DNA of 64,000 bases from Erysipelotrichales bacterium (GTDB lineage Bacteria; Bacillota_I; Bacilli_A; Erysipelotrichales; Erysipelotrichaceae), in assembly GCA_910575705.1 (NCBI GenBank), contig CAJTFG010000001.1:434001-498000 (forward strand). Reading direction: 5' to 3'. A program made the position numbers and the translations under genes. The notes under the pieces were generated by a model, which saw nothing but the letters and a program-made list of their open reading frames with translations, ran no database searches and was not told where the DNA came from. Below, piece by piece: positions 1-64,000 of the stretch. How positions within the stretch are numbered: the stretch's first letter is position 1; each line of letters starts with the position of its first letter.

Positions 1-719
1 CTCGCTTCATAGTCATCCGGCTGTGCGATTGCTTTACTGCCATACGCTATGCACGTTTTTAAAAGACCTTCTGCCATGCGATCCTGCATATAGCCTTCTT
101 CCTTAGAAAAATAAGCTTCTATTATATGACTCATAATATCCGCAGTACCGGCTGCTGTCTGATAAGCATTCACCGTAAACGTATACGTCGGATCCAATAT
201 GCTCGCCTTCGGCCGCATATCCGGATGCGCAAAGCCTTTTTTATCGTTTGTATCCATATTGGAAATAACCGCAGAACGTCCCATCTCGCTTCCGGTAGCT
301 GTCAATGTTAATACCGTAACGACCGGCAAAACACTTACGATGCGAGAAGGATCTATAAGCAGATCCCAAGCGTCTCCTTCATACGATACCGCCGCTGCGA
401 CTGCCTTGGCGCAGTCAATAGCAGAACCGCCGCCGACAGGGACGACGACTTCAACATCGTATTGACGGCAGATATCCACGCCTTTACGAACGCTTGTAAT
501 GCGCGGATTCGGCTCTACGCCGCTAAGTTCCCAAAAGGCGATTCCTTCCTTTTTCAATAGATCGCATATCGTATCATAAATCCCATTTCGCTTGATACTG
601 CCGCCGCCGTAAACAAGCAATACCCGCTTTCCATATTCGGTTATGATTTTCGGAAGATGACGAATTTGTCCCTTACCGAAATAAATGTCGGTAGGAATGG
701 AATATATAAAGTTTTCCAT
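1..719 (-). CDS. iron-containing alcohol dehydrogenase (C-terminal part outside window)
   Basis: Only the N-terminal ~239 residues are in the window. They show the group III (iron-dependent) alcohol dehydrogenase pattern: a dinucleotide-binding segment with GGGSIKRNG near residue 40, VGGGSAIDCAKA near residue 95, ATGSEMGRTAV near residue 140, and the start of the metal site, GTADIMSHIIEA, where Asp and His of D-x3-H are iron ligands in the family. It most resembles NAD(P)H-dependent butanol dehydrogenases (BdhA/YugJ type), so it probably interconverts an aldehyde and an alcohol in fermentation; the substrate cannot be read from sequence. The ATG shares its A with the stop codon of the upstream DUF951 gene (TAATG), implying translational coupling. 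Confidence 0.9.
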   Translation of the reverse strand, partial: MENFIYSIPTDIYFGKGQIRHLPKIITEYGKRVLLVYGGGSIKRNGIYDTICDLLKKEGIAFWELSGVEPNPRITSVRKGVDICRQYDVEVVVPVGGGSAIDCAKAVAAAVSYEGDAWDLLIDPSRIVSVLPVVTVLTLTATGSEMGRSAVISNMDTNDKKGFAHPDMRPKASILDPTYTFTVNAYQTAAGTADIMSHIIEAYFSKEEGYMQDRMAEGLLKTCIAYGSKAIAQPDDYEA

Positions 720-922
720 TATGCTTCCCCCTTATCTTCTGCTTTCTGTACAACCCTTTTCAGTTTTTTATCAAACTTCGAGCGCGGCATCAACACACTT
801 GTGCCGCATCCCTGACACTTGATTCGTATATCCGCACCCATACGGATGATCTCCCACTGCTTGGACTTATGACAAGGATGTTCCTTTTTCATCTCCACGA
901 TATCATGCAGATCATATTCCAT
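719..922 (-). CDS. DUF951 family small protein
   Basis: A 67-residue protein matching the DUF951 pattern: a YDLHDIVEMKKEHPC start, WEIIRMGADIRIKC in the middle, CQGCG, and MPRSKFDKKLK near the end. The three cysteines and one His could bind a metal, but the role of the family is unknown. In many Bacillota it sits beside housekeeping genes. Here its first codons overlap the end of folD and its stop overlaps the start of the alcohol dehydrogenase, so dtd-folD-DUF951-adh look like one transcription unit. Confidence 0.88.
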   Translation of the reverse strand: MEYDLHDIVEMKKEHPCHKSKQWEIIRMGADIRIKCQGCGTSVLMPRSKFDKKLKRVVQKAEDKGEA

Positions 923-1778
923 ATATATTCTCCCTTCGCTTATAAGACTCCATCGTATTTTCTAAAAGCATGGCAATGGTCATCGGACCGACACCCTTCG
1001 GTACCGGTGTAATATAGGAGACCATATCTTTTACATCTTCAAAATCAACATCTCCGCACAGCTTATTATGCTCATCGCGGTTTACTCCCACATCGATGAC
1101 GACCGCTCCCTTTTTTATCCATTCATGATTGATAAGACGCGGTTTCCCGACGGCAACTACGAGAATATCCCCACGCTTGGCCACTTCTTTGATATCCTTT
1201 GTTTGGGAATGGCATACCGTTACCGTAGCATTCTTATTTAACAACAGCTGGGCGACCGGTTTCCCGACGATATTGCTACGGCCGATAACGACTGCTTCTT
1301 TACCGCTTAAATCATCCAGACCGATCGTCTCCAACATATATATGATACCTTTCGGCGTACAAGGCAGATATACGGGATCCTGCATCATCATCCTGCCGAT
1401 ATTATACGGATGAAAACCATCGACATCTTTTTTCGGATCGATCGCTAATAAGATCTCGCGTTCCTGTAAATGCTTGGGAAGCGGCAGCTGTACCAGAATA
1501 CCGTCCACAGCAGCATCTTGATTCAATCTCTGTACTACATTCATCAATTCCGATTGTGTTGTCTGTTCCGGTAGATGGATGAGTTCGTGATCCATTCCAA
1601 TAGCGCTGCACGCCTTTTCTTTTCCTGTTACATAAGACAGGCTGGATGGATTATCGCCAACCAAAACAACGACCAGCTTCGGTATTCGTTTTTGCTGCAG
1701 ACGCAGCTGATCCAATTCTTTTTTCAAACCGTCTTTTACTGTTTGTGCAATTTCACTTCCGTATAATATTTCGCTCAT
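912..1778 (-). CDS. folD: bifunctional methylenetetrahydrofolate dehydrogenase / methenyltetrahydrofolate cyclohydrolase FolD
   Basis: FolD oxidises 5,10-methylene-THF to methenyl-THF and hydrolyses it to 10-formyl-THF, the one-carbon donor used by PurN and PurH encoded further along this window. Seen: YVTGKEKAC with the catalytic Lys, the QLPLPKHL motif, the PCTPKGI loop, the NADP-binding GRSNIVGKPVAQLL, and the C-terminal PVPKGVGPMTIAML signature. I chose the ATG at 1778 because AGGAG lies 8 nt upstream. The frame is open to an ATG at 1796, but that start overlaps the dtd stop and would place the ribosome site inside the gene. Length (~288 aa) is normal for the family. Confidence 0.96.
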   Translation of the reverse strand: MSEILYGSEIAQTVKDGLKKELDQLRLQQKRIPKLVVVLVGDNPSSLSYVTGKEKACSAIGMDHELIHLPEQTTQSELMNVVQRLNQDAAVDGILVQLPLPKHLQEREILLAIDPKKDVDGFHPYNIGRMMMQDPVYLPCTPKGIIYMLETIGLDDLSGKEAVVIGRSNIVGKPVAQLLLNKNATVTVCHSQTKDIKEVAKRGDILVVAVGKPRLINHEWIKKGAVVIDVGVNRDEHNKLCGDVDFEDVKDMVSYITPVPKGVGPMTIAMLLENTMESYKRRENIYGI

Positions 1779-1789
1779 ATATCGATCTC

Positions 1790-2239
1790 CTAACATCCTT
1801 CATTGCTGTCCAGTATGATCGTAACCGGACCGTCATTGAGTAATTCCACCTTCATATCTGCCCCAAAAATTCCTGTTTCTACATGTATGCCCATCGATTC
1901 TATCACTTGATTGAAGTATTCATATAAAGGCTTTGCCGTTTCCGGTCGTGCCGCATCCGTAAATCCCGGTCTTCTCCCTCGACGGCAATCAGCATACAGC
2001 GTAAACTGCGATATGGATAAGACTTCCCCTTGTACATCTTGCAGTCCCTTATTCATCTTTCCGTTTTCATCCTCGAATATGCGCAGTTCCGCACATTTTT
2101 TCGCCAGCTTTTCTGCTGTTTCCTTCGTATCGTCATGGGTAATTCCCACAAGCAGCACATATCCTTTGCGGATACGGCCGATGACATCCCCATCTACCTT
2201 TACTTGTGCATGCGCCGCTCTTTGAAGTACGATCCTCAT
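1790..2239 (-). CDS. dtd: D-aminoacyl-tRNA deacylase
   Basis: 149 residues, the usual size for bacterial DTD, which removes D-amino acids mischarged onto tRNA. Seen: N-terminal [17 protein letters not shown], the active-site [17 protein letters not shown] segment near residue 77, and the GPVTIILDS end with the Gly-cisPro element that gives D-amino-acid specificity. It is the first gene of the dtd-folD-DUF951-adh string. A typical partner is relA upstream, but here the upstream DNA is occupied by the repeat cassettes. Confidence 0.96.
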
Positions 2240-2367
2240 ACAAACACCTCATTCTAATGTACTTATAAGTATACACTATCCTAGAATTTCTACCAATATG
2301 TCATGGCAATAATTCATCAATTCTGTTATGCTTTCTAAAAGGTATTTCCATACAACAGCTTTCAGAG

Positions 2368-2667
2368 AGCACGATTTCGTATCGTCATGGCATTGTTGTA
2401 ACTCCAGGCGGAAGCTTGACAGGCAGCAGTGATGTTTCTTTTCGCTTTTCACGTTATGCATCAGATAAGCCAAATACATGGTATAGCATTCAATCATCCC
2501 CTCGCCATTTAGATGCGTTGGGAGCATATGCTGTTAGCTATCAAGGTAATATTTCATATGCATTGTCTCCGCATATTCATATGCAGCGTCCGGCTCTGTA
2601 TATAATCCATAGTAGGTATAATAAATAATTATAGTAAGCATTATAATTTCACATAGCATACAGAGGA
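2368..2667 (+). repeat. startless hypervariable cassette 1
   Basis: The frame starting at AGC 2368 reads STISYRHG... to a stop at 2626-2628 with no ATG near its 5' end. It begins with the family's shared GCACGATTTC (2369-2378) and carries the shared CAGCGTCCGGCTCTG (from 2584; QRPALY). A hairpin at 2627-2648 has 9-bp arms (AATTATAGT / ATTATAATT, one G-T pair) around the loop AAGC; 12 nt later comes CAGAGGA (2661-2667). The core contains an FRFSRY aromatic patch. No promoter or ribosome site is obvious. Function is unknown; I read it as a silent donor for a protein domain encoded elsewhere. Confidence 0.75.
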
Positions 2668-2780
2668 TCTTTCTTTTTTACCTGCATATTTTTATAAATT
2701 CTGTTATCGTTATTTTATAGGTAGGTTAAAATGAAATAGTGGATAAATTTTTATGCATAGGAAGACTGTGTTTAAAACTC

Positions 2781-3113
2781 GGACTGGGGTTCCATTATAA
2801 GGTGAGTTCGTTTCTAAGACAGCACGATTTCTGTCCATCATAAGATAAAAGTAATCCCTGCCGGAGGCAGTCAGCCGGCATCTGAGGACCGTACGTTTCG
2901 TTGGAAAAACATTTCGGCTGTACCATATGATGATTGCTGGTTTTCCGGCATTCTTTCAAGGAATCAAAGTATCGTGTCAAATCAAGAAGGCTCCGTACAT
3001 TTAAAACCGACCAATATTTTACCTTCCGCAACGAGTGACAAAGTTCAGCGTCCGGCTCTATATAGATTCGATAACTATAGTACGTATTCTAGTTGTATAT
3101 AAGATACAGAGGT
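2781..3113 (+). repeat. startless hypervariable cassette 2
   Basis: A 5' module (2781-2820) containing GGGGTTCCATTATAAGGTG precedes the frame at 2821, which reads STISVHHKIKV... and ends at 3100-3102. The frame is closed by a TAA two codons before STIS, so the 5' module is not coding in this frame. CAGCGTCCGGCTCTA begins at 3046. The hairpin is 3073-3094 (AACTATAGT / ATTCTAGTT, one mismatch and one G-T, loop ACGT), then 12 nt, then CAGAGGT at 3107. The core contains FRWKNI at the place where cassette 1 has FRFSRY. Its core does not align with the neighbours at DNA level. Confidence 0.74.
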
Positions 3114-3144
3114 TTTCATTTCCAGTATTTTCTAGCAAATATTC

Positions 3145-3513
3145 ATGAGTATCTGTTATCCTTTCTATAAAAGGCAGGTAAAAATGATAATGAGGTTAGG
3201 GTGTTCCTTTCTATGGTGCACGATTTCTGTATATAATAAGAAACCTGCATCAATATATGATGCTTGGGAAGGACCATATTTTGCACCGATGAATTGGAAT
3301 ATCCAAAGTGGGAAAGAACATGAATGGACTTGGTTATCATCACCAGACATGCAAAGAAAAAAAGAAGCGGTACATCTTGTAGAGTACGGAAATATTGATC
3401 AATCTGCGACATATTTTGTCCGTAATAATTGGTCATCGCTTAGTCAGCGTCCGGCTTTGTATCATGTCCATACATTGTAATAAGCATTACAATGCTGTAT
3501 AACTTACAAAGGA
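3145..3513 (+). repeat. hypervariable cassette 3 (open frame, possible fortuitous start)
   Basis: The frame is open from an ATG at 3145, but that ATG has no clear ribosome site. It reads ...LWCTISVYNKK... with GCACGATTTC at 3218-3227, and ends with SQRPALYHVHTL and a stop at 3478-3480. The hairpin 3473-3494 has a perfect 9-bp stem (CATTGTAAT / ATTACAATG, loop AAGC) that contains the stop codon; after 12 nt the end motif is CAAAGGA (3507-3513). The core has a FAPMNWNIQSG aromatic patch. Same architecture as the other cassettes, different core. Confidence 0.74.
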
Positions 3514-3516
3514 TAA

Positions 3517-3941
3517 GGTAAAGAAAAAGACGATGAAATTTTACTACAAAAGGAATCTTGTTTAACATCATCGGATTGGGGCTCCATTATATGGTGCACG
3601 ATTTCTGCAAGCAATAAATCTGTTCCTGTCCATACGACTTCCTGTACAACAGAAGCAGGAATGGATCCTGAATGGTGCAATGGAACCATGCTCCATGCCT
3701 TATCTTGGACAGCCCCTAGCGGTTTCATATTCGAAGAATACTGGACATCTACTAGCATTGTGCACTCATCATCGAGTTCTACTGTCATCGGTTCCTGGAC
3801 AATCGGCAACTCCGGTTATTTTCTTCCGCGTTTCGGAAGCGCAGTAAATGATATCGCCGTTATTTTCCGCTCACAGCGTCCGGCTCTGTTATTGTGAAAT
3901 GACGGCAGTAAGCATTGCCGTCTTATGTAAAATACAGAGGA
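3517..3941 (+). repeat. startless hypervariable cassette 4 (longest open frame)
   Basis: The frame opens at 3517, directly after the end motif of cassette 3, and runs without an ATG through a hydrophilic lead (GKEKDEILLQKES), then SSDWGSIIWCTISASN, to a stop at 3894-3896. The 5' module (3574-3594) and GCACGATTTC (3596-3605) match the family. CAGCGTCCGGCTCTG begins at 3874. The hairpin 3901-3922 is GC-rich (GACGGCAGT / ATTGCCGTC, loop AAGC), followed by 12 nt and CAGAGGA (3935-3941). It ends 2 bp short of the stop codon of the convergent DUF1848 gene. This copy may show best how the domain joins its parent protein. Confidence 0.75.
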
Positions 3942-3942
3942 A

Positions 3943-4872
3943 CTACAAGGATAACGTTTCCTGGCGCACCGTCTTTTCCTCTCGTATGTGAACCGTATCC
4001 TCTTTCGTTACATGCCCGATCAAAACAGAGGAGTAAGGATCATGCCGCTTCATACGTTCAATGATCTGTTTTTCATCGTAATTCGCATAGCAATACTTAC
4101 ATAAGTGCCTACAACAATTATAATCACCGATATCCACGGTCGGCAGACACGCACAGTTTTTCCGAACACCTTGTTTTTCATTCCCTGCCAGATTTCTCTG
4201 AAACAGTCTTGTCATATGCTGACGCTCAAAACAAGGCGTATTGAGAATGCCATATGCTTGAAGGTCGATTTGCTCCGCACATGTCTGCACGGGAATATGA
4301 TATCTTTTCGCGATTTCTCCGATATAAAAAGCGATTTCTTTCATTCGCTCTTCATTCATAGGATACAGCTGAATTTCTTCTTGATGCGCTCGCAGATTTT
4401 TATAATCATCCACAAACGACAAAATACATCCTGCAATATACCCTTGCAACTGCCGGCATAATCGCTCAAAAGCCTGTGCATGATATCGTACCGTATAACG
4501 TGCATTCAATAAAATAGGATCATATCTTACAAATATCCGCTCTTTTCCGATACGATCTGACAATTCCCTTACCGCACAGATGATCTTTTGTTTATCCGCC
4601 ACATACGGCTCCATATCGCTATGATACGGAGTAATCGTAATATGAAACATATAAGGGAAAGAGATCTCATGCAGACGAGAAAGCATCGGGATCGGATCTT
4701 TCGTACAAAAAGCAATGCCATCCACATTGCGCTCATTCAAATAAATGCGTGATATGCTATGGGGATCATACGGATTTCGCACATCCACATAGCCTTCTTT
4801 CAATCGCCGATAAAACCATTCACTGTAAAAAGCGGGGATATCACAGCGCCCGCTGGCTAATAAGATCATCAT
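3943..4872 (-). CDS. DUF1848 family protein with cysteine-rich C-terminus
   Basis: 309 residues matching DUF1848: SGRCDIPAFYSEWF near the N-terminus, VRNPYDPHSISR, DGIAFCTKDPIPML, FHITITPYHSDMEP, RIFVRYDPI and a C-terminal CRHLCKYCYANY. The cysteines of the last motif plus CACLPT resemble an Fe-S site, and the family is often compared with radical-SAM barrels such as spore photoproduct lyase, but no reaction is established. Two ATGs stand at the start (4872 and 4869) after AAGGCGGTG. The stop lies 2 bp from the end of cassette 4, so the cassette hairpin sits directly in its 3' flank. Confidence 0.82.
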   Translation of the reverse strand: MMILLASGRCDIPAFYSEWFYRRLKEGYVDVRNPYDPHSISRIYLNERNVDGIAFCTKDPIPMLSRLHEISFPYMFHITITPYHSDMEPYVADKQKIICAVRELSDRIGKERIFVRYDPILLNARYTVRYHAQAFERLCRQLQGYIAGCILSFVDDYKNLRAHQEEIQLYPMNEERMKEIAFYIGEIAKRYHIPVQTCAEQIDLQAYGILNTPCFERQHMTRLFQRNLAGNEKQGVRKNCACLPTVDIGDYNCCRHLCKYCYANYDEKQIIERMKRHDPYSSVLIGHVTKEDTVHIREEKTVRQETLSL

Positions 4873-4893
4873 TTCACCGCCTTATTCACAACC

Positions 4894-4922
4894 AAAAGAA
4901 AGCCCTCCTGGACTTTCTTTTA
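4894..4922 (-). terminator. intrinsic terminator after the pheA operon
   Basis: On the minus strand, AAAGAAAGTCC pairs with GGGCTTTCTTTT around a short AGGA loop and is followed by U-rich sequence. It overlaps the stop of the PP2C-like gene and separates it from the DUF1848 gene. Confidence 0.6.
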
Positions 4923-5795
4923 TTTAGAATTCATACCGATCCGCATCGATGTATCCACATCAAAACAGATCATCGTCGACTGACCGGATAATTCCTTCTG
5001 CAAGGAACGCGCCATCATGATATCATCCGGCTGTTTTTCCAACAGCTGATTATATTCTTCTACAAGTTTCGCATTTCTTGTTTTTTCTAAATACGTATAC
5101 AGATTTTTCATCACTCTCTCATGCAGGTAATACTGAGCAAACCCGTTGCATATCAGATAAATCTGATGGATGCGTTCCAGAGGAATGACACCGGTAATCG
5201 CATGATCCGCCGCAGCGGCATCTTCTCCTAATACGTAAAACCCATCGCTCACATTTCTGCGCAGACGATTTTCCACCAGCATCTGATTCATAAACTCTTT
5301 CATCTGATACAGCGGCATACGCTTCTTTCGGCGTGCCTGTTCCGATATTTTCAAAAGTTTGCCATCCAACTGCTGAAGGCGCAGATCGCTTAACGTAATG
5401 ATATTGCCGTCCTTATAATGCAAGACGACCTCACAGTTGCCTAAGATAAAATAGGATAGCTTGCCATCTTCTGCCTTTAATACGGCACAGGACGCGGAAG
5501 GCATATTCATATCACAAAGATCACCGTAGCCATCAAAGCTTTGAAACTCTCTTTGCGCCATGATCATCGCCTGTTTCATCAACTCGCTGATTTCTGTCTG
5601 ATATCCCAAATGCTGTTTTAGAAACGCAGATATCCGGTCTACAAACCAATGCGCATCGCTGATCGCATCACTGATATGTGCAGGAAATAACCCATCCGCA
5701 CCGTCTAAGATCCACGCATATGTGTTTTTTACGCTGAACATATCGATGTTTCCCTTATTAGCAGGGTTGGAATGATAAGATATGTTTGTGAACAT
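4920..5795 (-). CDS. PP2C-like protein phosphatase domain protein, probably divergent
   Basis: 291 residues with a weak PPM/PP2C layout: NKGNIDMFSVKN near residue 14, where the family has an NED motif; DGADGLFPAHI near residue 32, where the family has DGMGG; LGNCEVVLHYKDG near residue 120, for the GDSR strand; and GVIPLERIHQIYLICNGF in place of the family's DGL segment. Several metal-binding acids are not in their usual form, so activity is uncertain. No membrane segment is visible. It follows the aminotransferase by 3 nt and pheA before it, so it is co-transcribed with aromatic amino acid genes, which does not by itself suggest a role. Confidence 0.55.
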   Translation of the reverse strand: MFTNISYHSNPANKGNIDMFSVKNTYAWILDGADGLFPAHISDAISDAHWFVDRISAFLKQHLGYQTEISELMKQAMIMAQREFQSFDGYGDLCDMNMPSASCAVLKAEDGKLSYFILGNCEVVLHYKDGNIITLSDLRLQQLDGKLLKISEQARRKKRMPLYQMKEFMNQMLVENRLRRNVSDGFYVLGEDAAAADHAITGVIPLERIHQIYLICNGFAQYYLHERVMKNLYTYLEKTRNAKLVEEYNQLLEKQPDDIMMARSLQKELSGQSTMICFDVDTSMRIGMNSK

Positions 5796-5798
5796 GAA

Positions 5799-7034
5799 TC
5801 ACTTCGATCCTTCCAAAATATCTTTCATTCGTTTTGCCAATCCATAACAGCTGGCAATCGGTAAGGAACATACCGCCACACGGATCCCTTTGTTTACCTT
5901 TACCGTAAAAATCAAATGATCCATCAATGCTTCATGATAACGATCGCGAAGCGCGTTATCCTCTACACGTACCGTCACAAAAAAACCTTCTTTATATGGA
6001 TAGATCGGCAGCCCGCAGGCATTTGCTTCTCGTACAAAAATATCACTACGTTGCTTCAGATGATCGATATGCTGCTGCTTTTCTCTTTCATATTCTTCGC
6101 GATGCACCGTTGTAACGGCGGTAAAATTATCCATGGCGGCATTGGGGATATTGCTCCAAGTTGCCCGCGCAGTCTTTTCAAAAACGACCTCCACACTGCG
6201 TACAGCTTCCGCCTGCTTTGCCAACAGCACTGCCGCACCGCAGCGAAGACCGTATGACGTCAGCGTTTTAGAACAGCTGAATGCGATGACTGCCATAACG
6301 GAATCACTGATATCATTAAAGCATTCCAAATAACAGCGAGAGTTTCCAAGGTCATAGGAATAATCGATATACGCAATATCATTTAACAATACGACCGGCA
6401 CCTTTTCTCCGCATTCATTCAAAAAAGCGACGATCTCTTTCCATTCTTCTATCGTCAGAGAATATCCTGTCGGATTGTGACAAGGATCGTTAATCACGAC
6501 CAACAGCTTATCCTGCTTCTCGATCGTTTCCCGACATGCCTGTTTAAAAGATTCCATATGGAAGTGATCTCCATCAAACAGCGTATACTTCCGCACTTCC
6601 AAATTATGCATCGATGCCATCAATGCATAGGAACCCCATGCGATATCCGGTAAGACTACCGTTTGATGCATATCCAAAATATCTTCAAACGTGATCGCTA
6701 CCGCACCGCTTCCTCCCGGTGTTGCGATAACGCTGTGTGCCAATGTCAGGTTAACATCCTGGCATACCCACTCATACACCTGCTGACGAAAGGATGCGTT
6801 TCCCGTAAAGCTATCCGCATACTTCGCTTTTTGCTCCTTAGCGATCTGATCATATGGCTGAAATACCGAAGTAAAGGCTACGAGCTTTCCTTCTTCATCA
6901 TATAAAGAACCGATCGTCGCATCAACCACATGCTCTGCCCCATGCACTGCTTTTGCCTCTTTTGCTTTGTTCACGATCGCAAATACGGTATCTTCGATCG
7001 GCGTCGTATTGACTTCCTTTTTCACAAAACTCAT
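5799..7034 (-). CDS. PLP-dependent class I/II aminotransferase
   Basis: 411 residues, fold-type I aminotransferase. Seen: GGSGAVAITFED for cofactor phosphate binding, VINDPCHNPTGYSL with the NPTG motif, LNDIAYIDYSYD with the PLP-ring Asp and Tyr, SCSKTLTSYGLRCGA with the Schiff-base Lys, and an Arg near the C-terminus (GIRVAVCSLP) for substrate carboxylate. Its ATG overlaps the end of pheA by 4 nt. Inferred role: transamination of phenylpyruvate and/or 4-hydroxyphenylpyruvate to Phe and Tyr, based on this coupling. An aspartate aminotransferase role is possible, since family members are promiscuous. Confidence 0.85.
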   Translation of the reverse strand: MSFVKKEVNTTPIEDTVFAIVNKAKEAKAVHGAEHVVDATIGSLYDEEGKLVAFTSVFQPYDQIAKEQKAKYADSFTGNASFRQQVYEWVCQDVNLTLAHSVIATPGGSGAVAITFEDILDMHQTVVLPDIAWGSYALMASMHNLEVRKYTLFDGDHFHMESFKQACRETIEKQDKLLVVINDPCHNPTGYSLTIEEWKEIVAFLNECGEKVPVVLLNDIAYIDYSYDLGNSRCYLECFNDISDSVMAVIAFSCSKTLTSYGLRCGAAVLLAKQAEAVRSVEVVFEKTARATWSNIPNAAMDNFTAVTTVHREEYEREKQQHIDHLKQRSDIFVREANACGLPIYPYKEGFFVTVRVEDNALRDRYHEALMDHLIFTVKVNKGIRVAVCSLPIASCYGLAKRMKDILEGSK

Positions 7035-8116
7035 ATATCATCCCTGCTTTCTTTATCATAACAGCCTAACAATCTCACTTCTTCGCATACTTCTTTCAAA
7101 TCTTTCAACAGCCGGCATTCTTTTTCCGCAAACGGATTTCCTACGATCTCGACATAGAAATAATATTTCCATGGCTGTTTTTTCAATGATCTCGACTTAA
7201 TGCTTTCCATGTTGAAACTGCCTTCCGCAATGATCTGTATGACGCTGGCAAGGCTCCCGGCGCTGTGCGGTAAGGTAAACAGCAGATTAAACCGATTTCC
7301 TTTGTTTCGTATTTCCTTGGAAATAACGATAAATCGCGTGGTATTGTCCTCGCTCGTCTGGATGTCTTCTTCCAAGATCTCCAAACCGAACAGTTCCGCT
7401 GTCTCTTTTGATGCGATCGCCGCTTTGGTCTTATCATTCTGCTGAGCAACATACTGCGCTGCCAATGCGGTATTCGGATACGAAACGGTTTCGATATCAC
7501 GTCCTCTTAAAAATTGATAGCACTGTGAGATTGCCTGATCCTTGGAATATATCTGCCGGATATCTTTCAGTGAAGATCCCTTGATCCCCAAAAGATTCTG
7601 ACGAATCGGCATATCATACAACGATGTGATATGCACATCATATTCCAATAAAAGATCCAGCACTTCCCCTACTTCACCGGTATAGGAGTTCTCAAACGGA
7701 ATGATGCCATAACGTATCTCATCATTGACCACCGCTTGAAAGATATCTTCAAATCCGGGATATGCCTGCTGCACCGCATCCGGAAATAACCGCTTTGCGG
7801 CCAAGTTGGAAAAAGCGCCGGCCGTTCCCGCATATCCTACGATGTCATGATACAAGACGGACTTCTGATAGCTTCTGGAAATACGCATAACATCACGTAT
7901 AAACATATGATAAAACTCTTTATAAGTTTCATCTTTTAATTTCGCCGTATTCTTGGCGATGACTTCCTCTTCCCGGGAAGCATCCAGCACCGGCATGCCA
8001 TGTTGTTTTTTAAAAGCGATGACGCTTTCTACTGCCTGCATGCGTTTTTGAAACAGCTCTGCCATCTGTTCATCGATTTCATTGATCTGTTCTCTTGCCT
8101 TCTGCAATTCATCCAT
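7031..8116 (-). CDS. pheA: bifunctional chorismate mutase / prephenate dehydratase (P-protein)
   Basis: 361 residues in three parts: an AroQ-type chorismate mutase (about 1-85, with INEIDEQMAELFQKRM and the Arg/Lys/Glu residues of the helical active site), prephenate dehydratase (about 95-270, GYAGTAGAFSNLAAKRLF, GIIPFENSYTGEV and the TRF triad in EDNTTRFIVIS), and a C-terminal ACT domain for Phe feedback (about 280-355, LPHSAGSLASVIQII and ESIKSR). It converts chorismate to phenylpyruvate. It is transcribed divergently from the aroB operon, with a toxin-antitoxin-like locus and the aro leader in between. Confidence 0.96.
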   Translation of the reverse strand: MDELQKAREQINEIDEQMAELFQKRMQAVESVIAFKKQHGMPVLDASREEEVIAKNTAKLKDETYKEFYHMFIRDVMRISRSYQKSVLYHDIVGYAGTAGAFSNLAAKRLFPDAVQQAYPGFEDIFQAVVNDEIRYGIIPFENSYTGEVGEVLDLLLEYDVHITSLYDMPIRQNLLGIKGSSLKDIRQIYSKDQAISQCYQFLRGRDIETVSYPNTALAAQYVAQQNDKTKAAIASKETAELFGLEILEEDIQTSEDNTTRFIVISKEIRNKGNRFNLLFTLPHSAGSLASVIQIIAEGSFNMESIKSRSLKKQPWKYYFYVEIVGNPFAEKECRLLKDLKEVCEEVRLLGCYDKESRDDI

Positions 8117-8143
8117 CGTATCACCTACTGTCCATTATCAAAT

Positions 8144-8149
8144 ATTATA
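8144..8149 (-). promoter_or_regulatory. -10 box for pheA
   Basis: TATAAT on the minus strand lies 27 nt before the pheA ATG. A convincing -35 box at 17 nt is not visible, so only the -10 is called. Confidence 0.4.
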
Positions 8150-8196
8150 CAATATTTCTAACCGTTTGTACTATTCATTTGTTTCGATTATCGGGA

Positions 8197-8224
8197 TTGC
8201 ATATGATTCATAATTCGATATAAT
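8197..8224 (+). promoter_or_regulatory. promoter of antitoxin-like RNA 1
   Basis: TTGCAT (8197-8202), a 16-bp spacer and TATAAT (8219-8224). The same arrangement with a 16-bp spacer occurs at the second locus. Confidence 0.7.
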
Positions 8225-8230
8225 AATAGT

Positions 8231-8290
8231 GTCAGACTATGAACAGGCAGAGATGTCTGAAAAGGGACGAGAGTTCGCTCGTCCCTTTTA
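8231..8290 (+). ncRNA. antitoxin-like small RNA 1 with its intrinsic terminator
   Basis: Predicted transcript of about 60 nt from a TATAAT promoter to a strong hairpin at 8260-8289 (AAAAGGGACGAG / CTCGTCCCTTTT) that is symmetric enough to work for both strands. It converges on the toxin ORF. TCAGACTATGA occurs at 8232-8242 inside the RNA and again at 8303-8313 on the toxin side of the hairpin. The toxin mRNA therefore carries the complement of the second copy, which can pair with the first. This is the geometry known for the par/Fst type I system. Its 3' half is clearly similar to the RNA at 30796. Confidence 0.68.
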
Positions 8291-8367
8291 AAATGAGAAG
8301 GTTCAGACTATGATGATCATCAGCCCTGGATGATACACAAAGGGCACCCTCCCATAGATTCCGTTTA

Positions 8368-8430
8368 TTACCGCTTAAGCAGTACGCAAAGCAGCGCCAG
8401 AATCACACAGAGTAACGTGATGTATTCCAT
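8368..8430 (-). CDS. 20-aa hydrophobic peptide, type I toxin-like
   Basis: Encodes MEYITLLCVILALLCVLLKR: a single membrane-spanning helix with a basic end, as in TxpA/holin-like type I toxins. A strong site (GGAGG, 4 nt before the ATG) precedes it. Its start overlaps, in another frame, the leader ORF at 8403-8468. A paralogue (MEYLIMLYIILV...) lies at 30920 and a more distant one at 48499. Toxicity is inferred from size, hydrophobicity, the convergent RNA and paralogy; it is not shown. Confidence 0.68.
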   Translation of the reverse strand: MEYITLLCVILALLCVLLKR

Positions 8431-8468
8431 GAGCCTCCTATCCCATCTGAACATTTGATATCGTTCAT
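8403..8468 (-). CDS. leader ORF overlapping toxin-like peptide 1
   Basis: A 21-codon frame (MNDIKCSDGIGGSW...) with AGGAGG 6 nt before its ATG. It covers the ribosome site and start of the 20-aa peptide in a different frame. Leader ORFs with the same overlap occur at the other two loci, so this one probably controls toxin translation by coupling or by ribosome occlusion. The peptide sequences are not conserved, which suggests the act of translation matters rather than the product. Confidence 0.55.
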   Translation of the reverse strand: MNDIKCSDGIGGSWNTSRYSV

Positions 8469-8530
8469 AGGCAACCTCCTCATATATCTATTACACATCG
8501 TTTATCAAAACTCCTAAAAAAAAGAAAAAC

Positions 8531-8559
8531 TTGCAAATTCAAAAAAATTATATTATCAT
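8531..8559 (+). promoter_or_regulatory. promoter of the aro operon leader
   Basis: TTGCAA (8531-8536), 17 bp, TATCAT (8554-8559); an overlapping TATTAT at 8551 is an alternative -10. The transcript would start just before the leader peptide's ribosome site. Confidence 0.5.
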
Positions 8560-8580
8560 ATGGATAATTGGAGGAAGTTT

Positions 8581-8616
8581 ATGTCCAAACCGTTTTCTTA
8601 TTATTATTTTCAATAG
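8581..8616 (+). CDS. aro operon leader peptide (Phe/Tyr-rich)
   Basis: An 11-residue ORF, MSKPFSYYYFQ, with GGAGG (8570-8574) at good distance. Five of its 11 residues are Phe or Tyr, including three Tyr in a row. It lies about 50 nt before an intrinsic terminator that precedes aroB. This is the classic layout of ribosome-mediated transcription attenuation: shortage of charged tRNA-Tyr or tRNA-Phe would stall the ribosome and favour an alternative fold. The downstream operon makes chorismate and Tyr, which fits. Confidence 0.78.
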   Translation: MSKPFSYYYFQ

Positions 8617-8618
8617 TG

Positions 8619-8696
8619 CCCAATCATTCCGCTACATGATGGATATTTTTATTGGGTTATACAAAAGCATCAGCTCTCAACTGCATGCTTTTTTTT
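8619..8696 (+). promoter_or_regulatory. attenuator of the aro operon
   Basis: The terminator is AAAAGCAT-CAG (8663-8673) pairing with CTG-c-ATGCTTTT (8681-8692), followed by a T run to 8696. Upstream, CCCAAT (8619-8624), directly after the leader stop codon, can pair with ATTGGG (8651-8656), so a ribosome stalled on the Tyr codons versus one reaching the stop would expose or cover this element. How this pair changes the terminator is inference; I did not compute folds. Confidence 0.68.
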
Positions 8697-8714
8697 CTTT
8701 AAGGGAGGCTCTTT

Positions 8715-9719
8715 ATGAAAAAACTGCACATGGATCTAAAAGAAAACAGCTACGATATCCGGATCGAACGAGGGATCTTACACAAAGCAGGAACCTATGT
8801 CGATCTGAACCGTAAAGTCATGATCATTACCGATGATATGGTACCGAAAGCATATGCCGATACGATACTGACACAATGCAAAGAAGGCTATCTAAGCGTT
8901 GTAAAACATGGAGAAGAAGCAAAAAGCATGCATACTTATGAGAAGCTCTTATGTGAACTCTTAGAACATCGCTTTACCCGCAAGGACTGTGTGATCGCTT
9001 TAGGCGGCGGCGTCATCGGCGATCTGAGCGGATTTGTAGCGGCCAGTTATATGAGAGGCATCGATTTTATCAATATCCCCACAACGACGCTGTCACAGAT
9101 CGACTCCAGCATCGGCGGCAAGGTTGCGATCAACTTGCAGGAAGTAAAAAACATCGTAGGCGCCTTCTATCAGCCAAAGGCGGTTCTCATCGACCCCGAT
9201 ACGCTGTCCACCTTGCCAAAGCGCCATTATATCAACGGTCTGGCAGAAGCATTGAAAGCGGCTTTGATCTACGATGCATCCTTGTTTGAAGTATTTGAAC
9301 AAAAGGACATCTATGATGACATCGAATTGATATTGGAAAAATCCCTGTTGGTAAAAAAGGATGTTGTCGAAAAGGACGAAAAGGAACACGATCTGCGCAA
9401 GATCTTAAACTTCGGACATACGATCGGACACGCCATCGAAAGCTATTATCATCTGGAGGATTATTTACATGGCGAATGCGTTGCCATGGGCATGCTGTAT
9501 TTCATCAAGGATGAAGATATCAAAAACAGAGTATTGTCAGTTTATGAAAAGCTGCAGCTTCCCACATCCGTACCATATGATACCGAAAAAGTATACAGCT
9601 ATCTCTGCCGGGACAAAAAAGCAGAAGGAGACAGCATTACGGTAGTGGAGATCACACAGATCGGAAAGGCCGAGCTGAGAAAACTACCGATGAAACACAT
9701 AAAGGAGTTACTGTTATGA
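8715..9719 (+). CDS. aroB: 3-dehydroquinate synthase
   Basis: 334 residues. Second step of the shikimate pathway: DAHP to 3-dehydroquinate, NAD and Zn dependent. Seen: an ALGGGVIGDLSGFVAASYMRG segment for NAD binding, PTTTLSQIDSSIGGKVAIN with substrate-binding residues, GLAEALKAALI with the Zn-ligand Glu, and NFGHTIGHAIE plus LHGECVAMGM with the two Zn-ligand His. GGGAGG lies 6 nt before the ATG. First gene of the attenuated aroB-C-F-A-tyrA operon; its end overlaps aroC by 4 nt. aroD, aroE and aroK are not in this window. Confidence 0.97.
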   Translation: MKKLHMDLKENSYDIRIERGILHKAGTYVDLNRKVMIITDDMVPKAYADTILTQCKEGYLSVVKHGEEAKSMHTYEKLLCELLEHRFTRKDCVIALGGGVIGDLSGFVAASYMRGIDFINIPTTTLSQIDSSIGGKVAINLQEVKNIVGAFYQPKAVLIDPDTLSTLPKRHYINGLAEALKAALIYDASLFEVFEQKDIYDDIELILEKSLLVKKDVVEKDEKEHDLRKILNFGHTIGHAIESYYHLEDYLHGECVAMGMLYFIKDEDIKNRVLSVYEKLQLPTSVPYDTEKVYSYLCRDKKAEGDSITVVEITQIGKAELRKLPMKHIKELLL

Positions 9720-10816
9720 AAAATACATTTGGAAACGCATTGCAAGTGACGATCTTCGGAGAATCACACGGCGATCAGATCGGCGTTATCCTCGATGGCA
9801 TTCCTGCCGGTATTACATTGGATATGGAATTCATCAAACAACAGATGGAAAAGCGCAAAGCAAAAGGAAGGATTTCCACACAGCGTCATGAAGCGGATGA
9901 AGTGAAGATCGTCAGCGGTTATTTCGAAGGAAAAACGACCGGAGCACCGATCGGTATTATGATCGCTAATACGGCGCAGCATTCAGCTGATTATGAAAAG
10001 ACGAAAAACCGCATCCGCCCTTCTCATGCGGATTACAGCGCTGATGTAAAATATCGGGGATTTCAAGATTATCGCGGCGGCGGCCATTTTTCCGGGCGAA
10101 TCACAGCGCCTCTTACCGCAGCCGGAGCGATCGCCATGCAGATCCTAAAAGAAAAGGGCATTACGATCGCATCGCATATTCTGACATGTAAAACCGTCCA
10201 CGATACTCCTTTCACACAGGAAGAAGCAGCGCTCAAAAAAGAGATGAAGCGCATGAATGAAGAAGATATCGCTGTTCTAAACGAACAGGCAAAGCGCGAT
10301 ATGCTGGAAGTGATCGAACAGGCCGCAAACGACGGTGACAGTGTCGGCGGCATCTTGGAAAGTGTGATTCTCGGTGTTCCCGCAGGCATCGGCGAACCGT
10401 TTTTCGATAGCATGGAAAGTGAACTGTCACACCTTCTGTTTTCCGTGCCGGCCGTAAAAGGAGTCGAATTCGGAAGCGGTTTTGCATTTGCGGAAATGAG
10501 CGGTTCGCAAGCAAATGACAGTTTCTATTTCGATAACGGCGTAAAGACGAGAACGAATCATAACGGCGGCATCAACGGCGGTATCACCAACGGGATGCCG
10601 ATCCGTATAAAAACGGTCATCAAGCCGACACCGAGCATCTACAAGCCACAGGAAACGATCGATCGGCAAACACATGAACCGGTGATTTTGCAAATCCAGG
10701 GAAGACATGATCCTGCCATCATCCACCGCGCTCGTGTCGTCGTGGACAGCGTATTGGCGTTAGGTGTATTGGATGAATGGATGATGAATGAATCATGGAA
10801 CGTCAGAAAGGGATGA
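9716..10816 (+). CDS. aroC: chorismate synthase
   Basis: 366 residues. Makes chorismate from EPSP using reduced FMN. Seen: GESHGDQIGVILDGIPAG at the N-terminus (signature 1), GIMIAN, HADYSADVKY and the RGGGHFSGRITA signature near residue 120, and a late GRHDPAIIHRARVVV segment with the conserved Arg/His. The ATG overlaps the aroB stop (ATGA). Confidence 0.97.
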   Translation: MKNTFGNALQVTIFGESHGDQIGVILDGIPAGITLDMEFIKQQMEKRKAKGRISTQRHEADEVKIVSGYFEGKTTGAPIGIMIANTAQHSADYEKTKNRIRPSHADYSADVKYRGFQDYRGGGHFSGRITAPLTAAGAIAMQILKEKGITIASHILTCKTVHDTPFTQEEAALKKEMKRMNEEDIAVLNEQAKRDMLEVIEQAANDGDSVGGILESVILGVPAGIGEPFFDSMESELSHLLFSVPAVKGVEFGSGFAFAEMSGSQANDSFYFDNGVKTRTNHNGGINGGITNGMPIRIKTVIKPTPSIYKPQETIDRQTHEPVILQIQGRHDPAIIHRARVVVDSVLALGVLDEWMMNESWNVRKG

Positions 10817-10820
10817 TAGC

Positions 10821-11840
10821 ATGATTATAACAATGAAAAAAAGCGCTTCGAAAGAACAGATCGAAAGCGTGATGAAGCGGCTGGAACATCAGGGTCTAAC
10901 GATCCACTCCAGCATCGGTGAAAACTATAACGTTTTCGGCATCGTCGGTGACACCAGTAAGATCGACCCGAAACAGATTGAAGCAAATCCGCACGTGGAA
11001 AGCGTTGTCCGTGTTGCGGCGCCGTACAAAAAAGCGAATCGTCTGTTTCATCCGGAAGACAGCGTTATCGATGTAGCCGGTATCAAAGTCGGCGGTAAAG
11101 AAAACATCGTCGTCATCGGCGGTCCTTGCTCTGTCGAAGGAAACGATATGATCTGCCGAATCGCTCAGCAAGTCAAAGCTGCCGGCGGTGTCATGCTCCG
11201 CGGCGGCGCCTATAAGCCGAGAACTTCCCCTTATGCTTTCCAAGGCATGGGTAGCGAAGGCATCTTAGCTATGGCCAAAGCCAGAAGCATGAGCGGTCTT
11301 CCGATCGTTACCGAGCTCATGAGCGCCGATAAACTCGATGAATTCATCGAGCATGTCGATCTCATTCAGATCGGTGCCAGAAACATGCAGAACTTCGATC
11401 TTTTAAAAGCGGTAGGACGATGTGACAAGCCCGTGCTATTAAAAAGAGGACTTGCCAATACGATCGAAGAATGGATCATGGCGGCGGAATACATCATGAG
11501 CGAAGGGAACGATAAGGTGATCTTCTGTGAAAGAGGGATACGTACCTTTGAGAAGTATACGAGAAACACCTTGGATCTAAGTGTGATACCGATCATCAAA
11601 GAGAAGACGCACTTACCGATCATCATCGACCCGAGTCATGCAACTGGGGATTGGAAGTTAGTAGAGAGCATGTCATTAGCGGCGATCGCGGCAGGAGCGG
11701 ATGGTTTGATCATTGAGGTGCATGAACAGCCGGAATGTGCATGGAGTGACGGAGCGCAGTCTTTGAAGCCGGAGAAATTCCAGAGAGTTATTGAAAAAGG
11801 CAGAGCTATTGCTCATGTCATCGGGAGAGATATAGCATGA
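10821..11840 (+). CDS. aroF: 3-deoxy-7-phosphoheptulonate (DAHP) synthase, type I-beta with N-terminal ferredoxin-like domain
   Basis: 339 residues from the ATG at 10821, chosen because AAAGGGA lies 8 nt upstream; the frame extends 11 codons further up, inside aroC. First shikimate step: PEP + erythrose-4-phosphate. Residues 1-70 form the small ferredoxin-like regulatory domain known from Thermotoga-type enzymes; the barrel follows with VVIGGPCSVEG (catalytic Cys and PEP site), RGGAYKPRTSPYAFQG, LLKRGLA, IDPSHATGD and a late EVHEQPECAWSDGAQS. The N-terminal domain commonly mediates Tyr feedback. Confidence 0.96.
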   Translation: MIITMKKSASKEQIESVMKRLEHQGLTIHSSIGENYNVFGIVGDTSKIDPKQIEANPHVESVVRVAAPYKKANRLFHPEDSVIDVAGIKVGGKENIVVIGGPCSVEGNDMICRIAQQVKAAGGVMLRGGAYKPRTSPYAFQGMGSEGILAMAKARSMSGLPIVTELMSADKLDEFIEHVDLIQIGARNMQNFDLLKAVGRCDKPVLLKRGLANTIEEWIMAAEYIMSEGNDKVIFCERGIRTFEKYTRNTLDLSVIPIIKEKTHLPIIIDPSHATGDWKLVESMSLAAIAAGADGLIIEVHEQPECAWSDGAQSLKPEKFQRVIEKGRAIAHVIGRDIA

Positions 11841-13108
11841 AAGCGACCATTTACCCTTCTGCGATCCACGGCTCCGTAACGATTCCCCCCAGCAAAAGCA
11901 TGAGCCATCGGGCGATCATATGCGCGGCATTGGCAAAGGGAAGAAGCATCATTTCCAATGTTGCTTTTTCCGATGATATCAACGTAACCATCGATGGTAT
12001 GCGGCAGCTGGGCGCACACATCCACGCACAGGATTCCACGCTCATCATCGATGGGATCGAAGATTTTCAGCACCTTCAAAAGAACACGGTCTTTTGTAAG
12101 GAATCCGGTTCTACCTTGCGTTTTTTCATCCCGATCTTCTCTTTGTGCAATCAAGAAATCCGCTTTACCGGTCAAAACCGCTTATTAAAGCGACCGCAAA
12201 AGATCTATGCGGATATCTTTCAAGAAAGAGGATTGTTTTTCGCTCAGGACGAAGAAGCAATCACGATCAAAGAAGCGCTTCCCTTCGGGACGTATACGCT
12301 GACCGGTGATGTCAGTTCTCAATTTATCAGCGGACTGCTGTTTGCCTTGCCTCTTCTGTCGGAGGATTCTTATCTTCATATTCTGCCGCCATTTGAATCG
12401 CGTTCTTATGTATTGCTTACCATACAGATGCTGGAGCGTTTTGGCATTCATGTGCAGTTTCAAGATGAAAACACCTTGTATATCCCGGGTAATCAAGCAT
12501 ATCAGCCATGTGACTATACGATCGAAGGAGATTTCTCACAATTTGCTTTTTTCGCAGTCTTATCCGCTATTCACGGAGATCTGACGATCAACGGTATGGA
12601 TCCGCAAACGCTCCAAGGAGATCGGGCGATCTTATCGATCTTACAAGACTGCCATGTACCTTATACATTAGAACATAATACGTATCATATTCAAAAAACA
12701 AACTATCGCGGCTGTGATATCGACTTACAGGACTGTCCCGATCTCGGACCGATCCTTACGGTCTTAGGCATGTACGCAAGCTCTCCTTTGCGCATTTATA
12801 ATGCTGCTCGCCTGCGTTATAAAGAAAGCGACCGCATTCAGGCGATGGAAGAAGAACTTAAAAAATTCCATGTGGATATCACTTCCAACGAACAGGAGAT
12901 CTTCCTTAACGGCAATGCCCCATATACATGTGAGGAGATGCTGTATGGTCATAAAGACCACCGCATCGTCATGAGTCTTGCTGTAGCTGCCATATGTTCA
13001 AAGTCCGCTTGTACCATCGACGGTGCCGAAGCGATTCGCAAATCATATCCGAACTTTTTCCAAGACCTGGAACGCATAGGGATCGAGGTGCATATACATG
13101 ATCAGTAA
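11837..13108 (+). CDS. aroA: 3-phosphoshikimate 1-carboxyvinyltransferase (EPSP synthase)
   Basis: 423 residues. Adds enolpyruvyl from PEP to shikimate-3-phosphate. Seen: PPSKSMSHRAII (shikimate-3-P Lys/Ser), the PEP loop ESGSTLRFFIPI where E. coli-type enzymes have NAGTAMR, so this is a class II-like loop; SSQFISGLLFALPL; a central EGDFSQFAFFAVLSA; RYKESDRIQAM; and GHKDHRIVMSLAVA near the end. The ATG overlaps the aroF stop by 4 nt, and tyrA starts 11 nt before its own end. The class II loop is of interest because it is linked to glyphosate tolerance. Confidence 0.96.
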   Translation: MKATIYPSAIHGSVTIPPSKSMSHRAIICAALAKGRSIISNVAFSDDINVTIDGMRQLGAHIHAQDSTLIIDGIEDFQHLQKNTVFCKESGSTLRFFIPIFSLCNQEIRFTGQNRLLKRPQKIYADIFQERGLFFAQDEEAITIKEALPFGTYTLTGDVSSQFISGLLFALPLLSEDSYLHILPPFESRSYVLLTIQMLERFGIHVQFQDENTLYIPGNQAYQPCDYTIEGDFSQFAFFAVLSAIHGDLTINGMDPQTLQGDRAILSILQDCHVPYTLEHNTYHIQKTNYRGCDIDLQDCPDLGPILTVLGMYASSPLRIYNAARLRYKESDRIQAMEEELKKFHVDITSNEQEIFLNGNAPYTCEEMLYGHKDHRIVMSLAVAAICSKSACTIDGAEAIRKSYPNFFQDLERIGIEVHIHDQ

Positions 13109-13952
13109 AGATACTCGTTTTTTAATCGTAGGCCTCGGTCTGCTCGGCGGCAGCTATGCAAAGGCATTGAGCGAACAGGGCTATCATGTAAAAGCAATTG
13201 AGATCAACCAACTGAGCATTGATTATGCGATCCAAAAGCAGATAATCGAAGACGGTTCCGTTTCCGATACCGATATGATCAAAGAAGCAGACGTCATCAT
13301 ATTCGGTCTGTATCCGAAAGCACAGATCGATTGGATACGCAACTATCAGCGCTATTTCAAGCCCGGTATCTTATTGACCGATGTCAGCGGCGTCAAAGGC
13401 AATGTGGCCGATGTTATACAACAGGAGCTGAGAAGTGATGTGGAATTCATCGCCTCTCATCCGATGGCGGGAAAAGAAGTCAGCGGCGTTAAATACAGTG
13501 ATGCTTCTATGTTTCACGTAGCGAATTTCATCATCGTTCCAACCGAAAAAAATACGCAGGAAGCCATTGATTTTCTATATGAATTGGCAAAGCTCCTCGG
13601 TTTTTCCCACATTACCCAGTTGAGTATACAGGAACACGATGTGATGATCGGGTTTGTATCCCAGTTGACCCATGCCATTGCGGTCAGTTTGATGAATGCG
13701 AATGACAATACCCATTTAGTAGAATATACCGGTGATTCTTTCCGCGATCTTACAAGGATCGCTAATATCAACGAGCATTTATGGTCAGAGCTGTTTTTCT
13801 TAAACAAGGAAAATCTGATACGGGAGATCGATGATTTTCAAGCGTCTTTGAGTGATCTGAAAAATAAATTGATAGAAGATGATGCAGATGGTTTAAAACA
13901 GCTGTTTATCCAATCAACACAGAGAAGAAAGCTGTTTGATAAAAAACAATGA
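13098..13952 (+). CDS. tyrA: prephenate dehydrogenase
   Basis: 284 residues. NAD-dependent conversion of prephenate to 4-hydroxyphenylpyruvate for Tyr. Seen: the N-terminal Rossmann motif LIVGLGLLGGSYAKAL, DVSGVKGNV, the ASHPMAGKEVSGV active-site His region, and SQLTHAIAVSL. No ACT domain follows the helical part, so direct Tyr feedback would need another site. Last gene of the aro operon, followed by a terminator. Confidence 0.94.
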   Translation: MISKDTRFLIVGLGLLGGSYAKALSEQGYHVKAIEINQLSIDYAIQKQIIEDGSVSDTDMIKEADVIIFGLYPKAQIDWIRNYQRYFKPGILLTDVSGVKGNVADVIQQELRSDVEFIASHPMAGKEVSGVKYSDASMFHVANFIIVPTEKNTQEAIDFLYELAKLLGFSHITQLSIQEHDVMIGFVSQLTHAIAVSLMNANDNTHLVEYTGDSFRDLTRIANINEHLWSELFFLNKENLIREIDDFQASLSDLKNKLIEDDADGLKQLFIQSTQRRKLFDKKQ

Positions 13953-13955
13953 CCT

Positions 13956-13994
13956 AAAAAGTCTATTCTGATAAAAATATCAAATAGACTTTTT
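13956..13994 (+). terminator. terminator of the aro operon
   Basis: AAAAAGTCTATT (13956-13967) pairs with AATAGACTTTTT (13983-13994): a 12-bp stem ending in Ts, directly after the tyrA stop. Confidence 0.85.
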
Positions 13995-14018
13995 ATATAA
14001 GGTGATTCCATCCTGCCA

Positions 14019-14205
14019 ATGACTTCTAAGGAAATGATTAAATTCCTTAAAAAGAATGGATTTATTGTTTTAAGGCAAAAAAAGTACATCTTACATGCAA
14101 ATGAGAAACCCTATTGCCGGTAATCAAACTACTGTTTCTAATCATGGCTCTAATTTAGGTAAAGGATTAGAACAGCAGATTTTGAAGCAGGCAGATCTTA
14201 AATAA
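14019..14205 (+). pseudogene. hicA: hicA toxin remnant, frameshifted
   Basis: The first frame reads MTSKEMIKFLKKNGFIVLRQKK... and stops at 14121. In the +1 frame the rest continues as GNQTTVSNHG...LGKGLEQQILKQADLK to a stop at 14203. Together they give an almost full HicA, an mRNA interferase with a double-stranded-RNA-binding fold. The break falls in the RQKGSH region, and the glycine-serine-histidine that carries the catalytic His is lost. Another codon seems missing before LGKG. Toxin function is very likely gone. Confidence 0.8.
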
Positions 14206-14241
14206 GCCCTTTCGCTTCTTTTAATTAAGGAGGTTTCCAAT

Positions 14242-14406
14242 ATGAAAGAAAAACCGTTTTATCCAGCAATTTTTCACAAGGTGGAACAAGGATACTGGGT
14301 TTCATTCCCCGATGTTCCAGAAGCACTCACAGAGGGAGGCAATATGCAAGAGTCCTACAAAATGGCCGTTGATTGTCTCGGTCTTGCAAGAAGCGTTGAT
14401 CACTAA
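14242..14406 (+). pseudogene. hicB: truncated hicB antitoxin
   Basis: 54 residues, MKEKPFYPAIFHKVEQGYWV... with the HicB N-terminal partial-RNase H fold pattern (SFPDVPEALTEGG, SYKMAVDCLGLA). HicB proteins are usually ~110-150 residues with a C-terminal DNA-binding domain, which is absent here. An AAGGAGG ribosome site is intact. A short HicB could still be made, but with hicA broken the pair reads as a decaying module. Confidence 0.75.
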
Positions 14407-14434
14407 ACTTCGCTCCCTTTAACAGTTCCTTTAT

Positions 14435-14459
14435 GACACTCGATAAGAGTGTCTTTTTT
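14435..14459 (+). terminator. terminator after hicB remnant
   Basis: GACACTC (14435-14441), loop CGATAA-like, GAGTGTC (14447-14453) and six Ts. Confidence 0.75.
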
Positions 14460-14521
14460 GTATGATCGTATTCATTTTCATATCAAAAGAATATACAGGA
14501 TGTCATACCAATAAAAGAATA

Positions 14522-14564
14522 CAAAAAAATGGACGCCTCCTGTTTCCTACAGGTCAGCATCCAT
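14522..14564 (-). terminator. terminator of the pur operon
   Basis: On the minus strand, TGGATGC...CCTGT pairs with ACAGG...GCGTCCA and is followed by seven Ts. It lies ~85 nt after the purH stop. Confidence 0.7.
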
Positions 14565-14647
14565 CTAAGACTTCATTTCTATGTTTATGCATTTGACTTT
14601 TCAATACATAGTATCCTTGTATCCAAAATCTTCAAGCTATACTTTTG

Positions 14648-16180
14648 TTAATGTTTAAAATGACGAATGCCCGTATACACCATTGCAATATTATGCTTAT
14701 TGCACACATCGACAGAGTCCTGATCGCGAATGCTTCCGCCCGGCTGAATGATTGCCGTAACACCGGCTTTCACAGCTTCTTCTACCGTATCCGGCATTGG
14801 GAAAAACGCATCGGAACCCATAACGGAACCAGCAGCCTTTTCACCGGCCTGCTCGATCGCGATCTTTGCCGCACCGACACGGTTCATCTGTCCCGCACCG
14901 ACACCGACCGTCATATTATCCTTTACCAAGACGATGGCATTGGATTTCACATGCTTTACCGCCCGCCATGCAAACAATAACTGTTTCATCTCTTCATCCG
15001 TCGGCTTGCGATCGGTCACTACCCGCACATCCGCTTCCGTGATCCGCTTCGCGTCGACATCTTGCACTAACAGACCATCGTTCACATTCGTAACCTTATA
15101 ATCTGTATGTACTTCCAAAGACGTATCCAGCTGCAACAAGCGAATGTTTTTCTTTTGCGTCAATAGCGCCAATGCTTCTTTATCGAAATCCGGTGCGATC
15201 ACGATCTCTAAAAAGATCTTTGACAGTTTTTCCGCTACGGCTAAAGAAACCGTTTGATTAAGAGCGACGATCCCGCCGAAAATAGAAACCGGATCGGACG
15301 CAAAGCATTTCTCCCAAGCCTCTTCTATCGTATCACCAGTACCGATACCGCATGGATTCATATGTTTCAATCCGACAGCTGCCGGCTGCCCTTCAAAATC
15401 CTTTAAGATCTCAATTGCCGCATTGCCATCCTGTATATTGTTATAGGACAGTTCCTTCCCATGCAGCTGCTTAGCATTCGCCAAAGAATACTGCGGATCG
15501 TTTCCTTTATAAAAAGCCGCACTTTGATGAGGGTTTTCCCCATAACGAAGATCCTGTACTTTTTCATACGTCAATGTAAAGTTCTCCGGGTACCGCTCCC
15601 CGCTTCGCTGTGTCAGATATTGCGCGATGATCGTATCGTAGGCAGCCGTATGACGGAACACTTTCGCCGCCAGACGCTCTCTTGTTTTTAGACATGTTTC
15701 TCCATGTTCCTTTAACTCCCGCAAGATCATATCATAATCACTTGGATCTACGATCACCGGTATAAATCGGTAATTTTTCGATGCGCTCCTCAGCATGCTG
15801 GGACCGCCGATATCGATATTCTCAATGATCTCTTCATGCGTCACATTCGGTTTTTTCAATGTCTGTTTAAACGGATATAAATTGACGCATACCAGATCGA
15901 TATAATCGATATGCAGATCTTGCAGCTGTTTTACGTGATCCGGATCATCCCGTACGCAAAGCAGCGCTCCATGAACATTCGGATGCAGCGTCTTTACCCG
16001 ACCGTCCATGATCTCCGGAAATCCGGTAATATCGGAAATGCCGATCGTTTGAATACCGGCAGCTTCCAATGCCTTTTTCGTACCGCCGGTGGAAATGATC
16101 TCATACCCCAGTTCTGTCAATCCGGATACGAATTCCACCAGATTTGTCTTATCAGATACACTTACCAATGCTCGTTTCAT
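14648..16180 (-). CDS. purH: bifunctional AICAR formyltransferase / IMP cyclohydrolase
   Basis: 510 residues, last two steps to IMP. The N-terminal MGS-like cyclohydrolase domain (1-~195) starts with [17 protein letters not shown] and has STGGTKKAL and DGRVKTLHPNVHGALL. The C-terminal transformylase domain has LRYGENPHQSAAFY, the catalytic KHMNPCG, and VKSNAIVLVKD. It overlaps purN by 29 nt and ends the operon. It uses 10-formyl-THF, which FolD in this window can supply. Confidence 0.97.
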   Translation of the reverse strand: MKRALVSVSDKTNLVEFVSGLTELGYEIISTGGTKKALEAAGIQTIGISDITGFPEIMDGRVKTLHPNVHGALLCVRDDPDHVKQLQDLHIDYIDLVCVNLYPFKQTLKKPNVTHEEIIENIDIGGPSMLRSASKNYRFIPVIVDPSDYDMILRELKEHGETCLKTRERLAAKVFRHTAAYDTIIAQYLTQRSGERYPENFTLTYEKVQDLRYGENPHQSAAFYKGNDPQYSLANAKQLHGKELSYNNIQDGNAAIEILKDFEGQPAAVGLKHMNPCGIGTGDTIEEAWEKCFASDPVSIFGGIVALNQTVSLAVAEKLSKIFLEIVIAPDFDKEALALLTQKKNIRLLQLDTSLEVHTDYKVTNVNDGLLVQDVDAKRITEADVRVVTDRKPTDEEMKQLLFAWRAVKHVKSNAIVLVKDNMTVGVGAGQMNRVGAAKIAIEQAGEKAAGSVMGSDAFFPMPDTVEEAVKAGVTAIIQPGGSIRDQDSVDVCNKHNIAMVYTGIRHFKH

Positions 16181-16769
16181 ATGTCTGCCCCTCTTTCTCT
16201 ATTTCATCGCTTACTAGCCGGATCACTTCCGGAAACATGCGGTATTCTAACGCATGCACATGCTCCTCCAATATTTCCAGCGTCCATGCAGGATCGATGA
16301 GGATCTTTTCCTGATGGATGATCTCCCCGGTATCCACGCCTTCATCCACGTAATGCACCGTCACTCCGGTAAAGGAGACCTTTGCTTCAAAGGCATCCTG
16401 AATGCTGTGTGCTCCGGGAAAATCCGGAAGATATGCCGGATGCAGATTGATGATGCGGCGGGGATAACTCGTCAAAAGCACCTCACCGATAAAACGCATA
16501 TACCCTGCCAGCACGATCAGATCGACCGCATATTCTTTCAGCTTCTCCAATATCCGCTGTTCATATCCCCGCTTATCCGCATAGGCCTTGGGATTCACAT
16601 AGATCCAAGGAATATGCAACTGCTCGGCACGCTGTATAGCGTACGCATGCTCCTTATCGACGATCAACACCTTACAGCATACATTCCGCAGTGTCCCCTG
16701 CTTGATACACATCACGATATTTTCAAAATTAGAACCGTTCCCACTGGCGAATACGGCGATGTTTACCAT
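16152..16769 (-). CDS. purN: phosphoribosylglycinamide formyltransferase (folate-dependent)
   Basis: 205 residues. Formylates GAR with 10-formyl-THF. Seen: [13 protein letters not shown] at the N-terminus, LAGYMRFIG, the catalytic [17 protein letters not shown] (family HPSLLP), and [14 protein letters not shown] with the catalytic Asp. Overlaps purM (7 nt) upstream and purH downstream. Confidence 0.95.
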
Positions 16770-17794
16770 TTCAACTCCACACTTCCGCTGTCGGTGACCT
16801 CACCGATCACATAAGATCTTTCATCGATCTCCTTCAACAAGGACTGCACGTTTTCTACATCCAGCTTATCGACTGCCATGATGAAGCCGATCCCCATATT
16901 GAAAACATTGCACATTTCCTTGGTTTCTATATTTCCGTATTTCGCAAGCATGTCGAAGATAGGCAAACGCGGATAAGAATTAAGGTTGATTATAACACCC
17001 TGTCCTTCTTTCAGCATGCGTGGCACGTTCTCGTAAAACCCGCCTCCGGTAATATGGCTCATACCTTTGATCTTTACTTTATCCAACAAGTATTTTATCG
17101 CTTTTACATAGATCCTGGTCGGTGTCAGAAGTACATCTCCGAGTTTTTTATTTCCCAGCTCTTCATATTCTTTATGCAGATCCAACCCGGCATCCTTCAA
17201 CAACACTTTACGCACGAGTGAGAAGCCGTTGGAATGCACGCCGCTGCTCGGCAAACCGATCAGCACATCGCCCGGTTCTATGGACTGTCCATCCAACAGT
17301 TTCGCTTTCTCAACTGCACCGACACAGAAACCGGCAATATCATAATGCTTCACATCATACATATCAGGCATTTCCGCCGTCTCTCCGCCGATCAAAGCAC
17401 ATTCCGCCTGCACGCAGCCATCCGCAACGCCTTTGACAAGCTGCTCAATCTTCTTCGGTTCATTTTTTCCTACCGCAAGATAATCCAGGAAAAAGATCGG
17501 CATAGCTCCTTGTACCAACACATCGTTTACACACATGGCAACGGCATCGATACCAACGGTATCATGACGATCCATTTCAAAAGCGATCATCAACTTCGTA
17601 CCGACACCATCCGTACCGCTGACAAGCACCGGTTCTTTCATATTCAGCTGCGACAGATCAAACATTCCGCCGAAAGCACCGATAGAATCGATCGCTCCCT
17701 TTACCTTTGTACGTGCCACATGACTCTTGATGCGGCGCACGCTTTCATAGCCGGCTTCCAGATTTACACCGGCTTCTGCATATTTATTGCTCAT
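16763..17794 (-). CDS. purM: phosphoribosylformylglycinamidine cyclo-ligase
   Basis: 343 residues from the ATG at 17794, chosen for the GAGGAG just upstream and because the family starts with a short NKYAEAGVN-like peptide; the frame is open 29 codons further, within purF. Makes AIR from FGAM with ATP. Seen: [70 protein letters not shown], and [14 protein letters not shown]. Confidence 0.96.
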
Positions 17795-19235
17795 GTGCTT
17801 TTTTCTCCTCTTCCAATATAGTTCCATAGCTGTAAAGACTTGTACAGTATTGTCCGTTGAAGCAGCTCGTACATAAATCATCGGTACCGAAAGCTTCCTT
17901 CATCTGTTCGATCGTTAAAAAGCGCAGAGAATCCGCTCCTATGTATTTACGTACTTCTTCCTCATTCAAACGGGCAGAGATCAATTCATCATACGTTGAT
18001 GTATCTACCCCGTAAAAACACGGATGGGTCAGCGCCGGTGATCCGATGCGCACATGAACTTCCGTAGCACCTGCTTCTTTCAATAACTGCACGATGCGCT
18101 TTGATGTCGTTCCACGAACGATGGAATCATCGATCATAAATACGCGTTTCCCCTTAACGATGCTGGAAACCGCAGACAGCTTCATACGCACACCACGTTC
18201 CCGCTGTTTCTGTGTCGGCTGAATAAAGGTACGTCCGACATAACGGTTTTTGATCAAACCGATCTCATACGGCAGCCCGCTTTCTTCACTATAACCGATC
18301 GCCGCCGACAAGGAAGAATCCGGTACACCGATAACGATATCCCCCTCAACATCTTCCGTTTTCGCAAGATAGCGGCCGCTGATACGACGCGCCGTATGTA
18401 CGTTGACCCCGTCGATATTAGAATCCGGACGGGCAAAATAAATATATTCCATGGCACACATCTTCTTTTGTGTATGCTCCGTATAATGAAACGTCTTCAT
18501 GACGTCATCTTTCGCCAGACGAACGACTTCTCCCGGCTCTACGTCTTTTAAATACGTGGCACCGACAATGTCAAATGCGCATGTTTCCGAGCTTATGCAA
18601 TAACCGCCATCCGGCAACGTTGCGATCGCTAACGGACGCAGCCCGTTCTTATCGCGTATCGCATACATGCAGTCTTTCGTCATGATCACAAAAGCAAACG
18701 CCCCTTCAAACCGGCGGCAAGCCTTGATGATCTTTTCGACAAACGTTCCTTCTTCTCGTTGAATGAGATGAGCGATCAGCTCACTGTCCGATACTCCCTG
18801 AAAGATGCTTCCTTTATCTTCCAGCTCCTTTTTTAATTCCGGTGCATTGACGATCTGTCCGTTATGTGCCACTGCAAAATGTCCCATGTGCGCTCTGACC
18901 ATGATCGGCTGAGCATTTTCTATCTGATTGGCATCTGCCTTGGAATAACGTACATGTCCCAAAGCATAGCGTCCCGGCAGGGAAGCGATGATATCGTTAT
19001 TAAACACTTCTGTCAAAAGACCTTTGCCTTTATACGTGCGAATCGTTTCACCGTCACTTGCGGCGATACCGGCCGCTTCCTGTCCGCGATGCTGTAAGGC
19101 ATGCAGACCGAAGTACGATAGAGAAGCTGCATCCGCTACGTTAAACAACCCGAAGCATCCGCATTCCTCATTGATCTTACCGCTTAAAAAATATTCTTTC
19201 TCTTCCGTAAAATCCATGCTGTTTTCTTTTTTCAT
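17784..19235 (-). CDS. purF: amidophosphoribosyltransferase
   Basis: 483 residues from the ATG at 19235, which has AGGAG at 8 nt; an earlier ATG at 19250 overlaps the purL stop and precedes that site. Commits PRPP to purine synthesis. A ~28-residue propeptide precedes the N-terminal nucleophile Cys in [11 protein letters not shown]; the glutaminase domain follows (HVRYSKAD), then the PRTase with the PRPP loop [25 protein letters not shown] at the C-terminus fits the [4Fe-4S] ligands of the Bacillus-type enzyme. Confidence 0.96.
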
Positions 19236-19246
19236 CTTGTCGCTCC

Positions 19247-22200
19247 TCATTTTTTCCTGAAATAATTCACACCATTTTCAAAGATATTCTGCATCTTATT
19301 TCCATAAATGTTTTTAAACAATCCGTCTTCATATCGTTCACTATGCCCCATCTTACCGAAGATCCGGCCATCCGCAGATGTGATCCCTTCGATCGCATAT
19401 GCAGATCCGTTAATGTTGTAAACACCATTCATCGTCACATCGCCATCCAGATCAACATACTGTGTGGCAACCTGTCCGTTTTCAAACAGCTGTTTTGCTA
19501 TCTTTTCACTTACAACAAATTTTCCTTCTCCATGCGAAACCGCAATGCTGTGGCATTCGTTCACATCAAAGCCGGAAAGCCATGGACTCTTGTTAGATGT
19601 GATCTTCGTTGTCGCAATATGACTGACATGGCGATTGATGTCGTTTCTAAACAGCGTAGGAGATTCTTCATCCAACTTTGAAATATCCCCATATGGTAAT
19701 AAGCCTGATTTGATCAATGCTTGGAAGCCATTGCATATACCGAGGATCAATCCGTCATTGGAAAGCAGTGTCTGAACCGCTGTATGTACTTGCGGATTGC
19801 TTAAGACATTCGCAATGAACTTTCCGCTTCCATCCGGCTCATCCCCGCTGGAGAAACCGCCTACCAACATCAAGATCTGCGCTTGTGCGATCTTATCACT
19901 CAGCTCTTTCAAAGAACGTTCAATGCTTTCTACATTCAGATTATTGAAAACATAGATCTCTACATCTGCCCCGGCACGCTCAAACTGCTGTTTCGTGTCA
20001 TACTCACAGTTCTGACCCGGGAATACCGGAATGATCACCTTCGGACGATCATACGTCGTTCTTGCTTTTCTATGCTCCGTACAAGGATATACCGGTGTTT
20101 CTATCTTGCCTAACGCATCGTTTACATGCCGCGGATAAATCGTATCGTATCGCTGTGTCCAAGCGTCGATCGCTTCTTCGATGGAAAGAGAAACGCCGTT
20201 GATATGCAATACCGCTTCTTTGGTCGTCGTTCCCAACAAGATGAAACCGGCATCCGCAATCTCTTTGCGGCTTTCCACAACGATGGAGCCGGGCAGAATG
20301 TCAAACAGATCTTCCTTTGTCGCAACATCGATTCCGATCTTATTCCCAAAGCTCATCTTACATAACGCTTCTGCCAGTCCTCCAAACTTTACCGTACACG
20401 CAGACAGGATCGTCTGATCGAGAATGTGACGGCGTACAGCCGCAAAATTTTCTTTCAGCTGTTCGTAGTTCGGTACATAGCCTTCTTTCGGCGTATGCTT
20501 CACAAGATAAATATAATGTCCTGCTTCTTTAAATTCCGGTGACAGGATATGATTTGTTTTTTCGATCGTTACGGCAAAGGTAATCAATGTCGGCGGTACG
20601 CTGATATCGTTAAATGTTCCGGACATGGAATCTTTTCCGCCGATCGCCGGCGTTTCAAAAGCCAGTTCCGCTTCAATGAGACCAAGCAGCGCCTGCATCG
20701 GTTTTCCCCATTTTTCCGGATGATTGCCCAGACGTTCAAAATACTCCTGATTCGTCAACCGGGCTTTGGTATGATCACAACCCATTGCCGTCAAGCGAGC
20801 CAATGCTTCTACAACGGAATAAGAAGCTCCCAGATACGGAGAATATACACTGATACCCGGATGATAGCCATGCGTCATGATGGAACATGTATCCGTATAG
20901 CCAAATACCGGCAGTTTCTGTACGGACCCTTCACTTTCCGTTAACTGATATTTACCGCCAAACGGCATCAATACCGTTGATTTCCCGATTGTCGCATCAA
21001 ACATCTCAGCAAGACCGATCTGACTGGCAACGTTGTCCTGTTTCAAGTTATCCAATAACTGCGTTCGCAGATCATCTGTGCTCAGATGGCTCTTAAACGG
21101 ATCACTTGCTGTTTCCCCATCACAGATCGTAACATCCTGCAATCCGCGAACACCGTTGGTATCCAAAAAATCACGCGACAGATCTACGATCGTCTCTCCG
21201 CGGAATACCATGACTAAACGGCGTTCTTTCGTCACTTCCGCTACTACGCAGGCATCCAGATTTTCTTCATATGCCAACTGACGGAACTCTTCAAAGCGAT
21301 CTTTTTCGATCAATACCGCCATGCGTTCCTGAGATTCGGAGATCGCCAGTTCCGTACCGCTTAAACCGTTATATTTGACCGGCACGTTATCCAAATCGAT
21401 GCGCAATCCATCGGCGATCTCTCCCACCGCAACACTGACACCGCCGGCTCCGAAATCATTGGCTTTCTTAATCAGACGGGTCGCCTGCGGATTACGGAAT
21501 AACCGTTGCAGCTTTCTTTCAATCGGCGCATTGCCTTTCTGTACCTCGCTGGAGCATTTCGTTAGCGATGTATCGTTATGTTCCTTGGAAGAACCCGTTG
21601 CTCCGCCGACACCGTCACGTCCGGTAGCACCTCCGATCAATACGACGATATCTCCGGCTTCCGGCTGCTTGCGAATGACATTTTCTTTTGGCGCCGCCCC
21701 GACGACAGCACCGACTTCCATACGCTTAGCGACATACCCGTCATGAAAGATCTCTTTCACATAAGTCGTAGCTAAACCGATCTGATTCCCGTAAGAGGAA
21801 TATCCGGCTGCGGCTCCTTTGGATATCCGCGACTGCGGAAGTTTATTTGCCAAAGTGTCCTTTAAATCCTTTGTGATATCACCGGCTCCGGTAATACGCA
21901 TCGCCTGATATACATAACTGCGTCCGGACAGCGGATCACGTATAGCTCCGCCGATACAAGTAGACGCTCCTCCAAACGGCTCTATTTCCGTTGGATGGTT
22001 ATGCGTTTCATTCTTGAACATCAACAGCCAGTCTTCTTCACAACCATCGACATCTACCTTGATCTCGATGCTGCAGGCGTTGATCTCATCACTGACTTCC
22101 ATATCGTCCAGCTTCCCGATCTTACGCATATATTTACCGGCAATGGTCGCCATGTCCATCAATGTCATGACCTTACGGCCGCCATGTACTTCTTCACGCA

Positions 22201-22960
22201 GACGGCAATATGTTTCATATGCCTGCTGGATCTGGGCAGGAAGCTGTTTAGCCTCGATCTTCACATTTTGCAAGACCGTTTCAAACGTCGTATGGCGGCA
22301 ATGATCCGACCAATATGTGTCCAATACTTTCAGCTCTGTCAAGGTCAAATCACGCTGCTCTTCTTCCTTAAAATATTTCTGTATATGTACAAGATCTGCC
22401 AGCGTCATCGCCAATCCCTGTTCTTCGCGGATCTTTTGAAGACCGGCTTCTTCCAGCATACGGAAGCCTTCCAAAACAGGAACCGGCTCTATGTCCGTAT
22501 CTTCTTCCAGACAAAGGATATGCAGATCTTTTTCACGCATTTCTACCGGGTTGATCAGATAGTGCTTCATCGCTTCCATATCTTCTTCGGATAACTCGCC
22601 TTCTAAAAGCAAAAGCTTGCCGCTGCGAATGACCACGTCCTGCTTATTGTTCAGCAGCATGAGACATTGCTGTGCGGAATCCGCACGCTGATCGTATTGT
22701 CCCGGAAGATATTCATAAGCAATATAATTGTTTCCTTCTACATCCACTTCATCAAATATCTCATCGGTAACCGTTTCGCTCAGCACCTTCGCTTTCAACA
22801 AAGCGAGATCATTCTCATCTCCATTAAAAATATCATATACATTGTACAATATAGCACGCTGCAGGCCTTGTATGTTTAAATTCGTCTGCAATTCATGAAA
22901 TAACGAAACGGCCTCTACCTGATAATTCTCTTTCTTTTTTACAAAAATTCGATAGTTCAT
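19247..22960 (-). CDS. purL: phosphoribosylformylglycinamidine synthase, single-chain
   Basis: 1237 residues from the ATG at 22960 (AAAGGA 7 nt upstream; the frame is open 8 codons more). This is the large one-chain FGAM synthase rather than the PurS/Q/L complex of Bacillus. Seen: the linker and catalytic part with YWSDHCRHTTFETVL, FKNETHNHPTEIEPFGGA, GGATGRDGVGGATGSS and GGKDSMSGTF, and a C-terminal class I glutaminase with VFPGQNCEYD, LVGGFSSGDE, nucleophile Cys in GICNGFQALI, and SHGEGKF. The single-chain type is common in Proteobacteria and many clostridia-like lineages. Confidence 0.97.
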   Translation of the reverse strand: MNYRIFVKKKENYQVEAVSLFHELQTNLNIQGLQRAILYNVYDIFNGDENDLALLKAKVLSETVTDEIFDEVDVEGNNYIAYEYLPGQYDQRADSAQQCLMLLNNKQDVVIRSGKLLLLEGELSEEDMEAMKHYLINPVEMREKDLHILCLEEDTDIEPVPVLEGFRMLEEAGLQKIREEQGLAMTLADLVHIQKYFKEEEQRDLTLTELKVLDTYWSDHCRHTTFETVLQNVKIEAKQLPAQIQQAYETYCRLREEVHGGRKVMTLMDMATIAGKYMRKIGKLDDMEVSDEINACSIEIKVDVDGCEEDWLLMFKNETHNHPTEIEPFGGASTCIGGAIRDPLSGRSYVYQAMRITGAGDITKDLKDTLANKLPQSRISKGAAAGYSSYGNQIGLATTYVKEIFHDGYVAKRMEVGAVVGAAPKENVIRKQPEAGDIVVLIGGATGRDGVGGATGSSKEHNDTSLTKCSSEVQKGNAPIERKLQRLFRNPQATRLIKKANDFGAGGVSVAVGEIADGLRIDLDNVPVKYNGLSGTELAISESQERMAVLIEKDRFEEFRQLAYEENLDACVVAEVTKERRLVMVFRGETIVDLSRDFLDTNGVRGLQDVTICDGETASDPFKSHLSTDDLRTQLLDNLKQDNVASQIGLAEMFDATIGKSTVLMPFGGKYQLTESEGSVQKLPVFGYTDTCSIMTHGYHPGISVYSPYLGASYSVVEALARLTAMGCDHTKARLTNQEYFERLGNHPEKWGKPMQALLGLIEAELAFETPAIGGKDSMSGTFNDISVPPTLITFAVTIEKTNHILSPEFKEAGHYIYLVKHTPKEGYVPNYEQLKENFAAVRRHILDQTILSACTVKFGGLAEALCKMSFGNKIGIDVATKEDLFDILPGSIVVESRKEIADAGFILLGTTTKEAVLHINGVSLSIEEAIDAWTQRYDTIYPRHVNDALGKIETPVYPCTEHRKARTTYDRPKVIIPVFPGQNCEYDTKQQFERAGADVEIYVFNNLNVESIERSLKELSDKIAQAQILMLVGGFSSGDEPDGSGKFIANVLSNPQVHTAVQTLLSNDGLILGICNGFQALIKSGLLPYGDISKLDEESPTLFRNDINRHVSHIATTKITSNKSPWLSGFDVNECHSIAVSHGEGKFVVSEKIAKQLFENGQVATQYVDLDGDVTMNGVYNINGSAYAIEGITSADGRIFGKMGHSERYEDGLFKNIYGNKMQNIFENGVNYFRKK

Positions 22961-22980
22961 ATAGGTTTCCTTTCTACCGG

Positions 22981-23475
22981 TCATATATCGATATGAGCGT
23001 TACGCAATACGCTCTCTGCCTGCGTCTGTTTAAATTCCGCTACGCGCTGTGCCATTTCATCATCATAAAGCGCGATCATCTGCGCTGCCAATATCCCCGC
23101 ATTTTTTGCGCCGGCATTGCCAATAGCGGTCGTTGCGACCGGAATCCCCCCCGGCATCTGTACGATGGATAACAAGGAATCCATGCCGCCTAACGCACTC
23201 GTCTGGATCGGCACGCCGATCACCGGAAGCGTCGTGCTGGATGCAATTACACCGGCTAAATGAGCAGCCCCTCCGGCACCGGCAATAATTACCTTGACAC
23301 CGTTATCTTTCGCCTGTTCCGCCATCTTTAAAACAGCTTGCGGCGTACGATGTGCGGAAATAGCTCGTACCTCATACGAAATCTTAAATTCTTTCAGCAT
23401 TTCAATCGTTTTTTCCATACATGGCAGATCCGATCTGCTTCCCATGACGACCAATACCTGGGGTTTGTTGCTCAT
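22981..23475 (-). CDS. purE: 5-(carboxyamino)imidazole ribonucleotide mutase
   Basis: 164 residues, class I PurE: VVMGSRSDLPCMEKTIEML at the N-terminus, SAHRTPQAVL with the catalytic His, IAGAGGAAHLAGVIAS, GVPIQTSALGGMDSLLSIVQMPGGIPVAT. First gene of purE-L-F-M-N-H. purK, purC, purD and purB are not in the window. The start has AGGAGG at good distance and directly follows a terminator-like hairpin. Confidence 0.96.
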   Translation of the reverse strand: MSNKPQVLVVMGSRSDLPCMEKTIEMLKEFKISYEVRAISAHRTPQAVLKMAEQAKDNGVKVIIAGAGGAAHLAGVIASSTTLPVIGVPIQTSALGGMDSLLSIVQMPGGIPVATTAIGNAGAKNAGILAAQMIALYDDEMAQRVAEFKQTQAESVLRNAHIDI

Positions 23476-23490
23476 TGTTCTTTCCTCCTG

Positions 23491-23527
23491 AAAATAAAAA
23501 ACATATTAAGAAACCGTCTTAATATGT
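23491..23527 (-). terminator. second leader terminator before purE
   Basis: On the minus strand, ACATATTAAGA pairs with TCTTAATATGT (11 bp, loop CGGTT) and is followed by six Ts then ATTTT. It stands between the tiny leader ORF and the purE ribosome site, so purE needs read-through of two hairpins. Confidence 0.7.
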
Positions 23528-23539
23528 ATAGCAAAAAAA

Positions 23540-23584
23540 TTACTGCTCGCTCCTACTCCTCAGTTTGTATGAATTGTTTCGCAT
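23540..23584 (-). CDS. 14-residue leader ORF in the pur leader
   Basis: Encodes MRNNSYKLRSRSEQ with a very strong AAGGAGG 7 nt before the ATG. It lies between the riboswitch terminator and the second terminator. Its product resembles nothing I recognise. Its stop codon is 13 nt before the second hairpin, a distance at which a terminating ribosome could affect that hairpin. Confidence 0.5.
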   Translation of the reverse strand: MRNNSYKLRSRSEQ

Positions 23585-23603
23585 CCGATTGCCCTCCTTA
23601 ATG

Positions 23604-23643
23604 AAAAAAGCATAACGTCGCCACAAGCAAACGTCATGCCTTT
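23604..23643 (-). terminator. riboswitch-controlled terminator
   Basis: On the minus strand, AAAGGCATGACGT pairs with ACGTTATGCTTT through 13 positions (two G-T) and ends in six Ts. It follows the purine aptamer and is its expression platform. Confidence 0.8.
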
Positions 23644-23666
23644 CCCAAAAGAAAAAAGGGTCCGTC

Positions 23667-23737
23667 TGCTTGTAGTCTGCCGATTTATGGTCAGCAGGTA
23701 GAAACTTTCCGCCCATATCGCGGATATTATACAAACA
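23667..23737 (-). promoter_or_regulatory. purine (guanine-type) riboswitch aptamer
   Basis: On the minus strand the conserved parts of the purine aptamer appear in order: TATAATATCC, GATATGG, AGTTTCTACC, CCATAAA and GACTAC. P1 is closed by TGTTTG (23732-23737) and CAAGCA (23667-23672). P2 pairs CCGC with GCGG, and P3 pairs CTGC(T)GA-like arms. The base that reads the ligand is C in GACTAC, as in guanine/hypoxanthine sensors, not the U of adenine sensors. With the downstream terminator it would shut the pur operon when guanine is abundant. Confidence 0.93.
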
Positions 23738-23812
23738 TTACATAATCATTTTACTAAATTCGTACATGTATTACAATACTTTTCACAGAATTTTAATTAT
23801 GTCGATTATGTC

Positions 23813-24157
23813 TTACAGACAGCATTCCTTTTTTAGTATCCTCTTTAAATTTTTAGCGTGTTTTTCCATATCATAATAGTCCATCGTCCCTTTTGTAAGA
23901 GGCTCTTCATGTAAACAGATGTATTCCTTTCCCTGATCGGTCGTAATCTTGATCTTCAGCATCACTTTTTCATTTCCATCGCCATAGCGAAAAGGCAAAG
24001 CAGCCGTGAGTGTGTTTGTCAGCGACTGCATTCCTTTCTTTCGGAACGTTTCTGTCAGGATCTCTATATGACGGATCTGATCCAGTGTATACGTATGCTG
24101 CGTTTGCCGAAATTGAATTTTATCATTGCTGATCTCATAGAAGTCTGATTTTTTCAT
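23813..24157 (-). CDS. hypothetical protein, 114 aa
   Basis: Not recognised. The protein (MKKSDFYEISNDKIQF...) is soluble and looks like a mostly beta N-terminus followed by a helical end (MEKHAKNLKRILKKECCL), loosely like small PH-like domain proteins. There is no signal peptide. It stands alone between the pur leader and the structured RNA next to the agr locus. CC near the C-terminus is notable but not a known motif. Confidence 0.55.
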   Translation of the reverse strand: MKKSDFYEISNDKIQFRQTQHTYTLDQIRHIEILTETFRKKGMQSLTNTLTAALPFRYGDGNEKVMLKIKITTDQGKEYICLHEEPLTKGTMDYYDMEKHAKNLKRILKKECCL

Positions 24158-24344
24158 AACATATTTCCCCTTACAGCTTCTTGCCGTTAAATCATAAAAA
24201 TCATTATTGCTAAAAAAGATTATCCCTATATATAATATATTCCAATGAGCTTATAAATAGCAACGCTTTAAAAATTATTTTCATATCATCATACCTGTTT
24301 TTAATAAATGCTGCACATTATTATCAGACATCTTCTTTGTTTAG

Positions 24345-24528
24345 CATAAAAAAAGAAAACCATAACGGTTTCCTTTTTTCGTACTATCTTTTATTTTGGT
24401 GAAAAAACTTTAGTGACTTGTGATACCTAAATGTGAGATTAATAAAAGATACGTACTGATCTCCCCCTACAGCTGAGGTAACACGTACCCACCTGTTCTC
24501 CCCCAGAATTATACTTCCGGTACCTCAG
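24345..24528 (-). ncRNA. structured RNA of unknown class next to the agr operon
   Basis: A ~184-nt transcript is predicted on the minus strand from a promoter (TTGAAA, 17 bp, TATTTA) to an intrinsic terminator (GGAAACC / GGTTTTC then seven Ts). Two long helices are visible: CTGAGGTA (24521-24528) with TACCTCAG (24473-24480), and GTACGTATCTTTTATT (24441-24456) with AATAAAAGATAGTAC (24381-24395). GGGGGAGA occurs twice, each followed by a CAG. There is no ORF or good start. It is not a tmRNA, SRP or RNase P RNA by eye. Its size resembles 6S RNA, but I do not see that fold. Confidence 0.6.
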
Positions 24529-24533
24529 TCATA

Positions 24534-24562
24534 TAAATAACCCTTTTTCTTACAAATTTCAA
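24534..24562 (-). promoter_or_regulatory. promoter of the structured RNA
   Basis: Minus strand TTGAAA (24557-24562), 17-bp spacer, TATTTA (24534-24539); predicted start ~24528, exactly where the first helix begins. Confidence 0.55.
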
Positions 24563-24636
24563 TTCCTTTTTCGCGAACGGTATATAATTGCAATGCGAAT
24601 GGTAAATTTTACTGGAATCTTTCTTTATCTTAAATT

Positions 24637-24660
24637 AAAAGCAACCAAATGGTTGCTTTT
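24637..24660 (-). terminator. terminator of the agr operon
   Basis: AAAAGCAACC (24637-24646), loop AAAT, GGTTGCTTTT (24651-24660): symmetric, so usable from both sides; it lies 13 nt after the agrD stop. Confidence 0.78.
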
Positions 24661-24672
24661 AATCTTGATCTC

Positions 24673-24807
24673 TTATTTCTTGTATTTTTCAAGTTCTTTA
24701 GGTGCTTTCACCTGATGCATATCATAATTAGACGCAGTATTTACAGAATTTACTGCAGCCTTATGAGATGCTTTAGCGATTACTTCCAAAACGTTAATTT
24801 TCTTCAT
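24673..24807 (-). CDS. agrD: AgrD-like autoinducer precursor with Ser in place of ring Cys
   Basis: 44 residues, too short for routine ORF lists: an amphipathic N-terminal helix (MKKINVLEVIAKASHKAAV), a central NTASNYDM, then HQVKAPKELEKYKK. The last part matches the AgrD recognition tail (VPKEL in S. aureus). Aligned on it, the five-residue ring C-DFIM of the known peptide corresponds to S-NYDM, so the peptide would close as a lactone through Ser, as known for Staphylococcus intermedius. AAGGAGG precedes the ATG, which overlaps the end of agrB. Mature length at the N-side cannot be read. Confidence 0.82.
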   Translation of the reverse strand: MKKINVLEVIAKASHKAAVNSVNTASNYDMHQVKAPKELEKYKK

Positions 24808-25369
24808 TGTTTTTCCTCCTTTCTAGTTTCCCCATAATAAGCAAAACGGCAATAATTATTAACAGAACTTCCATATGTACAATATAGACAGAACTTTCAG
24901 CGTATAAAATACATATTATTAAAAAGTACATACTAATTATGCCTTTGCTTATTCTCTTGTAATGTTTTTTTTCATCCGTTGTTAAAACTTTATTTTCATG
25001 ATCACACGGAGCTAAAAACCAGATCATCATAGCTGACAACCCAAATAATATATGTAATAAAATATTAGTTTTTAAAACAGCAATTAACCCTATATAAAGA
25101 ATAAATATCCCTATAAACGCACATTTGCATGTGAAATATGTTTTACAATGATATCCTCCAGTATATTTTCTTATAAATATAAAACCGCTTAAATATATCA
25201 CACCCTCAGCGATGCGATGCGTATATATGGCAATAAGAGAAATTATTATGATTCCTATTGCAGAAGAAATCAACAGTTCAAGTCCATAACTGTAAATCTC
25301 TATTTCATCCTTAATTATGTTGTTTCTTATTAACCGCGTCACAATACAATTCGATAGCGTTTTTATCAA
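24794..25369 (-). CDS. agrB: AgrB-like membrane endopeptidase
   Basis: 191 residues, mostly membrane: helices about 30-50, 52-70, 80-105, 108-120, 145-165 and 168-182. The catalytic pair lies in KYTGGYHCKTYFTCKCAF, with His and the Cys seven residues later, as in AgrB, which cuts the AgrD C-terminal tail and makes the (thio)lactone. Its last codons contain the agrD ribosome site and start. It is 30 nt after agrC. Confidence 0.88.
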   Translation of the reverse strand: MIKTLSNCIVTRLIRNNIIKDEIEIYSYGLELLISSAIGIIIISLIAIYTHRIAEGVIYLSGFIFIRKYTGGYHCKTYFTCKCAFIGIFILYIGLIAVLKTNILLHILFGLSAMMIWFLAPCDHENKVLTTDEKKHYKRISKGIISMYFLIICILYAESSVYIVHMEVLLIIIAVLLIMGKLERRKNNEEN

Positions 25370-25399
25370 TGTAATTCCCCCCTTCGCATTTTACATGAA

Positions 25400-26671
25400 T
25401 TAACAATTCATCAGAATATCGATCAAGAATACCCCATCACGTACTTGCTTTTCTAAACTTCCGTCGTATTTATCAATTATTTTGTAAATACTCTTCATAC
25501 CAAATCCATGATTTCGTTTATCCTGTTTACTCGTAACACTTGTATCTACTTCATCTATCAATACAGGATTAGAAATTTTTATATGCAATAACCCTTTATC
25601 TTTTGTTATTTTAAGCAGAACCTCTCCACCCTCATACGTATTTTCTACAGAGTTATCCAAAAGGTTTCCTAATAAAATGATCAAATCTTCATCTTTCATT
25701 ATACTAGAATTTTCATAAGTAATCTCACATCTCAGTTTAACTCCCTTTTGCATAGCAAACTTATTCTTAGATTGAAGAATATAATTCAATGTTTCATTAT
25801 CTGAAAAGCTGATAATATTTGTTTTATCTATTTCCTTATAAGATGTTTCCAGTATTTTAATCATCTCATCTACTTTTTGATCTTTTAAGCCTTCTACAAT
25901 ATACGATAATTGATGTTTTAAATCATGCTTAATTTTACGCATTTCCTCATTCAGTTCTTTTATATCTTCCATATTTTCACGTTGATACTTTAATTGCTGA
26001 ATAACCATCAATTCATGAGTTCTATTTTCTGAATCTCTGAGAATAAATTCAAAAAGAAAATATAATAAAATACAAAAGATCATTAAAACAATTATTGAAA
26101 GATATAATAATTTATAATTCATTACACCTCTTAATATTAATTCTAATAAATTTACTGATAAAATCCACAACATTATAATAAGAGGAACCAATAGAATCCA
26201 ATTTCTCTTGACTTCGATAATTACTCTTCTTTTCCTTCGAAATTCTGCAATTAAACCACCTAAAAATGCAAATACAATTTTTGATATTATAATGACGATA
26301 TAAAAATATTTTTCTTTAGACAAATTTTCAATTGGAACATTCATGAAAAATGAAGTACTAAATAAGGTTATCATATTAGAAATATATAATAACACATAAG
26401 AAAATACGGGAATAAATAATTTAATAACAATAGTGTCTTGAGATAAAAAATATGTAAATACTGCAAGTGTTAATATTTGTGTTCCTGTTTCTACAACATA
26501 AGGAACTCCAAGACTATTGAAAAAACTTACTTCTAAAAACAATAATATCCATAACAAAATAAAATACTTCTTATTAAATTTCTTGTTAGTCATAAGATAA
26601 TTAAACGTAAAATACACAATAGTAAAGGTCTCTACTGCATTTATAAATAAAGAAAACATTGAATCAAACAT
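25400..26671 (-). CDS. agrC: AgrC-like sensor histidine kinase (GHKL type)
   Basis: 423 residues. About six or seven membrane helices fill residues 1-210, the part that binds autoinducer in AgrC. A coiled-coil stretch follows (QQLKYQRENMEDIKELNEE), then the phosphoacceptor region MRKIKHDLKHQLSY (His near 250). The ATPase domain has LLGNLLDNSVENT (N-box) and HGFGMKSIYKIIDKY (G-box), typical of the HATPase_c_5/GHKL group (HPK10). It lies directly after the regulator gene. Confidence 0.88.
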   Translation of the reverse strand: MFDSMFSLFINAVETFTIVYFTFNYLMTNKKFNKKYFILLWILLFLEVSFFNSLGVPYVVETGTQILTLAVFTYFLSQDTIVIKLFIPVFSYVLLYISNMITLFSTSFFMNVPIENLSKEKYFYIVIIISKIVFAFLGGLIAEFRRKRRVIIEVKRNWILLVPLIIMLWILSVNLLELILRGVMNYKLLYLSIIVLMIFCILLYFLFEFILRDSENRTHELMVIQQLKYQRENMEDIKELNEEMRKIKHDLKHQLSYIVEGLKDQKVDEMIKILETSYKEIDKTNIISFSDNETLNYILQSKNKFAMQKGVKLRCEITYENSSIMKDEDLIILLGNLLDNSVENTYEGGEVLLKITKDKGLLHIKISNPVLIDEVDTSVTSKQDKRNHGFGMKSIYKIIDKYDGSLEKQVRDGVFLIDILMNC

Positions 26672-26675
26672 ATCG

Positions 26676-27362
26676 CTATCCCCTTACATATTTATGTAAA
26701 GTCTCCGTCACATGACTTCTTTTTCTTCTGCTTATCTCTAATCGGTTACCATCTGCCATATTTACATAAATATCTTCAATTTTCGTCAAATAATATAAAT
26801 TCACAATAACACTTCTATTAATCAATACAAAACCATCATCTAATTCGTCCATTAATGTTTTCAATGATTTACTCAATATTATTTGGCTTCCATCATTCAA
26901 ATATAGTAAAACATTATTTTTATATTTTTCTGCATACATGATAGAGCTGTATTCTATCTTTTTTAGTTTGCCCTCTTGTTTAACCAAAAAGAACTTTTTA
27001 TTTCTCTTTAAATCGTCCCGATACATTTGCATCGCTTTCGCAAAATCATTTTCAAAATCCGTTTTTCTTATAAAATAGAATGGCTGTGCCGCAAAGCTAT
27101 CAAATACATACTGTTCATGACTGGATATAAAGATGATCTTTTTATCAGCATCATTCTTTCGGATTCTCTTTGCAAATTCCATGCCGTTATCGTCTGGCAT
27201 CTCAATATCCAGAAAAATCAAACTTGCCTTGCTGATCAGCTCCGGCGAACAATTCTTTGTACTCGTAAAAGTAAAGATGCTTTTAATATGATGAGCTTCA
27301 AGAGCATGTTTCAGTTTTTCTGACATTTTCGGATCGTCATCAATTATAATCATCATAAACAT
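26676..27362 (-). CDS. agrA: AgrA-like LytTR response regulator
   Basis: 228 residues from the ATG at 27362 (AAGGA at 7 nt); the frame is open 42 codons further but that part has no ribosome site and is low-complexity. Receiver domain: MIIIDDDPKMSEKL (acid pocket), LIFLDIEMPDDNGMEFAKRI with the phospho-Asp, ISSHEQYVFDSF and the FYFIRK Lys. The C-terminal LytTR DNA-binding domain has FVLINRSVIVNLYYLTKIED and LEISRRKRSHV. Here agrA is first in the operon (A-C-B-D), the reverse of the usual B-D-C-A. Confidence 0.88.
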   Translation of the reverse strand: MFMMIIIDDDPKMSEKLKHALEAHHIKSIFTFTSTKNCSPELISKASLIFLDIEMPDDNGMEFAKRIRKNDADKKIIFISSHEQYVFDSFAAQPFYFIRKTDFENDFAKAMQMYRDDLKRNKKFFLVKQEGKLKKIEYSSIMYAEKYKNNVLLYLNDGSQIILSKSLKTLMDELDDGFVLINRSVIVNLYYLTKIEDIYVNMADGNRLEISRRKRSHVTETLHKYVRG

Positions 27363-27451
27363 CACATCTTCCTTCAGGAATATTTTACCATAATTTGTAA
27401 ATATAAAGAAATATAGAAATAAAAAATAGTAATTGATTCTGTTAAATCCGC

Positions 27452-27502
27452 AAAAAAAAGAAAAGCTCTGCCGTTTTTCACAAACCAACAGAGTCTCTTT
27501 TT
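27452..27502 (-). terminator. terminator after the 27.5-28.4 kb gene
   Basis: On the minus strand, AAAAG...CTCTG pairs with CAGAG-CTTTT (a 3-nt bulge) and a run of Ts follows. It isolates the upstream gene from agrA. Confidence 0.6.
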
Positions 27503-27518
27503 CGATATCATTGCTTCA

Positions 27519-28445
27519 TCAGATCACAACATAGACATATTCTACAGCAAAACGGCTTTGGATAACATACGTATACGTCTCTCCATTCGAAGCGTTTACC
27601 TTTATAGCCTCGCTGCTATTTTCCTCACTGTAAGGTACATAATCCGGTGTTACGACAGCTTCATCAACGGCAACGACGGAATGCTCTACCATCATATTAT
27701 AATTGAGATGGAAAGCCTGTTCACCGGCAAATAAAATCTTTTCTCCATTCTCATTTACTGCCGCAAAAGCGCCTTCCCCCGATTCAAACGGATCTACTAT
27801 ACACCTTAATAACTCTCTGGTCTCATAATCATAGATCGCATAATATGTCTGTTCATACGCTTTGATCCTTACCGCAATATAACTTCCCTTCACTTCTTTC
27901 ATAGGGTCTTGCAGATCATACAGGTTCAACGTATTTATATCCTGAAGATGCGAGTATACATAAGCGTTCTTTATATCATATCGTGAAGCATAAGAAATTT
28001 TCTTCTCGATACGTACACTTCCCGAACGCAAAGAGAGCCATTTGTTTTTTCCGGATTCATTTATTTGTAAATCAGCATTTCCACTATATAAATTACTCGG
28101 AATTTTCACAAAATGACTGCCGTTAAAACGAAAGACCTCGCCGGTATCGTTATAAACATAAAGGATCTCCTCCGGATTTTGTGATATATAAATATGTTCA
28201 TTATTTTCAAAAGGCAGCTCGCACGTTCCCTGCACCTCATCGCTTTGCGGCTGTAAAACCGCGATATACGTATCACTGCCTTCTGTATATGCCAATAAGA
28301 GCTGCTGAGAATCATCGATGTGGCATACGTGCTTCTGACCTTCTTCTAGATCGATAAAATTCCCGTTTCTTTGATTGCCTAGGAAATAGATTCCCAATAT
28401 GACGAGAACTGCACCAGCAGCAACATATACGGTTTTTCTGCTCAT
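27519..28445 (-). CDS. membrane-anchored hypothetical protein
   Basis: 308 residues, not recognised. Residues 5-23 (VYVAAGAVLVILGIYFLG) form one membrane anchor; the rest would be outside and is rich in short beta strands with repeated YIAVLQP, LYVYNDTGEVFRF, YYAIYDYETRELL-like blades, which suggests a beta-propeller or WD40-like fold. There are no catalytic motifs. It stands alone, with its own terminator, between agr and the MATE pump. Confidence 0.6.
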   Translation of the reverse strand: MSRKTVYVAAGAVLVILGIYFLGNQRNGNFIDLEEGQKHVCHIDDSQQLLLAYTEGSDTYIAVLQPQSDEVQGTCELPFENNEHIYISQNPEEILYVYNDTGEVFRFNGSHFVKIPSNLYSGNADLQINESGKNKWLSLRSGSVRIEKKISYASRYDIKNAYVYSHLQDINTLNLYDLQDPMKEVKGSYIAVRIKAYEQTYYAIYDYETRELLRCIVDPFESGEGAFAAVNENGEKILFAGEQAFHLNYNMMVEHSVVAVDEAVVTPDYVPYSEENSSEAIKVNASNGETYTYVIQSRFAVEYVYVVI

Positions 28446-28615
28446 ACGCCACCTCTTTCTATCTTTTTAAAGAAAGCATCTCCGCATGTACTATATCATG
28501 ATTTTAAAGGATTGCAAAATTATTTATCATTCCCCGAAAATACCGTTTTATACATATTCGGGCACATAATTTTAAAAAAATATAAAAAGCCTGCCTGCAC
28601 ATGTAAAAAGAAAGA

Positions 28616-28644
28616 TTGTAAGACAGTTCATTTCTCTTTATAAT
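28616..28644 (+). promoter_or_regulatory. promoter of the MATE pump gene
   Basis: TTGTAA (28616-28621), 17 bp, TATAAT (28639-28644), 30 nt before the start codon. Confidence 0.75.
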
Positions 28645-28673
28645 AGTATCCATGAAAGGAAGGGATCGGAACT

Positions 28674-30038
28674 ATGAAGGATCTTACCAAAGGAAATCCT
28701 CTGAAACTTATCTTTATGTTTGCTCTTCCTGTATTGCTGGGCAATGTTTTTCAACAATTTTATAATCTTGCCGATACGATGATGGTAGGAAAGATGCTGG
28801 GGATCGATGCACTAGCGGCGATGGGGGCGACCGGTTCCTTTTACGGTCTGATCGTCGGCTTGGCTATGGGCATCACCGTAGGATTTTCTATATTGATCTC
28901 CCGATATTACGGTGCCAAGGATATCGCGAACATGAAAAAAGCCGTTGCCGGAACGTTGTTTTTAAGTATCGCCTGCGGTATTATCATCACTTTGGCAGCA
29001 CTGCTTTTGAACCGCCCGATCTTGGAACTGCTGGGAACACCGGACGATATCATCGAGATGTCTTATGAATATCTCGTCATCATTTTCAGCGGTATTCTCA
29101 TCAGCATCCTTTACAATACCGGAGCCAGCGTATTAAGAGCATTGGGAGACAGTCGCACGCCTCTATATTTTCTCATTTTCGGAACCGTATTAAATATCGC
29201 TTTGGACTATGCATTCATCGCTTTGCTGCACATGAATGTCGCCGGTGCCGCATACGCCACGATCATCGCTCAGGCATGTTCGGTTCTTTTATGCATATAT
29301 TATATCAAAGTAAAATATCCAATCTTATATTTAAAGAAAGAGGACTTTTCTTTTCCGAAAGGAATGCTGATGAGTCAGTTTTCCATGGGTATTTCCATGG
29401 GATTGATGAACTCCATCGTTTCCATCGGTTCCGTTATCCTGCAAAGCGCTGTCAACAGTATGGGATCGATCATCATTGCCGGACATACAGCGGCTCGTAA
29501 ACTGAGTGAAATGTTCATGCAGCCGATGGTCAGTATCGGTATTGCCGCAACAACCTTCGCATCACAAAACCTAGGTGCCGGTCATATCGATCGTATAAAA
29601 GAGGGCATACGAAAATGTATTTTGTTATGTTTCTTATGGGCATCTTTTACCGTCCTTCTCTCATTTACCGGCATGCGCTTTCTGATCATGATCATGGTAG
29701 AGGCAGAGGAAACAGAGGCGATCGCTACAGCAGAATACTATATGAAGATCAATTCCGTATTTTATTATGCTTTAGGCGCTTTATTCATTTACCGCAACAT
29801 ATTGCAAGGGATCGGAAGAAAAATGATCCCCATCGTTTCCAGCATTATCGAAATGTTCGTAAAGATCGGTGCTACCTTTTTGCTTGTCCCTTCCTTCGGC
29901 TATTTGGGGATCGCTGTATGTGAACCGATCGCCTGGCTGATCATGACCGCTTTCCTGATGTTTTTCTTTTATCATGACGAACGCTTCAAGCGAAATACTA
30001 TTCTTGAAATACAAACGGAAAAGGCGGATCCCAACTGA
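28674..30038 (+). CDS. MATE family efflux transporter
   Basis: 454 residues with twelve predicted membrane helices. Seen: KGNPLKLIFMFALPVLLGN at the start, QQFYNLADTMMVGKMLG (family signature in helix 1-2), SRYYGAKD, GASVLRALGDSRTPL and GIAATTFASQNLGAGH in the second half. Exports cationic drugs or metabolites with Na+ or H+; the substrate is unknown. The divergent PadR-like gene just beyond its terminator may regulate it, although the two genes are convergent rather than divergent. Confidence 0.93.
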   Translation: MKDLTKGNPLKLIFMFALPVLLGNVFQQFYNLADTMMVGKMLGIDALAAMGATGSFYGLIVGLAMGITVGFSILISRYYGAKDIANMKKAVAGTLFLSIACGIIITLAALLLNRPILELLGTPDDIIEMSYEYLVIIFSGILISILYNTGASVLRALGDSRTPLYFLIFGTVLNIALDYAFIALLHMNVAGAAYATIIAQACSVLLCIYYIKVKYPILYLKKEDFSFPKGMLMSQFSMGISMGLMNSIVSIGSVILQSAVNSMGSIIIAGHTAARKLSEMFMQPMVSIGIAATTFASQNLGAGHIDRIKEGIRKCILLCFLWASFTVLLSFTGMRFLIMIMVEAEETEAIATAEYYMKINSVFYYALGALFIYRNILQGIGRKMIPIVSSIIEMFVKIGATFLLVPSFGYLGIAVCEPIAWLIMTAFLMFFFYHDERFKRNTILEIQTEKADPN

Positions 30039-30055
30039 CAGGATCCGCCTTTTTT
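30019..30055. terminator. bidirectional terminator between MATE and padR genes
   Basis: AAAAGGCGGATCC pairs with GGATCCGCCTTTT (loop CAACTGACA), with Ts on both outer sides. Confidence 0.85.
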
Positions 30056-30058
30056 ATA

Positions 30059-30610
30059 TTATATTTTCTCTTTTAATTTATCGATACACCACTTTGCCCA
30101 TTTGATCTCATTTTGGTAATACATAAATCCGTATGTCATCGTCATACCCCAATAAAAGGATTCGTTTTCCTGATGAATCGCTTCTTCATATGCGGGGATC
30201 TGCGGAAGTTCCTCATTCATGTTCATGATCACCGTTTCGCATTCTTTTATGTACTGTGTTAATAGACGCATGATCTCATCCAATTCGATATTGCTGGAAA
30301 AGAAGATCTTGATAAGCAACGGATTCTTATATTTCATAAGCTCTTCCATATTTGTATCACCAAGCCAGCGCTTTAATTCATAGCGGCCTTCTTCCGTGAT
30401 AGAAAACAATTTTTTATTCGGTTTATCTGTCTGCACGACAGTTTCACTGACAACCCAATTATGTTTCGTCAATGCATTAAGCTCCTTATATACCTGACTT
30501 GTCTGGGCGTGCCAAAAGAAAGCGATCGGCGAATTTAATGTACGGTCAATATCATACCCTGTCATTTCCTTATAGTTTAACAGCCCCAGAATTGCATGTT
30601 TTAACGGCAT
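30059..30610 (-). CDS. PadR family transcriptional regulator
   Basis: 183 residues. N-terminal winged helix (LKHAILGLLNYKEMTGYDI, SQVYKELNALTKHNWV, KKLFSITEEGRYELKRWL) and a C-terminal helical dimerisation domain (about 95-180) as in group 1 (PadR/AphA-like) members. Known members repress phenolic acid decarboxylase or multidrug pumps; the neighbouring MATE gene makes the latter a reasonable guess. Confidence 0.9.
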   Translation of the reverse strand: MPLKHAILGLLNYKEMTGYDIDRTLNSPIAFFWHAQTSQVYKELNALTKHNWVVSETVVQTDKPNKKLFSITEEGRYELKRWLGDTNMEELMKYKNPLLIKIFFSSNIELDEIMRLLTQYIKECETVIMNMNEELPQIPAYEEAIHQENESFYWGMTMTYGFMYYQNEIKWAKWCIDKLKEKI

Positions 30611-30761
30611 ACAGCTCCTCCTTTTTCAACTAGTAGTATTCTATGAGTAGAATACAACATATTTCTAAAATTTGCAACTCCTTCTCGCTCAACTATTATT
30701 TTATATTCACAAATAAATAATGATCTAACACATAATACATGATAGGATTCGATTGAGCCTA

Positions 30762-30789
30762 TTGTAAAAACGAATAACTCAGATATAAT
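30762..30789 (+). promoter_or_regulatory. promoter of antitoxin-like RNA 2
   Basis: TTGTAA (30762-30767), 16 bp, TATAAT (30784-30789), the same spacing as at 8197. Confidence 0.7.
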
Positions 30790-30795
30790 ATAAGT

Positions 30796-30853
30796 ATCTG
30801 AGTGAACAGGTGGAAACATCTGAAAAGGAACCAGCCACAACTGGTTCCTTTTA
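30796..30853 (+). ncRNA. antitoxin-like small RNA 2 with terminator
   Basis: A ~58-nt predicted RNA whose GTGAACAGG and CTGAAAAGG parts match the RNA at 8231. It ends in a hairpin AAAAGGAACCAG (30823-30834) / CTGGTTCCTTTT (30841-30852). TCTGAGTGAA occurs at 30797-30806 in the RNA and at 30865-30874 on the toxin side, giving the direct repeats through which the two convergent RNAs could pair. The repeat differs from that of locus 1, as expected if each antitoxin is specific to its own toxin mRNA. Confidence 0.68.
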
Positions 30854-30919
30854 ATTTGGGAGGCTCTGAGTGAAAGGCACAAAAGAGTATAACGATTGGA
30901 CTCTCTTAAATCCGTTGCA

Positions 30920-30985
30920 TCACCCCTTTTTTAATAAGAGAGCAGTGATCACTAGGATGATATAGAGCATAATTAAATACTCCAT
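30920..30985 (-). CDS. 21-aa hydrophobic peptide, type I toxin-like
   Basis: Starts MEYLIMLYIILVITALLL and ends in KKG: one membrane helix with a basic end, clearly paralogous to the peptide at 8368 (both MEY...L...IL...LLK). AAGGAAGG-type ribosome site before the ATG. Its start overlaps the leader ORF at 30973-31020. Convergent to the small RNA at 30796. Confidence 0.68.
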   Translation of the reverse strand: MEYLIMLYIILVITALLLKKG

Positions 30986-31020
30986 GATGCCTTCCTTTCT
31001 GAGCGCCTTTCAGGTCTCAT
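30973..31020 (-). CDS. leader ORF overlapping toxin-like peptide 2
   Basis: MRPERRSERKASWSI, with GAGGAGG 7 nt upstream of its ATG; the toxin ATG sits within its TCA TGG codons, exactly as at locus 1. The AGGA block 46 nt before its ATG is shared by all three loci. Confidence 0.53.
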   Translation of the reverse strand: MRPERRSERKASWSI

Positions 31021-31188
31021 AAAAGTTACCTCCTCAATACTCTCTTACACATAAAATCATGGAATTCCTAAAAATTTTTTGTTTCGCCGCAACGCATTAA
31101 TGACAGTTTCGCATAGCCCTCATATTTTTCTATATCTTTCCTTTTCCATTTCATGTAAAATATAAATAAACGGAAAGGGTATGGTTAC

Positions 31189-32784
31189 ATGGCAAAGAAA
31201 AAAGGCAAATATAAAAACATGAAAAAGCGACAGATGGCCGGTATTATTGCAGTTGCAGCTGCTATCGTTGCAGTCATCGCAGCTGCCGCCATATACTTTT
31301 CCATGCCGATCGCCTATCATACCGTCGTATTTGATCAGGATAATAATATGACTGTTACCGGTCATTACCGTACCTTTCCATATGCAAAAAAAGAAATGTA
31401 CAGACTGATAGAAGAAGGGGCTTTCAACCCTGCCGTTCTTAACGATCAAAAAGAGATCGTTGCCATACGCTATGGCATTGTGGACTTTAAAACCAAAACG
31501 CCTTCTGAAAACACCTATTTTTCTTATGATAAAACAGGAAAGCGAGGATATATTAACGGCAGCTACGGTGCAGATGGCATTTATATCGATACGAGTGATG
31601 ATGCGGCTACATATAAATTTAAGCTGAGCGGCGCGATCGGCTGGGTATCTCGGGACGATGTCCGCCTGCTGAATTATTTCGATCCTTGCATACAGTCCGT
31701 GAATCATTATCAAATTACGGAAGAGGATGAACTGCGTCATTATGCAACCTATCAAGTAGAAGATGAAAATCACGCACTGGCTATCAACATCGGTTCCAAG
31801 CTGCCGGAAATGGGCAGCGATATATATTACAGCTATGACGGGCACTATTTTTATACCAGCTTTGAAACAATGGCTGATGATTACCGAAACGATACGTATG
31901 AGAACAGCATAAATCCCAAAGAGCCGTTTTATAATTACTACCAGTTTCTTTCTGCACGTGCGGTATCCGGCTACACAGCTGAAAACATTGACAGCTTTAT
32001 CGAAAAAGAACTCGGATACATAAAAAAACCGGATTCTTTCCCGATGGAAAGTAATGCCTCTCAGTTATATGGAGAAGGAAACAATTTCATCAACTATCAA
32101 AATGCATACGGCAGCAACGCTATCATGATGCTGTCTTTAGCAATAAACGAAAGCGGATATGGACAAAGCGAAATCGCATATACAAAAAATAACCTGTTCG
32201 GTCATGCCGCTTACGACAATGCTCCGATGGAAAATGCCAATGGTTACAAAACCGTAGGCGACAGCATTATGACGCATGCACAGATCTTTGTCAGCAAAGC
32301 CTATCTCAATCCATGCGACGGTTCTGATAGCGATAATATCAAGGTGTGCGCCGACAATTTATCCAGCCGTTACAACGGTTCGTTCTTCGGTGATAAAGGA
32401 AGCGGCATGGGGGTCAGCTATGCCAGCGATCCATACTGGGGAGAAAAAGCCGCGTCCTTTTATCGACGGTTTGATCGCATTAATGGTTATCATGATAGCA
32501 ATCGCTGCCGGATCGGCATTTTACAAGATCAACGGCATGTGAACATATATGCACAACCGGATACATCTTCCAAAATTCTCTATAAAACGCCGGATGTTTC
32601 CTTTTATACTGCTGTTATATTAGAAGAGACGACGGGGGAAAGCATCAATGAAAACAATGTATGGTATAAGGTACAAAGCGATGTCCATCTCAACAGCGAG
32701 CGCACAAGCATGAACATCGCCGACGGTTCCTATGACTTTGCCGCAGATTATGCTTATATCCATTCCTCTTATTTCCTTCCATAA
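31189..32784 (+). CDS. membrane-anchored glucosaminidase-family peptidoglycan hydrolase
   Basis: 531 residues. A short basic tail and a membrane anchor (about 17-40, MAGIIAVAAAIVAVIAAAAI), a ~270-residue external part of unknown fold, then a glucosaminidase (GH73-like) domain about 285-425: AIMMLSLAINESGYGQSEIA with the catalytic Glu, YTKNNLFGHAAYD, and SIMTHAQIFVSKAYL. The last ~90 residues (RHVNIYAQPDTSSKILYKT) look like an SH3-type wall-binding domain. Probably cleaves GlcNAc-MurNAc bonds in cell-wall turnover or division. GAAAGGG precedes the start. Confidence 0.85.
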   Translation: MAKKKGKYKNMKKRQMAGIIAVAAAIVAVIAAAAIYFSMPIAYHTVVFDQDNNMTVTGHYRTFPYAKKEMYRLIEEGAFNPAVLNDQKEIVAIRYGIVDFKTKTPSENTYFSYDKTGKRGYINGSYGADGIYIDTSDDAATYKFKLSGAIGWVSRDDVRLLNYFDPCIQSVNHYQITEEDELRHYATYQVEDENHALAINIGSKLPEMGSDIYYSYDGHYFYTSFETMADDYRNDTYENSINPKEPFYNYYQFLSARAVSGYTAENIDSFIEKELGYIKKPDSFPMESNASQLYGEGNNFINYQNAYGSNAIMMLSLAINESGYGQSEIAYTKNNLFGHAAYDNAPMENANGYKTVGDSIMTHAQIFVSKAYLNPCDGSDSDNIKVCADNLSSRYNGSFFGDKGSGMGVSYASDPYWGEKAASFYRRFDRINGYHDSNRCRIGILQDQRHVNIYAQPDTSSKILYKTPDVSFYTAVILEETTGESINENNVWYKVQSDVHLNSERTSMNIADGSYDFAADYAYIHSSYFLP

Positions 32785-32814
32785 ATTCTATAATAAAAGA
32801 AATGAGGTCATCTT

Positions 32815-33621
32815 ATGAAAGTACTGTTATGTGATTTAGATAAAACACTCCTTCCATATGGAGGAATTATGCTTGATGAAGAGCTTCGAGGGCATATGCT
32901 TCGTCTTCAGCAAAACGGCATGCGGATCGTATTAGCTTCTGCCCGTCTGAGCGGAGGTATTTTCCCTGTTGCGCAGCAATTGCAAATGGATACTTATGGC
33001 GGGTTCATCATCGCGGATAACGGCAGCTGCATTTTCGACATGCAGAAACATGAGTTGTGGAAAGGCTACGAAATACCGCTGCATGTATGCAATACCATCC
33101 TCGAATATGCAAAGATGCATGATCTTCATGTGTCTTTAGAACAGGGTACTTATGCAGTAGCTACCGGTTACGATGAAGGCATTGCTCAAGATCGTGAAAA
33201 CTGCTGTATTGATGTAATTCTTGCGCAGAATGTGAGTGACTATATCCGTCATCCTATCTATAAATGCAGTGTTGCGCAAAACAAAGATATCCTTGATTTG
33301 CATTTACCGGTGTTAAAGGATATGCTATATAAAGATTTTGATATCTACCGCAGTACTGATACCTTTATCGATATACTGCAAAAAGGACGTTCCAAGGAAC
33401 AAGCGGCAAAAGAACTATTGGCACAATTGAAGATCCCCATGGAATGCGCTGTTGCAATCGGTGACGGCGACAGTGATGCATATATGATCAAAGAAGCGGG
33501 ATTAGGCGTGACCTTGGAAAACGGTACCGCTTTATGCAAACAATATGCCGATATGATCGTTCCTTCCTGTTATGAGCATGGCGCCAGCGTCCTGATGAAG
33601 CATCTTTTGCAAAAAAGTTAA
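32815..33621 (+). CDS. HAD-superfamily phosphatase, Cof type
   Basis: 268 residues. Motif I LLCDLDKTLLPYGG (nucleophile and acid Asp), motif II VLASARLSGG (Ser/Thr position taken by Ala-Ser), a C2 cap in the middle, the Lys in LQKGRSKEQAAKEL, and motif IV IGDGDSDAYMIKEAGLG. Cof-type enzymes dephosphorylate sugar phosphates or cofactors such as FMN or PLP; the actual substrate is unknown. It follows the glucosaminidase by 30 nt. Confidence 0.92.
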   Translation: MKVLLCDLDKTLLPYGGIMLDEELRGHMLRLQQNGMRIVLASARLSGGIFPVAQQLQMDTYGGFIIADNGSCIFDMQKHELWKGYEIPLHVCNTILEYAKMHDLHVSLEQGTYAVATGYDEGIAQDRENCCIDVILAQNVSDYIRHPIYKCSVAQNKDILDLHLPVLKDMLYKDFDIYRSTDTFIDILQKGRSKEQAAKELLAQLKIPMECAVAIGDGDSDAYMIKEAGLGVTLENGTALCKQYADMIVPSCYEHGASVLMKHLLQKS

Positions 33622-33646
33622 AGGAAGCGATTTAAGCTTCCTTTTT
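33620..33646 (+). terminator. terminator after the HAD phosphatase gene
   Basis: AAAGGAAGC, loop GATTTAA, GCTTCCTTTTT directly at the stop codon. Confidence 0.8.
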
Positions 33647-33695
33647 AACTGTTTTTTCATATTCTGTACATTTATCTTCCAATCGTTTAAAATCA

Positions 33696-33763
33696 CAGCA
33701 TCGCTCTTGTATGCAAAATGGTATCGCTATATACAAAAATCGAAATGTAAAGTACACAGAGGA
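33696..33763 (+). repeat. decayed 3' end of a cassette (possible eighth copy)
   Basis: CAGCATCGCTCTTGTAT (33696-33712) resembles the cassette block CAGCGTCCGGCTCTGTAT, and CAGAGGA stands at 33757-33763, exactly 61 nt further on. That is the same distance as in cassettes 2 and 4. ATGTAAAGTACA before CAGAGGA resembles cassette 4. The hairpin at the expected place (33723-33744) does not pair. No upstream cassette part is left, because the HAD gene ends at 33621. Confidence 0.4.
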
Positions 33764-33854
33764 TACTTCTCTAAAAAAGTTAAAATTAATAGAAAATTAT
33801 GCGAATAAATAAAGATTATGCTATACTATATTCATATAGGATGTGAAAAAAATT

Positions 33855-34298
33855 ATGAAAAAATTATTTGCAGGATGCGCAGCTTTATTATTGATGGCAG
33901 GATGTTCTACACCGGAAAAAACAGAAAGTCTTACGTGCCATACGTCCGGTGAAAACGGCAATCCTTCTATTTCAGCTACTTATCGTTATTCCATAGAAGA
34001 ACCGAGATTGGTATCTATGGAATCGGAAACGACCGTTGTCTTTGACGGAAACGACTTTACAAAAGAATCTCAGGAAGAGCTGATCAAATCATACGACGAG
34101 GCATATGGCGATATCGAAGGATTTGAACATTCTTACACCGTTGACGATGAAAAGCTGGTGGAAAAGTTAGCTATTGATTTCGATACGATCTCTGAATCCG
34201 CTTTAAAAAATCTGGACTGGCCGTATGAAGCAGGCGCCGCTTTTGATTTAGAGACCTTTAAAGGCAACATGACAGAGATAGGCTGGACATGTGAATAA
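33855..34298 (+). CDS. small lipoprotein, YehR/DUF1307-like
   Basis: 147 residues: signal peptide MKKLFAGCAALLLMAGC with the lipobox LMAGC (lipid-modified Cys at residue 17). The mature part has alternating strands and helices, with SYDEAYGDIEGFEHSY and VEKLAIDFDTISESALKNL, in the pattern of DUF1307 (YehR) lipoproteins of unknown role. The ATG at 33855 was chosen over a GTG at 33843, which is too close to AGGA. Family assignment is tentative; the lipoprotein nature is firm. Confidence 0.72.
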   Translation: MKKLFAGCAALLLMAGCSTPEKTESLTCHTSGENGNPSISATYRYSIEEPRLVSMESETTVVFDGNDFTKESQEELIKSYDEAYGDIEGFEHSYTVDDEKLVEKLAIDFDTISESALKNLDWPYEAGAAFDLETFKGNMTEIGWTCE

Positions 34299-34305
34299 AG
34301 AAAAG

Positions 34306-34341
34306 AAGCCGTTTTAAGCAATTGCTTAAGCGGCTTTTTTA
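34306..34341. terminator. bidirectional terminator
   Basis: AAGCCG and CGGCTT flank TTTTAAGC-AATT-GCTTAA; Ts follow on the plus strand. Shared by the lipoprotein gene and the convergent gene that ends at 34339. Confidence 0.78.
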
Positions 34342-34863
34342 ACGGTATTTCAATAATTTCTGTATTTCTTTGCGTCTCATAAGACGATTTCTTAACTGCT
34401 TCTGATCCGGTTTCAAACGAATAACCAGGGACCATAAACGCTGTATGCTCATATCGCATATCATCTGATTTTCCCGTTCGTCTTTTAAAAAAACAGGATA
34501 TAGCTGTGTACTGAACACCGTTTCATGTTCCTCATTCTCAAATATGACGAGATTTTTATCCGGATCCTGATTATAATCTTCTTTATGAATATCCATAAAC
34601 ATAACCATATCGCTGTGATAGATATGCTCCGTACCGGGAATATCCTCTTCATCAAGATTCATCGTCAACGCCACAAACCCTCCTTTAAAGGAACCGACAT
34701 CCATAAGTACATGTTCTATCGCATGAAAGGTAACACCGCATATTTCAAAAAACAGAGGATAGACGATACCTGTCAATTCATCCACGGGACAGCTTTCCAG
34801 CCGTTTAAAAAACTGAAGATTCACATCATTATATTCACATGTTAAAATGATATCTCTTTTCAT
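34339..34863 (-). CDS. hypothetical protein, ~174 aa
   Basis: Not recognised. Starts MKRDIILTCEYNDVNLQFF; start at 34863 chosen because AGGAAAGGA lies just upstream (the frame is open 6 codons further). Soluble, acidic, no signal peptide or membrane helix. The middle (HVLMDVGSFKGGFVALTMN, HSDMVMFMDIHKED) and the basic C-terminus (RNRLMRRKEIQKLLKYR) show no motif I know. Confidence 0.6.
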   Translation of the reverse strand: MKRDIILTCEYNDVNLQFFKRLESCPVDELTGIVYPLFFEICGVTFHAIEHVLMDVGSFKGGFVALTMNLDEEDIPGTEHIYHSDMVMFMDIHKEDYNQDPDKNLVIFENEEHETVFSTQLYPVFLKDERENQMICDMSIQRLWSLVIRLKPDQKQLRNRLMRRKEIQKLLKYR

Positions 34864-35015
34864 TATGCATCCTTTCCTCACACTCTCTCAATATATATGT
34901 ACACGAAAAAGAGCAGAAGACCTAATTCCTATAGGATTAATTATATTTTAATACAAAATAATGCATAATAAAAGGAAAGAGAATAATTTTCTTTCCTTTA
35001 GAAACATTTTTACAA

Positions 35016-35555
35016 TTAATAATTTTTAGCTTCTTCCGCAAAATGTGCTTTTGAATAACCGCATACCGGACATGCACCTGGTGCTGCCGGTCCTTCGTGG
35101 CGATATCCGCAAATATCGCATACCCAAACAGTTGCTTCTTCCTTTTGGAAAACATTTCCGTTCTTTACATTTTCCAACAGTTTCAAATAGCGTTCTTCAT
35201 GATGCTTCTCGATTTTAGCAACCTGTTCCATCTGGAAAGCGATCTTCTGGAATCCTTCTTCTTTTGCAGTTTCCGCAAAACCTTTATACATATCGGTCCA
35301 TTCATAGTTTTCACCGGCTGCGGCATCTTCCAAATTCACCGCAGTGTCCGCAATCTTGCCGTCATGCAACGCTTTATACCACAGTTTCGCATGCTCCTGC
35401 TCATTGCGTGCCGTTTCTTCAAAGATATCTGCAATCTGCTCCATACCTTCTTCACGCGCTTTCTGCGCATAATATGTATATTTATTACGCGCCTGTGATT
35501 CACCGGCAAATGCTGCCATCAAATTCTGTTCTGTTTTTGAACCTTTCAATTCCAT
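35016..35555 (-). CDS. rbr: rubrerythrin
   Basis: 179 residues from the ATG at 35555 (AAAAGGAGG upstream; the frame is open further but overlaps perR). A non-haem di-iron peroxidase. N-terminal four-helix domain ([33 protein letters not shown], with the E-x-x-H ligands, and [16 protein letters not shown]) and a C-terminal rubredoxin-like domain with CDICGYRH and CPVCGYS. It reduces H2O2 in anaerobes. It sits directly after perR, the peroxide regulator, so it is a likely PerR target. Confidence 0.95.
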
Positions 35556-35608
35556 TTCGTATTTCCTCCTTTTTATATCCCGCCGAACAATAGATCGGTA
35601 ACGGTCAT

Positions 35609-35995
35609 TCATGAATGCTCTTTACAGCTTGGACAGATACCCTCCAGCATGATGCTGTGAGAGAAGATATCCATTCCTGTATTTCTCGCTGCATTTTTAT
35701 CAAATTCTTCCATATAAGGAAGATCCATATCCACAAGTTTACCGCATTTCACACAATGCAGATGATAGTGCTTCTGACATGTGCGGTCATAGACGTATCC
35801 GTATACAGGATGGGCTATTTTCCGTATTTCATTCATTTCCTCTAAAATATTTAAGTTGCGGTATACGGTTGCTAAACTTATATTCTTTTGATCCCTATTG
35901 AGATCTTCATAAATTTGTTCCGCTGTAACATGCTCCCGTACATGATGGATATAGGCAAGTATCCGATCACGCTGTCTTGATTGTTTTCTGATCAT
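35609..35995 (-). CDS. perR: Fur-family regulator, PerR-like
   Basis: 128 residues. Winged helix ([31 protein letters not shown]) and metal-binding dimerisation domain with [17 protein letters not shown] and CPSC, giving the structural Zn(Cys)4, plus His/Asp residues for the regulatory metal. The coupling to rubrerythrin argues for PerR over Fur or Zur; the amino acid that separates PerR from Fur (Asp versus Glu) could not be assigned safely. An AT-rich palindrome precedes it. Confidence 0.85.
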
Positions 35996-36012
35996 AATAT
36001 CACTCCAATATT

Positions 36013-36044
36013 AAGAATCATTCTTATTATAATTCTTATGATAA
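36013..36044. promoter_or_regulatory. putative Per/Fur box upstream of perR
   Basis: AAGAATCATTCTT (36013-36025) is a 6-1-6 palindrome, overlapping TTATTATAATTCTTATGATAA-like sequence (36024-36044) close to the Bacillus Per box TTATAATNATTATAA. It lies 17-49 nt before the perR start, fitting autoregulation. Confidence 0.6.
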
Positions 36045-36109
36045 ATAAGTCAATAAAAATTACATTTTTTTCTATTTATATTTTATAATTTTAAAAAGGA
36101 GGAAAAGAG

Positions 36110-36558
36110 TTCCTTGGTAAGGTGGGATTCGTTCATCATGGAGAGGGTATGCATTTCCAATATTTGCTATTTTTTTTTGTATATTATTTGGTATCCTTTA
36201 TATAAAGGTAGGCATTTTATTTTCTTGTTCCCTTCTTGGATCAGCTATAGCACGATTTCTGTTCATCATCTAATATTAGTAAATATGCAAATCGCTGATA
36301 CAGGTAGCAAGGATCTTGCATTCCAATGGGAAAGTCTTCTTCCGACGGATAACATAAAAGATTGGATATTCCAATCCACCCCTTATTCTGGCAGTATCAA
36401 CTCTTACGCACTTTTCGGTGTCTATACCATCGCATATACCGGTGGCACTACCTATGCAGGAGAAGCAAACGAAGATTTCCGCTATCAGCGTCCGGCTCTG
36501 CGATTTACGGGAAGTTTATCATAAAAATGTTTTTATATACATCTCCATATGCAGAGGA
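36110..36558 (+). repeat. startless hypervariable cassette 5
   Basis: Part of the 5' module (GGTAAGGTGGGATTCG, 36116-36131) is separated from GCACGATTTC (36250-36259) by ~110 nt that contain a segment like those before cassettes 1-3 (TATCCTTTATATAAAGGTAGG). The frame from 36249 reads STISVHHLILV... to a stop at 36522-36524; CAGCGTCCGGCTCTG begins at 36486. The hairpin position (36518-36539) keeps only six A-T pairs (ATAAAA / TTTTAT, loop ATGT). CAGAGGA is at 36552-36558, again 12 nt after it. The core has an AFQWESL patch. A start at ATG 36114 is out of frame with the core. Confidence 0.72.
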
Positions 36559-36572
36559 AAAGAAAAGGAATC

Positions 36573-37100
36573 CTAACGGATCCCTTTTTGTTCATCATCG
36601 AAGAATACATCCTGACGGATATTGATCTTTCCCTGAATGACAGCTCCTTTTATAATTTCAATATCACCGGCATCCAGATCGCCTACCAAAGCAGCGCGTT
36701 CTTGGAAACATGCACTTTCATCTACATCCACATTTCCTTTAATACGTCCTCCGCAGACCATCGTAGCAGAATGACAATCACCGTCTACAAGAGACGTATC
36801 ATTCAATATAAATTCACCGGCACAGTTCACATTTCCGTGAATTCTCGCATCATCCAGCTGCAAATCCGCTGTTTCGATATTTCCGTTTACCAGCCCATTG
36901 ATCTTCAGTGTGTTCTGACAAGAGATATCCCCTTCGATCTCGCCTTCAATGACCAGATCTCCTGCAACACTCATCGTTCCCGTAATCTTTGTCCCTTTGC
37001 CGATCACCGTTATCTGCGGTTCTTCATATCCGATGGAATCACGATTTCCCTGCGCCATACCATTCCCCATTGTATTGTTTCTATTTGCATTCCAATCCAT
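36573..37100 (-). CDS. bactofilin family cytoskeletal protein
   Basis: 175 residues. A ~35-residue polar, Asn/Gly-rich tail, then a right-handed beta-helix of repeated short strands (KITGTMSVAGDLVIEGEIEG, GLVNGNIETADLQLDDARI, GNVDVDESACFQERAAL, GDIEIIKGAVIQGKINI), the bactofilin (polymer-forming) pattern. Bactofilins form filaments on the inner membrane face and recruit wall enzymes or shape cells. The 14-bp gap to cassette 5's end motif is notable but probably chance. Confidence 0.9.
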   Translation of the reverse strand: MDWNANRNNTMGNGMAQGNRDSIGYEEPQITVIGKGTKITGTMSVAGDLVIEGEIEGDISCQNTLKINGLVNGNIETADLQLDDARIHGNVNCAGEFILNDTSLVDGDCHSATMVCGGRIKGNVDVDESACFQERAALVGDLDAGDIEIIKGAVIQGKINIRQDVFFDDEQKGIR

Positions 37101-37179
37101 GAATATTCCTCCTAGAAGTTATTATTTTCTTTATTATACAACATTGATGCATAATATAAAATAGGTTTTCTATAGAAAA

Positions 37180-37659
37180 TTAACCCTTTTTCACTAATAA
37201 AACAACGGCTTGTGCCATTACCCCTTCTTCTCTGCCTACATATCCGAGCCCTTCTCCGCGGGTTGCTTTGACATTAACCTGTGATAGATCACAGTGCAAT
37301 GCCCCTGCGATATTTTCCCGCATCTGTGTGATATACGGTGCTAATTTCGGTCGTTCTATCATGATCGTAGCGTCCAGATTATGAAGACTGTAGCCGTATG
37401 TATCCATAAAGTCCCACGTTTTTTTCAGCAATACAAGAGAATCTGCATCCTTGTACGCTTCATCAGTATCGGGAAAATGCTTGCCCAGATCGCCTAACGC
37501 CAAGGCGCCAATGATGCTTTCCGCGATCGCGTGCAACAACACATCCGCATCGGAATGGCCGAGCAGACCCTTTTCAAAGGGAATATGCACACCGCCTAAG
37601 ATAAGTTTTCTTCCTTCACTAAGACGATGAATATCACTGGATTGTCCAATTCGATACAT
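37180..37659 (-). CDS. ispF: 2-C-methyl-D-erythritol 2,4-cyclodiphosphate synthase
   Basis: 159 residues from the ATG at 37659 (GAGGTG upstream; usual family length). MEP isoprenoid pathway. Seen: [17 protein letters not shown] with the zinc D-x-[16 protein letters not shown] with the third ligand His, [10 protein letters not shown], and [16 protein letters not shown] near the end. A monocistronic gene here. Confidence 0.96.
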
Positions 37660-37770
37660 AAGTTCACCTCTTTTACGGTCAACGATACCCATATTCCATA
37701 AAATAATAATGAGATCGCTTTCAATTTATGATATTATAATAGTAATAAAGTACGATTACAAGGAGGATGT

Positions 37771-38520
37771 ATGAAAAATTTTTGGAAATTGCTGTGTGGT
37801 CTATGCGTATGCGTGACACTGACAGCGTGCAGTGGCAACAAGATCGATGAAGCTGCTTTAACAGCACTCGATGATGCTGCCGCAAAAATGGGAGAATGGA
37901 ATTCTTTTGGTTATGAAGCGAATATTGATGCTGCTACCAACGGAGAAAAGATGGTTATGAAATTATATGGGGGAGCAATCATGCCTAAAGAAGACGCTCT
38001 TTTACCGAATATGTCCATGACTGCGGATATGTCTGTACAAGGAATATCGATGGAAGAATTCATGGAAATGTATTTTTATGAAAACACTCTGTACATGAGT
38101 ATCATGGGTGAAAAACAAAAAATGCCTCTTGACTCCGGTATTTTTTCCCTGTACAAAGAAGCAACAGAAAGCAGAAAAAAAATTAACGTTACTATGGACG
38201 TATTAAAACCATATTTAGAATCTGCGTCTAAAGACGGCAACGTGATCCGTTTGGAATTTGATACGGAAAAAATGGAAGAAGAGGTAAGTGGTACTACAGG
38301 CGCTTCTGAATTTCGTTCTTTCGTATGGGAAACGAATTTAGCGGAAGACGGTTCTGTTCACAGCTTTGTTTTCCACATAGAAGCAGAGGAAGAAAAGGCC
38401 GGATCCGGCGAAACAATAATCATGGATATCGATTTCCAGTTTAAAGATGTGAATAAGATCGACTCTCTTACTTTGCCGGACTTTAGTGATTATAAAGAAT
38501 CCAGCGAGCCTATATTTTAA
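37771..38520 (+). CDS. lipoprotein of unknown function
   Basis: 249 residues: signal peptide MKNFWKLLCGLCVCVTLTAC with lipobox LTAC. The mature part has NSFGYEANIDAATNGEKMVMKLYGG, ADMSVQGISMEEFMEMYFYENTLYMSIMG-like strands and a C-terminal ETIIMDIDFQFKDVNKID; this layout of long antiparallel strands is seen in DUF6612/LppX-like lipoproteins. A carrier role for lipid or wall material is possible but not shown. AAGGAGG before the start. Confidence 0.7.
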   Translation: MKNFWKLLCGLCVCVTLTACSGNKIDEAALTALDDAAAKMGEWNSFGYEANIDAATNGEKMVMKLYGGAIMPKEDALLPNMSMTADMSVQGISMEEFMEMYFYENTLYMSIMGEKQKMPLDSGIFSLYKEATESRKKINVTMDVLKPYLESASKDGNVIRLEFDTEKMEEEVSGTTGASEFRSFVWETNLAEDGSVHSFVFHIEAEEEKAGSGETIIMDIDFQFKDVNKIDSLTLPDFSDYKESSEPIF

Positions 38521-38540
38521 TCAAATAAGCGCAATACCGA

Positions 38541-38569
38541 AAACAGGCAATGTAACTTGCCTGTTTTTT
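38541..38569 (+). terminator. terminator after the lipoprotein gene
   Basis: AAACAGGCAA pairs with TTGCCTGTTT and six Ts end it. Confidence 0.85.
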
Positions 38570-38596
38570 ATAGGCTCTCACGGCTACTTCCTTCTA

Positions 38597-38624
38597 TTGA
38601 TAATGTAAGTATTTATGCTATAAT
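38597..38624 (+). promoter_or_regulatory. promoter of mntP
   Basis: TTGATA (38597-38602), 16 bp, TATAAT (38619-38624). No yybP-ykoY manganese riboswitch is visible between it and the gene. Confidence 0.7.
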
Positions 38625-38663
38625 AGACAAACACGAGAAATGAAGCTCTTAGGAGGATTCCGT

Positions 38664-39224
38664 ATGCATATCATATCTATTTTAGGAATCGCTATCGGAT
38701 TAAGCATGGATGCTTTCGCTGTATCGATCGCAAAGGGTATGTGTCTAAAACGTGATATCGCAAAAACAGCTTTGCGTCTGGCTTTTTGGTTTGGTTTATT
38801 TCAAGCGGTCATGCCGTATATCGGTTGGTCATTCGGTAAGCATTTTCAAGATATGATCGTTTCTATCGATCATTGGATCGCTTTCTTTCTTTTAAGCTTT
38901 ATCGGTATTCGTATGATCTTGGATGTAAAAAAGCAAGATTCTCAGGAAGAGGATCCGGATATTTCTACAAAAGCGGTACTGCTTCTTGCCATCGCCACAA
39001 GCATCGATGCTCTTGCTGTCGGTGTCAGCTTTGCTTTTTTACAAGTGGATATCTATGAAGCGATTTTTCTGATCGGTTGTACAACTTTTATATTAAGCTT
39101 TGCAGCAGTTTACATCGGAAACAAGATCGGCGGCTTCTGTCAGTCTTATGCGGGGATACTGGGAGGCATCATACTGATCTTTATTGGAATCAAAATACTT
39201 ATCGAGCATCTTTTAGGAGCATGA
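38664..39224 (+). CDS. mntP: putative manganese efflux pump MntP
   Basis: 186 residues from the ATG at 38664, which has AGGAGG 8 nt upstream; the frame is open 8 codons further. Six membrane helices in two repeats, each with an acidic motif: GLSMDAFAVSIAKG in the first and SIDALAVGVSFAF in the second, as in MntP/YebN. Known to export Mn2+ and so limit manganese toxicity. Confidence 0.92.
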   Translation: MHIISILGIAIGLSMDAFAVSIAKGMCLKRDIAKTALRLAFWFGLFQAVMPYIGWSFGKHFQDMIVSIDHWIAFFLLSFIGIRMILDVKKQDSQEEDPDISTKAVLLLAIATSIDALAVGVSFAFLQVDIYEAIFLIGCTTFILSFAAVYIGNKIGGFCQSYAGILGGIILIFIGIKILIEHLLGA

Positions 39225-39274
39225 TACGTATTCCCTGTAAATCTATGATAAAATAAAACAAAGGATGTGAAGAT

Positions 39275-40540
39275 ATGAAAGAACCGTTGGCATTTCGCAT
39301 GCGTCCGGAAAGTCTTGATGATATCATCGGACAAAAGCATCTGATCGGGGAACATATGGTCATCCGGCGCTGTCTGGAAGAACAGCGTATTTTTTCTATG
39401 ATCTTCTTCGGTCCTCCCGGAACCGGTAAAACTACATTGGCTACGGTCATTGCCAAGGAACTGAAGCTTCCGTATAAATTGTTTAATGCGGTAACCGGAA
39501 ACAAAAAAGAATTAGAGATCATTTTCGAAGAAGCAAAGCTTTATCCAGGATTGATCCTGATCGTGGATGAAGTCCATCGATTAAACAAAGATAAACAAGA
39601 TCTGCTTTTACCTCACGTAGAAAACGGCAATATCACCTTGATCGGTGCTACGACAGCCAATCCCTATCACGCGATCAATCCGGCCATTCGTTCCCGCTGT
39701 CATTTGTTTGAGATCAAGCAGCTGTCTATAGAAGATATCAAGGAAGCGCTCCTGCGCTCTATAGAAAGTGAAAAGGGGCTTAATAAAGAAGTGACGATTC
39801 ACGAGGAAGCGCTGGATCTCATTTGCCGGCATTGTAACGGCGATATCCGCTATGCTTTAAATGTGTTGGAGATATGTGCGATCTCCTGTCAGGATCGCCA
39901 CATCGATAAAGATCTTGTCTTGCAGTATTCCGCTATGCCGAATATGCATATGGACAGCAGCGGAGACGGTTATTATGACGCTTTAAGCGGTTTTCAGAAA
40001 AGCATACGAGGAAGCGATGTAGATGCGGCACTGTATTATCTCGGTGTTTTGATCATGGCAAACGATCTGGATTCCATCGAGCGACGCCTGCTCGTTACCG
40101 CATATGAAGATATCGGACTTGGCAATCCGGCCGCAGTCGCCCGCTGTGTACAGGCTTGCGATGCTGCCAGAAAGATCGGTTTTCCCGAAGCGAGAATCAT
40201 ACTAAGTGCGGCGGTTATCGATCTGACCTTGGCACCAAAATCAAAATCTGCGGAAACAGCCATCGACAACGTTATGCAGACGCTGAAACACGACGCTTAT
40301 CCGATTCCCGATTATCTGAAATTTACACCGGTCAATATGCGCAAAGAGGATTCCTATCCGTATGACCGTCACGATCTATGGCCGTATATCCAATACTTGC
40401 CTCATAAATTAAAGCATCGGCAATTCTATGAGCCGCAAATAAGCGGACCGTATGAAAAAGTATTGGCAGATAATTTAAAAAAGCTGCGTTCTGTGAAACG
40501 AAGCGATCAGCTTGCGGATTTAAAGAAACAACATAAATAG
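39275..40540 (+). CDS. rarA: replication-associated recombination protein A (RarA/MgsA)
   Basis: 421 residues. AAA+ ATPase: LAFRMRPESLDDIIGQKHLIG, Walker A FFGPPGTGKTTLA, Walker B LIVDEVHRLNKDKQD, sensor 1 LIGATTANP, arginine finger region RSRCHLFE, and the C-terminal tetramerisation part with RGSDVDAALYYLGVLI and PKSKSAETAIDNVM. Acts at stalled replication forks with SSB and RecA. Confidence 0.95.
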   Translation: MKEPLAFRMRPESLDDIIGQKHLIGEHMVIRRCLEEQRIFSMIFFGPPGTGKTTLATVIAKELKLPYKLFNAVTGNKKELEIIFEEAKLYPGLILIVDEVHRLNKDKQDLLLPHVENGNITLIGATTANPYHAINPAIRSRCHLFEIKQLSIEDIKEALLRSIESEKGLNKEVTIHEEALDLICRHCNGDIRYALNVLEICAISCQDRHIDKDLVLQYSAMPNMHMDSSGDGYYDALSGFQKSIRGSDVDAALYYLGVLIMANDLDSIERRLLVTAYEDIGLGNPAAVARCVQACDAARKIGFPEARIILSAAVIDLTLAPKSKSAETAIDNVMQTLKHDAYPIPDYLKFTPVNMRKEDSYPYDRHDLWPYIQYLPHKLKHRQFYEPQISGPYEKVLADNLKKLRSVKRSDQLADLKKQHK

Positions 40541-40569
40541 GAGAACTTCTTTTAGAAGCTCTCCTATTA
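40537..40569. terminator. bidirectional terminator between rarA and DHHW gene
   Basis: AATAGGAGA...CTTC pairs with GAAG...TCTCCTATT around TTTTA. Convergent genes end on both sides. Confidence 0.7.
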
Positions 40570-41712
40570 TTCGTTTATCATCATCGATAAGGATGTGTCT
40601 TGAAAAAGGGTATTCGCATTGTAGAGAAACAATACATCGGTAATGCCGTTCTCTTTTATTAGCAGGCTGAGATCTTCATTATAGTAACGGGGATCTACAA
40701 CCGTTATTCTATTATAATATGGTAACAAAAACGGGATCATAGAATTCGCATACGAATCTTTGATCACAAGCAGATGCTTATCAACGGAGGATGTCGTATC
40801 GATTTCTATGAGCGGATGATTTCCGTTGAGGAATACGCTGTATTGATCGTGTTTGTTTAAGTTCTCCGTCTTATATACACTTGTGCTTTTTTCCTGTTCA
40901 TCAATATATTGAACAATGTATTGCAAAGACGTATCCGTCGGTACATATACGTACAGTTCATCCGAAGAACGGCCTGTATAACCGCTTTTGCCTGTCAGTG
41001 TTCCATGGAATGTATCACTTACCAGCAGACACTTCCAGTCTTCTTCCTTTACTTCGATCCCCGCAACGTCTGCATAGGCATGAAATGCATAATAAGCGCC
41101 CAATGATGTCCAATGATGATCACTGTGATAATAGATATCCTCTTCTTTATGCTGTTCTAAAACCGAATACGCATCTACCCATTTGACAGTTTCATTCAAC
41201 AGTCCATGCAGTTCCTCTATATAGGTTTTCTGATCACGGACGGGCGCAGACATCGGTAAACGCTCCTGCCATATCGATATCGGATTAGGAGCTAAAAGAA
41301 ACATGATATCTAGTTGCGGATACGTATCCGCAAAATGGTTGATCACGGATGCAAGATTTTCACCGGAAACACTCGGTGCGAAATCTTCAAACAGCTGATC
41401 GCCTTTTCCTAAGTAAACACCGTTTAAACGTTTCTTACCCAACATGATATCCAAGCGGCTTTTCATATGAATCCAGGAATCCCGCATAAAAAACTGATCG
41501 CTTTTATATTCCGTAAACTGTTCCTGAAAGCGACGGTCAATAAAGCTCTCTATATGAAACTGCGGGAACGTACGCAATACACGGTTTTCCGCATCAGAAA
41601 AACTGCGGTCAGGATGAAAAGAAAACAAAAAAGCCGCAGTTAAAACGATGAAAAAGCCATAGCTCATCATCATTTCATATGTTATTTTTTTGCGTCGGAT
41701 AACTCGCTTCAT
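40567..41712 (-). CDS. DHHW family protein (AlgX/AlgJ-like SGNH fold)
   Basis: 381 residues, one N-terminal membrane helix (about 14-30, MSYGFFIVLTAAFLF) and an external catalytic domain. The family motif YYHSDHHWTSLGAYYAF holds the Asp-His-His-Trp of the name; SDAENRVLRTFPQF and LVIKDSYANSMIPFLLPYY are the other conserved blocks. Such proteins work with a membrane O-acyltransferase to transfer acyl groups to exported polysaccharide. It is the last gene of a four-gene operon with exactly that partner. Confidence 0.88.
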   Translation of the reverse strand: MKRVIRRKKITYEMMMSYGFFIVLTAAFLFSFHPDRSFSDAENRVLRTFPQFHIESFIDRRFQEQFTEYKSDQFFMRDSWIHMKSRLDIMLGKKRLNGVYLGKGDQLFEDFAPSVSGENLASVINHFADTYPQLDIMFLLAPNPISIWQERLPMSAPVRDQKTYIEELHGLLNETVKWVDAYSVLEQHKEEDIYYHSDHHWTSLGAYYAFHAYADVAGIEVKEEDWKCLLVSDTFHGTLTGKSGYTGRSSDELYVYVPTDTSLQYIVQYIDEQEKSTSVYKTENLNKHDQYSVFLNGNHPLIEIDTTSSVDKHLLVIKDSYANSMIPFLLPYYNRITVVDPRYYNEDLSLLIKENGITDVLFLYNANTLFQDTSLSMMINE

Positions 41713-41724
41713 ATATATTCACTC

Positions 41725-43128
41725 CTAAAACTGCGTATAGAGAAAACTTTGATATGTGGAAGAGATGATGCAGGCGATGGATACGAGGAACAACAGAAGG
41801 TATAAAGCACCGACCGCATATTCACCATACCGTATATGATCCCGGAATTTCTCTATCACTTGTTTTACGATCGGCGTCATACATACAAGACCGATGATAA
41901 AAAAGAGGATATTCGTCTGTATCAGCCATGCGGAGTACACATCGGAAAATGCACGACTGCCGAACCCGAGCATGATTTGAATATAGGACAACGCCTGCGA
42001 CAGAGAATCACAGGCAAATAATACCCATCCGAACATCACAGCCAAAAAGGTCAAACACTGCCGCCATAGCGGATGACACTTTTTCATGTAACGATAAAAT
42101 ATATATTTTTCCGCTAACAGCAATATACCGAAATACAATCCCCACGCGATAAAATTCCAATTCGCTCCATGCCATATGCCGGTCAATCCCCATACGATCA
42201 AGATATTACGGATATGCTTCTTTATGCCGGTGTGACTTCCCCCTAAAGGGATATACACATAATCGCGGAACCAGCTGCTTAATGAAATATGCCAGCGCCG
42301 CCAGAAGTCTCGGATGCTTTGGGCAATGTACGGATAGTGAAAGTTTTCCGATAACGTGATCCCCAGCATCTTTCCGATACCGATCGCCATATCGCTGTAT
42401 CCGCTGAAATCAAAATAGATCTGCAGCGTATATGCAAGGGCACCGATCCACGCCGTCAATACGGACAGCTCCGTTATTTCGATAGCGGAGATCTCCGTCC
42501 ATAAAAGACCGAAGGAATCCGCCAAGATCACTTTTTTTGCCAAACCGCTTATAAACCGCTCCACACCGCATGAAAAAGAAGCTATGCTTACATCCGGATG
42601 AAGGATCTGCTTTTTCATATCCGCAAAGCGTTCAATAGGTCCCATGATCATCTTGGGGAAAAAGAGGACATACAAACAAAAAACCTTTTTATCTTTCTCC
42701 GCTTCGATCTTATGCGTATACACATCGGCAATATAGGAGATTACCATGAAACAATAAAAGGAGATGCCTAACGGCTGCGGCAATACACGATAGCTGATAT
42801 GCAGCTGAAAGATCTCTTTGAAACTGTCTAAGATAAACCCGTAATATTTCAGATAGACGAGCAGAAACACATGTACGGCGATCGCCTGAATACATAAGTT
42901 TTTCCGCTGACGCTGCGTCAGATCAGGATCATCTAACCATGTGCATATAAGATACGTATATGCCATGGACAGCAATATCAAAAAGATATAGATCGGTTCC
43001 CCCCAAGCATAAAACAGCAGGCTGGCACCAATTAACAGTGAAGTGCGGAAATGGGAAGGTATAAGGCGATGCAGCAATAAAAGGATCGGTAAAAATGTAA
43101 ATATGAATACGATACTGTTCAATGCCAT
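41725..43128 (-). CDS. MBOAT family membrane-bound O-acyltransferase
   Basis: 467 residues, about eleven membrane helices. Seen: LFYAWGEPIYIFLILLSMA at the N-terminus, QPLGISFYCFMVISYIADVY, FPKMIMGPIERF, and the catalytic region RRWHISLSSWFRDYVYIPLGG plus LTGIWHGANWNFIAWGLY with the invariant His. Closest in pattern to AlgI/PatA-type enzymes that pass acyl groups across the membrane. Substrate (teichoic acid, capsule or peptidoglycan) is not readable. 12 nt from the DHHW gene. Confidence 0.92.
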   Translation of the reverse strand: MALNSIVFIFTFLPILLLLHRLIPSHFRTSLLIGASLLFYAWGEPIYIFLILLSMAYTYLICTWLDDPDLTQRQRKNLCIQAIAVHVFLLVYLKYYGFILDSFKEIFQLHISYRVLPQPLGISFYCFMVISYIADVYTHKIEAEKDKKVFCLYVLFFPKMIMGPIERFADMKKQILHPDVSIASFSCGVERFISGLAKKVILADSFGLLWTEISAIEITELSVLTAWIGALAYTLQIYFDFSGYSDMAIGIGKMLGITLSENFHYPYIAQSIRDFWRRWHISLSSWFRDYVYIPLGGSHTGIKKHIRNILIVWGLTGIWHGANWNFIAWGLYFGILLLAEKYIFYRYMKKCHPLWRQCLTFLAVMFGWVLFACDSLSQALSYIQIMLGFGSRAFSDVYSAWLIQTNILFFIIGLVCMTPIVKQVIEKFRDHIRYGEYAVGALYLLLFLVSIACIISSTYQSFLYTQF

Positions 43129-43147
43129 TATTTACCATCCTTTCTGT

Positions 43148-43609
43148 TTATAGATTCTTCTCAAATATCTGTTTCCATTCATGATGTTTGGATATGGATA
43201 AAAAGATATACCCTTTCTTTTCCACCATAGTATAATTATCTAATATTCCAACTTGATCAGCACTATAGCCATCATACTTTTTATGTTCGCTTTCTATATA
43301 TTCCTGTAGTTTTTCTATCAAAGCATCCGCATCCTCCTGCTGTCGCAGACGGAGGATAACAAGCGTTTCCGCAGACATGGCGTCCTTGGAACGATAAGCG
43401 AGAAATCCGGCGGTTTCTTCCGCATGGATTTCAAAGTACTTTCTTAATTGTTTCTCGTCCAACGCCTGATAGCGTCCATTCTCTATCGCAGGACTTATCG
43501 CTTCCTGCATCTGTTCGATGGACGTATTGCTGTCACCTTGTGTAAACGGATACCAAAGCAAAGCAGCTACAAACAATAAAGGAGTGATATATTTTTTTTC
43601 AAATTTCAT
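43148..43609 (-). CDS. DUF4358 family membrane-anchored protein
   Basis: 153 residues: an uncleaved N-terminal anchor (ITPLLFVAALLWYPF), then an external domain with ETLVILRLRQQEDADALIEKL, YDGYSADQVGILDNYTMV and KKGYIFLSIS, the DUF4358 pattern. The family's role is unknown, but it is often found beside MBOAT/DHHW genes, as here. Stop codon 1 nt from the SGNH gene's neighbour start region. Confidence 0.78.
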   Translation of the reverse strand: MKFEKKYITPLLFVAALLWYPFTQGDSNTSIEQMQEAISPAIENGRYQALDEKQLRKYFEIHAEETAGFLAYRSKDAMSAETLVILRLRQQEDADALIEKLQEYIESEHKKYDGYSADQVGILDNYTMVEKKGYIFLSISKHHEWKQIFEKNL

Positions 43610-43610
43610 A

Positions 43611-44348
43611 TCATTTCAGCCTTTCTGCCATATGATCCAGCCAATATGGAAAAAAATCAAATACGGGATGCACGCCGTCATAGTTATAAGGAATATCATA
43701 TGTCTTGATAATGGAGCTGTTATCGATAAAATCAATATCCATTCTTTCACACATGGATTTCATTGCCGCATTGAATTCCGGATAGCTTGCGTATACCGGG
43801 TTGGCATCGATCGCATGCTGCTGGATCGGCAAGATCGCATTGATGTGAAGTCTGACGTGCGGAAGTGCTTCCCGTATTTGTCCTATAACATCCTCATAGC
43901 GTTCGATGAACAAGTTTACATCGCCGTTGCAATAGCCGAGATCGTTCATGCCATAAGAAAAAAAGATATCAGTCGGCGCCAGCCGTATGACCGTCTGTAT
44001 ATCATCACCGATCGTCGCCAAATTCTTACCTCTGTCGGCAACGACCTGGATCGGGTTTAACAGATTATATTCCACCAAACCCGCCGCAATGGAATCCCCC
44101 ATCACGACCGTATTGCGAAATATTTCACGGTAATTGAGCGTACCGCCTTCTGCTTTCTTCCGTTTGCGGGCAAGCGCTTCCTGAACGCCTGCGACCGTAT
44201 TGCTGACACTGCTCATATCCGCTTCTTCGATCTCTTTTAACAGCGCGATGTTCTGATCGATCTCCTGCTGTTTTACATCTGATGAAGAACAAGCACTTAA
44301 AAGAAAAAGAAGTACTGAAATTGCAATGGTTTCTGTTCTTCCTCTCAT
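43611..44348 (-). CDS. SGNH/GDSL hydrolase lipoprotein
   Basis: 245 residues: signal peptide with lipobox LLSAC (Cys ~20), a helical linker, then an SGNH domain: block I VVMGDSIAAGL (Ser nucleophile), block III FSYGMNDLGY (Asn), and block V YNYDGVHPVF (Asp and His). Probably an external esterase or acyltransferase that works with the MBOAT and DHHW proteins of the same operon. First gene of the operon SGNH-DUF4358-MBOAT-DHHW. Confidence 0.88.
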   Translation of the reverse strand: MRGRTETIAISVLLFLLSACSSSDVKQQEIDQNIALLKEIEEADMSSVSNTVAGVQEALARKRKKAEGGTLNYREIFRNTVVMGDSIAAGLVEYNLLNPIQVVADRGKNLATIGDDIQTVIRLAPTDIFFSYGMNDLGYCNGDVNLFIERYEDVIGQIREALPHVRLHINAILPIQQHAIDANPVYASYPEFNAAMKSMCERMDIDFIDNSSIIKTYDIPYNYDGVHPVFDFFPYWLDHMAERLK

Positions 44349-44363
44349 CTTTTCACTTCCGCT

Positions 44364-44798
44364 CTAAAATAATTTTATATAATGTTTTAAATCACGATGA
44401 CTGATATAGCCGTTTTCTACAAAGAAATTTTCTAATTTTTTTCGATACCGATCGGCAACCAGACGTATTCCGGTATAGCCGAATTGCTTAGAACGTTTTT
44501 CCAATTCCGCGTACAGTTTTTTTGCGGCTTCCAATTCCCGAGGATGTTGATCATCTACGGCAAATGCGATCGCATTCATCAATTTGCTGGAATATAATGT
44601 TTCATATGGGGAACCGTGTGCATATCCGATCATCTCAGAACCGCATTCCACAACGAGGAGAATATCATTTCCCGCATCCAGCAACGACAGTATACGGCCG
44701 TATACTTCTTCCATCGGATAATCATATCCGAGCTGTTGATTCAGACGATAAACACCGGCGGCATCATCTGCATTCATAATTCTTACGTTGATCTCCAT
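44364..44798 (-). CDS. GNAT family N-acetyltransferase
   Basis: 144 residues, GNAT fold: VRIMNADDAAGVYRLNQQLGY, ILLVVECGSEMIGYAHGSPY, KLYAELEKRSKQFGYTGIRLVAD and a late FFVENGYISHRDLKHYIK with the family's F-Y-x-x-x-G-F-like element. The acetyl-CoA loop (R-x-x-G-x-G/A) is weak, so substrate and activity are uncertain. Lies upstream of the SGNH operon with a 15-nt gap, so it may be co-transcribed. Confidence 0.82.
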   Translation of the reverse strand: MEINVRIMNADDAAGVYRLNQQLGYDYPMEEVYGRILSLLDAGNDILLVVECGSEMIGYAHGSPYETLYSSKLMNAIAFAVDDQHPRELEAAKKLYAELEKRSKQFGYTGIRLVADRYRKKLENFFVENGYISHRDLKHYIKLF

Positions 44799-44892
44799 AA
44801 AACCCTCTGCTCCCTCATATACAATCTATGTAATATCATAGCATAATTTTACATCTCTGCGTTATGATATTTTCATAAATAATAAATGATCG

Positions 44893-45744
44893 TTAATTCA
44901 GTTCATGAAATTCCCGATATACGTCATTTCTGGATAAACCGTATTGCTTGGCTACGCGCCGTATCGCTTCATTCGTCGTACATCCTTCTTTAATATAGCG
45001 ATGTATCTGATCACGGATCATCGGCATTTCCGCTGCCGGCTCGCAAGATTCACTCGCTCCTGCGACGACGATCACCATTTCTCCTTTTAATTCCTCTTCC
45101 AGTTCCGATAGTTCCGATAAGCTGCCACGCAGGAATTCCTCATGTTTCTTCGTTATTTCCCGAGCGATGCAGATATCTCTATTTCCCAGTATTTCCAGCA
45201 TATTTTTTAATGTTTTCAGCACTCGGTGCGGTGCCTCGTAAAACACGAGTGTCTGCGGATAAAACCGCAGATCATGCAATTCCCGAATGCGCTCTTTTTC
45301 CGCACTCGGTAAAAATCCGTGAAATAACACGTGCTTCGTCGGTAATCCGCTTGCGACTAAGGCATCCAGCATCGCATTGCTGCCGGATACCGGAACGACA
45401 GGATATCCGGCCTTGATGACCTGCTGCGTCAGCGGCAGACCCGGATCGGAGATTAACGGATATCCGGCATCGGAAACGAGGGCTATCGATTTCCCTTGTT
45501 CCAAAAGTTGAATAATCCCCTTTGCACTTTCTCGTTCATTATGCATATGATGCGCGATCAGCCTCGTATGAATCTGAAAATGATGTAAAAGCTTCATCGT
45601 GTTTCTCGTATCCTCCGCCGCGATTACATCCACACATTGCAAGACCTCGATCGCCCGAGGTGACATCTCCTGAAGATTTCCGATCGGTGTCGCTACCACA
45701 TATAGCGTCGGTTTGGAACCTTCAAAACTTTTTTGCCGTTTCAT
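44893..45744 (-). CDS. rsmI: 16S rRNA (cytidine-1402-2'-O)-methyltransferase
   Basis: 283 residues from the ATG at 45744, directly after the ricT stop (the frame is open upstream into ricT). Tetrapyrrole-methylase fold: TLYVVATPIGNLQEMSPRAIEVL, AAEDTRNTMKLL, LVSDAGYPLISDPG, PVSGSNAMLDALVASGL, FHGFLPSAEKERI and EAPHRVLKTL. C-terminal HTH-like extension (TTNEAIRRVAKQYGLSRNDVY). Methylates C1402 in the decoding centre. Confidence 0.95.
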   Translation of the reverse strand: MKRQKSFEGSKPTLYVVATPIGNLQEMSPRAIEVLQCVDVIAAEDTRNTMKLLHHFQIHTRLIAHHMHNERESAKGIIQLLEQGKSIALVSDAGYPLISDPGLPLTQQVIKAGYPVVPVSGSNAMLDALVASGLPTKHVLFHGFLPSAEKERIRELHDLRFYPQTLVFYEAPHRVLKTLKNMLEILGNRDICIAREITKKHEEFLRGSLSELSELEEELKGEMVIVVAGASESCEPAAEMPMIRDQIHRYIKEGCTTNEAIRRVAKQYGLSRNDVYREFHELN

Positions 45745-45748
45745 ATCA

Positions 45749-46600
45749 TCACCTGTCGGAAAAATCCAAGTTCGGCCAAAGCTCTTTAAAATCCAAGAAC
45801 TGTACATCTTCGCGATTTTCGATCTTTGCCTGTTTCAACAATACGTTAATACTCGTTACCCGATATTTATTTCCTTTATATTCGATTTGCGAATTCAACT
45901 TCGGCAATCCCTCTTTCATTTTTTTATATTGTGCATCTTCATATTTTAGACAGCACATTAGCTTCCCGCACTGTCCGCTTAGCTTTTGAATATTTAAAGA
46001 GAGGTATTGATTTTTTGCCATATTAATGGAAATCACATCAAAGTCATTCAAAAAGCGAGAGCAGCATGTCTCCATACCGCATGTGCCCAAACCACCGATG
46101 ATCTTTGATTTATTTCTAGGTCCGATCTGCCGCAACTCTATGCGACATTTGAAGATGCTTGCCAGCTCCTTTAAGAGTTCACGGAAATCGACGCGTTCAT
46201 CTGCAACGTAAATAAAGATGATCTTACTGCAATCAAGCGTATATTCCGCTTCAATCAAATTCATCTCCAAGCCGAGACGCTCAATGCATTCCTGACAGAT
46301 CTTCATGGCATCTTTTGCTTTTTGAATATTTGCTTCCTTATTTTTCAGATCTCGTTCATTCGCCTTGCGAACGACCGGCTTTAATTCCAGACCGTTAGGA
46401 ATAAATACCTCTGTCTCTTTTACGATCGTTCCGATCTCCAAGCCGCGGATCGTTTCGACAACGACCATATCGCCTACCTTATACGTAGGTTTATCTGTCC
46501 CGAACGAATAAATCTTCTTTGATCCGCTAAAGCTCACATAGGCCACATATGCATAGCTCTTAGCCGGTGTATCTTTATGTTCGTGTTCTTTGCGATTCAT
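45749..46600 (-). CDS. ricT: RicT (YaaT/PSP1 family) stage-specific regulator
   Basis: 283 residues with the PSP1 C-terminal domain. The Cys-rich segments LGTCGMETCCSRFLNDF and KLSGQCGKLMCCLKYED supply the Fe-S ligands known for the RicA-F-T complex of Bacillus, which promotes RNase Y-dependent mRNA maturation. The order tmk-holB-ricT-rsmI is the common Bacillota arrangement. Confidence 0.94.
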   Translation of the reverse strand: MNRKEHEHKDTPAKSYAYVAYVSFSGSKKIYSFGTDKPTYKVGDMVVVETIRGLEIGTIVKETEVFIPNGLELKPVVRKANERDLKNKEANIQKAKDAMKICQECIERLGLEMNLIEAEYTLDCSKIIFIYVADERVDFRELLKELASIFKCRIELRQIGPRNKSKIIGGLGTCGMETCCSRFLNDFDVISINMAKNQYLSLNIQKLSGQCGKLMCCLKYEDAQYKKMKEGLPKLNSQIEYKGNKYRVTSINVLLKQAKIENREDVQFLDFKELWPNLDFSDR

Positions 46601-47568
46601 TTCGTAGCCTCCTTCATTTCATATACCATCTGATCCATCAATAGGGGAATATTGACAGATCGAAGCAAAGTATCCTGCACATTCAGCAAAATACGTATCA
46701 TCTTTGTGTAATCGATTTGAAACATATGCATCGCATCGATCGTTTTTTGATACCAAGGATCTTCTTTCGGATGATCACTCATACAATCTCGGAAAAAAAT
46801 ATCCAGCATACGAATAAAATATCCGGTATTGATCTTATTCAGCTTCTGCTTTTTGCCTGCACTTTCCAACTGCAGGAATAAAAGCGCACGATACGGCGTT
46901 TCCTTATACTCGTTCAAAAATCCTTTAAAGAGATAGAATGCATGCTGATAGTCTTCGCTTTCGCTCACTTTTAAAATCTCCTTCGGATCACGGATCATAC
47001 TGCTCAACAGATATGCGTTTATCTCATCCAAATCTTTTCGGACCATTTGATAGCATTGTCCTTGTGTCAACGGTTGAAATGGTATCATCTGACAGCGGGA
47101 TAAGATCGTAGGAAGGATGCGGTCAAGCTGTTCCACTATGAGAATAGCTGTCATCATTCCATCCGGCTCTTCCAAAAACTTCAAAAGAGAATTCAGCGCA
47201 TCCGCGGTAGCGTTTTCCGCATGATCGATGATATAGATCTTCTGTCCGCCTTCTTCTATGCCGGTTTTATAAAACGCGTGCTGAAGAGCGATAATATCCT
47301 GTTTTTTGATCGTAGTCACCGTACCGTCTATATATCTGAGATCCGCATAGTTGCCATGTTCGATACGATCACATACCGCACAGCCTTCACAAGCAAATCC
47401 CGATTGCTCACATACCAAGCTTTTTGCTAGAAGGTAAGCCGCTTCTTTCTTCGGTGTTCCCGAAGGACCGTGAAACATATATGCATGCGCCAGCTTTTTA
47501 TTGCGTAAAGAGTTTTCCAATATCCGATAGGCAACCGGCTGCTGTTCCTTTAATTCATTTCTAAACAT
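46597..47568 (-). CDS. holB: DNA polymerase III subunit delta'
   Basis: 323 residues. Clamp-loader subunit: HAYMFHGPSGTPKKEAAYLL in the P-loop position with an altered Walker A (no K-T/S at the usual place), a zinc site CEQSGFACEGCAVCDRI, IIDHAENATADALNSLLKFLEEP in place of Walker B, and ILSRCQMIPFQPL at the SRC motif. A non-functional ATP site is normal for delta'. Overlaps tmk and ricT by a few nt. Confidence 0.94.
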   Translation of the reverse strand: MFRNELKEQQPVAYRILENSLRNKKLAHAYMFHGPSGTPKKEAAYLLAKSLVCEQSGFACEGCAVCDRIEHGNYADLRYIDGTVTTIKKQDIIALQHAFYKTGIEEGGQKIYIIDHAENATADALNSLLKFLEEPDGMMTAILIVEQLDRILPTILSRCQMIPFQPLTQGQCYQMVRKDLDEINAYLLSSMIRDPKEILKVSESEDYQHAFYLFKGFLNEYKETPYRALLFLQLESAGKKQKLNKINTGYFIRMLDIFFRDCMSDHPKEDPWYQKTIDAMHMFQIDYTKMIRILLNVQDTLLRSVNIPLLMDQMVYEMKEATK

Positions 47569-48193
47569 AACGCTTCAAAATCTCCATGATCGTTTCATAT
47601 GTATGTGCAATAACATCATCCAAAGCATCATTTGCATCCACACAATAGATCCTATCGGCAAATCGACGCTTTACTTCTTCATACCCTTTTGCGACGAGCA
47701 GATGAAACTCCTTCGCTTCATTATCCAAACGGTCTTTGTTCCCGCGCAGCTGAACACGCTTCATTCCGGTCTCGAAAGAAACATCAAGAAAAACCGTCGC
47801 ATCCGGCATGTGATCTTCTACCGCAAAACCATTCATATGCAGGACTTCCTCTATCCCCAGACCTCTGCCCACGCCCTGATAGGCAAGCGAACTGTCAATA
47901 AAGCGATCACACAATACGATCTTGCCGTCTGCCAACGCCGGCAATATTTTTTCAATTAAGTGCTGGCGGCGGCTAGCCGCATATAAAAGCGCTTCCGTCC
48001 TTGCATCCATCGCTGTATTATCCGGATTTAAAATGATCTCTCGAATCTGTTCCGCAATCGAAATGCCTCCGGGTTCTCTCGTATAGATGACCGGATACCC
48101 TTGTTGTTTCAGTATATCATATATACGACGGGACACCGTGGTCTTCCCGCATCCGTCATTGCCTTCAAATGTAATAAAGATACCCTTATGCAT
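47561..48193 (-). CDS. tmk: thymidylate kinase
   Basis: 210 residues. P-loop ITFEGNDGCGKTTVSRRI, TREPGGISIAEQIREI, the DRFIDSSLAYQGVGRGLG substrate/lid region, and FLDVSFETGMKRV. Phosphorylates dTMP. Of three in-frame ATGs (48208, 48199, 48193) the last is 8 nt after GAGGAG and gives the usual MHKGIFITFEG start. Confidence 0.95.
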   Translation of the reverse strand: MHKGIFITFEGNDGCGKTTVSRRIYDILKQQGYPVIYTREPGGISIAEQIREIILNPDNTAMDARTEALLYAASRRQHLIEKILPALADGKIVLCDRFIDSSLAYQGVGRGLGIEEVLHMNGFAVEDHMPDATVFLDVSFETGMKRVQLRGNKDRLDNEAKEFHLLVAKGYEEVKRRFADRIYCVDANDALDDVIAHTYETIMEILKRYV

Positions 48194-48372
48194 ATCCATT
48201 CTCCTCATATGTTTCTATTATATCATTTTCACATCTACATAGAAACTAAAACATCCCCTATTCTCATTTATTGGATACGTTTTTATAAATTTTTGTATAA
48301 TTTTTTTATTCCGGTCATATACTAGGTATAGGGATTGACGATATCCCTTTTCATATAGCGGATCTTCCGCAG

Positions 48373-48400
48373 AAAGGATCATGCATACATGATCCTTTTT
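48373..48400 (+). terminator. isolated terminator-like hairpin
   Basis: AAAGGATCATG, loop CATA, CATGATCCTTTTT. A second small hairpin (GCGGA-TCT-TCCGC) lies just before it. No gene on the plus strand ends here, so it may close a short RNA that starts around 48310-48350; it also isolates the toxin-like locus that begins at 48420. Confidence 0.5.
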
Positions 48401-48464
48401 ATGTTCTTTCATAGATTTTAGGAATTACCGCCGTATATGCGTATGAGATATACGAAGGTGATCT

Positions 48465-48563
48465 ATGAAGCACCGAGTATGTGAAAGGAGTCAGTCGAAT
48501 GGAGCATATGATGATGCTCTATCTGATCCTTTGGATTTCCGTAATAAGACTTCAGATATTTAA
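48465..48563 (+). CDS. leader ORF overlapping toxin-like peptide 3
   Basis: A 32-residue frame starting MKHRVCERSQSNGAYDD, preceded by GAAGGTG. It runs through almost the whole toxin-like ORF in another frame. It starts 45 nt after an AGGA block that is also found 44-46 nt before the leader ATGs of the other two loci. Confidence 0.48.
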   Translation: MKHRVCERSQSNGAYDDALSDPLDFRNKTSDI

Positions 48564-48573
48564 GCAGAAGTAA
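48499..48573 (+). CDS. 24-aa hydrophobic peptide, type I toxin-like
   Basis: Starts MEHMMMLYLILWISVI and ends RLQIFKQK: one membrane helix and a basic tail. Like the peptides at 8368 and 30920 it begins ME and has LY-x-IL. AGGAG lies 8 nt before the ATG. It faces a convergent predicted RNA. Orientation relative to the window is opposite to the other two loci. Confidence 0.62.
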   Translation: MEHMMMLYLILWISVIRLQIFKQK

Positions 48574-48630
48574 TTCCGGCAGATCAGCATTTCCCATTCT
48601 ATTTGATGTGTCTTTGATACCTCCTTATTA

Positions 48631-48690
48631 GAAAAGGCAAGTCCCAGAACTTGCCTTTTCCATACTTCTATATCTTTGACACTTGTATTA
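48631..48690 (-). ncRNA. antitoxin-like small RNA 3 with terminator
   Basis: On the minus strand a TATAAT (48690-48695) precedes a ~50-nt RNA that ends in the hairpin GAAAAGGCAAGT / ACTTGCCTTTTC (48631-48660), symmetric for both strands. TCTTTGA (plus-strand reading) occurs at 48673-48679 in the RNA and at 48611-48617 on the toxin side, giving the same direct-repeat layout as the other loci but with a shorter repeat. No good -35 was found. Confidence 0.55.
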
Positions 48691-48803
48691 TTATACAAGA
48701 TGCGAGAATCGAATCCTATCAGGGTAATATTTAGAATTTCCTATATAGTAAGTATACATAACCCTAATAAACAAAGCTTTTCTTATTTTAGAATATTATT
48801 ATT

Positions 48804-49532
48804 TTATTCTATTTTAGAAAGAATATGCTTTACAGCTTGTGAAGCACACAGCAGACCTGCGGCTGAAGGTACAAACGGTGTGCTTGCCGGCGGCATCTTC
48901 TGCTTACGGGTAAGCCCATCCGCATCTACAACCGTCCTTTGCACATAGGGAAGCTCTCGGCTGCATACGACAGGGATCTTTCCTTTGATACCTCGTTTAC
49001 GTACTTGCTGGCGCATAACCTTTGCCAGCGGATCATCCTTTGTTTTCATCAGTTCGCTGACTTGCAGCTGCGATGGATCCCAACGGTTTGCCATACCCAT
49101 ACTGGAAATAAACGCAATCTCATGTTCCAGACAATACTGTATCAATTCCAATTTTGCACTTACCGTATCGATTGCATCCACAATAAAATCCACCGGCTCG
49201 GAAAACAGCAGGGACTGTTTTTGAGCACAGTAAAATTCATCATGACAGATCACTTGTATATCGTTTCGATAAGTGTATATCCGTTTTTTCATAACGGCGG
49301 TCTTAGACTGACCGATCGTCGCAAAATCCGCATGGATCTGCCGATTGAGATTGCTCGGCGCAATCGTATCATGATCCACCAATATCAACGTGCCGATACC
49401 GGAACGGGCAAGCGCTTCCGCAGCATACGATCCGACACCACCGACACCGATGACCATTACGCAGGCTTCCTTCAATCTGGTAATGCCTTCTTTACCGATC
49501 AAAAGTTCCATTCTTTCCAGATAGATATCCAT
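48804..49532 (-). CDS. tcdA: tRNA threonylcarbamoyladenosine dehydratase
   Basis: 242 residues, E1-like fold: LIGKEGITRLKEACVMVIG, VGGVGSYAAEALARSGIG (nucleotide loop), LVDHDTIAPSNLNRQIHA, VDAIDTVSAKLELI, and a C-terminal SRELPYVQRTVVDADG with PAS-TPFVPSAAGLL. The family cyclises t6A37 of tRNA to ct6A with ATP (TcdA/CsdL). Distinguished from ThiF/MoeB by the NRQ and PSAAGL motifs. Confidence 0.93.
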   Translation of the reverse strand: MDIYLERMELLIGKEGITRLKEACVMVIGVGGVGSYAAEALARSGIGTLILVDHDTIAPSNLNRQIHADFATIGQSKTAVMKKRIYTYRNDIQVICHDEFYCAQKQSLLFSEPVDFIVDAIDTVSAKLELIQYCLEHEIAFISSMGMANRWDPSQLQVSELMKTKDDPLAKVMRQQVRKRGIKGKIPVVCSRELPYVQRTVVDADGLTRKQKMPPASTPFVPSAAGLLCASQAVKHILSKIE

Positions 49533-49554
49533 ATTCCTATTCTTTCCTTTTCTT

Positions 49555-50466
49555 TTATTTTGATGCTATAAATGTCTGAAGGTCATCGATGATATCCTGT
49601 TTCCATGTTTCTTTATCCACATCATACCAGTGCATAGGAAGCTGATTGCGAAACCAGGTATATTGCCGTTTCGCAAAGTTACGCGTGTTTTTTTTGATAT
49701 CTTCCACCGTCTCTTCCCACGATGCTTCTTTATGAAAATATCGCTTCCATTCCTTATATCCGATTCCCTGCATACTTTGCAGCTGCCAGTCTTCTTCTTT
49801 TTCAATCAGCCTTTGAACTTCTTCATAAAGACCCTTTTCTATCATCCGGTCCACACGACGGTCAATGCGTTCATATAAACGTTCCCGTTCCATAGTAAGA
49901 CCGATCATATAAACATCATATAGTAAAGTGTGCTCTTGCCGATTGACGATCTCGCTCTTTTTTCTTCCTTGATGCGCTATCTCCAATGCCCGAATGATTC
50001 GCTGACGATTATGCGGATGAATCTTTTCACATGCGTCCGGGTCGACCAGTTTCAACATCTCATACAACTGCGATTGTGAACACGCCGTAAGAAACTTACG
50101 AAAATCTTCATCAGCTTCCTGTTTGGGAAATTCATAATCATACACACAAGCTTTGATGTATAAGCCGGTGCCGCCGCAGATGATCGGAATTTTTCCGCGT
50201 TTTGTGATCTGTTGCATATATGCTCTGGCTCGTTTTTGAAACTCCATGACGCTGTATGCATCCCGATAAGACAGCTCATCGATCAGATAATGGGCAATCC
50301 CCTGCATCTCCGCTTGTTCCACTTTTGCCGTTCCGATGCTCATCTCTTTATAAATCTGCATGGAATCCCCGCTGATGATCTCGCCGTTCAGCTGTTTTGC
50401 CAGCGCTACGCTGATATCCGTTTTCCCTGCCGCTGTCGGTCCGGCAATCACGATTACCTTTTCCAT
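49555..50466 (-). CDS. miaA: tRNA dimethylallyltransferase
   Basis: 303 residues. P-loop VIAGPTAAGKTDIS, SGDSMQIYKEMSIGTAKV, IPIICGGTGLYIKA, the IGLTMERERLYERIDRRVDRM strand-helix, GIGYKEW, and TRNFAKRQYTWFRNQ near the end. Adds the dimethylallyl group to A37 of tRNAs that read UNN codons. Immediately follows mutL (1-nt spacing), a very common order mutS-mutL-miaA. Confidence 0.96.
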   Translation of the reverse strand: MEKVIVIAGPTAAGKTDISVALAKQLNGEIISGDSMQIYKEMSIGTAKVEQAEMQGIAHYLIDELSYRDAYSVMEFQKRARAYMQQITKRGKIPIICGGTGLYIKACVYDYEFPKQEADEDFRKFLTACSQSQLYEMLKLVDPDACEKIHPHNRQRIIRALEIAHQGRKKSEIVNRQEHTLLYDVYMIGLTMERERLYERIDRRVDRMIEKGLYEEVQRLIEKEEDWQLQSMQGIGYKEWKRYFHKEASWEETVEDIKKNTRNFAKRQYTWFRNQLPMHWYDVDKETWKQDIIDDLQTFIASK

Positions 50467-52449
50467 TTATCCGCCTCTTTGAAATTCCTTAAACAATTGG
50501 TCATCGCTTAAGCAGATAAACGTCGGACGGCCATGTGGGCAATGAAACGGCTGTTCGCATCGCTGAAGATCTTCAACCACCTTTTGCATCTCCGCCATCG
50601 TCAAGGACCGATGAAAGCGGATAGAACTATGGCATGCCATGGTCGCAATTGCTTTTTTCCGCAGTTTGTTTTCATCAATTTCCTGATCTTTGATCCAAAT
50701 ATCGATCATATCTTGTAAAAATGCTTTTTCATCCAGCGTTTCCATCCATAACGGAACTTCCCGGCATAAAAGCGTTGCTTCGCCAAACACTTCCAGCCGG
50801 ATACCCAAAGCGGACAGCGCTTCATTCAAGGAGGCAATCATGGAGACCGCAGCGATCGTACTGTCGATCTGTACCGGCACAAGCAATGGCTGCGTCTCGT
50901 TTTGCCCTGCCTCGATCTTCTTTTTGATCCATTCATAATGATAACGCTCCTGCGCGGCATGCTGATCAATGATGTAAAGTCCTTCTTCTCCTTGGGCTAA
51001 TATATAACAATTGTGGAGCTGTCCGATCACTTGCAGCTGCGGCATCGACGGATGATGTTCCGTTATTTCCGGCTTTTTTTCTGCGGGTATTTCCAGCTTT
51101 TCCGTCATATCATACAGTTTTATCGGTGTTGCCGTTTCCACGGTCTTTTCTTCTTTAGAAAGTGTGTTCTCTTCTTGGGAAATAGTTGTTTTCTCTATGG
51201 AAATAGCATCTTTATTAAAACCGGACGGTGCAAAAGAAGGATAGCTTCCTTCCTCTTCCAACGCAATATCTACAACACTGGAGGTAACGACTTCTATATC
51301 GGTATCCCCTTTTTCTTCCTGCGGTATTTCCAAGACCTTTTCCGAAGAAAAACTCTCATCGATCTCTTTATGCAGCTGTTTTCTTTGCGGATCTACATAT
51401 TGCAGATCAAAGCTCTGCATCGTCACCTTTTCTTTCACTTTCGAGACTTTTACTTCATTGACATGAAAGTTTTCTTTCAGCGCTTCTTCGATGCTCCTGT
51501 AAAGCAATTTTTCCAGCTGCCGTTCCTTGGATAATCGGATTTCCCATTTGGACGGATGAACGTTGACATCCACCAGCTGGGCATCCATCATGATATTCAA
51601 TACGACGATCGGATATTTATCTTTAGGAAGATACGGTGCATATGCATCCATGACGGCTTTCTGCAAACGATAAGAACGAATCATGCGTTCATTGACATAT
51701 AACAGCATGTAATATTTCGTAGCTCTTTGAAATTCCGGTTGCAATATATAGCCGCGCACTTTGTAATCGGCATCGCTTGTATCAATGAAGATCGCCGTTT
51801 TCGCGCTTTCACGGCCATAGATCTGCATGATGACTTCCAACAGTTCCCCGTTGCCGGTCGTCTGAAAAACCGTCCTTCCGTCATGTGACAGATGAAAGGC
51901 GATTTCCGGATGAGCCAATGCAAATTTCTGTACGACATCGGAGATCAATGAAAATTCATATTGCGGTGATTTTAGATGTTTAAAGCGCGCCGGTGTTCTT
52001 TGAAACAAATTGCGTACTTCCAACATCGTCCCTTTCGGTGCAGGTGATGGCTTTGCATGCTCCAAAGAACCATAGCGTATTTCCACTTCGGTAGAGTCCG
52101 TTCCGTCATTCGTTCGTAAGATCACATGAGATACGGACGCAATAGAGGGCAGCGCCTCCCCGCGAAATCCCATCGTCTGGATATTCCACAGATCATTGAC
52201 GTCTTTCAGCTTGCTTGTCGCATGTCTCTCAAAAGCCAGTGTCGCATCCTGTGCATCCATCCCGCAGCCATCGTCGATGACGACAATGCTTTCAATGCCC
52301 CCTTGTCCGATTTGAATGTCGATAGTTTCCGCTTTCGCATCGATACAATTTTCCACAAGTTCCTTCACGATGCCCATCGGTCTTTCCACGACTTCTCCGG
52401 CAGCGATCATATTGCTTAAATGCGCATCCAAGCGATTGATGATGCCCAT
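50467..52449 (-). CDS. mutL: DNA mismatch repair endonuclease MutL
   Basis: 660 residues. N-terminal GHKL ATPase: LSNMIAAGEVVERPMGIVKE, IDDGCGMD, FERHATSKL, GFRGEALPSIASV; a variable acidic linker (~360-460); and a C-terminal domain with the endonuclease motif DQHAAQERYHYEW, ACHSSIRFH and CPHGRP. The DQHA motif marks it as a nicking MutL, as in organisms without MutH. Operon with mutS and miaA. Confidence 0.96.
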   Translation of the reverse strand: MGIINRLDAHLSNMIAAGEVVERPMGIVKELVENCIDAKAETIDIQIGQGGIESIVVIDDGCGMDAQDATLAFERHATSKLKDVNDLWNIQTMGFRGEALPSIASVSHVILRTNDGTDSTEVEIRYGSLEHAKPSPAPKGTMLEVRNLFQRTPARFKHLKSPQYEFSLISDVVQKFALAHPEIAFHLSHDGRTVFQTTGNGELLEVIMQIYGRESAKTAIFIDTSDADYKVRGYILQPEFQRATKYYMLLYVNERMIRSYRLQKAVMDAYAPYLPKDKYPIVVLNIMMDAQLVDVNVHPSKWEIRLSKERQLEKLLYRSIEEALKENFHVNEVKVSKVKEKVTMQSFDLQYVDPQRKQLHKEIDESFSSEKVLEIPQEEKGDTDIEVVTSSVVDIALEEEGSYPSFAPSGFNKDAISIEKTTISQEENTLSKEEKTVETATPIKLYDMTEKLEIPAEKKPEITEHHPSMPQLQVIGQLHNCYILAQGEEGLYIIDQHAAQERYHYEWIKKKIEAGQNETQPLLVPVQIDSTIAAVSMIASLNEALSALGIRLEVFGEATLLCREVPLWMETLDEKAFLQDMIDIWIKDQEIDENKLRKKAIATMACHSSIRFHRSLTMAEMQKVVEDLQRCEQPFHCPHGRPTFICLSDDQLFKEFQRGG

Positions 52450-52465
52450 ACGCTCACCTTCTTTC

Positions 52466-54997
52466 TCATTCTGTTTTTTTCTTTAATTCATTCAGCATCT
52501 GCAACGCTTCCATCGGCGTCATGCTGTTCACGTCGACCATATCCAACATACGGCGGATCTCTTTATTGCACGGATCTTCTTTTTCCATAAAAATCGGCAT
52601 CTCCGTCTGAGAAAAACCGCGGTCTTCGATCTCATACCCCTCTAACAATGCTTTAGCCCGATCCAATACCGATTCCGGTAGTTTTGCTAAACGAGCCACA
52701 TTGATTCCATAGGATCTGTCCGCTTTCCCATCCAACATGCGGTACAAAAACGTCACTTGTTCATTTTCTTCATGTACTTCTACATGAATATTGTGGATAC
52801 TCGGATTGGATGCTTCCAAACCGGTCAGTTCATGATAATGGGTGGAAAACAAGGTCTTTGCGCCGATATTCTGATCAATATATTCGATCATCGCCTGTGC
52901 TAAAGCCATACCGTCATACGTTGATGTACCACGTCCGATCTCGTCGAATAATATCAAGGAGTGCTTTGTAGCATGCTGGAGCGCATGGTTGGCTTCCATC
53001 ATTTCTACCATAAAGGTAGACTGTCCGGACATGATATCATCACTGGCACCGATGCGTGTGAAGATCTTATCGAATATCGGAAGACATGCTTTTCTAGCCG
53101 GCACATAACAGCCGATCTGTGCCATGATGACAAGTAGCGCTGTCTGCCGCATAAACGTAGATTTACCGCCCATATTCGGTCCGGTGATCATCATGATATG
53201 TACGTTTTCATCCATATGAAGACTATTGGATACATAGCGTTTCTGCTTCATAAGCGTTTCTAAGATCGGATGGCGCGCTTCGTCCAGTTCCAAACCGGCT
53301 TCCTCATGAAATACCGGGCGTACATAGCCGCTTCCGTTAGAAACCTCAGCCAATGCATACAAAGCATCGATCGTTGCCAAGGCATGTGCCATAGCATGCA
53401 GCTGAATGAGGTATCCTCTCGCTTTTTTCAAAAGATCTAAAAACAGCTCCGTTTCCATGCGGATACTGCGCTCTTGCGCATGTACGATTGCATCTTCCTT
53501 TTCTTTCAGTTCTTCTGTTATATAACGTTCCGCATTGGTCAGCGTCTGTTTACGTACATAACCGTATTCCTCTTTGATCTGATCCAAATTTGCTTTTGTC
53601 ACTTCTATGTAATAACCGAAAACACGGTTATAACCGATCTTCAATGATTTGATACCGGTACGTTCCCGCTCTTTTTGTTCCAGCTCTAAGATCCAATCTT
53701 TTCCGTTTTTACCGATCTTTCGTACTTCATCCAGTTCTTTGTTGTAGCCATCCGCAAAGATACCGCCGTCCTTAATGCTGATCGGCGCCTCTTCTACAAT
53801 GATGCCATCGATCTCTTGTAAAAGTTCTTCACATGTATCAATTGTCCGAAATTCTTCATAACTTTCGCATTCCTGCATCAGCGCAAAGATCTGCGGTGCA
53901 TGCTGAAGCGTTTTTGTCAGTCTCTGAATATCTCTGGGATTTGCATTTCCATATGCTATGCGGGCACTCAGCCTTTCAATATCGTAAACATACGACAGAT
54001 GTTCTTTCAATTCGTCTTTTTTAATAAAGTTCTTATTTAAAAATGCGATAGCATCCTGACGTTTGCATATCTCTTGTATGTCAATGAGCGGAAATTCGAT
54101 CCATTTGCGCAGACAGCGTGACCCCATGGCACTGCGGCACTTATCCAAAAACCCCCAAAGGGTAGTAGATCGTGAGTTCATCCGCACCGGCATCGTAAGT
54201 TCCAGATTTTGTTTGGTCGCATAATCCATCTGTACAAAGTCCTGTTCATGTACCATCTCCGCTTTTCTCAGATGTGCCATGCTTTGTTTCTGCGTTTCAT
54301 CCAGATAATTCGTAAGTAGACCAAATGCGCGATGGATCCGTTCATCATCGATATCCATGATACGTTCTTTATATTCTATTTTTATAGTATGATCATGTTC
54401 GTTTGATATCGTTATATACGGCAATTCCTGCATCATCTTTGCCAGTTTCGCATCAAAGGTATCTTCTATAACGATCTCTTTTACATGGTATGACATGATG
54501 ATACGCTGAACAGAAGATAGATTTTTATCGATATGCATCGCTTTTACTTCACCTGTTGTCATTTCACATAGTACACATGCGATACCGTATTGATAATCAT
54601 AGAAAGAAGCGATATATGATGTCTCTTTTTCACTTCCGATCCCTTCCATGATCGTCCCCGGCGTTACGATGCGAATAACATCTCTTTTGACGATACCTTT
54701 TGTTTCCGCAGGATTTTCTAACTGTTCTACGATCGCTACCTTATATCCTTTTTGTACAAGGCGTTGAATATATCCGTTTGCCGCATGGTAAGGAATACCG
54801 CACATCGGTACTCGTTCTTCCACACCGGCATTTCTTCCTGTCAATACGAGATCAAGCTCTTGTGAAGCTGTTTTTGCATCATCAAAAAACATCTCATAAA
54901 AATCGCCTAAACGATAAAATACGATCGCATCCAGATGCTGTTTCTTCACTTCCAAATATTGCATCATCATCGGTGTATATTTCTTTTCTTCCACCAT
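52466..54997 (-). CDS. mutS: DNA mismatch repair protein MutS
   Basis: 843 residues from the ATG at 54997 (GGGAG upstream; the frame is open 7 codons further). Mismatch-binding domain with YRLGDFYEMFFDDA (Phe-x-Glu), ATPase with GPNMGGKSTFMRQTALL (Walker A), LILFDEIGRGTSTYDG (Walker B) and STHYHELT. Recognises mispairs and recruits MutL. First gene of mutS-mutL-miaA. The upstream DNA is occupied by a cassette whose end motif faces it. Confidence 0.97.
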   Translation of the reverse strand: MVEEKKYTPMMMQYLEVKKQHLDAIVFYRLGDFYEMFFDDAKTASQELDLVLTGRNAGVEERVPMCGIPYHAANGYIQRLVQKGYKVAIVEQLENPAETKGIVKRDVIRIVTPGTIMEGIGSEKETSYIASFYDYQYGIACVLCEMTTGEVKAMHIDKNLSSVQRIIMSYHVKEIVIEDTFDAKLAKMMQELPYITISNEHDHTIKIEYKERIMDIDDERIHRAFGLLTNYLDETQKQSMAHLRKAEMVHEQDFVQMDYATKQNLELTMPVRMNSRSTTLWGFLDKCRSAMGSRCLRKWIEFPLIDIQEICKRQDAIAFLNKNFIKKDELKEHLSYVYDIERLSARIAYGNANPRDIQRLTKTLQHAPQIFALMQECESYEEFRTIDTCEELLQEIDGIIVEEAPISIKDGGIFADGYNKELDEVRKIGKNGKDWILELEQKERERTGIKSLKIGYNRVFGYYIEVTKANLDQIKEEYGYVRKQTLTNAERYITEELKEKEDAIVHAQERSIRMETELFLDLLKKARGYLIQLHAMAHALATIDALYALAEVSNGSGYVRPVFHEEAGLELDEARHPILETLMKQKRYVSNSLHMDENVHIMMITGPNMGGKSTFMRQTALLVIMAQIGCYVPARKACLPIFDKIFTRIGASDDIMSGQSTFMVEMMEANHALQHATKHSLILFDEIGRGTSTYDGMALAQAMIEYIDQNIGAKTLFSTHYHELTGLEASNPSIHNIHVEVHEENEQVTFLYRMLDGKADRSYGINVARLAKLPESVLDRAKALLEGYEIEDRGFSQTEMPIFMEKEDPCNKEIRRMLDMVDVNSMTPMEALQMLNELKKKTE

Positions 54998-55083
54998 GTA
55001 ATCACTCCCGGTTTTCATTTATTATATCAAAAATATTTACATTATGACATGAAATCCTTTTGGAACATGTCACAGATAGAAAA

Positions 55084-55435
55084 TCCTCTGTTATTCATAT
55101 CGCATCACGATACTTACCGTAATATCTAACATAAACAGAGCCGGACGCTGTTGTTGATCCAATGCATATGTCCACCTAGCATCATAGGAACCGATATATG
55201 ATACAAAAACAGCCGACGTCGGTTTTTCAAATCCAGTTGCTGGAGTAGAACTCAAAACTCCTTCTAGGTTATTCTCAGTCTCTTTATGATAAGCAAATAC
55301 ATTATCAATGGAACCATTTAAATTTTGTCCAATAATCGGTATCAGTGTCCTGGAATAAGAAATCGTGCTCCCCATAGAATCGAAACCCACCTACAACAGA
55401 ACCCCGTTCCTCACCATATTAACCGAATCCCACCT
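55084..55435 (-). repeat. hypervariable cassette 6 with duplicated 5' module
   Basis: On the minus strand the frame reads from a GTG at 55390 (MGFDSMGSTISYSR...) and the STIS core from 55369 to a stop at 55091. CAGCGTCCGGCTCTG begins at 55150. The hairpin 55103-55124 (TATTACGGT / ATCGTGATG, three G-T pairs, loop AAGT) overlaps the 3' end of the frame, then 12 nt, then CAGAGGA (55090-55084). The 5' module stands twice in tandem (about 55373-55414 and 55415-55458; GGGGTTCYGTTG...GGTGGG). The core has a VFAYHKE patch. Confidence 0.73.
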
Positions 55436-55475
55436 TGCAACGGAACCCCGCTCCTCATTATCTTCTTTCTACCTT

Positions 55476-55800
55476 TCCTCTGTATCTTATATCGAATCAT
55501 AATACTTATTATAATTATCGAATATGTACAGAGCCGGACGCTGCGGATCTTGCGTCCATCGAGCCTGTTCACAATCCCATGAACTTCCGTCATTCATTAA
55601 GTTAAAGCATAACTTTCCAGAACTGGGAGAAGAAAGAGCAGCGACCGTATTTCTAGAAAATGATAAACCTGTTAAGGAATAGAAGAAATGAGCATCTATG
55701 TTCCCCGGTGAGATCGTACTGCAATTACTTAACTTAACAGCAATAGAATGGGATACAGAAATCGTGCCCTCAAATGACGGAATTTCGATCTTATTTTACC
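55476..55800 (-). repeat. startless hypervariable cassette 7
   Basis: On the minus strand, frame open from ~55795 (NKIEIPSFEGTISVSHS...), core from 55768, stop at 55490-55488 region after YIFDNYNKYYDSI. CAGCGTCCGGCTCTG begins at 55543. The hairpin 55495-55516 has nine pairs (AATTATAAT / ATTATGATT, one G-T, loop AAGT), then 12 nt and CAGAGGA (55482-55476). Tandem with cassette 6 and in the same orientation. The core has an HFFYSLTG patch. Confidence 0.74.
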
Positions 55801-55837
55801 TTCCTTTTCTTATCAATCTCTTGTTAGTTTTCACATA

Positions 55838-55886
55838 TTAAAATGCACCTCCACAATTTTATATCCAAATTATAAGGTGCACTTTA
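55838..55886 (-). terminator. terminator of the PTS-like gene
   Basis: On the minus strand, GTGCACCTTATAATTT pairs with AAATTGTGGAGGTGCA (one mismatch region) and TTTT follows. Confidence 0.65.
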
Positions 55887-55894
55887 TTTTTTTG

Positions 55895-57499
55895 CTAGTT
55901 TTTAGCGGCCATGCGAGATGCCGGAGCTTTTTCCTCTGTTTTCGTCGGTACTTCTTCCTCTGCCATTTGATTGCGTTTCATGATGAGGATCTCCTTCTTA
56001 ACGATCGTCGATATATTGCCAAGACGAATCATATATCCTTCTCTCGACTCTAAAATCAGATAGGCTCCGCATTCCTTTAGTTTTGAAAAGTCAACCTTAT
56101 CTCTTCGATCCAGACCTACGGTAATCTTATCCGGTGTAGATTCCACGATAAGAATATTATCTAAACCGCCAAGACTTTGTACAATCTTCTTCGCTACACG
56201 CTTAGAATCACCGAGTGATGATAAACCGATCGCGAACTTTTTAAAGTATATCCTCGTAAAGATGAAAAACAAGAGGAAACAAACGGCACCTACCGTACCG
56301 ATAGTAACCATCGTCTGAAAATATTTCGGATCGCGCAAATATTGAAGCAGATCCAGAGAAGATCCCGGATTCGCAACCATCAGACTGCCGGTAAACGAAT
56401 AGCCGATACTGACTCCCATGATCTGAAAAACAGCATATAGAAAACCGACAATGAGTATGTAGATGATATAAAGCATCGGAGATAATACAAGCATGAATAA
56501 CTCGATTGGAAGCGGGTTTCCGCAGATGATGGAAAGCAGAACAGCGGTTATAATAAATAGGCGATATCGCTTTCGATCCTTTTTACTGCTTACAAGAGAG
56601 TAATACGCCAAAATGAACGCCGGCATAATAAATATATTAATAATATAGAAAGGAGTAATAAACTTACCCGCATTTACTTGTGTGATAGACAGCGACTGCT
56701 GCGCCATCCAAATATTGATGTCTCCTTTATAAACGACACCAAAACTGTCCGTTAAAGTTCCACCGTATTCATTCAGCCAAAAAGCATTTCGCGGTATATC
56801 GGAAAGATTGCATAATGCAGACAGACGTTCGGTAATCCCATAGATGAACATATTCAACGGATTGGAAGAATCTTCTCGTATGATGGTAAAGATCCCCAAA
56901 AATACCTGGATCACGATCGGCCATATATAAGTGATCATAATTCCGGCAAGAACACTTATAAAGATTACGGAAAGCATAGCATATGCATCATGATCGATGA
57001 AAGAAAATATACCGTGCATGGAATAATGACGTGAACGGCGATACATCCTTACGGAAATGAAATATGCGAGCACTAAACCGAATATCCCCAAATTATACGG
57101 AACATGTACCCCTTCAGTAAAAATGCCTCCTTTGGGAATATTAATTTCCACACCGAGAATACTGGAATAAAAATATTCCGGAAAACCTGTCTTTTTTAAA
57201 AACAATACGATCACCATGATCGTAAAGAAACTTACAAACCCTAAAATCACAGGGACAGAATCTTCGTAATTCTTTGTCAGCAGTTTTAAAAATACAAGCA
57301 CAGGAAATATATTGATAAGAAATCCTCCGGAATAGCGAAGGATCTCACTCAGCATGAGCGTAAAATCACTGTCCGCTCTCCATAGAAATTCCACATTCGT
57401 ATTCACGATGGTGCTTCCTATACCCAAAAGCAGAACTCCGAAAAACATGACTTTCAGAGGAAATTGAAAATATTCTAACAGGGAATGCCACCTGGACAT
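55895..57499 (-). CDS. PTS EIIC-like membrane protein with degenerate IIB domain
   Basis: 534 residues, about ten membrane helices, in the pattern of glucose/GlcNAc-family EIIC (SGGFLINIFPVLVFLKLLTK, GIFTEGVHVPYNLGIFG, GITERLSALCN, NAGKFITPFYIINIFIMPAFILAY, GNPLPIELFMLVLSP). The segment after the last helix (SLGGLDNILIVESTPDKITVGL...) aligns with EIIB, but the phosphorylated Cys of the CITRL motif is replaced (STPDKI), and the usual R is K. No EIIA or HPr gene is near. Either a partner supplies IIB, or it serves as a sugar sensor or facilitator. The tail is charged and Ala/Glu/Lys-rich. Confidence 0.78.
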   Translation of the reverse strand: MSRWHSLLEYFQFPLKVMFFGVLLLGIGSTIVNTNVEFLWRADSDFTLMLSEILRYSGGFLINIFPVLVFLKLLTKNYEDSVPVILGFVSFFTIMVIVLFLKKTGFPEYFYSSILGVEINIPKGGIFTEGVHVPYNLGIFGLVLAYFISVRMYRRSRHYSMHGIFSFIDHDAYAMLSVIFISVLAGIMITYIWPIVIQVFLGIFTIIREDSSNPLNMFIYGITERLSALCNLSDIPRNAFWLNEYGGTLTDSFGVVYKGDINIWMAQQSLSITQVNAGKFITPFYIINIFIMPAFILAYYSLVSSKKDRKRYRLFIITAVLLSIICGNPLPIELFMLVLSPMLYIIYILIVGFLYAVFQIMGVSIGYSFTGSLMVANPGSSLDLLQYLRDPKYFQTMVTIGTVGAVCFLLFFIFTRIYFKKFAIGLSSLGDSKRVAKKIVQSLGGLDNILIVESTPDKITVGLDRRDKVDFSKLKECGAYLILESREGYMIRLGNISTIVKKEILIMKRNQMAEEEVPTKTEEKAPASRMAAKN

Positions 57500-57645
57500 A
57501 TCATCACCTCATGTAATATAATACCATGTATCCAAATGCGATTCAAATGTAAATACATGTGTATCTTTCTTTATATTTTTATACACATACATAATTTTAT
57601 TCATATGCCGTGTTATAATATAGCATATATATAGGAGCGTGAGTG

Positions 57646-58884
57646 ATGAAACAGAAATTATTCAAAGTGAAAGAATCGAAGCGTTTTGATTTTCTTTTTA
57701 TGGGTATTATCATCATGATGGCGCTGACGAGTTTTCTTGCTCTATATACCGCCTTTCCGTTAATTGCCAGAAACGGCGGACCGGATATCTTAATGCGGCA
57801 AATGCAATGGTATATCATAGGCTTTGCGGCGATGGGCATACTTATGTATCTCGGGAATGATTCCATCTATACGGCCGCAAAGGTTCTCTATTGGTTTCTT
57901 CTTATCGCCTTGCTCTATCTGCTGATCAATAAAGAGATCATCAACCGCTTTCTCGGTTCTTCCTACAACCTGCCCTTTGTACTAAGGGTAAACGGTGCTA
58001 CATCGTGGTTTTCTTTTTCCGGGATCGGTTCTTTTCAGCCAAGTGAGTTTATGAAGGTCGTTTTGATCATTATATCTGCCGGTATCATCAACGAGCATAA
58101 CGCGGAAAAGATGATCGATACCTTTCAAAGCGATATCGAACTATTTATAAAGATCGCCAAGTGGGCACTGCCTCCTATTTTGATGATATTAATGCAGCCG
58201 GATACCGGTGTAGTTATCATCATCGGGGTATCGTTACTCGTGATGCTGATGTGTTCCGGCATCAAGCGGGAATGGATCTTCCTGATCGCAGCTGCGGTTA
58301 TCGGAATACTCGTTATATTTTTCTATTTGTATTTCTTTCATTTCAGCTTTCTTTCTTCTTTATTCGGTAATAACGGCGCTTATAAGCTCAGCCGTATCAC
58401 AAGCTGGTTGAATCCGGAAAGCGATATCTTGAATACCGGTAATCAATCTTATACCGCTATGATGGCGCTGGGATCGGCCGGATTATTTGGATTAGGCTTG
58501 CAGCCGGATATCGGATTGCATATACCGGAAGCACAGACAGACTTCATCTTTGCGGTGTTTGGAAATGGTTTTGGTTTGATCGGCTCCCTGTTGATTTTAG
58601 GTTTATGTCTGGCATTGGATCTGCGTTTGATCAGCATTGCGACATTTTCTAAAAACAATTTTGAAAAGTATTATATTTGCGGGATCTTGGGTATGCTTCT
58701 GTTTCAGCAAGTTGAAAATATCGGCATGATTATCGGACTGCTTCCGATAACCGGTATCACATTGCCTTTGATCTCTTATGGCGGATCTTCGCTCTTGTCT
58801 TATATGCTGGCATTCGGCATTGTGATGAATGCCAGTGTAAAAGCGAAAAAAGGATCGGAATACATATATAAAAAGGGATTTTGA
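57646..58884 (+). CDS. FtsW/RodA/SpoVE family peptidoglycan polymerase
   Basis: 412 residues, ten membrane helices. SEDS signatures: VNGATSWFSFSGIGSFQPSEFMK-type loop (split as GATSWFSFSGIG and SFQPSEFMKVVL), GLGLQPDIGLHIPEAQTDFI, FGNGFGLIGS, and PLISYGGSSLLSYM at the C-terminus. SEDS proteins polymerise lipid II with a class B PBP. Which of RodA, FtsW or SpoVE cannot be told from sequence alone. Start at ATG 57646, preceded by GGAG; a GTG lies one codon upstream. Confidence 0.9.
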   Translation: MKQKLFKVKESKRFDFLFMGIIIMMALTSFLALYTAFPLIARNGGPDILMRQMQWYIIGFAAMGILMYLGNDSIYTAAKVLYWFLLIALLYLLINKEIINRFLGSSYNLPFVLRVNGATSWFSFSGIGSFQPSEFMKVVLIIISAGIINEHNAEKMIDTFQSDIELFIKIAKWALPPILMILMQPDTGVVIIIGVSLLVMLMCSGIKREWIFLIAAAVIGILVIFFYLYFFHFSFLSSLFGNNGAYKLSRITSWLNPESDILNTGNQSYTAMMALGSAGLFGLGLQPDIGLHIPEAQTDFIFAVFGNGFGLIGSLLILGLCLALDLRLISIATFSKNNFEKYYICGILGMLLFQQVENIGMIIGLLPITGITLPLISYGGSSLLSYMLAFGIVMNASVKAKKGSEYIYKKGF

Positions 58885-58887
58885 TAT

Positions 58888-58922
58888 AAAAGCCGTACAT
58901 TTTTATATGTACGGCTTTTTAT
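58888..58922 (+). terminator. terminator after the SEDS gene
   Basis: AAAAGCCGTACAT, loop TTTTAT, ATGTACGGCTTTTT. Confidence 0.87.
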
Positions 58923-58968
58923 TATGCTCTTTTTTATAAAATAAGGATAACAGCATTATAACTATCCA

Positions 58969-59532
58969 CTATGATATCGCACATCTGTCCTTATCCGTTT
59001 CCGTATCATAACAGGCAACTTCACAGTTTTTCAACATATACCGAAAATAATCGTTTTCTTCTTTTAACTCTCGGAAATAAGCATATATCGGTAAACTGAC
59101 CCCGCCATGCGCTACTATTAAAACGTTATTATATTCTTTTTTTAGAATATCATCAACAAAATCTTGTACGCGAGTAAAAAAAGAGACTGCAGTTTCTTCT
59201 CCATTACGGCTATGCAATGTATCAAATTTCCAAAATTCCCGAAAGTTAAGATCCTTTACATAACTTCCTTCATATCCGCCAAAATCTCTTTCTAATAAAC
59301 GATCGTCGTATAATATCGGAAGATGCCGTTCCTGATTGATGATCTCTGCCGTCTGTTTCGTTCTGGTAAGGGGGGAACAGAAAATACAGTCCAAAGGAAT
59401 CGCATTCAGTTTTTCTTTTGTTTCTAATGCCTGTTTTTTTCCTTCTTCATTCAACGGTATATCTGTCCTTCCTTGTATGATTCCTTTTTTATTCCAATCT
59501 GTCTGTCCATGGCGTATAATAAATAATTTCAT
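58969..59532 (-). CDS. histidine phosphatase family protein
   Basis: 187 residues, phosphoglycerate-mutase-like fold: FIIRHGQTDWNKKGIIQGRTDIPLN (catalytic His in RHG), SPLTRTKQTAEII, LLERDFGGYEG, and VLIVAHGGVSLPIYAYF (second His). Could be a CobC/GpmB-type phosphatase or a broad sugar phosphatase. The ATG is 15 nt from the NAD kinase stop. Confidence 0.9.
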   Translation of the reverse strand: MKLFIIRHGQTDWNKKGIIQGRTDIPLNEEGKKQALETKEKLNAIPLDCIFCSPLTRTKQTAEIINQERHLPILYDDRLLERDFGGYEGSYVKDLNFREFWKFDTLHSRNGEETAVSFFTRVQDFVDDILKKEYNNVLIVAHGGVSLPIYAYFRELKEENDYFRYMLKNCEVACYDTETDKDRCAIS

Positions 59533-59547
59533 ATGTTTTCTATACTC

Positions 59548-60327
59548 CTAATATAATGTTTTTAATCTTTTTAAATAGCTGTATTCACGATATCGGGCAA
59601 AACGAACTCGTTTATCAGACATCGTACAGCATATCTTTTTGACATCTTTTAAATCGATATGAAGATGATCATAACCTAGCAGTGCATCACTGAAATCTTC
59701 CGATTGAAACGTTACCTGACGATTTTCCATCAAAATATAAGGATTTCCTAATGAACGGTGTTTGCGATGCTGAATCGCTGTGATTTCCGATAACTGCATA
59801 AGGGATAAACCGCTGTCAATGACCGCTCCTCCAAGACTTCGGTTATAGGCGCTGCTGCCTGCCTGCGTACAAAGACAAATACCGGATCCACGACAAGTTT
59901 CAAAAAATTCTCCGTCTACATAAACATCTGTTTGTTGGGTACGAATAATATTTTCGATACGCATTTCATTCAATGCGTATACTCTTTGCATACCTTCACG
60001 GTATATATCGATCTGAAGCAGGTATGACGCAAAGATATCCGGTTTTTTATGCAGAATATCCCGAATACATATATCGATCTCGTCTTCGGTATAATCAGTG
60101 AAAAAACCGAGAGTTCCTGTATGGATACCTAAAAAAGAAATATGATCCAGCTGCGGCAAATATTTATGAACACCGTACAGCAATGTCCCGTCTCCGCCTA
60201 CACAGATAACGATATCGGGATTTTCTTTGTCATAACACCAGCCATTTTTTAAAAGACCGTCTTTTATTTTATTTTCCGCTGCTTCCGACTTTTGATCTTT
60301 TTTCGCAACGATAGAAAACTTGTACAT
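59548..60327 (-). CDS. nadK: NAD kinase
   Basis: 259 residues. Makes NADP from NAD. Seen: VICVGGDGTLLYGVHKYL (GGDGT), FLGIHTGTLGFFTDY, LNEMRIENIIRTQQTDVYVDGEFFE (NE motif), and the RGSGICLCTQAGSSAYNRSLGG loop, where family members have GDGxxxxTPTGSTAYxxSAGG, so TPTGST is replaced by TQAGSS. Length is normal. Confidence 0.93.
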   Translation of the reverse strand: MYKFSIVAKKDQKSEAAENKIKDGLLKNGWCYDKENPDIVICVGGDGTLLYGVHKYLPQLDHISFLGIHTGTLGFFTDYTEDEIDICIRDILHKKPDIFASYLLQIDIYREGMQRVYALNEMRIENIIRTQQTDVYVDGEFFETCRGSGICLCTQAGSSAYNRSLGGAVIDSGLSLMQLSEITAIQHRKHRSLGNPYILMENRQVTFQSEDFSDALLGYDHLHIDLKDVKKICCTMSDKRVRFARYREYSYLKRLKTLY

Positions 60328-60383
60328 ATCGCCACTTCCTTTTCCATATGTTCTATTGTATCATATTCGTAAAGGTGATGTAT

Positions 60384-60935
60384 ATGAAGAATGGCATTGA
60401 AAAAGAATACAAAATCTTATTGTCCAAAGAACAATTTAAAGCGTTATGCAGCATGTATGAAACCCTGCATTTCATAAAACAGGTAAATACATATTACGAT
60501 ACAGCAAATATGGATATTCAAAAAAAACACGGTGCTATGCGTATACGCGAAAAAGAGAATACATATATCTTTACTTTAAAAATGCAGCATGGTGCCGATC
60601 TTATGGAACATGAATGTATCGTTCCTTATCATACGGCGCAAGTATTTGAGATCTCCGATATAAAGAAGATTTTAAATATGTATGAACTTCACGGTCCTTT
60701 TAAGAAAATTGCCGTATGTACAACCTACCGTGCTGTCGTAGCCGATGAGTTTGCGGAATTGTGTTTTGATATCAATACGTACGGGAATGTAACGGATTAT
60801 GAAATAGAATATGAATATATATGCGAGCATGACGGTCTCAGCGCTTTTCATAAAATCTTAGAGCCGATCGCAGTGACGTATCATAAAAATTGTGCATCTA
60901 AAATAAAACGGGCATTGGATGCCGCAAAGAGATGA
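60384..60935 (+). CDS. CYTH domain protein (triphosphate tunnel metalloenzyme)
   Basis: 183 residues from the ATG at 60384 (AAAGGTG upstream; the frame is open 12 codons further). N-terminal ExExK motif in GIEKEYKILLSKE, then paired acidic/basic strands (AMRIREKENTYIFTLKMQHG, DFDI-like LCFDINTYGNVTDYEIEYEY). Family members hydrolyse triphosphates or thiamine-triphosphate; the exact substrate is unknown. Overlaps the DUF1294 gene by 4 nt. Confidence 0.88.
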   Translation: MKNGIEKEYKILLSKEQFKALCSMYETLHFIKQVNTYYDTANMDIQKKHGAMRIREKENTYIFTLKMQHGADLMEHECIVPYHTAQVFEISDIKKILNMYELHGPFKKIAVCTTYRAVVADEFAELCFDINTYGNVTDYEIEYEYICEHDGLSAFHKILEPIAVTYHKNCASKIKRALDAAKR

Positions 60936-61201
60936 CAGTCTATTATATCTTTCTGAATATGATTGGCTTTCTAACCATGGGCGTGGATAAGTGGAAAGCG
61001 AAATATCACCGATGGCGTATTTCGGAAAAAAGCCTGCACATCATCATATGGACAGGTGGTATGTTCGGTATATGGATGGGAATGATCCTCTTTCATCATA
61101 AAACAAAAAAGAAGATCTTTTATCTCTCCATCATCGGATCTTGCATACTTCATCTGATCTTCCTATATATTTTCATAGAGCATTCCTTATATTTGATATA
61201 A
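60932..61201 (+). CDS. DUF1294 family small membrane protein
   Basis: 89 residues, three membrane segments: IFLNMIGFLTMGVDKWKAKYHRWRISE, then LHIIIWTGGMFGIWMGMILFHHKTKKKIF and a third helix. GxxxMxxDKxxA and HHKTxKxxF are the DUF1294 marks. Function unknown. ATG overlaps the CYTH gene stop. Confidence 0.85.
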   Translation: MTVYYIFLNMIGFLTMGVDKWKAKYHRWRISEKSLHIIIWTGGMFGIWMGMILFHHKTKKKIFYLSIIGSCILHLIFLYIFIEHSLYLI

Positions 61202-61207
61202 AAAAGT

Positions 61208-61414
61208 TTGGGAAATACTATGTTGTACTTTCTGATGTTTCACGTGAAACATCTTTTTTATAAAGAGATAAAAATATTGATTTACCGGGATATATTCTTT
61301 TTCTTTATTTTTGCATCATCGACGATTATTTTTTTCATGATTCTATCCTATGAAACAAATCGATTCTTATATATTTTTCATTCAATATCTATGATATTTC
61401 TCATGTCCACGTAA
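61208..61414 (+). CDS. possible small membrane protein across parS
   Basis: 68 residues (MGNTMLYFLMFHVKHLFYK...), two hydrophobic stretches. There is no good ribosome site, and the parS site is within the frame (it encodes FHVKH). Codon use is AT-rich. It may be a chance frame; kept with low confidence because nothing else occupies the interval. Confidence 0.25.
   Translation: MGNTMLYFLMFHVKHLFYKEIKILIYRDIFFFFIFASSTIIFFMILSYETNRFLYIFHSISMIFLMST
61236..61251. other. parS site (ParB/Spo0J binding)
   Basis: TGTTTCACGTGAAACA, a perfect 16-bp palindrome equal to the bacterial parS consensus. parS sites cluster near the replication origin. Confidence 0.93.
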
Positions 61415-61450
61415 TGATATAATAGCACGGAATTATAGAAGTAAAAAATT

Positions 61451-61476
61451 AAAAACCCTTTTAATAAAGGGTTTTT
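61451..61476. terminator. terminator between 61.4 kb and recR
   Basis: AAAAACCCTTT and AAAGGGTTTTT around TAAT; symmetric. Confidence 0.82.
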
Positions 61477-61508
61477 AATTATTAAACTTTTATAATATTC
61501 TCATAAAA

Positions 61509-62111
61509 TTATAAAATTTCATCCATTTTCTTGCGACCTTCGATAGCTTTGATCAACGTCAGTTCATCAGCGTAATCCAAATGCCCTCCCATCGGTAAGC
61601 CATGCGCTATTCTCGTAACAGTAACGGGAAATTTGGAAAGCAATTTTGAAAGATATAATGCTGTAGTTTCTCCTTCTACCGTAGGATTCGTCGCGATAAT
61701 AATCTCTTTTGTATGCTCGTGAATGCGCTCCAGAAGCCCGGAAATATTAATATCTTCCGGCAATATTCCTTTTGAGGTCGATATCACTCCGTTTAGAACA
61801 TGGTACAATCCGTTATACTCCCGTGTCTTCTCCATTGCGATAACATCCTTCGGGCTTTGCACAACACAGATGACGCTTTGATCACGATCATGATCGCCGC
61901 ATATATCACATGTTTCCTCTTCTGAAAGATTCCCGCATATGCTGCACATCTGTATACCGTCACGAATTTCTATAAGGCTTTGAATAAAATCATTCAGCTT
62001 CTCTTCATTCCATTCGATCGTTTCATATGCATAGCGTTCCGCTGTTTTCAATCCTACTCCTGGAAGTTTGCGATAACTTTCGATCAGCTGTTCAAACTTT
62101 TTCGGATACAT
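61509..62111 (-). CDS. recR: recombination mediator RecR
   Basis: 200 residues. Helix-hairpin-helix (PGVGLKTAERYAYE), Cys4 zinc finger (CSICGNLSEEETCDICGD), Toprim (VICVVQSPKDVIAMEKTREYNG) and a C-terminal Walker-like TLYLSKLL region. Acts with RecF/RecO to load RecA. Its start overlaps the ybaB stop by one base. The dnaX-ybaB-recR order is typical near many origins. Confidence 0.96.
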   Translation of the reverse strand: MYPKKFEQLIESYRKLPGVGLKTAERYAYETIEWNEEKLNDFIQSLIEIRDGIQMCSICGNLSEEETCDICGDHDRDQSVICVVQSPKDVIAMEKTREYNGLYHVLNGVISTSKGILPEDINISGLLERIHEHTKEIIIATNPTVEGETTALYLSKLLSKFPVTVTRIAHGLPMGGHLDYADELTLIKAIEGRKKMDEIL

Positions 62112-62419
62112 TAAAATCCACCAGGCATTTTAATACCGCCAGTCAATGCCTTCATCGTTTCCTCTTTATCCGTTACCGCCTTATCAAAGGCATCATTCAG
62201 AGCAGTGATCAACATATCTTGTAAAACTTCTTTATTTTCTTTTTTCAATAATGTATCGCTGATATCAATATCCGCAACCGTCATATTCCCACTGACCGTC
62301 GCTTTCACCAATCCGCCATTAAGCGTTGCCTCATATGTTCTCGTATGCAATTCATTTTCCGCTTGAGAAATTTCTTTTTGCATCTTCTGTGCCTGTTTTA
62401 ATAGATTTTGCATATTCAT
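62111..62419 (-). CDS. ybaB: YbaB/EbfC family nucleoid-associated protein
   Basis: 102 residues: NMQNLLKQAQKMQKEISQAENELHTRTYEA, GGLVKATVSGNMTVADIDIS and a C-terminal MKALTGGIKMPGGF, the full YbaB pattern. Binds DNA as a dimer. 4-nt gap to dnaX. Confidence 0.95.
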   Translation of the reverse strand: MNMQNLLKQAQKMQKEISQAENELHTRTYEATLNGGLVKATVSGNMTVADIDISDTLLKKENKEVLQDMLITALNDAFDKAVTDKEETMKALTGGIKMPGGF

Positions 62420-62423
62420 GATC

Positions 62424-64000
62424 TCATTCCTCCGTTATGATAATATTTCCTTCACCAAATAGATCCATCACAAGTTCTGTTTCTGTCTTTTCTTTCTCTT
62501 CCTTTACAACCCTTTTATGCTTTTCGAATACTAAAGGTTCCGGCAATGTGTTGCTTTTCATTCTTTCTTTAAAAACCGCAATTACTCTGTCCTTCTGTTC
62601 GGAAGATACGGCGAATATCTTTTTATAACTATGCAGCAGCATATTGGTAAACTCGTCAAATTCATTATGTTCATTACGATCATTAATATCATTAGCTTCT
62701 GCTTGATTGTCAACGGCAAGAACCAAATAATCAGAGGCACTTGCCATAATTTCCGTATTCTTTAATGTATTCGCAGGTTTTGCCCATTCTAATTCTACCG
62801 TATATCGTTCAATATCCATGAAGCACTCGATATCCTTCTGCTTTTCCGGTTTATTCGCGCCAACCAAAAGACGCAAAACAAATTCATCATCCAAACCGGA
62901 TATATTTCGTTCTGTTTTCTTTTCTTCCACAGATATCGGTTCCGATACTTGTACCGGATCTTCGAAAACATCGGTTGTTTCTTCAGAAAGATTCACTTCT
63001 TCCTTATCTTCTGTTATGATCGTTTCACGTGAAACATCGTCTTCCTCAATCACATGGCTACTTTCCGATACGGGACTATCCTTTTGTACCTCTGTTTCCG
63101 GTAAATCAAAGATTTCTTCAGTCGGCAGATCATCCATACCTTCAAAGCTTACAGAAACAGCTTCTGTATTATTCTCCAACATCTTCAAAAGACATACTTC
63201 AAAATACGCTCCTACATTTGCCGCAAATCGATATTTATCATAGGTATCCATCAAAGTATCGATCATAGACAATCGATCATCTATAGATTTATGATGTAAG
63301 ATACCGACTTCCTTCTCATTCAACAGCTTTAAAAGATCGGTATCCTTTGTATAATCGTATATAATGCTTTCTTTTAAGATCTCAATCATATCAAAGGTAA
63401 GACGCTTGATATCAATTCCCTTTTCAATCATTCTTTTTACCTTATCCAACAACAAATGAACATCCTTTTGATAAACGAAAGAAAACAATTCAAGTTTCTC
63501 TCTCATCGTCGTAATGCCATAAATTTCGTTGACATGATGGATTTTGATATTGTTTTGCGCATAAGCGATACATTGATCCAAAATACTCAATGCATCACGC
63601 ATACCGCCATCCGCAAGCTGAGAGATCATACGGATGACTTCATCATCACATGTGATGTTCTCCTGATGCAGTATCTTTTTAATATGACGTTCCATTTCCC
63701 AGACAGACAGCTTTGTGAAATCAAATCGCTGACAACGAGATATGATCGTCGGGATAACCTTATGAGGTTCCGTCGTAGCTAATATAAAAATAACATGTGC
63801 CGGCGGTTCTTCAATCGTTTTTAACAGCGCATTGAAAGCTCCGGTCGACATCATATGCACCTCATCTATGATATACACTTTATACTTTCCCTTAATAGGC
63901 GCATATTTTACCTTTTCGATTAAATTTCGGACTTCCTCTACACCGTTATTGCTGGCGGCATCGATTTCTACGATATCCGGATGATTATTCTCTGTGACCG
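62424..64000 (-). CDS. dnaX: DNA polymerase III subunits gamma and tau (N-terminus beyond window edge)
   Basis: The frame runs to the window edge on the minus strand. Visible from the N-side: EIDAASNNGVEEVRNLIEKV, the Walker B region VYIIDEVHMMSTGAFNALLKTIEEPP, sensor 1 LATTEPHKVIPTIISRCQRFDF (SRC arginine finger), clamp-loader domain III, then an acidic linker and a basic C-terminus. The Walker A and zinc site lie outside. A parS site (63021) is inside the coding sequence. Confidence 0.96.
   Translation of the reverse strand, partial: VTENNHPDIVEIDAASNNGVEEVRNLIEKVKYAPIKGKYKVYIIDEVHMMSTGAFNALLKTIEEPPAHVIFILATTEPHKVIPTIISRCQRFDFTKLSVWEMERHIKKILHQENITCDDEVIRMISQLADGGMRDALSILDQCIAYAQNNIKIHHVNEIYGITTMREKLELFSFVYQKDVHLLLDKVKRMIEKGIDIKRLTFDMIEILKESIIYDYTKDTDLLKLLNEKEVGILHHKSIDDRLSMIDTLMDTYDKYRFAANVGAYFEVCLLKMLENNTEAVSVSFEGMDDLPTEEIFDLPETEVQKDSPVSESSHVIEEDDVSRETIITEDKEEVNLSEETTDVFEDPVQVSEPISVEEKKTERNISGLDDEFVLRLLVGANKPEKQKDIECFMDIERYTVELEWAKPANTLKNTEIMASASDYLVLAVDNQAEANDINDRNEHNEFDEFTNMLLHSYKKIFAVSSEQKDRVIAVFKERMKSNTLPEPLVFEKHKRVVKEEKEKTETELVMDLFGEGNIIITEE
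63021..63036. other. second parS site, one mismatch, inside dnaX
   Basis: CGTTTCACGTGAAACA differs from the consensus only in the first base. It is 1785 bp from the perfect site at 61236. Confidence 0.85.

Follow-up and report, generated by a model that had tools for sequence, protein, structure and literature searches.

The agr operon and its smallest gene

On the minus strand of the window, i.e. the whole stretch of 64,000 nucleotides that was analysed, four adjacent and co-oriented genes form one operon in the order agrA-agrC-agrB-agrD. The features referred to below are as follows:

26676..27362, minus strand: agrA, response regulator with a receiver domain (PF00072, E 3.4e-15) and a LytTR DNA-binding domain (PF04397, E 7.9e-13)
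25400..26671, minus strand: agrC, membrane sensor histidine kinase with a GHKL domain (PF14501, E 1.6e-17)
24794..25369, minus strand: agrB, membrane endopeptidase/cyclase (PF04647, E 4.8e-36), with a TTG start after AGGGGGG
25148-25150, minus strand: codon of AgrB catalytic His74, invariant in 59/59 AgrBs
25127-25129, minus strand: codon of AgrB catalytic Cys81, invariant in 59/59 AgrBs
24673..24807, minus strand: agrD, 44-aa precursor MKKINVLEVIAKASHKAAVNSVNTASNYDMHQVKAPKELEKYKK, matched by TIGR04223; sole AgrD in the genome
24718..24732, minus strand: predicted ring codons Ser26-Asn-Tyr-Asp-Met30, the ring end at Met30 being taken from the S. aureus register
24634..24663, minus strand: candidate operon terminator, a 14-bp perfect inverted repeat (I12) just 3' of the agrD stop, with a T-rich end

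The original prediction had placed a small AgrD-like ORF at 24673-24807 next to intact agrB, agrC and agrA; the ORF is confirmed, its strand, which had been omitted, is the minus strand, and the three neighbours are indeed an AgrB, a GHKL histidine kinase and a receiver-LytTR regulator. The agrC product, to which the staphylococcal AgrC model NF046015 gives a weak full-length match, is presumed to be the AIP receptor. Judging from its sequence, the inverted repeat may act as the terminator of the operon; it is absent from the results of a strict terminator scan. Near agr, Rfam detects no RNAIII-like or other known RNA besides a purine riboswitch (RF00167, 82.5 bits; window positions 23653-23754, minus strand), which lies upstream of purE and purine biosynthesis genes.

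The agrD ORF starts with ATG at a spacing of 7 nt from a perfect Shine-Dalgarno sequence, AAAGGAGG. The 3' end of agrB and agrD share 14 bp, an overlap also found in relatives. The NCBIfam AgrD model TIGR04223 scores the ORF at 26.9 bits, against a curated cut-off of 19 bits, and this is its one match (E 3.7e-5) in the whole genome, which comprises 1.85 Mb in 11 contigs and is rated 100% complete; Pfam models give no match to the 44-aa ORF. With a profile built from relatives the ORF reaches E 3e-15, the next-best place in the genome 0.41, so that the match lies well beyond chance. The length of merely 44 codons is what might suggest a chance reading frame, a notion left with a negligible probability by the score above the curated cut-off, the genome-wide profile value, the ideal Shine-Dalgarno sequence and the overlap common to relatives. 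Nor is the gene easily missed, as had been supposed, for the curated model detects it.

Family, model and profile searches of the whole 1.85 Mb found no second AgrB or AgrD, the AgrB family having one match; a second agrD of the Cys type, named beforehand as the observation that would speak against the prediction, is likewise absent from the whole genome. The precursor itself holds zero Cys residues. Its C-terminal tail, HQVKAPKELEKYKK, is charged (net +3) and bears the conserved Pro motif, P36 being invariant in alignment A1, while the maximal 18-residue hydrophobic moment of the N-terminal leader, which would be amphipathic in an AgrD, is 0.33 versus a shuffle mean of 0.28, an unremarkable value reached by 31% of shuffles. 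Very probably, the small gene encodes the precursor of a ring-shaped signalling peptide closed by Ser, a predicted lactone.

Ring nucleophile and ring size

The textbook ring nucleophile of AgrD is cysteine. AgrB-linked small ORFs were gathered from a family sample of 273 genomes and an order sample of 316 genomes, the family being identified as Erysipelotrichaceae through records in common with named contigs, and an iterated profile yielded 63 distinct AgrD ORFs adjoining AgrB genes; a contig scan found only distant relatives, and the genus of the window consists of a single genome. In the column of Ser26, these 63 AgrDs show just three residues, Ser (42), Cys (18) and Thr (3); the Ser/Cys tally is somewhat biased by the initial seed pattern, which demanded C or S at the ring, although Thr cases still emerged. 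Six residues further on stands Gln (58), Glu (4) or Arg (1). The unbiased matches to TIGR04223 above the cut-off in the family, counted by eye, comprise about 10 Ser, 12 Cys and 2 Thr, and on both sequence tallies Ser is common and the register strict. Since the column is limited to C, S or T in 63/63, Ser26 is taken as the ring nucleophile, and the Ser-for-Cys AgrD of the original prediction, with its predicted lactone, is supported. Its wording, Ser instead of Cys, describes an unexceptional state, because Ser is suggested by the sequences, seed bias notwithstanding, to be the commonest ring state in this order.

The register of SNYDM-HQVKAPKEL against the S. aureus ring CDFIM suggests a ring of five residues. 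By analogy, the product is likely cyclo(Ser-Asn-Tyr-Asp-Met), a lactone of five residues that carries a short tail outside the ring; its ring size, tail and chemistry are all predicted. The same system might make another ring, either the hexapeptide SNYDMH ending at His31 or a larger ring closed by Ser21 or Thr24 as in GBAP: most relatives have an aromatic residue, Tyr or Phe, at ring position 6, and six-residue clostridial rings as well as the nine-residue ring of GBAP are known (PMC12312760). Such a ring is rather unlikely here, for position 6 of the window AgrD is His, Thr24 and Ser21 lie in columns that vary among the 63 AgrDs whereas that of Ser26 is restricted, and the published table has pentapeptide rings with a hydrophobic last residue as its most frequent type (PMC12312760).

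Possible lineages of oxygen and sulfur closure

On a maximum-likelihood tree of AgrB (59 rows, many deep branches weakly supported), the nucleophile label changes 3 times, versus a shuffled mean of 17.7, and 0/200 shuffles are as low. The window AgrB falls in an 11-row clade (support 95/82) whose partner AgrDs are all of the Ser type; Ser is therefore an old, inherited lineage trait and neither an oddity of the strain nor a fresh loss. The one Ser-type AgrD that sits among Cys-type AgrBs (L020) indicates that switches of nucleophile do occur. A decaying, non-signalling locus in which Cys had mutated to Ser, in a genus whose single genome provides no close relatives for gauging selection, is highly improbable given four genes that are all open, intact catalytic residues and the inheritance of Ser throughout the clade. 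As for gene arrangement, agrD lies 3' of agrB on the same strand in 24/42 Ser-type loci versus 1/18 Cys-type loci.

A divergent, Ser-only subclass of AgrD, with a short tail Q-x-D-V-R-x-L-K and without the PxxL motif, has its genes upstream of agrB in the opposite orientation. A single Solobacterium-like genus supplies most of the members, and TIGR04223 misses the majority of the subclass (L023, L040, L041, L044, L045, L048, L050, L057, L060, L062, L077, L080, L083, L086 and L090). One Cys-type agrD (L014, G007:C2:278315-278416) has an in-frame TGA inside the ring (NSACVVI*GQPKEP), being either a pseudogene or a sequencing error. Genome G175 carries five agrBD pairs (L064, L065, L006/L067, L035 and L089) with three predicted chemistries, namely Ser, Cys and Thr.

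Three AgrB-adjacent AgrDs have Thr at the ring (L009, 1492-1635, minus strand; L089, 1194-1313, plus strand; L139, 977-1096, plus strand), their ring stretches being TWGGLYQ, TWFGEYE and TWFGVYE, respectively, with the pattern T-W-x-G-x-Y. Their AgrBs form one group on the tree (support 93/79), and on their sequences the three precursors would give threonine-closed lactones. A further ORF, L039 (1365-1550, KIPTLKTAWQP), may be a fourth AgrD of the Thr type. In the open-licence literature, the coverage of which is incomplete, no report of a Thr-type AgrD was found; as to AgrD of Erysipelotrichaceae, nothing relevant was found in that literature.

Four positions past the catalytic Cys, AgrB has Ser in 16/17 Cys-type and 0/42 Ser- or Thr-type members of the tree set. 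As a rule distinguishing Cys-type from O-type systems, this residue is broken in class-level loci outside the family, where L171 and L180 are of the Ser type with Ser there, and L161 and L168 of the Cys type with Thr; given these exceptions the correlation, which is confounded by lineage, is not a rule, and the residue possibly contributes to the choice of nucleophile. I would venture, tentatively and at less than even odds, that the AgrB/AgrD pairs of the order are old, separate lineages for closure by oxygen (Ser/Thr) or sulfur (Cys), that oxygen lactones prevail, and that the three Thr-type precursors make threonine-closed lactone autoinducers.

Proposed mechanism and known systems

Gene structure, homology, catalytic residues, the Ser26 register, the single copy in the genome and the all-Ser AgrB clade are the observations behind the overall reading, to which I assign a probability of roughly 0.86: a complete agr operon with a Ser26-closed lactone signal operating through AgrB, AgrC and AgrA. 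In the course proposed for AgrB, the enzyme forms an acyl-enzyme thioester, and attack by the precursor Cys then gives a 16-membered thiolactone (PMC4979651). Along the same line, the AgrB of the window, by means of His74 and Cys81, would cut AgrD after Met30 and keep the fragment as an acyl-enzyme thioester, which the hydroxyl of Ser26 would attack to yield the 16-membered lactone cyclo(Ser-Asn-Tyr-Asp-Met). The leader would then be stripped by a second protease, so that a short tail such as (V)NTA- is left; MroQ is a known leader protease (PMC12312760), and the one Rce1/CPBP protease of the genome (MroQ superfamily) is a candidate. Accumulating outside the cell, the peptide would activate AgrC, and phosphorylated AgrA would, via LytTR, regulate its targets, probably its own operon too; both receptor activation and autoregulation are modelled on known agr systems.

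The lactone might be transient, giving way outside the cell mainly to a linear hydrolysis product or, through an O-to-N acyl shift, to a homodetic cyclic peptide: after 22 h at pH 7, 36% of a synthetic lactone analogue of the Listeria AIP had hydrolysed and 48% had rearranged (PMC11297923). This is a very unlikely outcome, as the rearrangement requires a free N-terminus at the ring Ser, and the conserved NS/NT-A stretch ahead of the ring in relatives suggests that a tail is retained.

If the signal is the Ser26 lactone, assays that depend on a thiolactone would overlook it and its like. Lactone autoinducers are usually shown as exceptions (S. pseudintermedius, E. faecalis), but the survey suggests that in this order, to which rumen bacteria belong, they are the more frequent kind; less familiar is the commonness of oxygen-nucleophile AgrDs across it, the three Thr forms included. 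The survey also suggests that the lineage of AgrB predicts ring chemistry, and so offers test pairs for how AgrB chooses between O- and S-cyclisation.

Ser-lactone autoinducers are an established variant, of which the window locus is another member: S. pseudintermedius and E. faecalis are both known to make functional ones (PMC3673130, PMC12312760), and a 2025 primer (PMC12312760) counts these two and C. difficile agr2 among the Ser-type systems. The agr system of Staphylococcus pseudintermedius/intermedius (AIP RIPT[STGFF]) likewise has agrB, agrD, agrC and agrA genes and Ser for Cys; its five-residue lactone ring was demonstrated experimentally (PMC3673130, PMC12312760), that of the window being predicted, and a swap of Ser to Cys in S. 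pseudintermedius lowered RNAIII expression (PMC3673130). It differs from the window in gene order (B-D-C-A versus A-C-B-D, with agrD last), ring residues (SNYDM in the window) and bacterial order, and the Rfam search found no RNAIII near the window agr. With Enterococcus faecalis fsr (GBAP, QN[SPNIFGQWM]) the window shares an apparatus of the AgrB/C/A type and closure by Ser into a lactone, predicted in the window, whereas its predicted ring has five residues rather than nine and its AgrD has a PKEL-type tail. Clostridioides difficile agr2 (listed as NSA[SSWVA]; PMC12312760) also has Ser at the ring position after a similar NSA/NTA stretch, yet differs in the other ring residues, gene order and bacterial class. 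Finally, Staphylococcus aureus agr I (YST[CDFIM]) presents the same layout, a nucleophile plus four residues to Met followed by the P-K-E-L tail, its Cys thiolactone standing against the predicted Ser lactone of the window.
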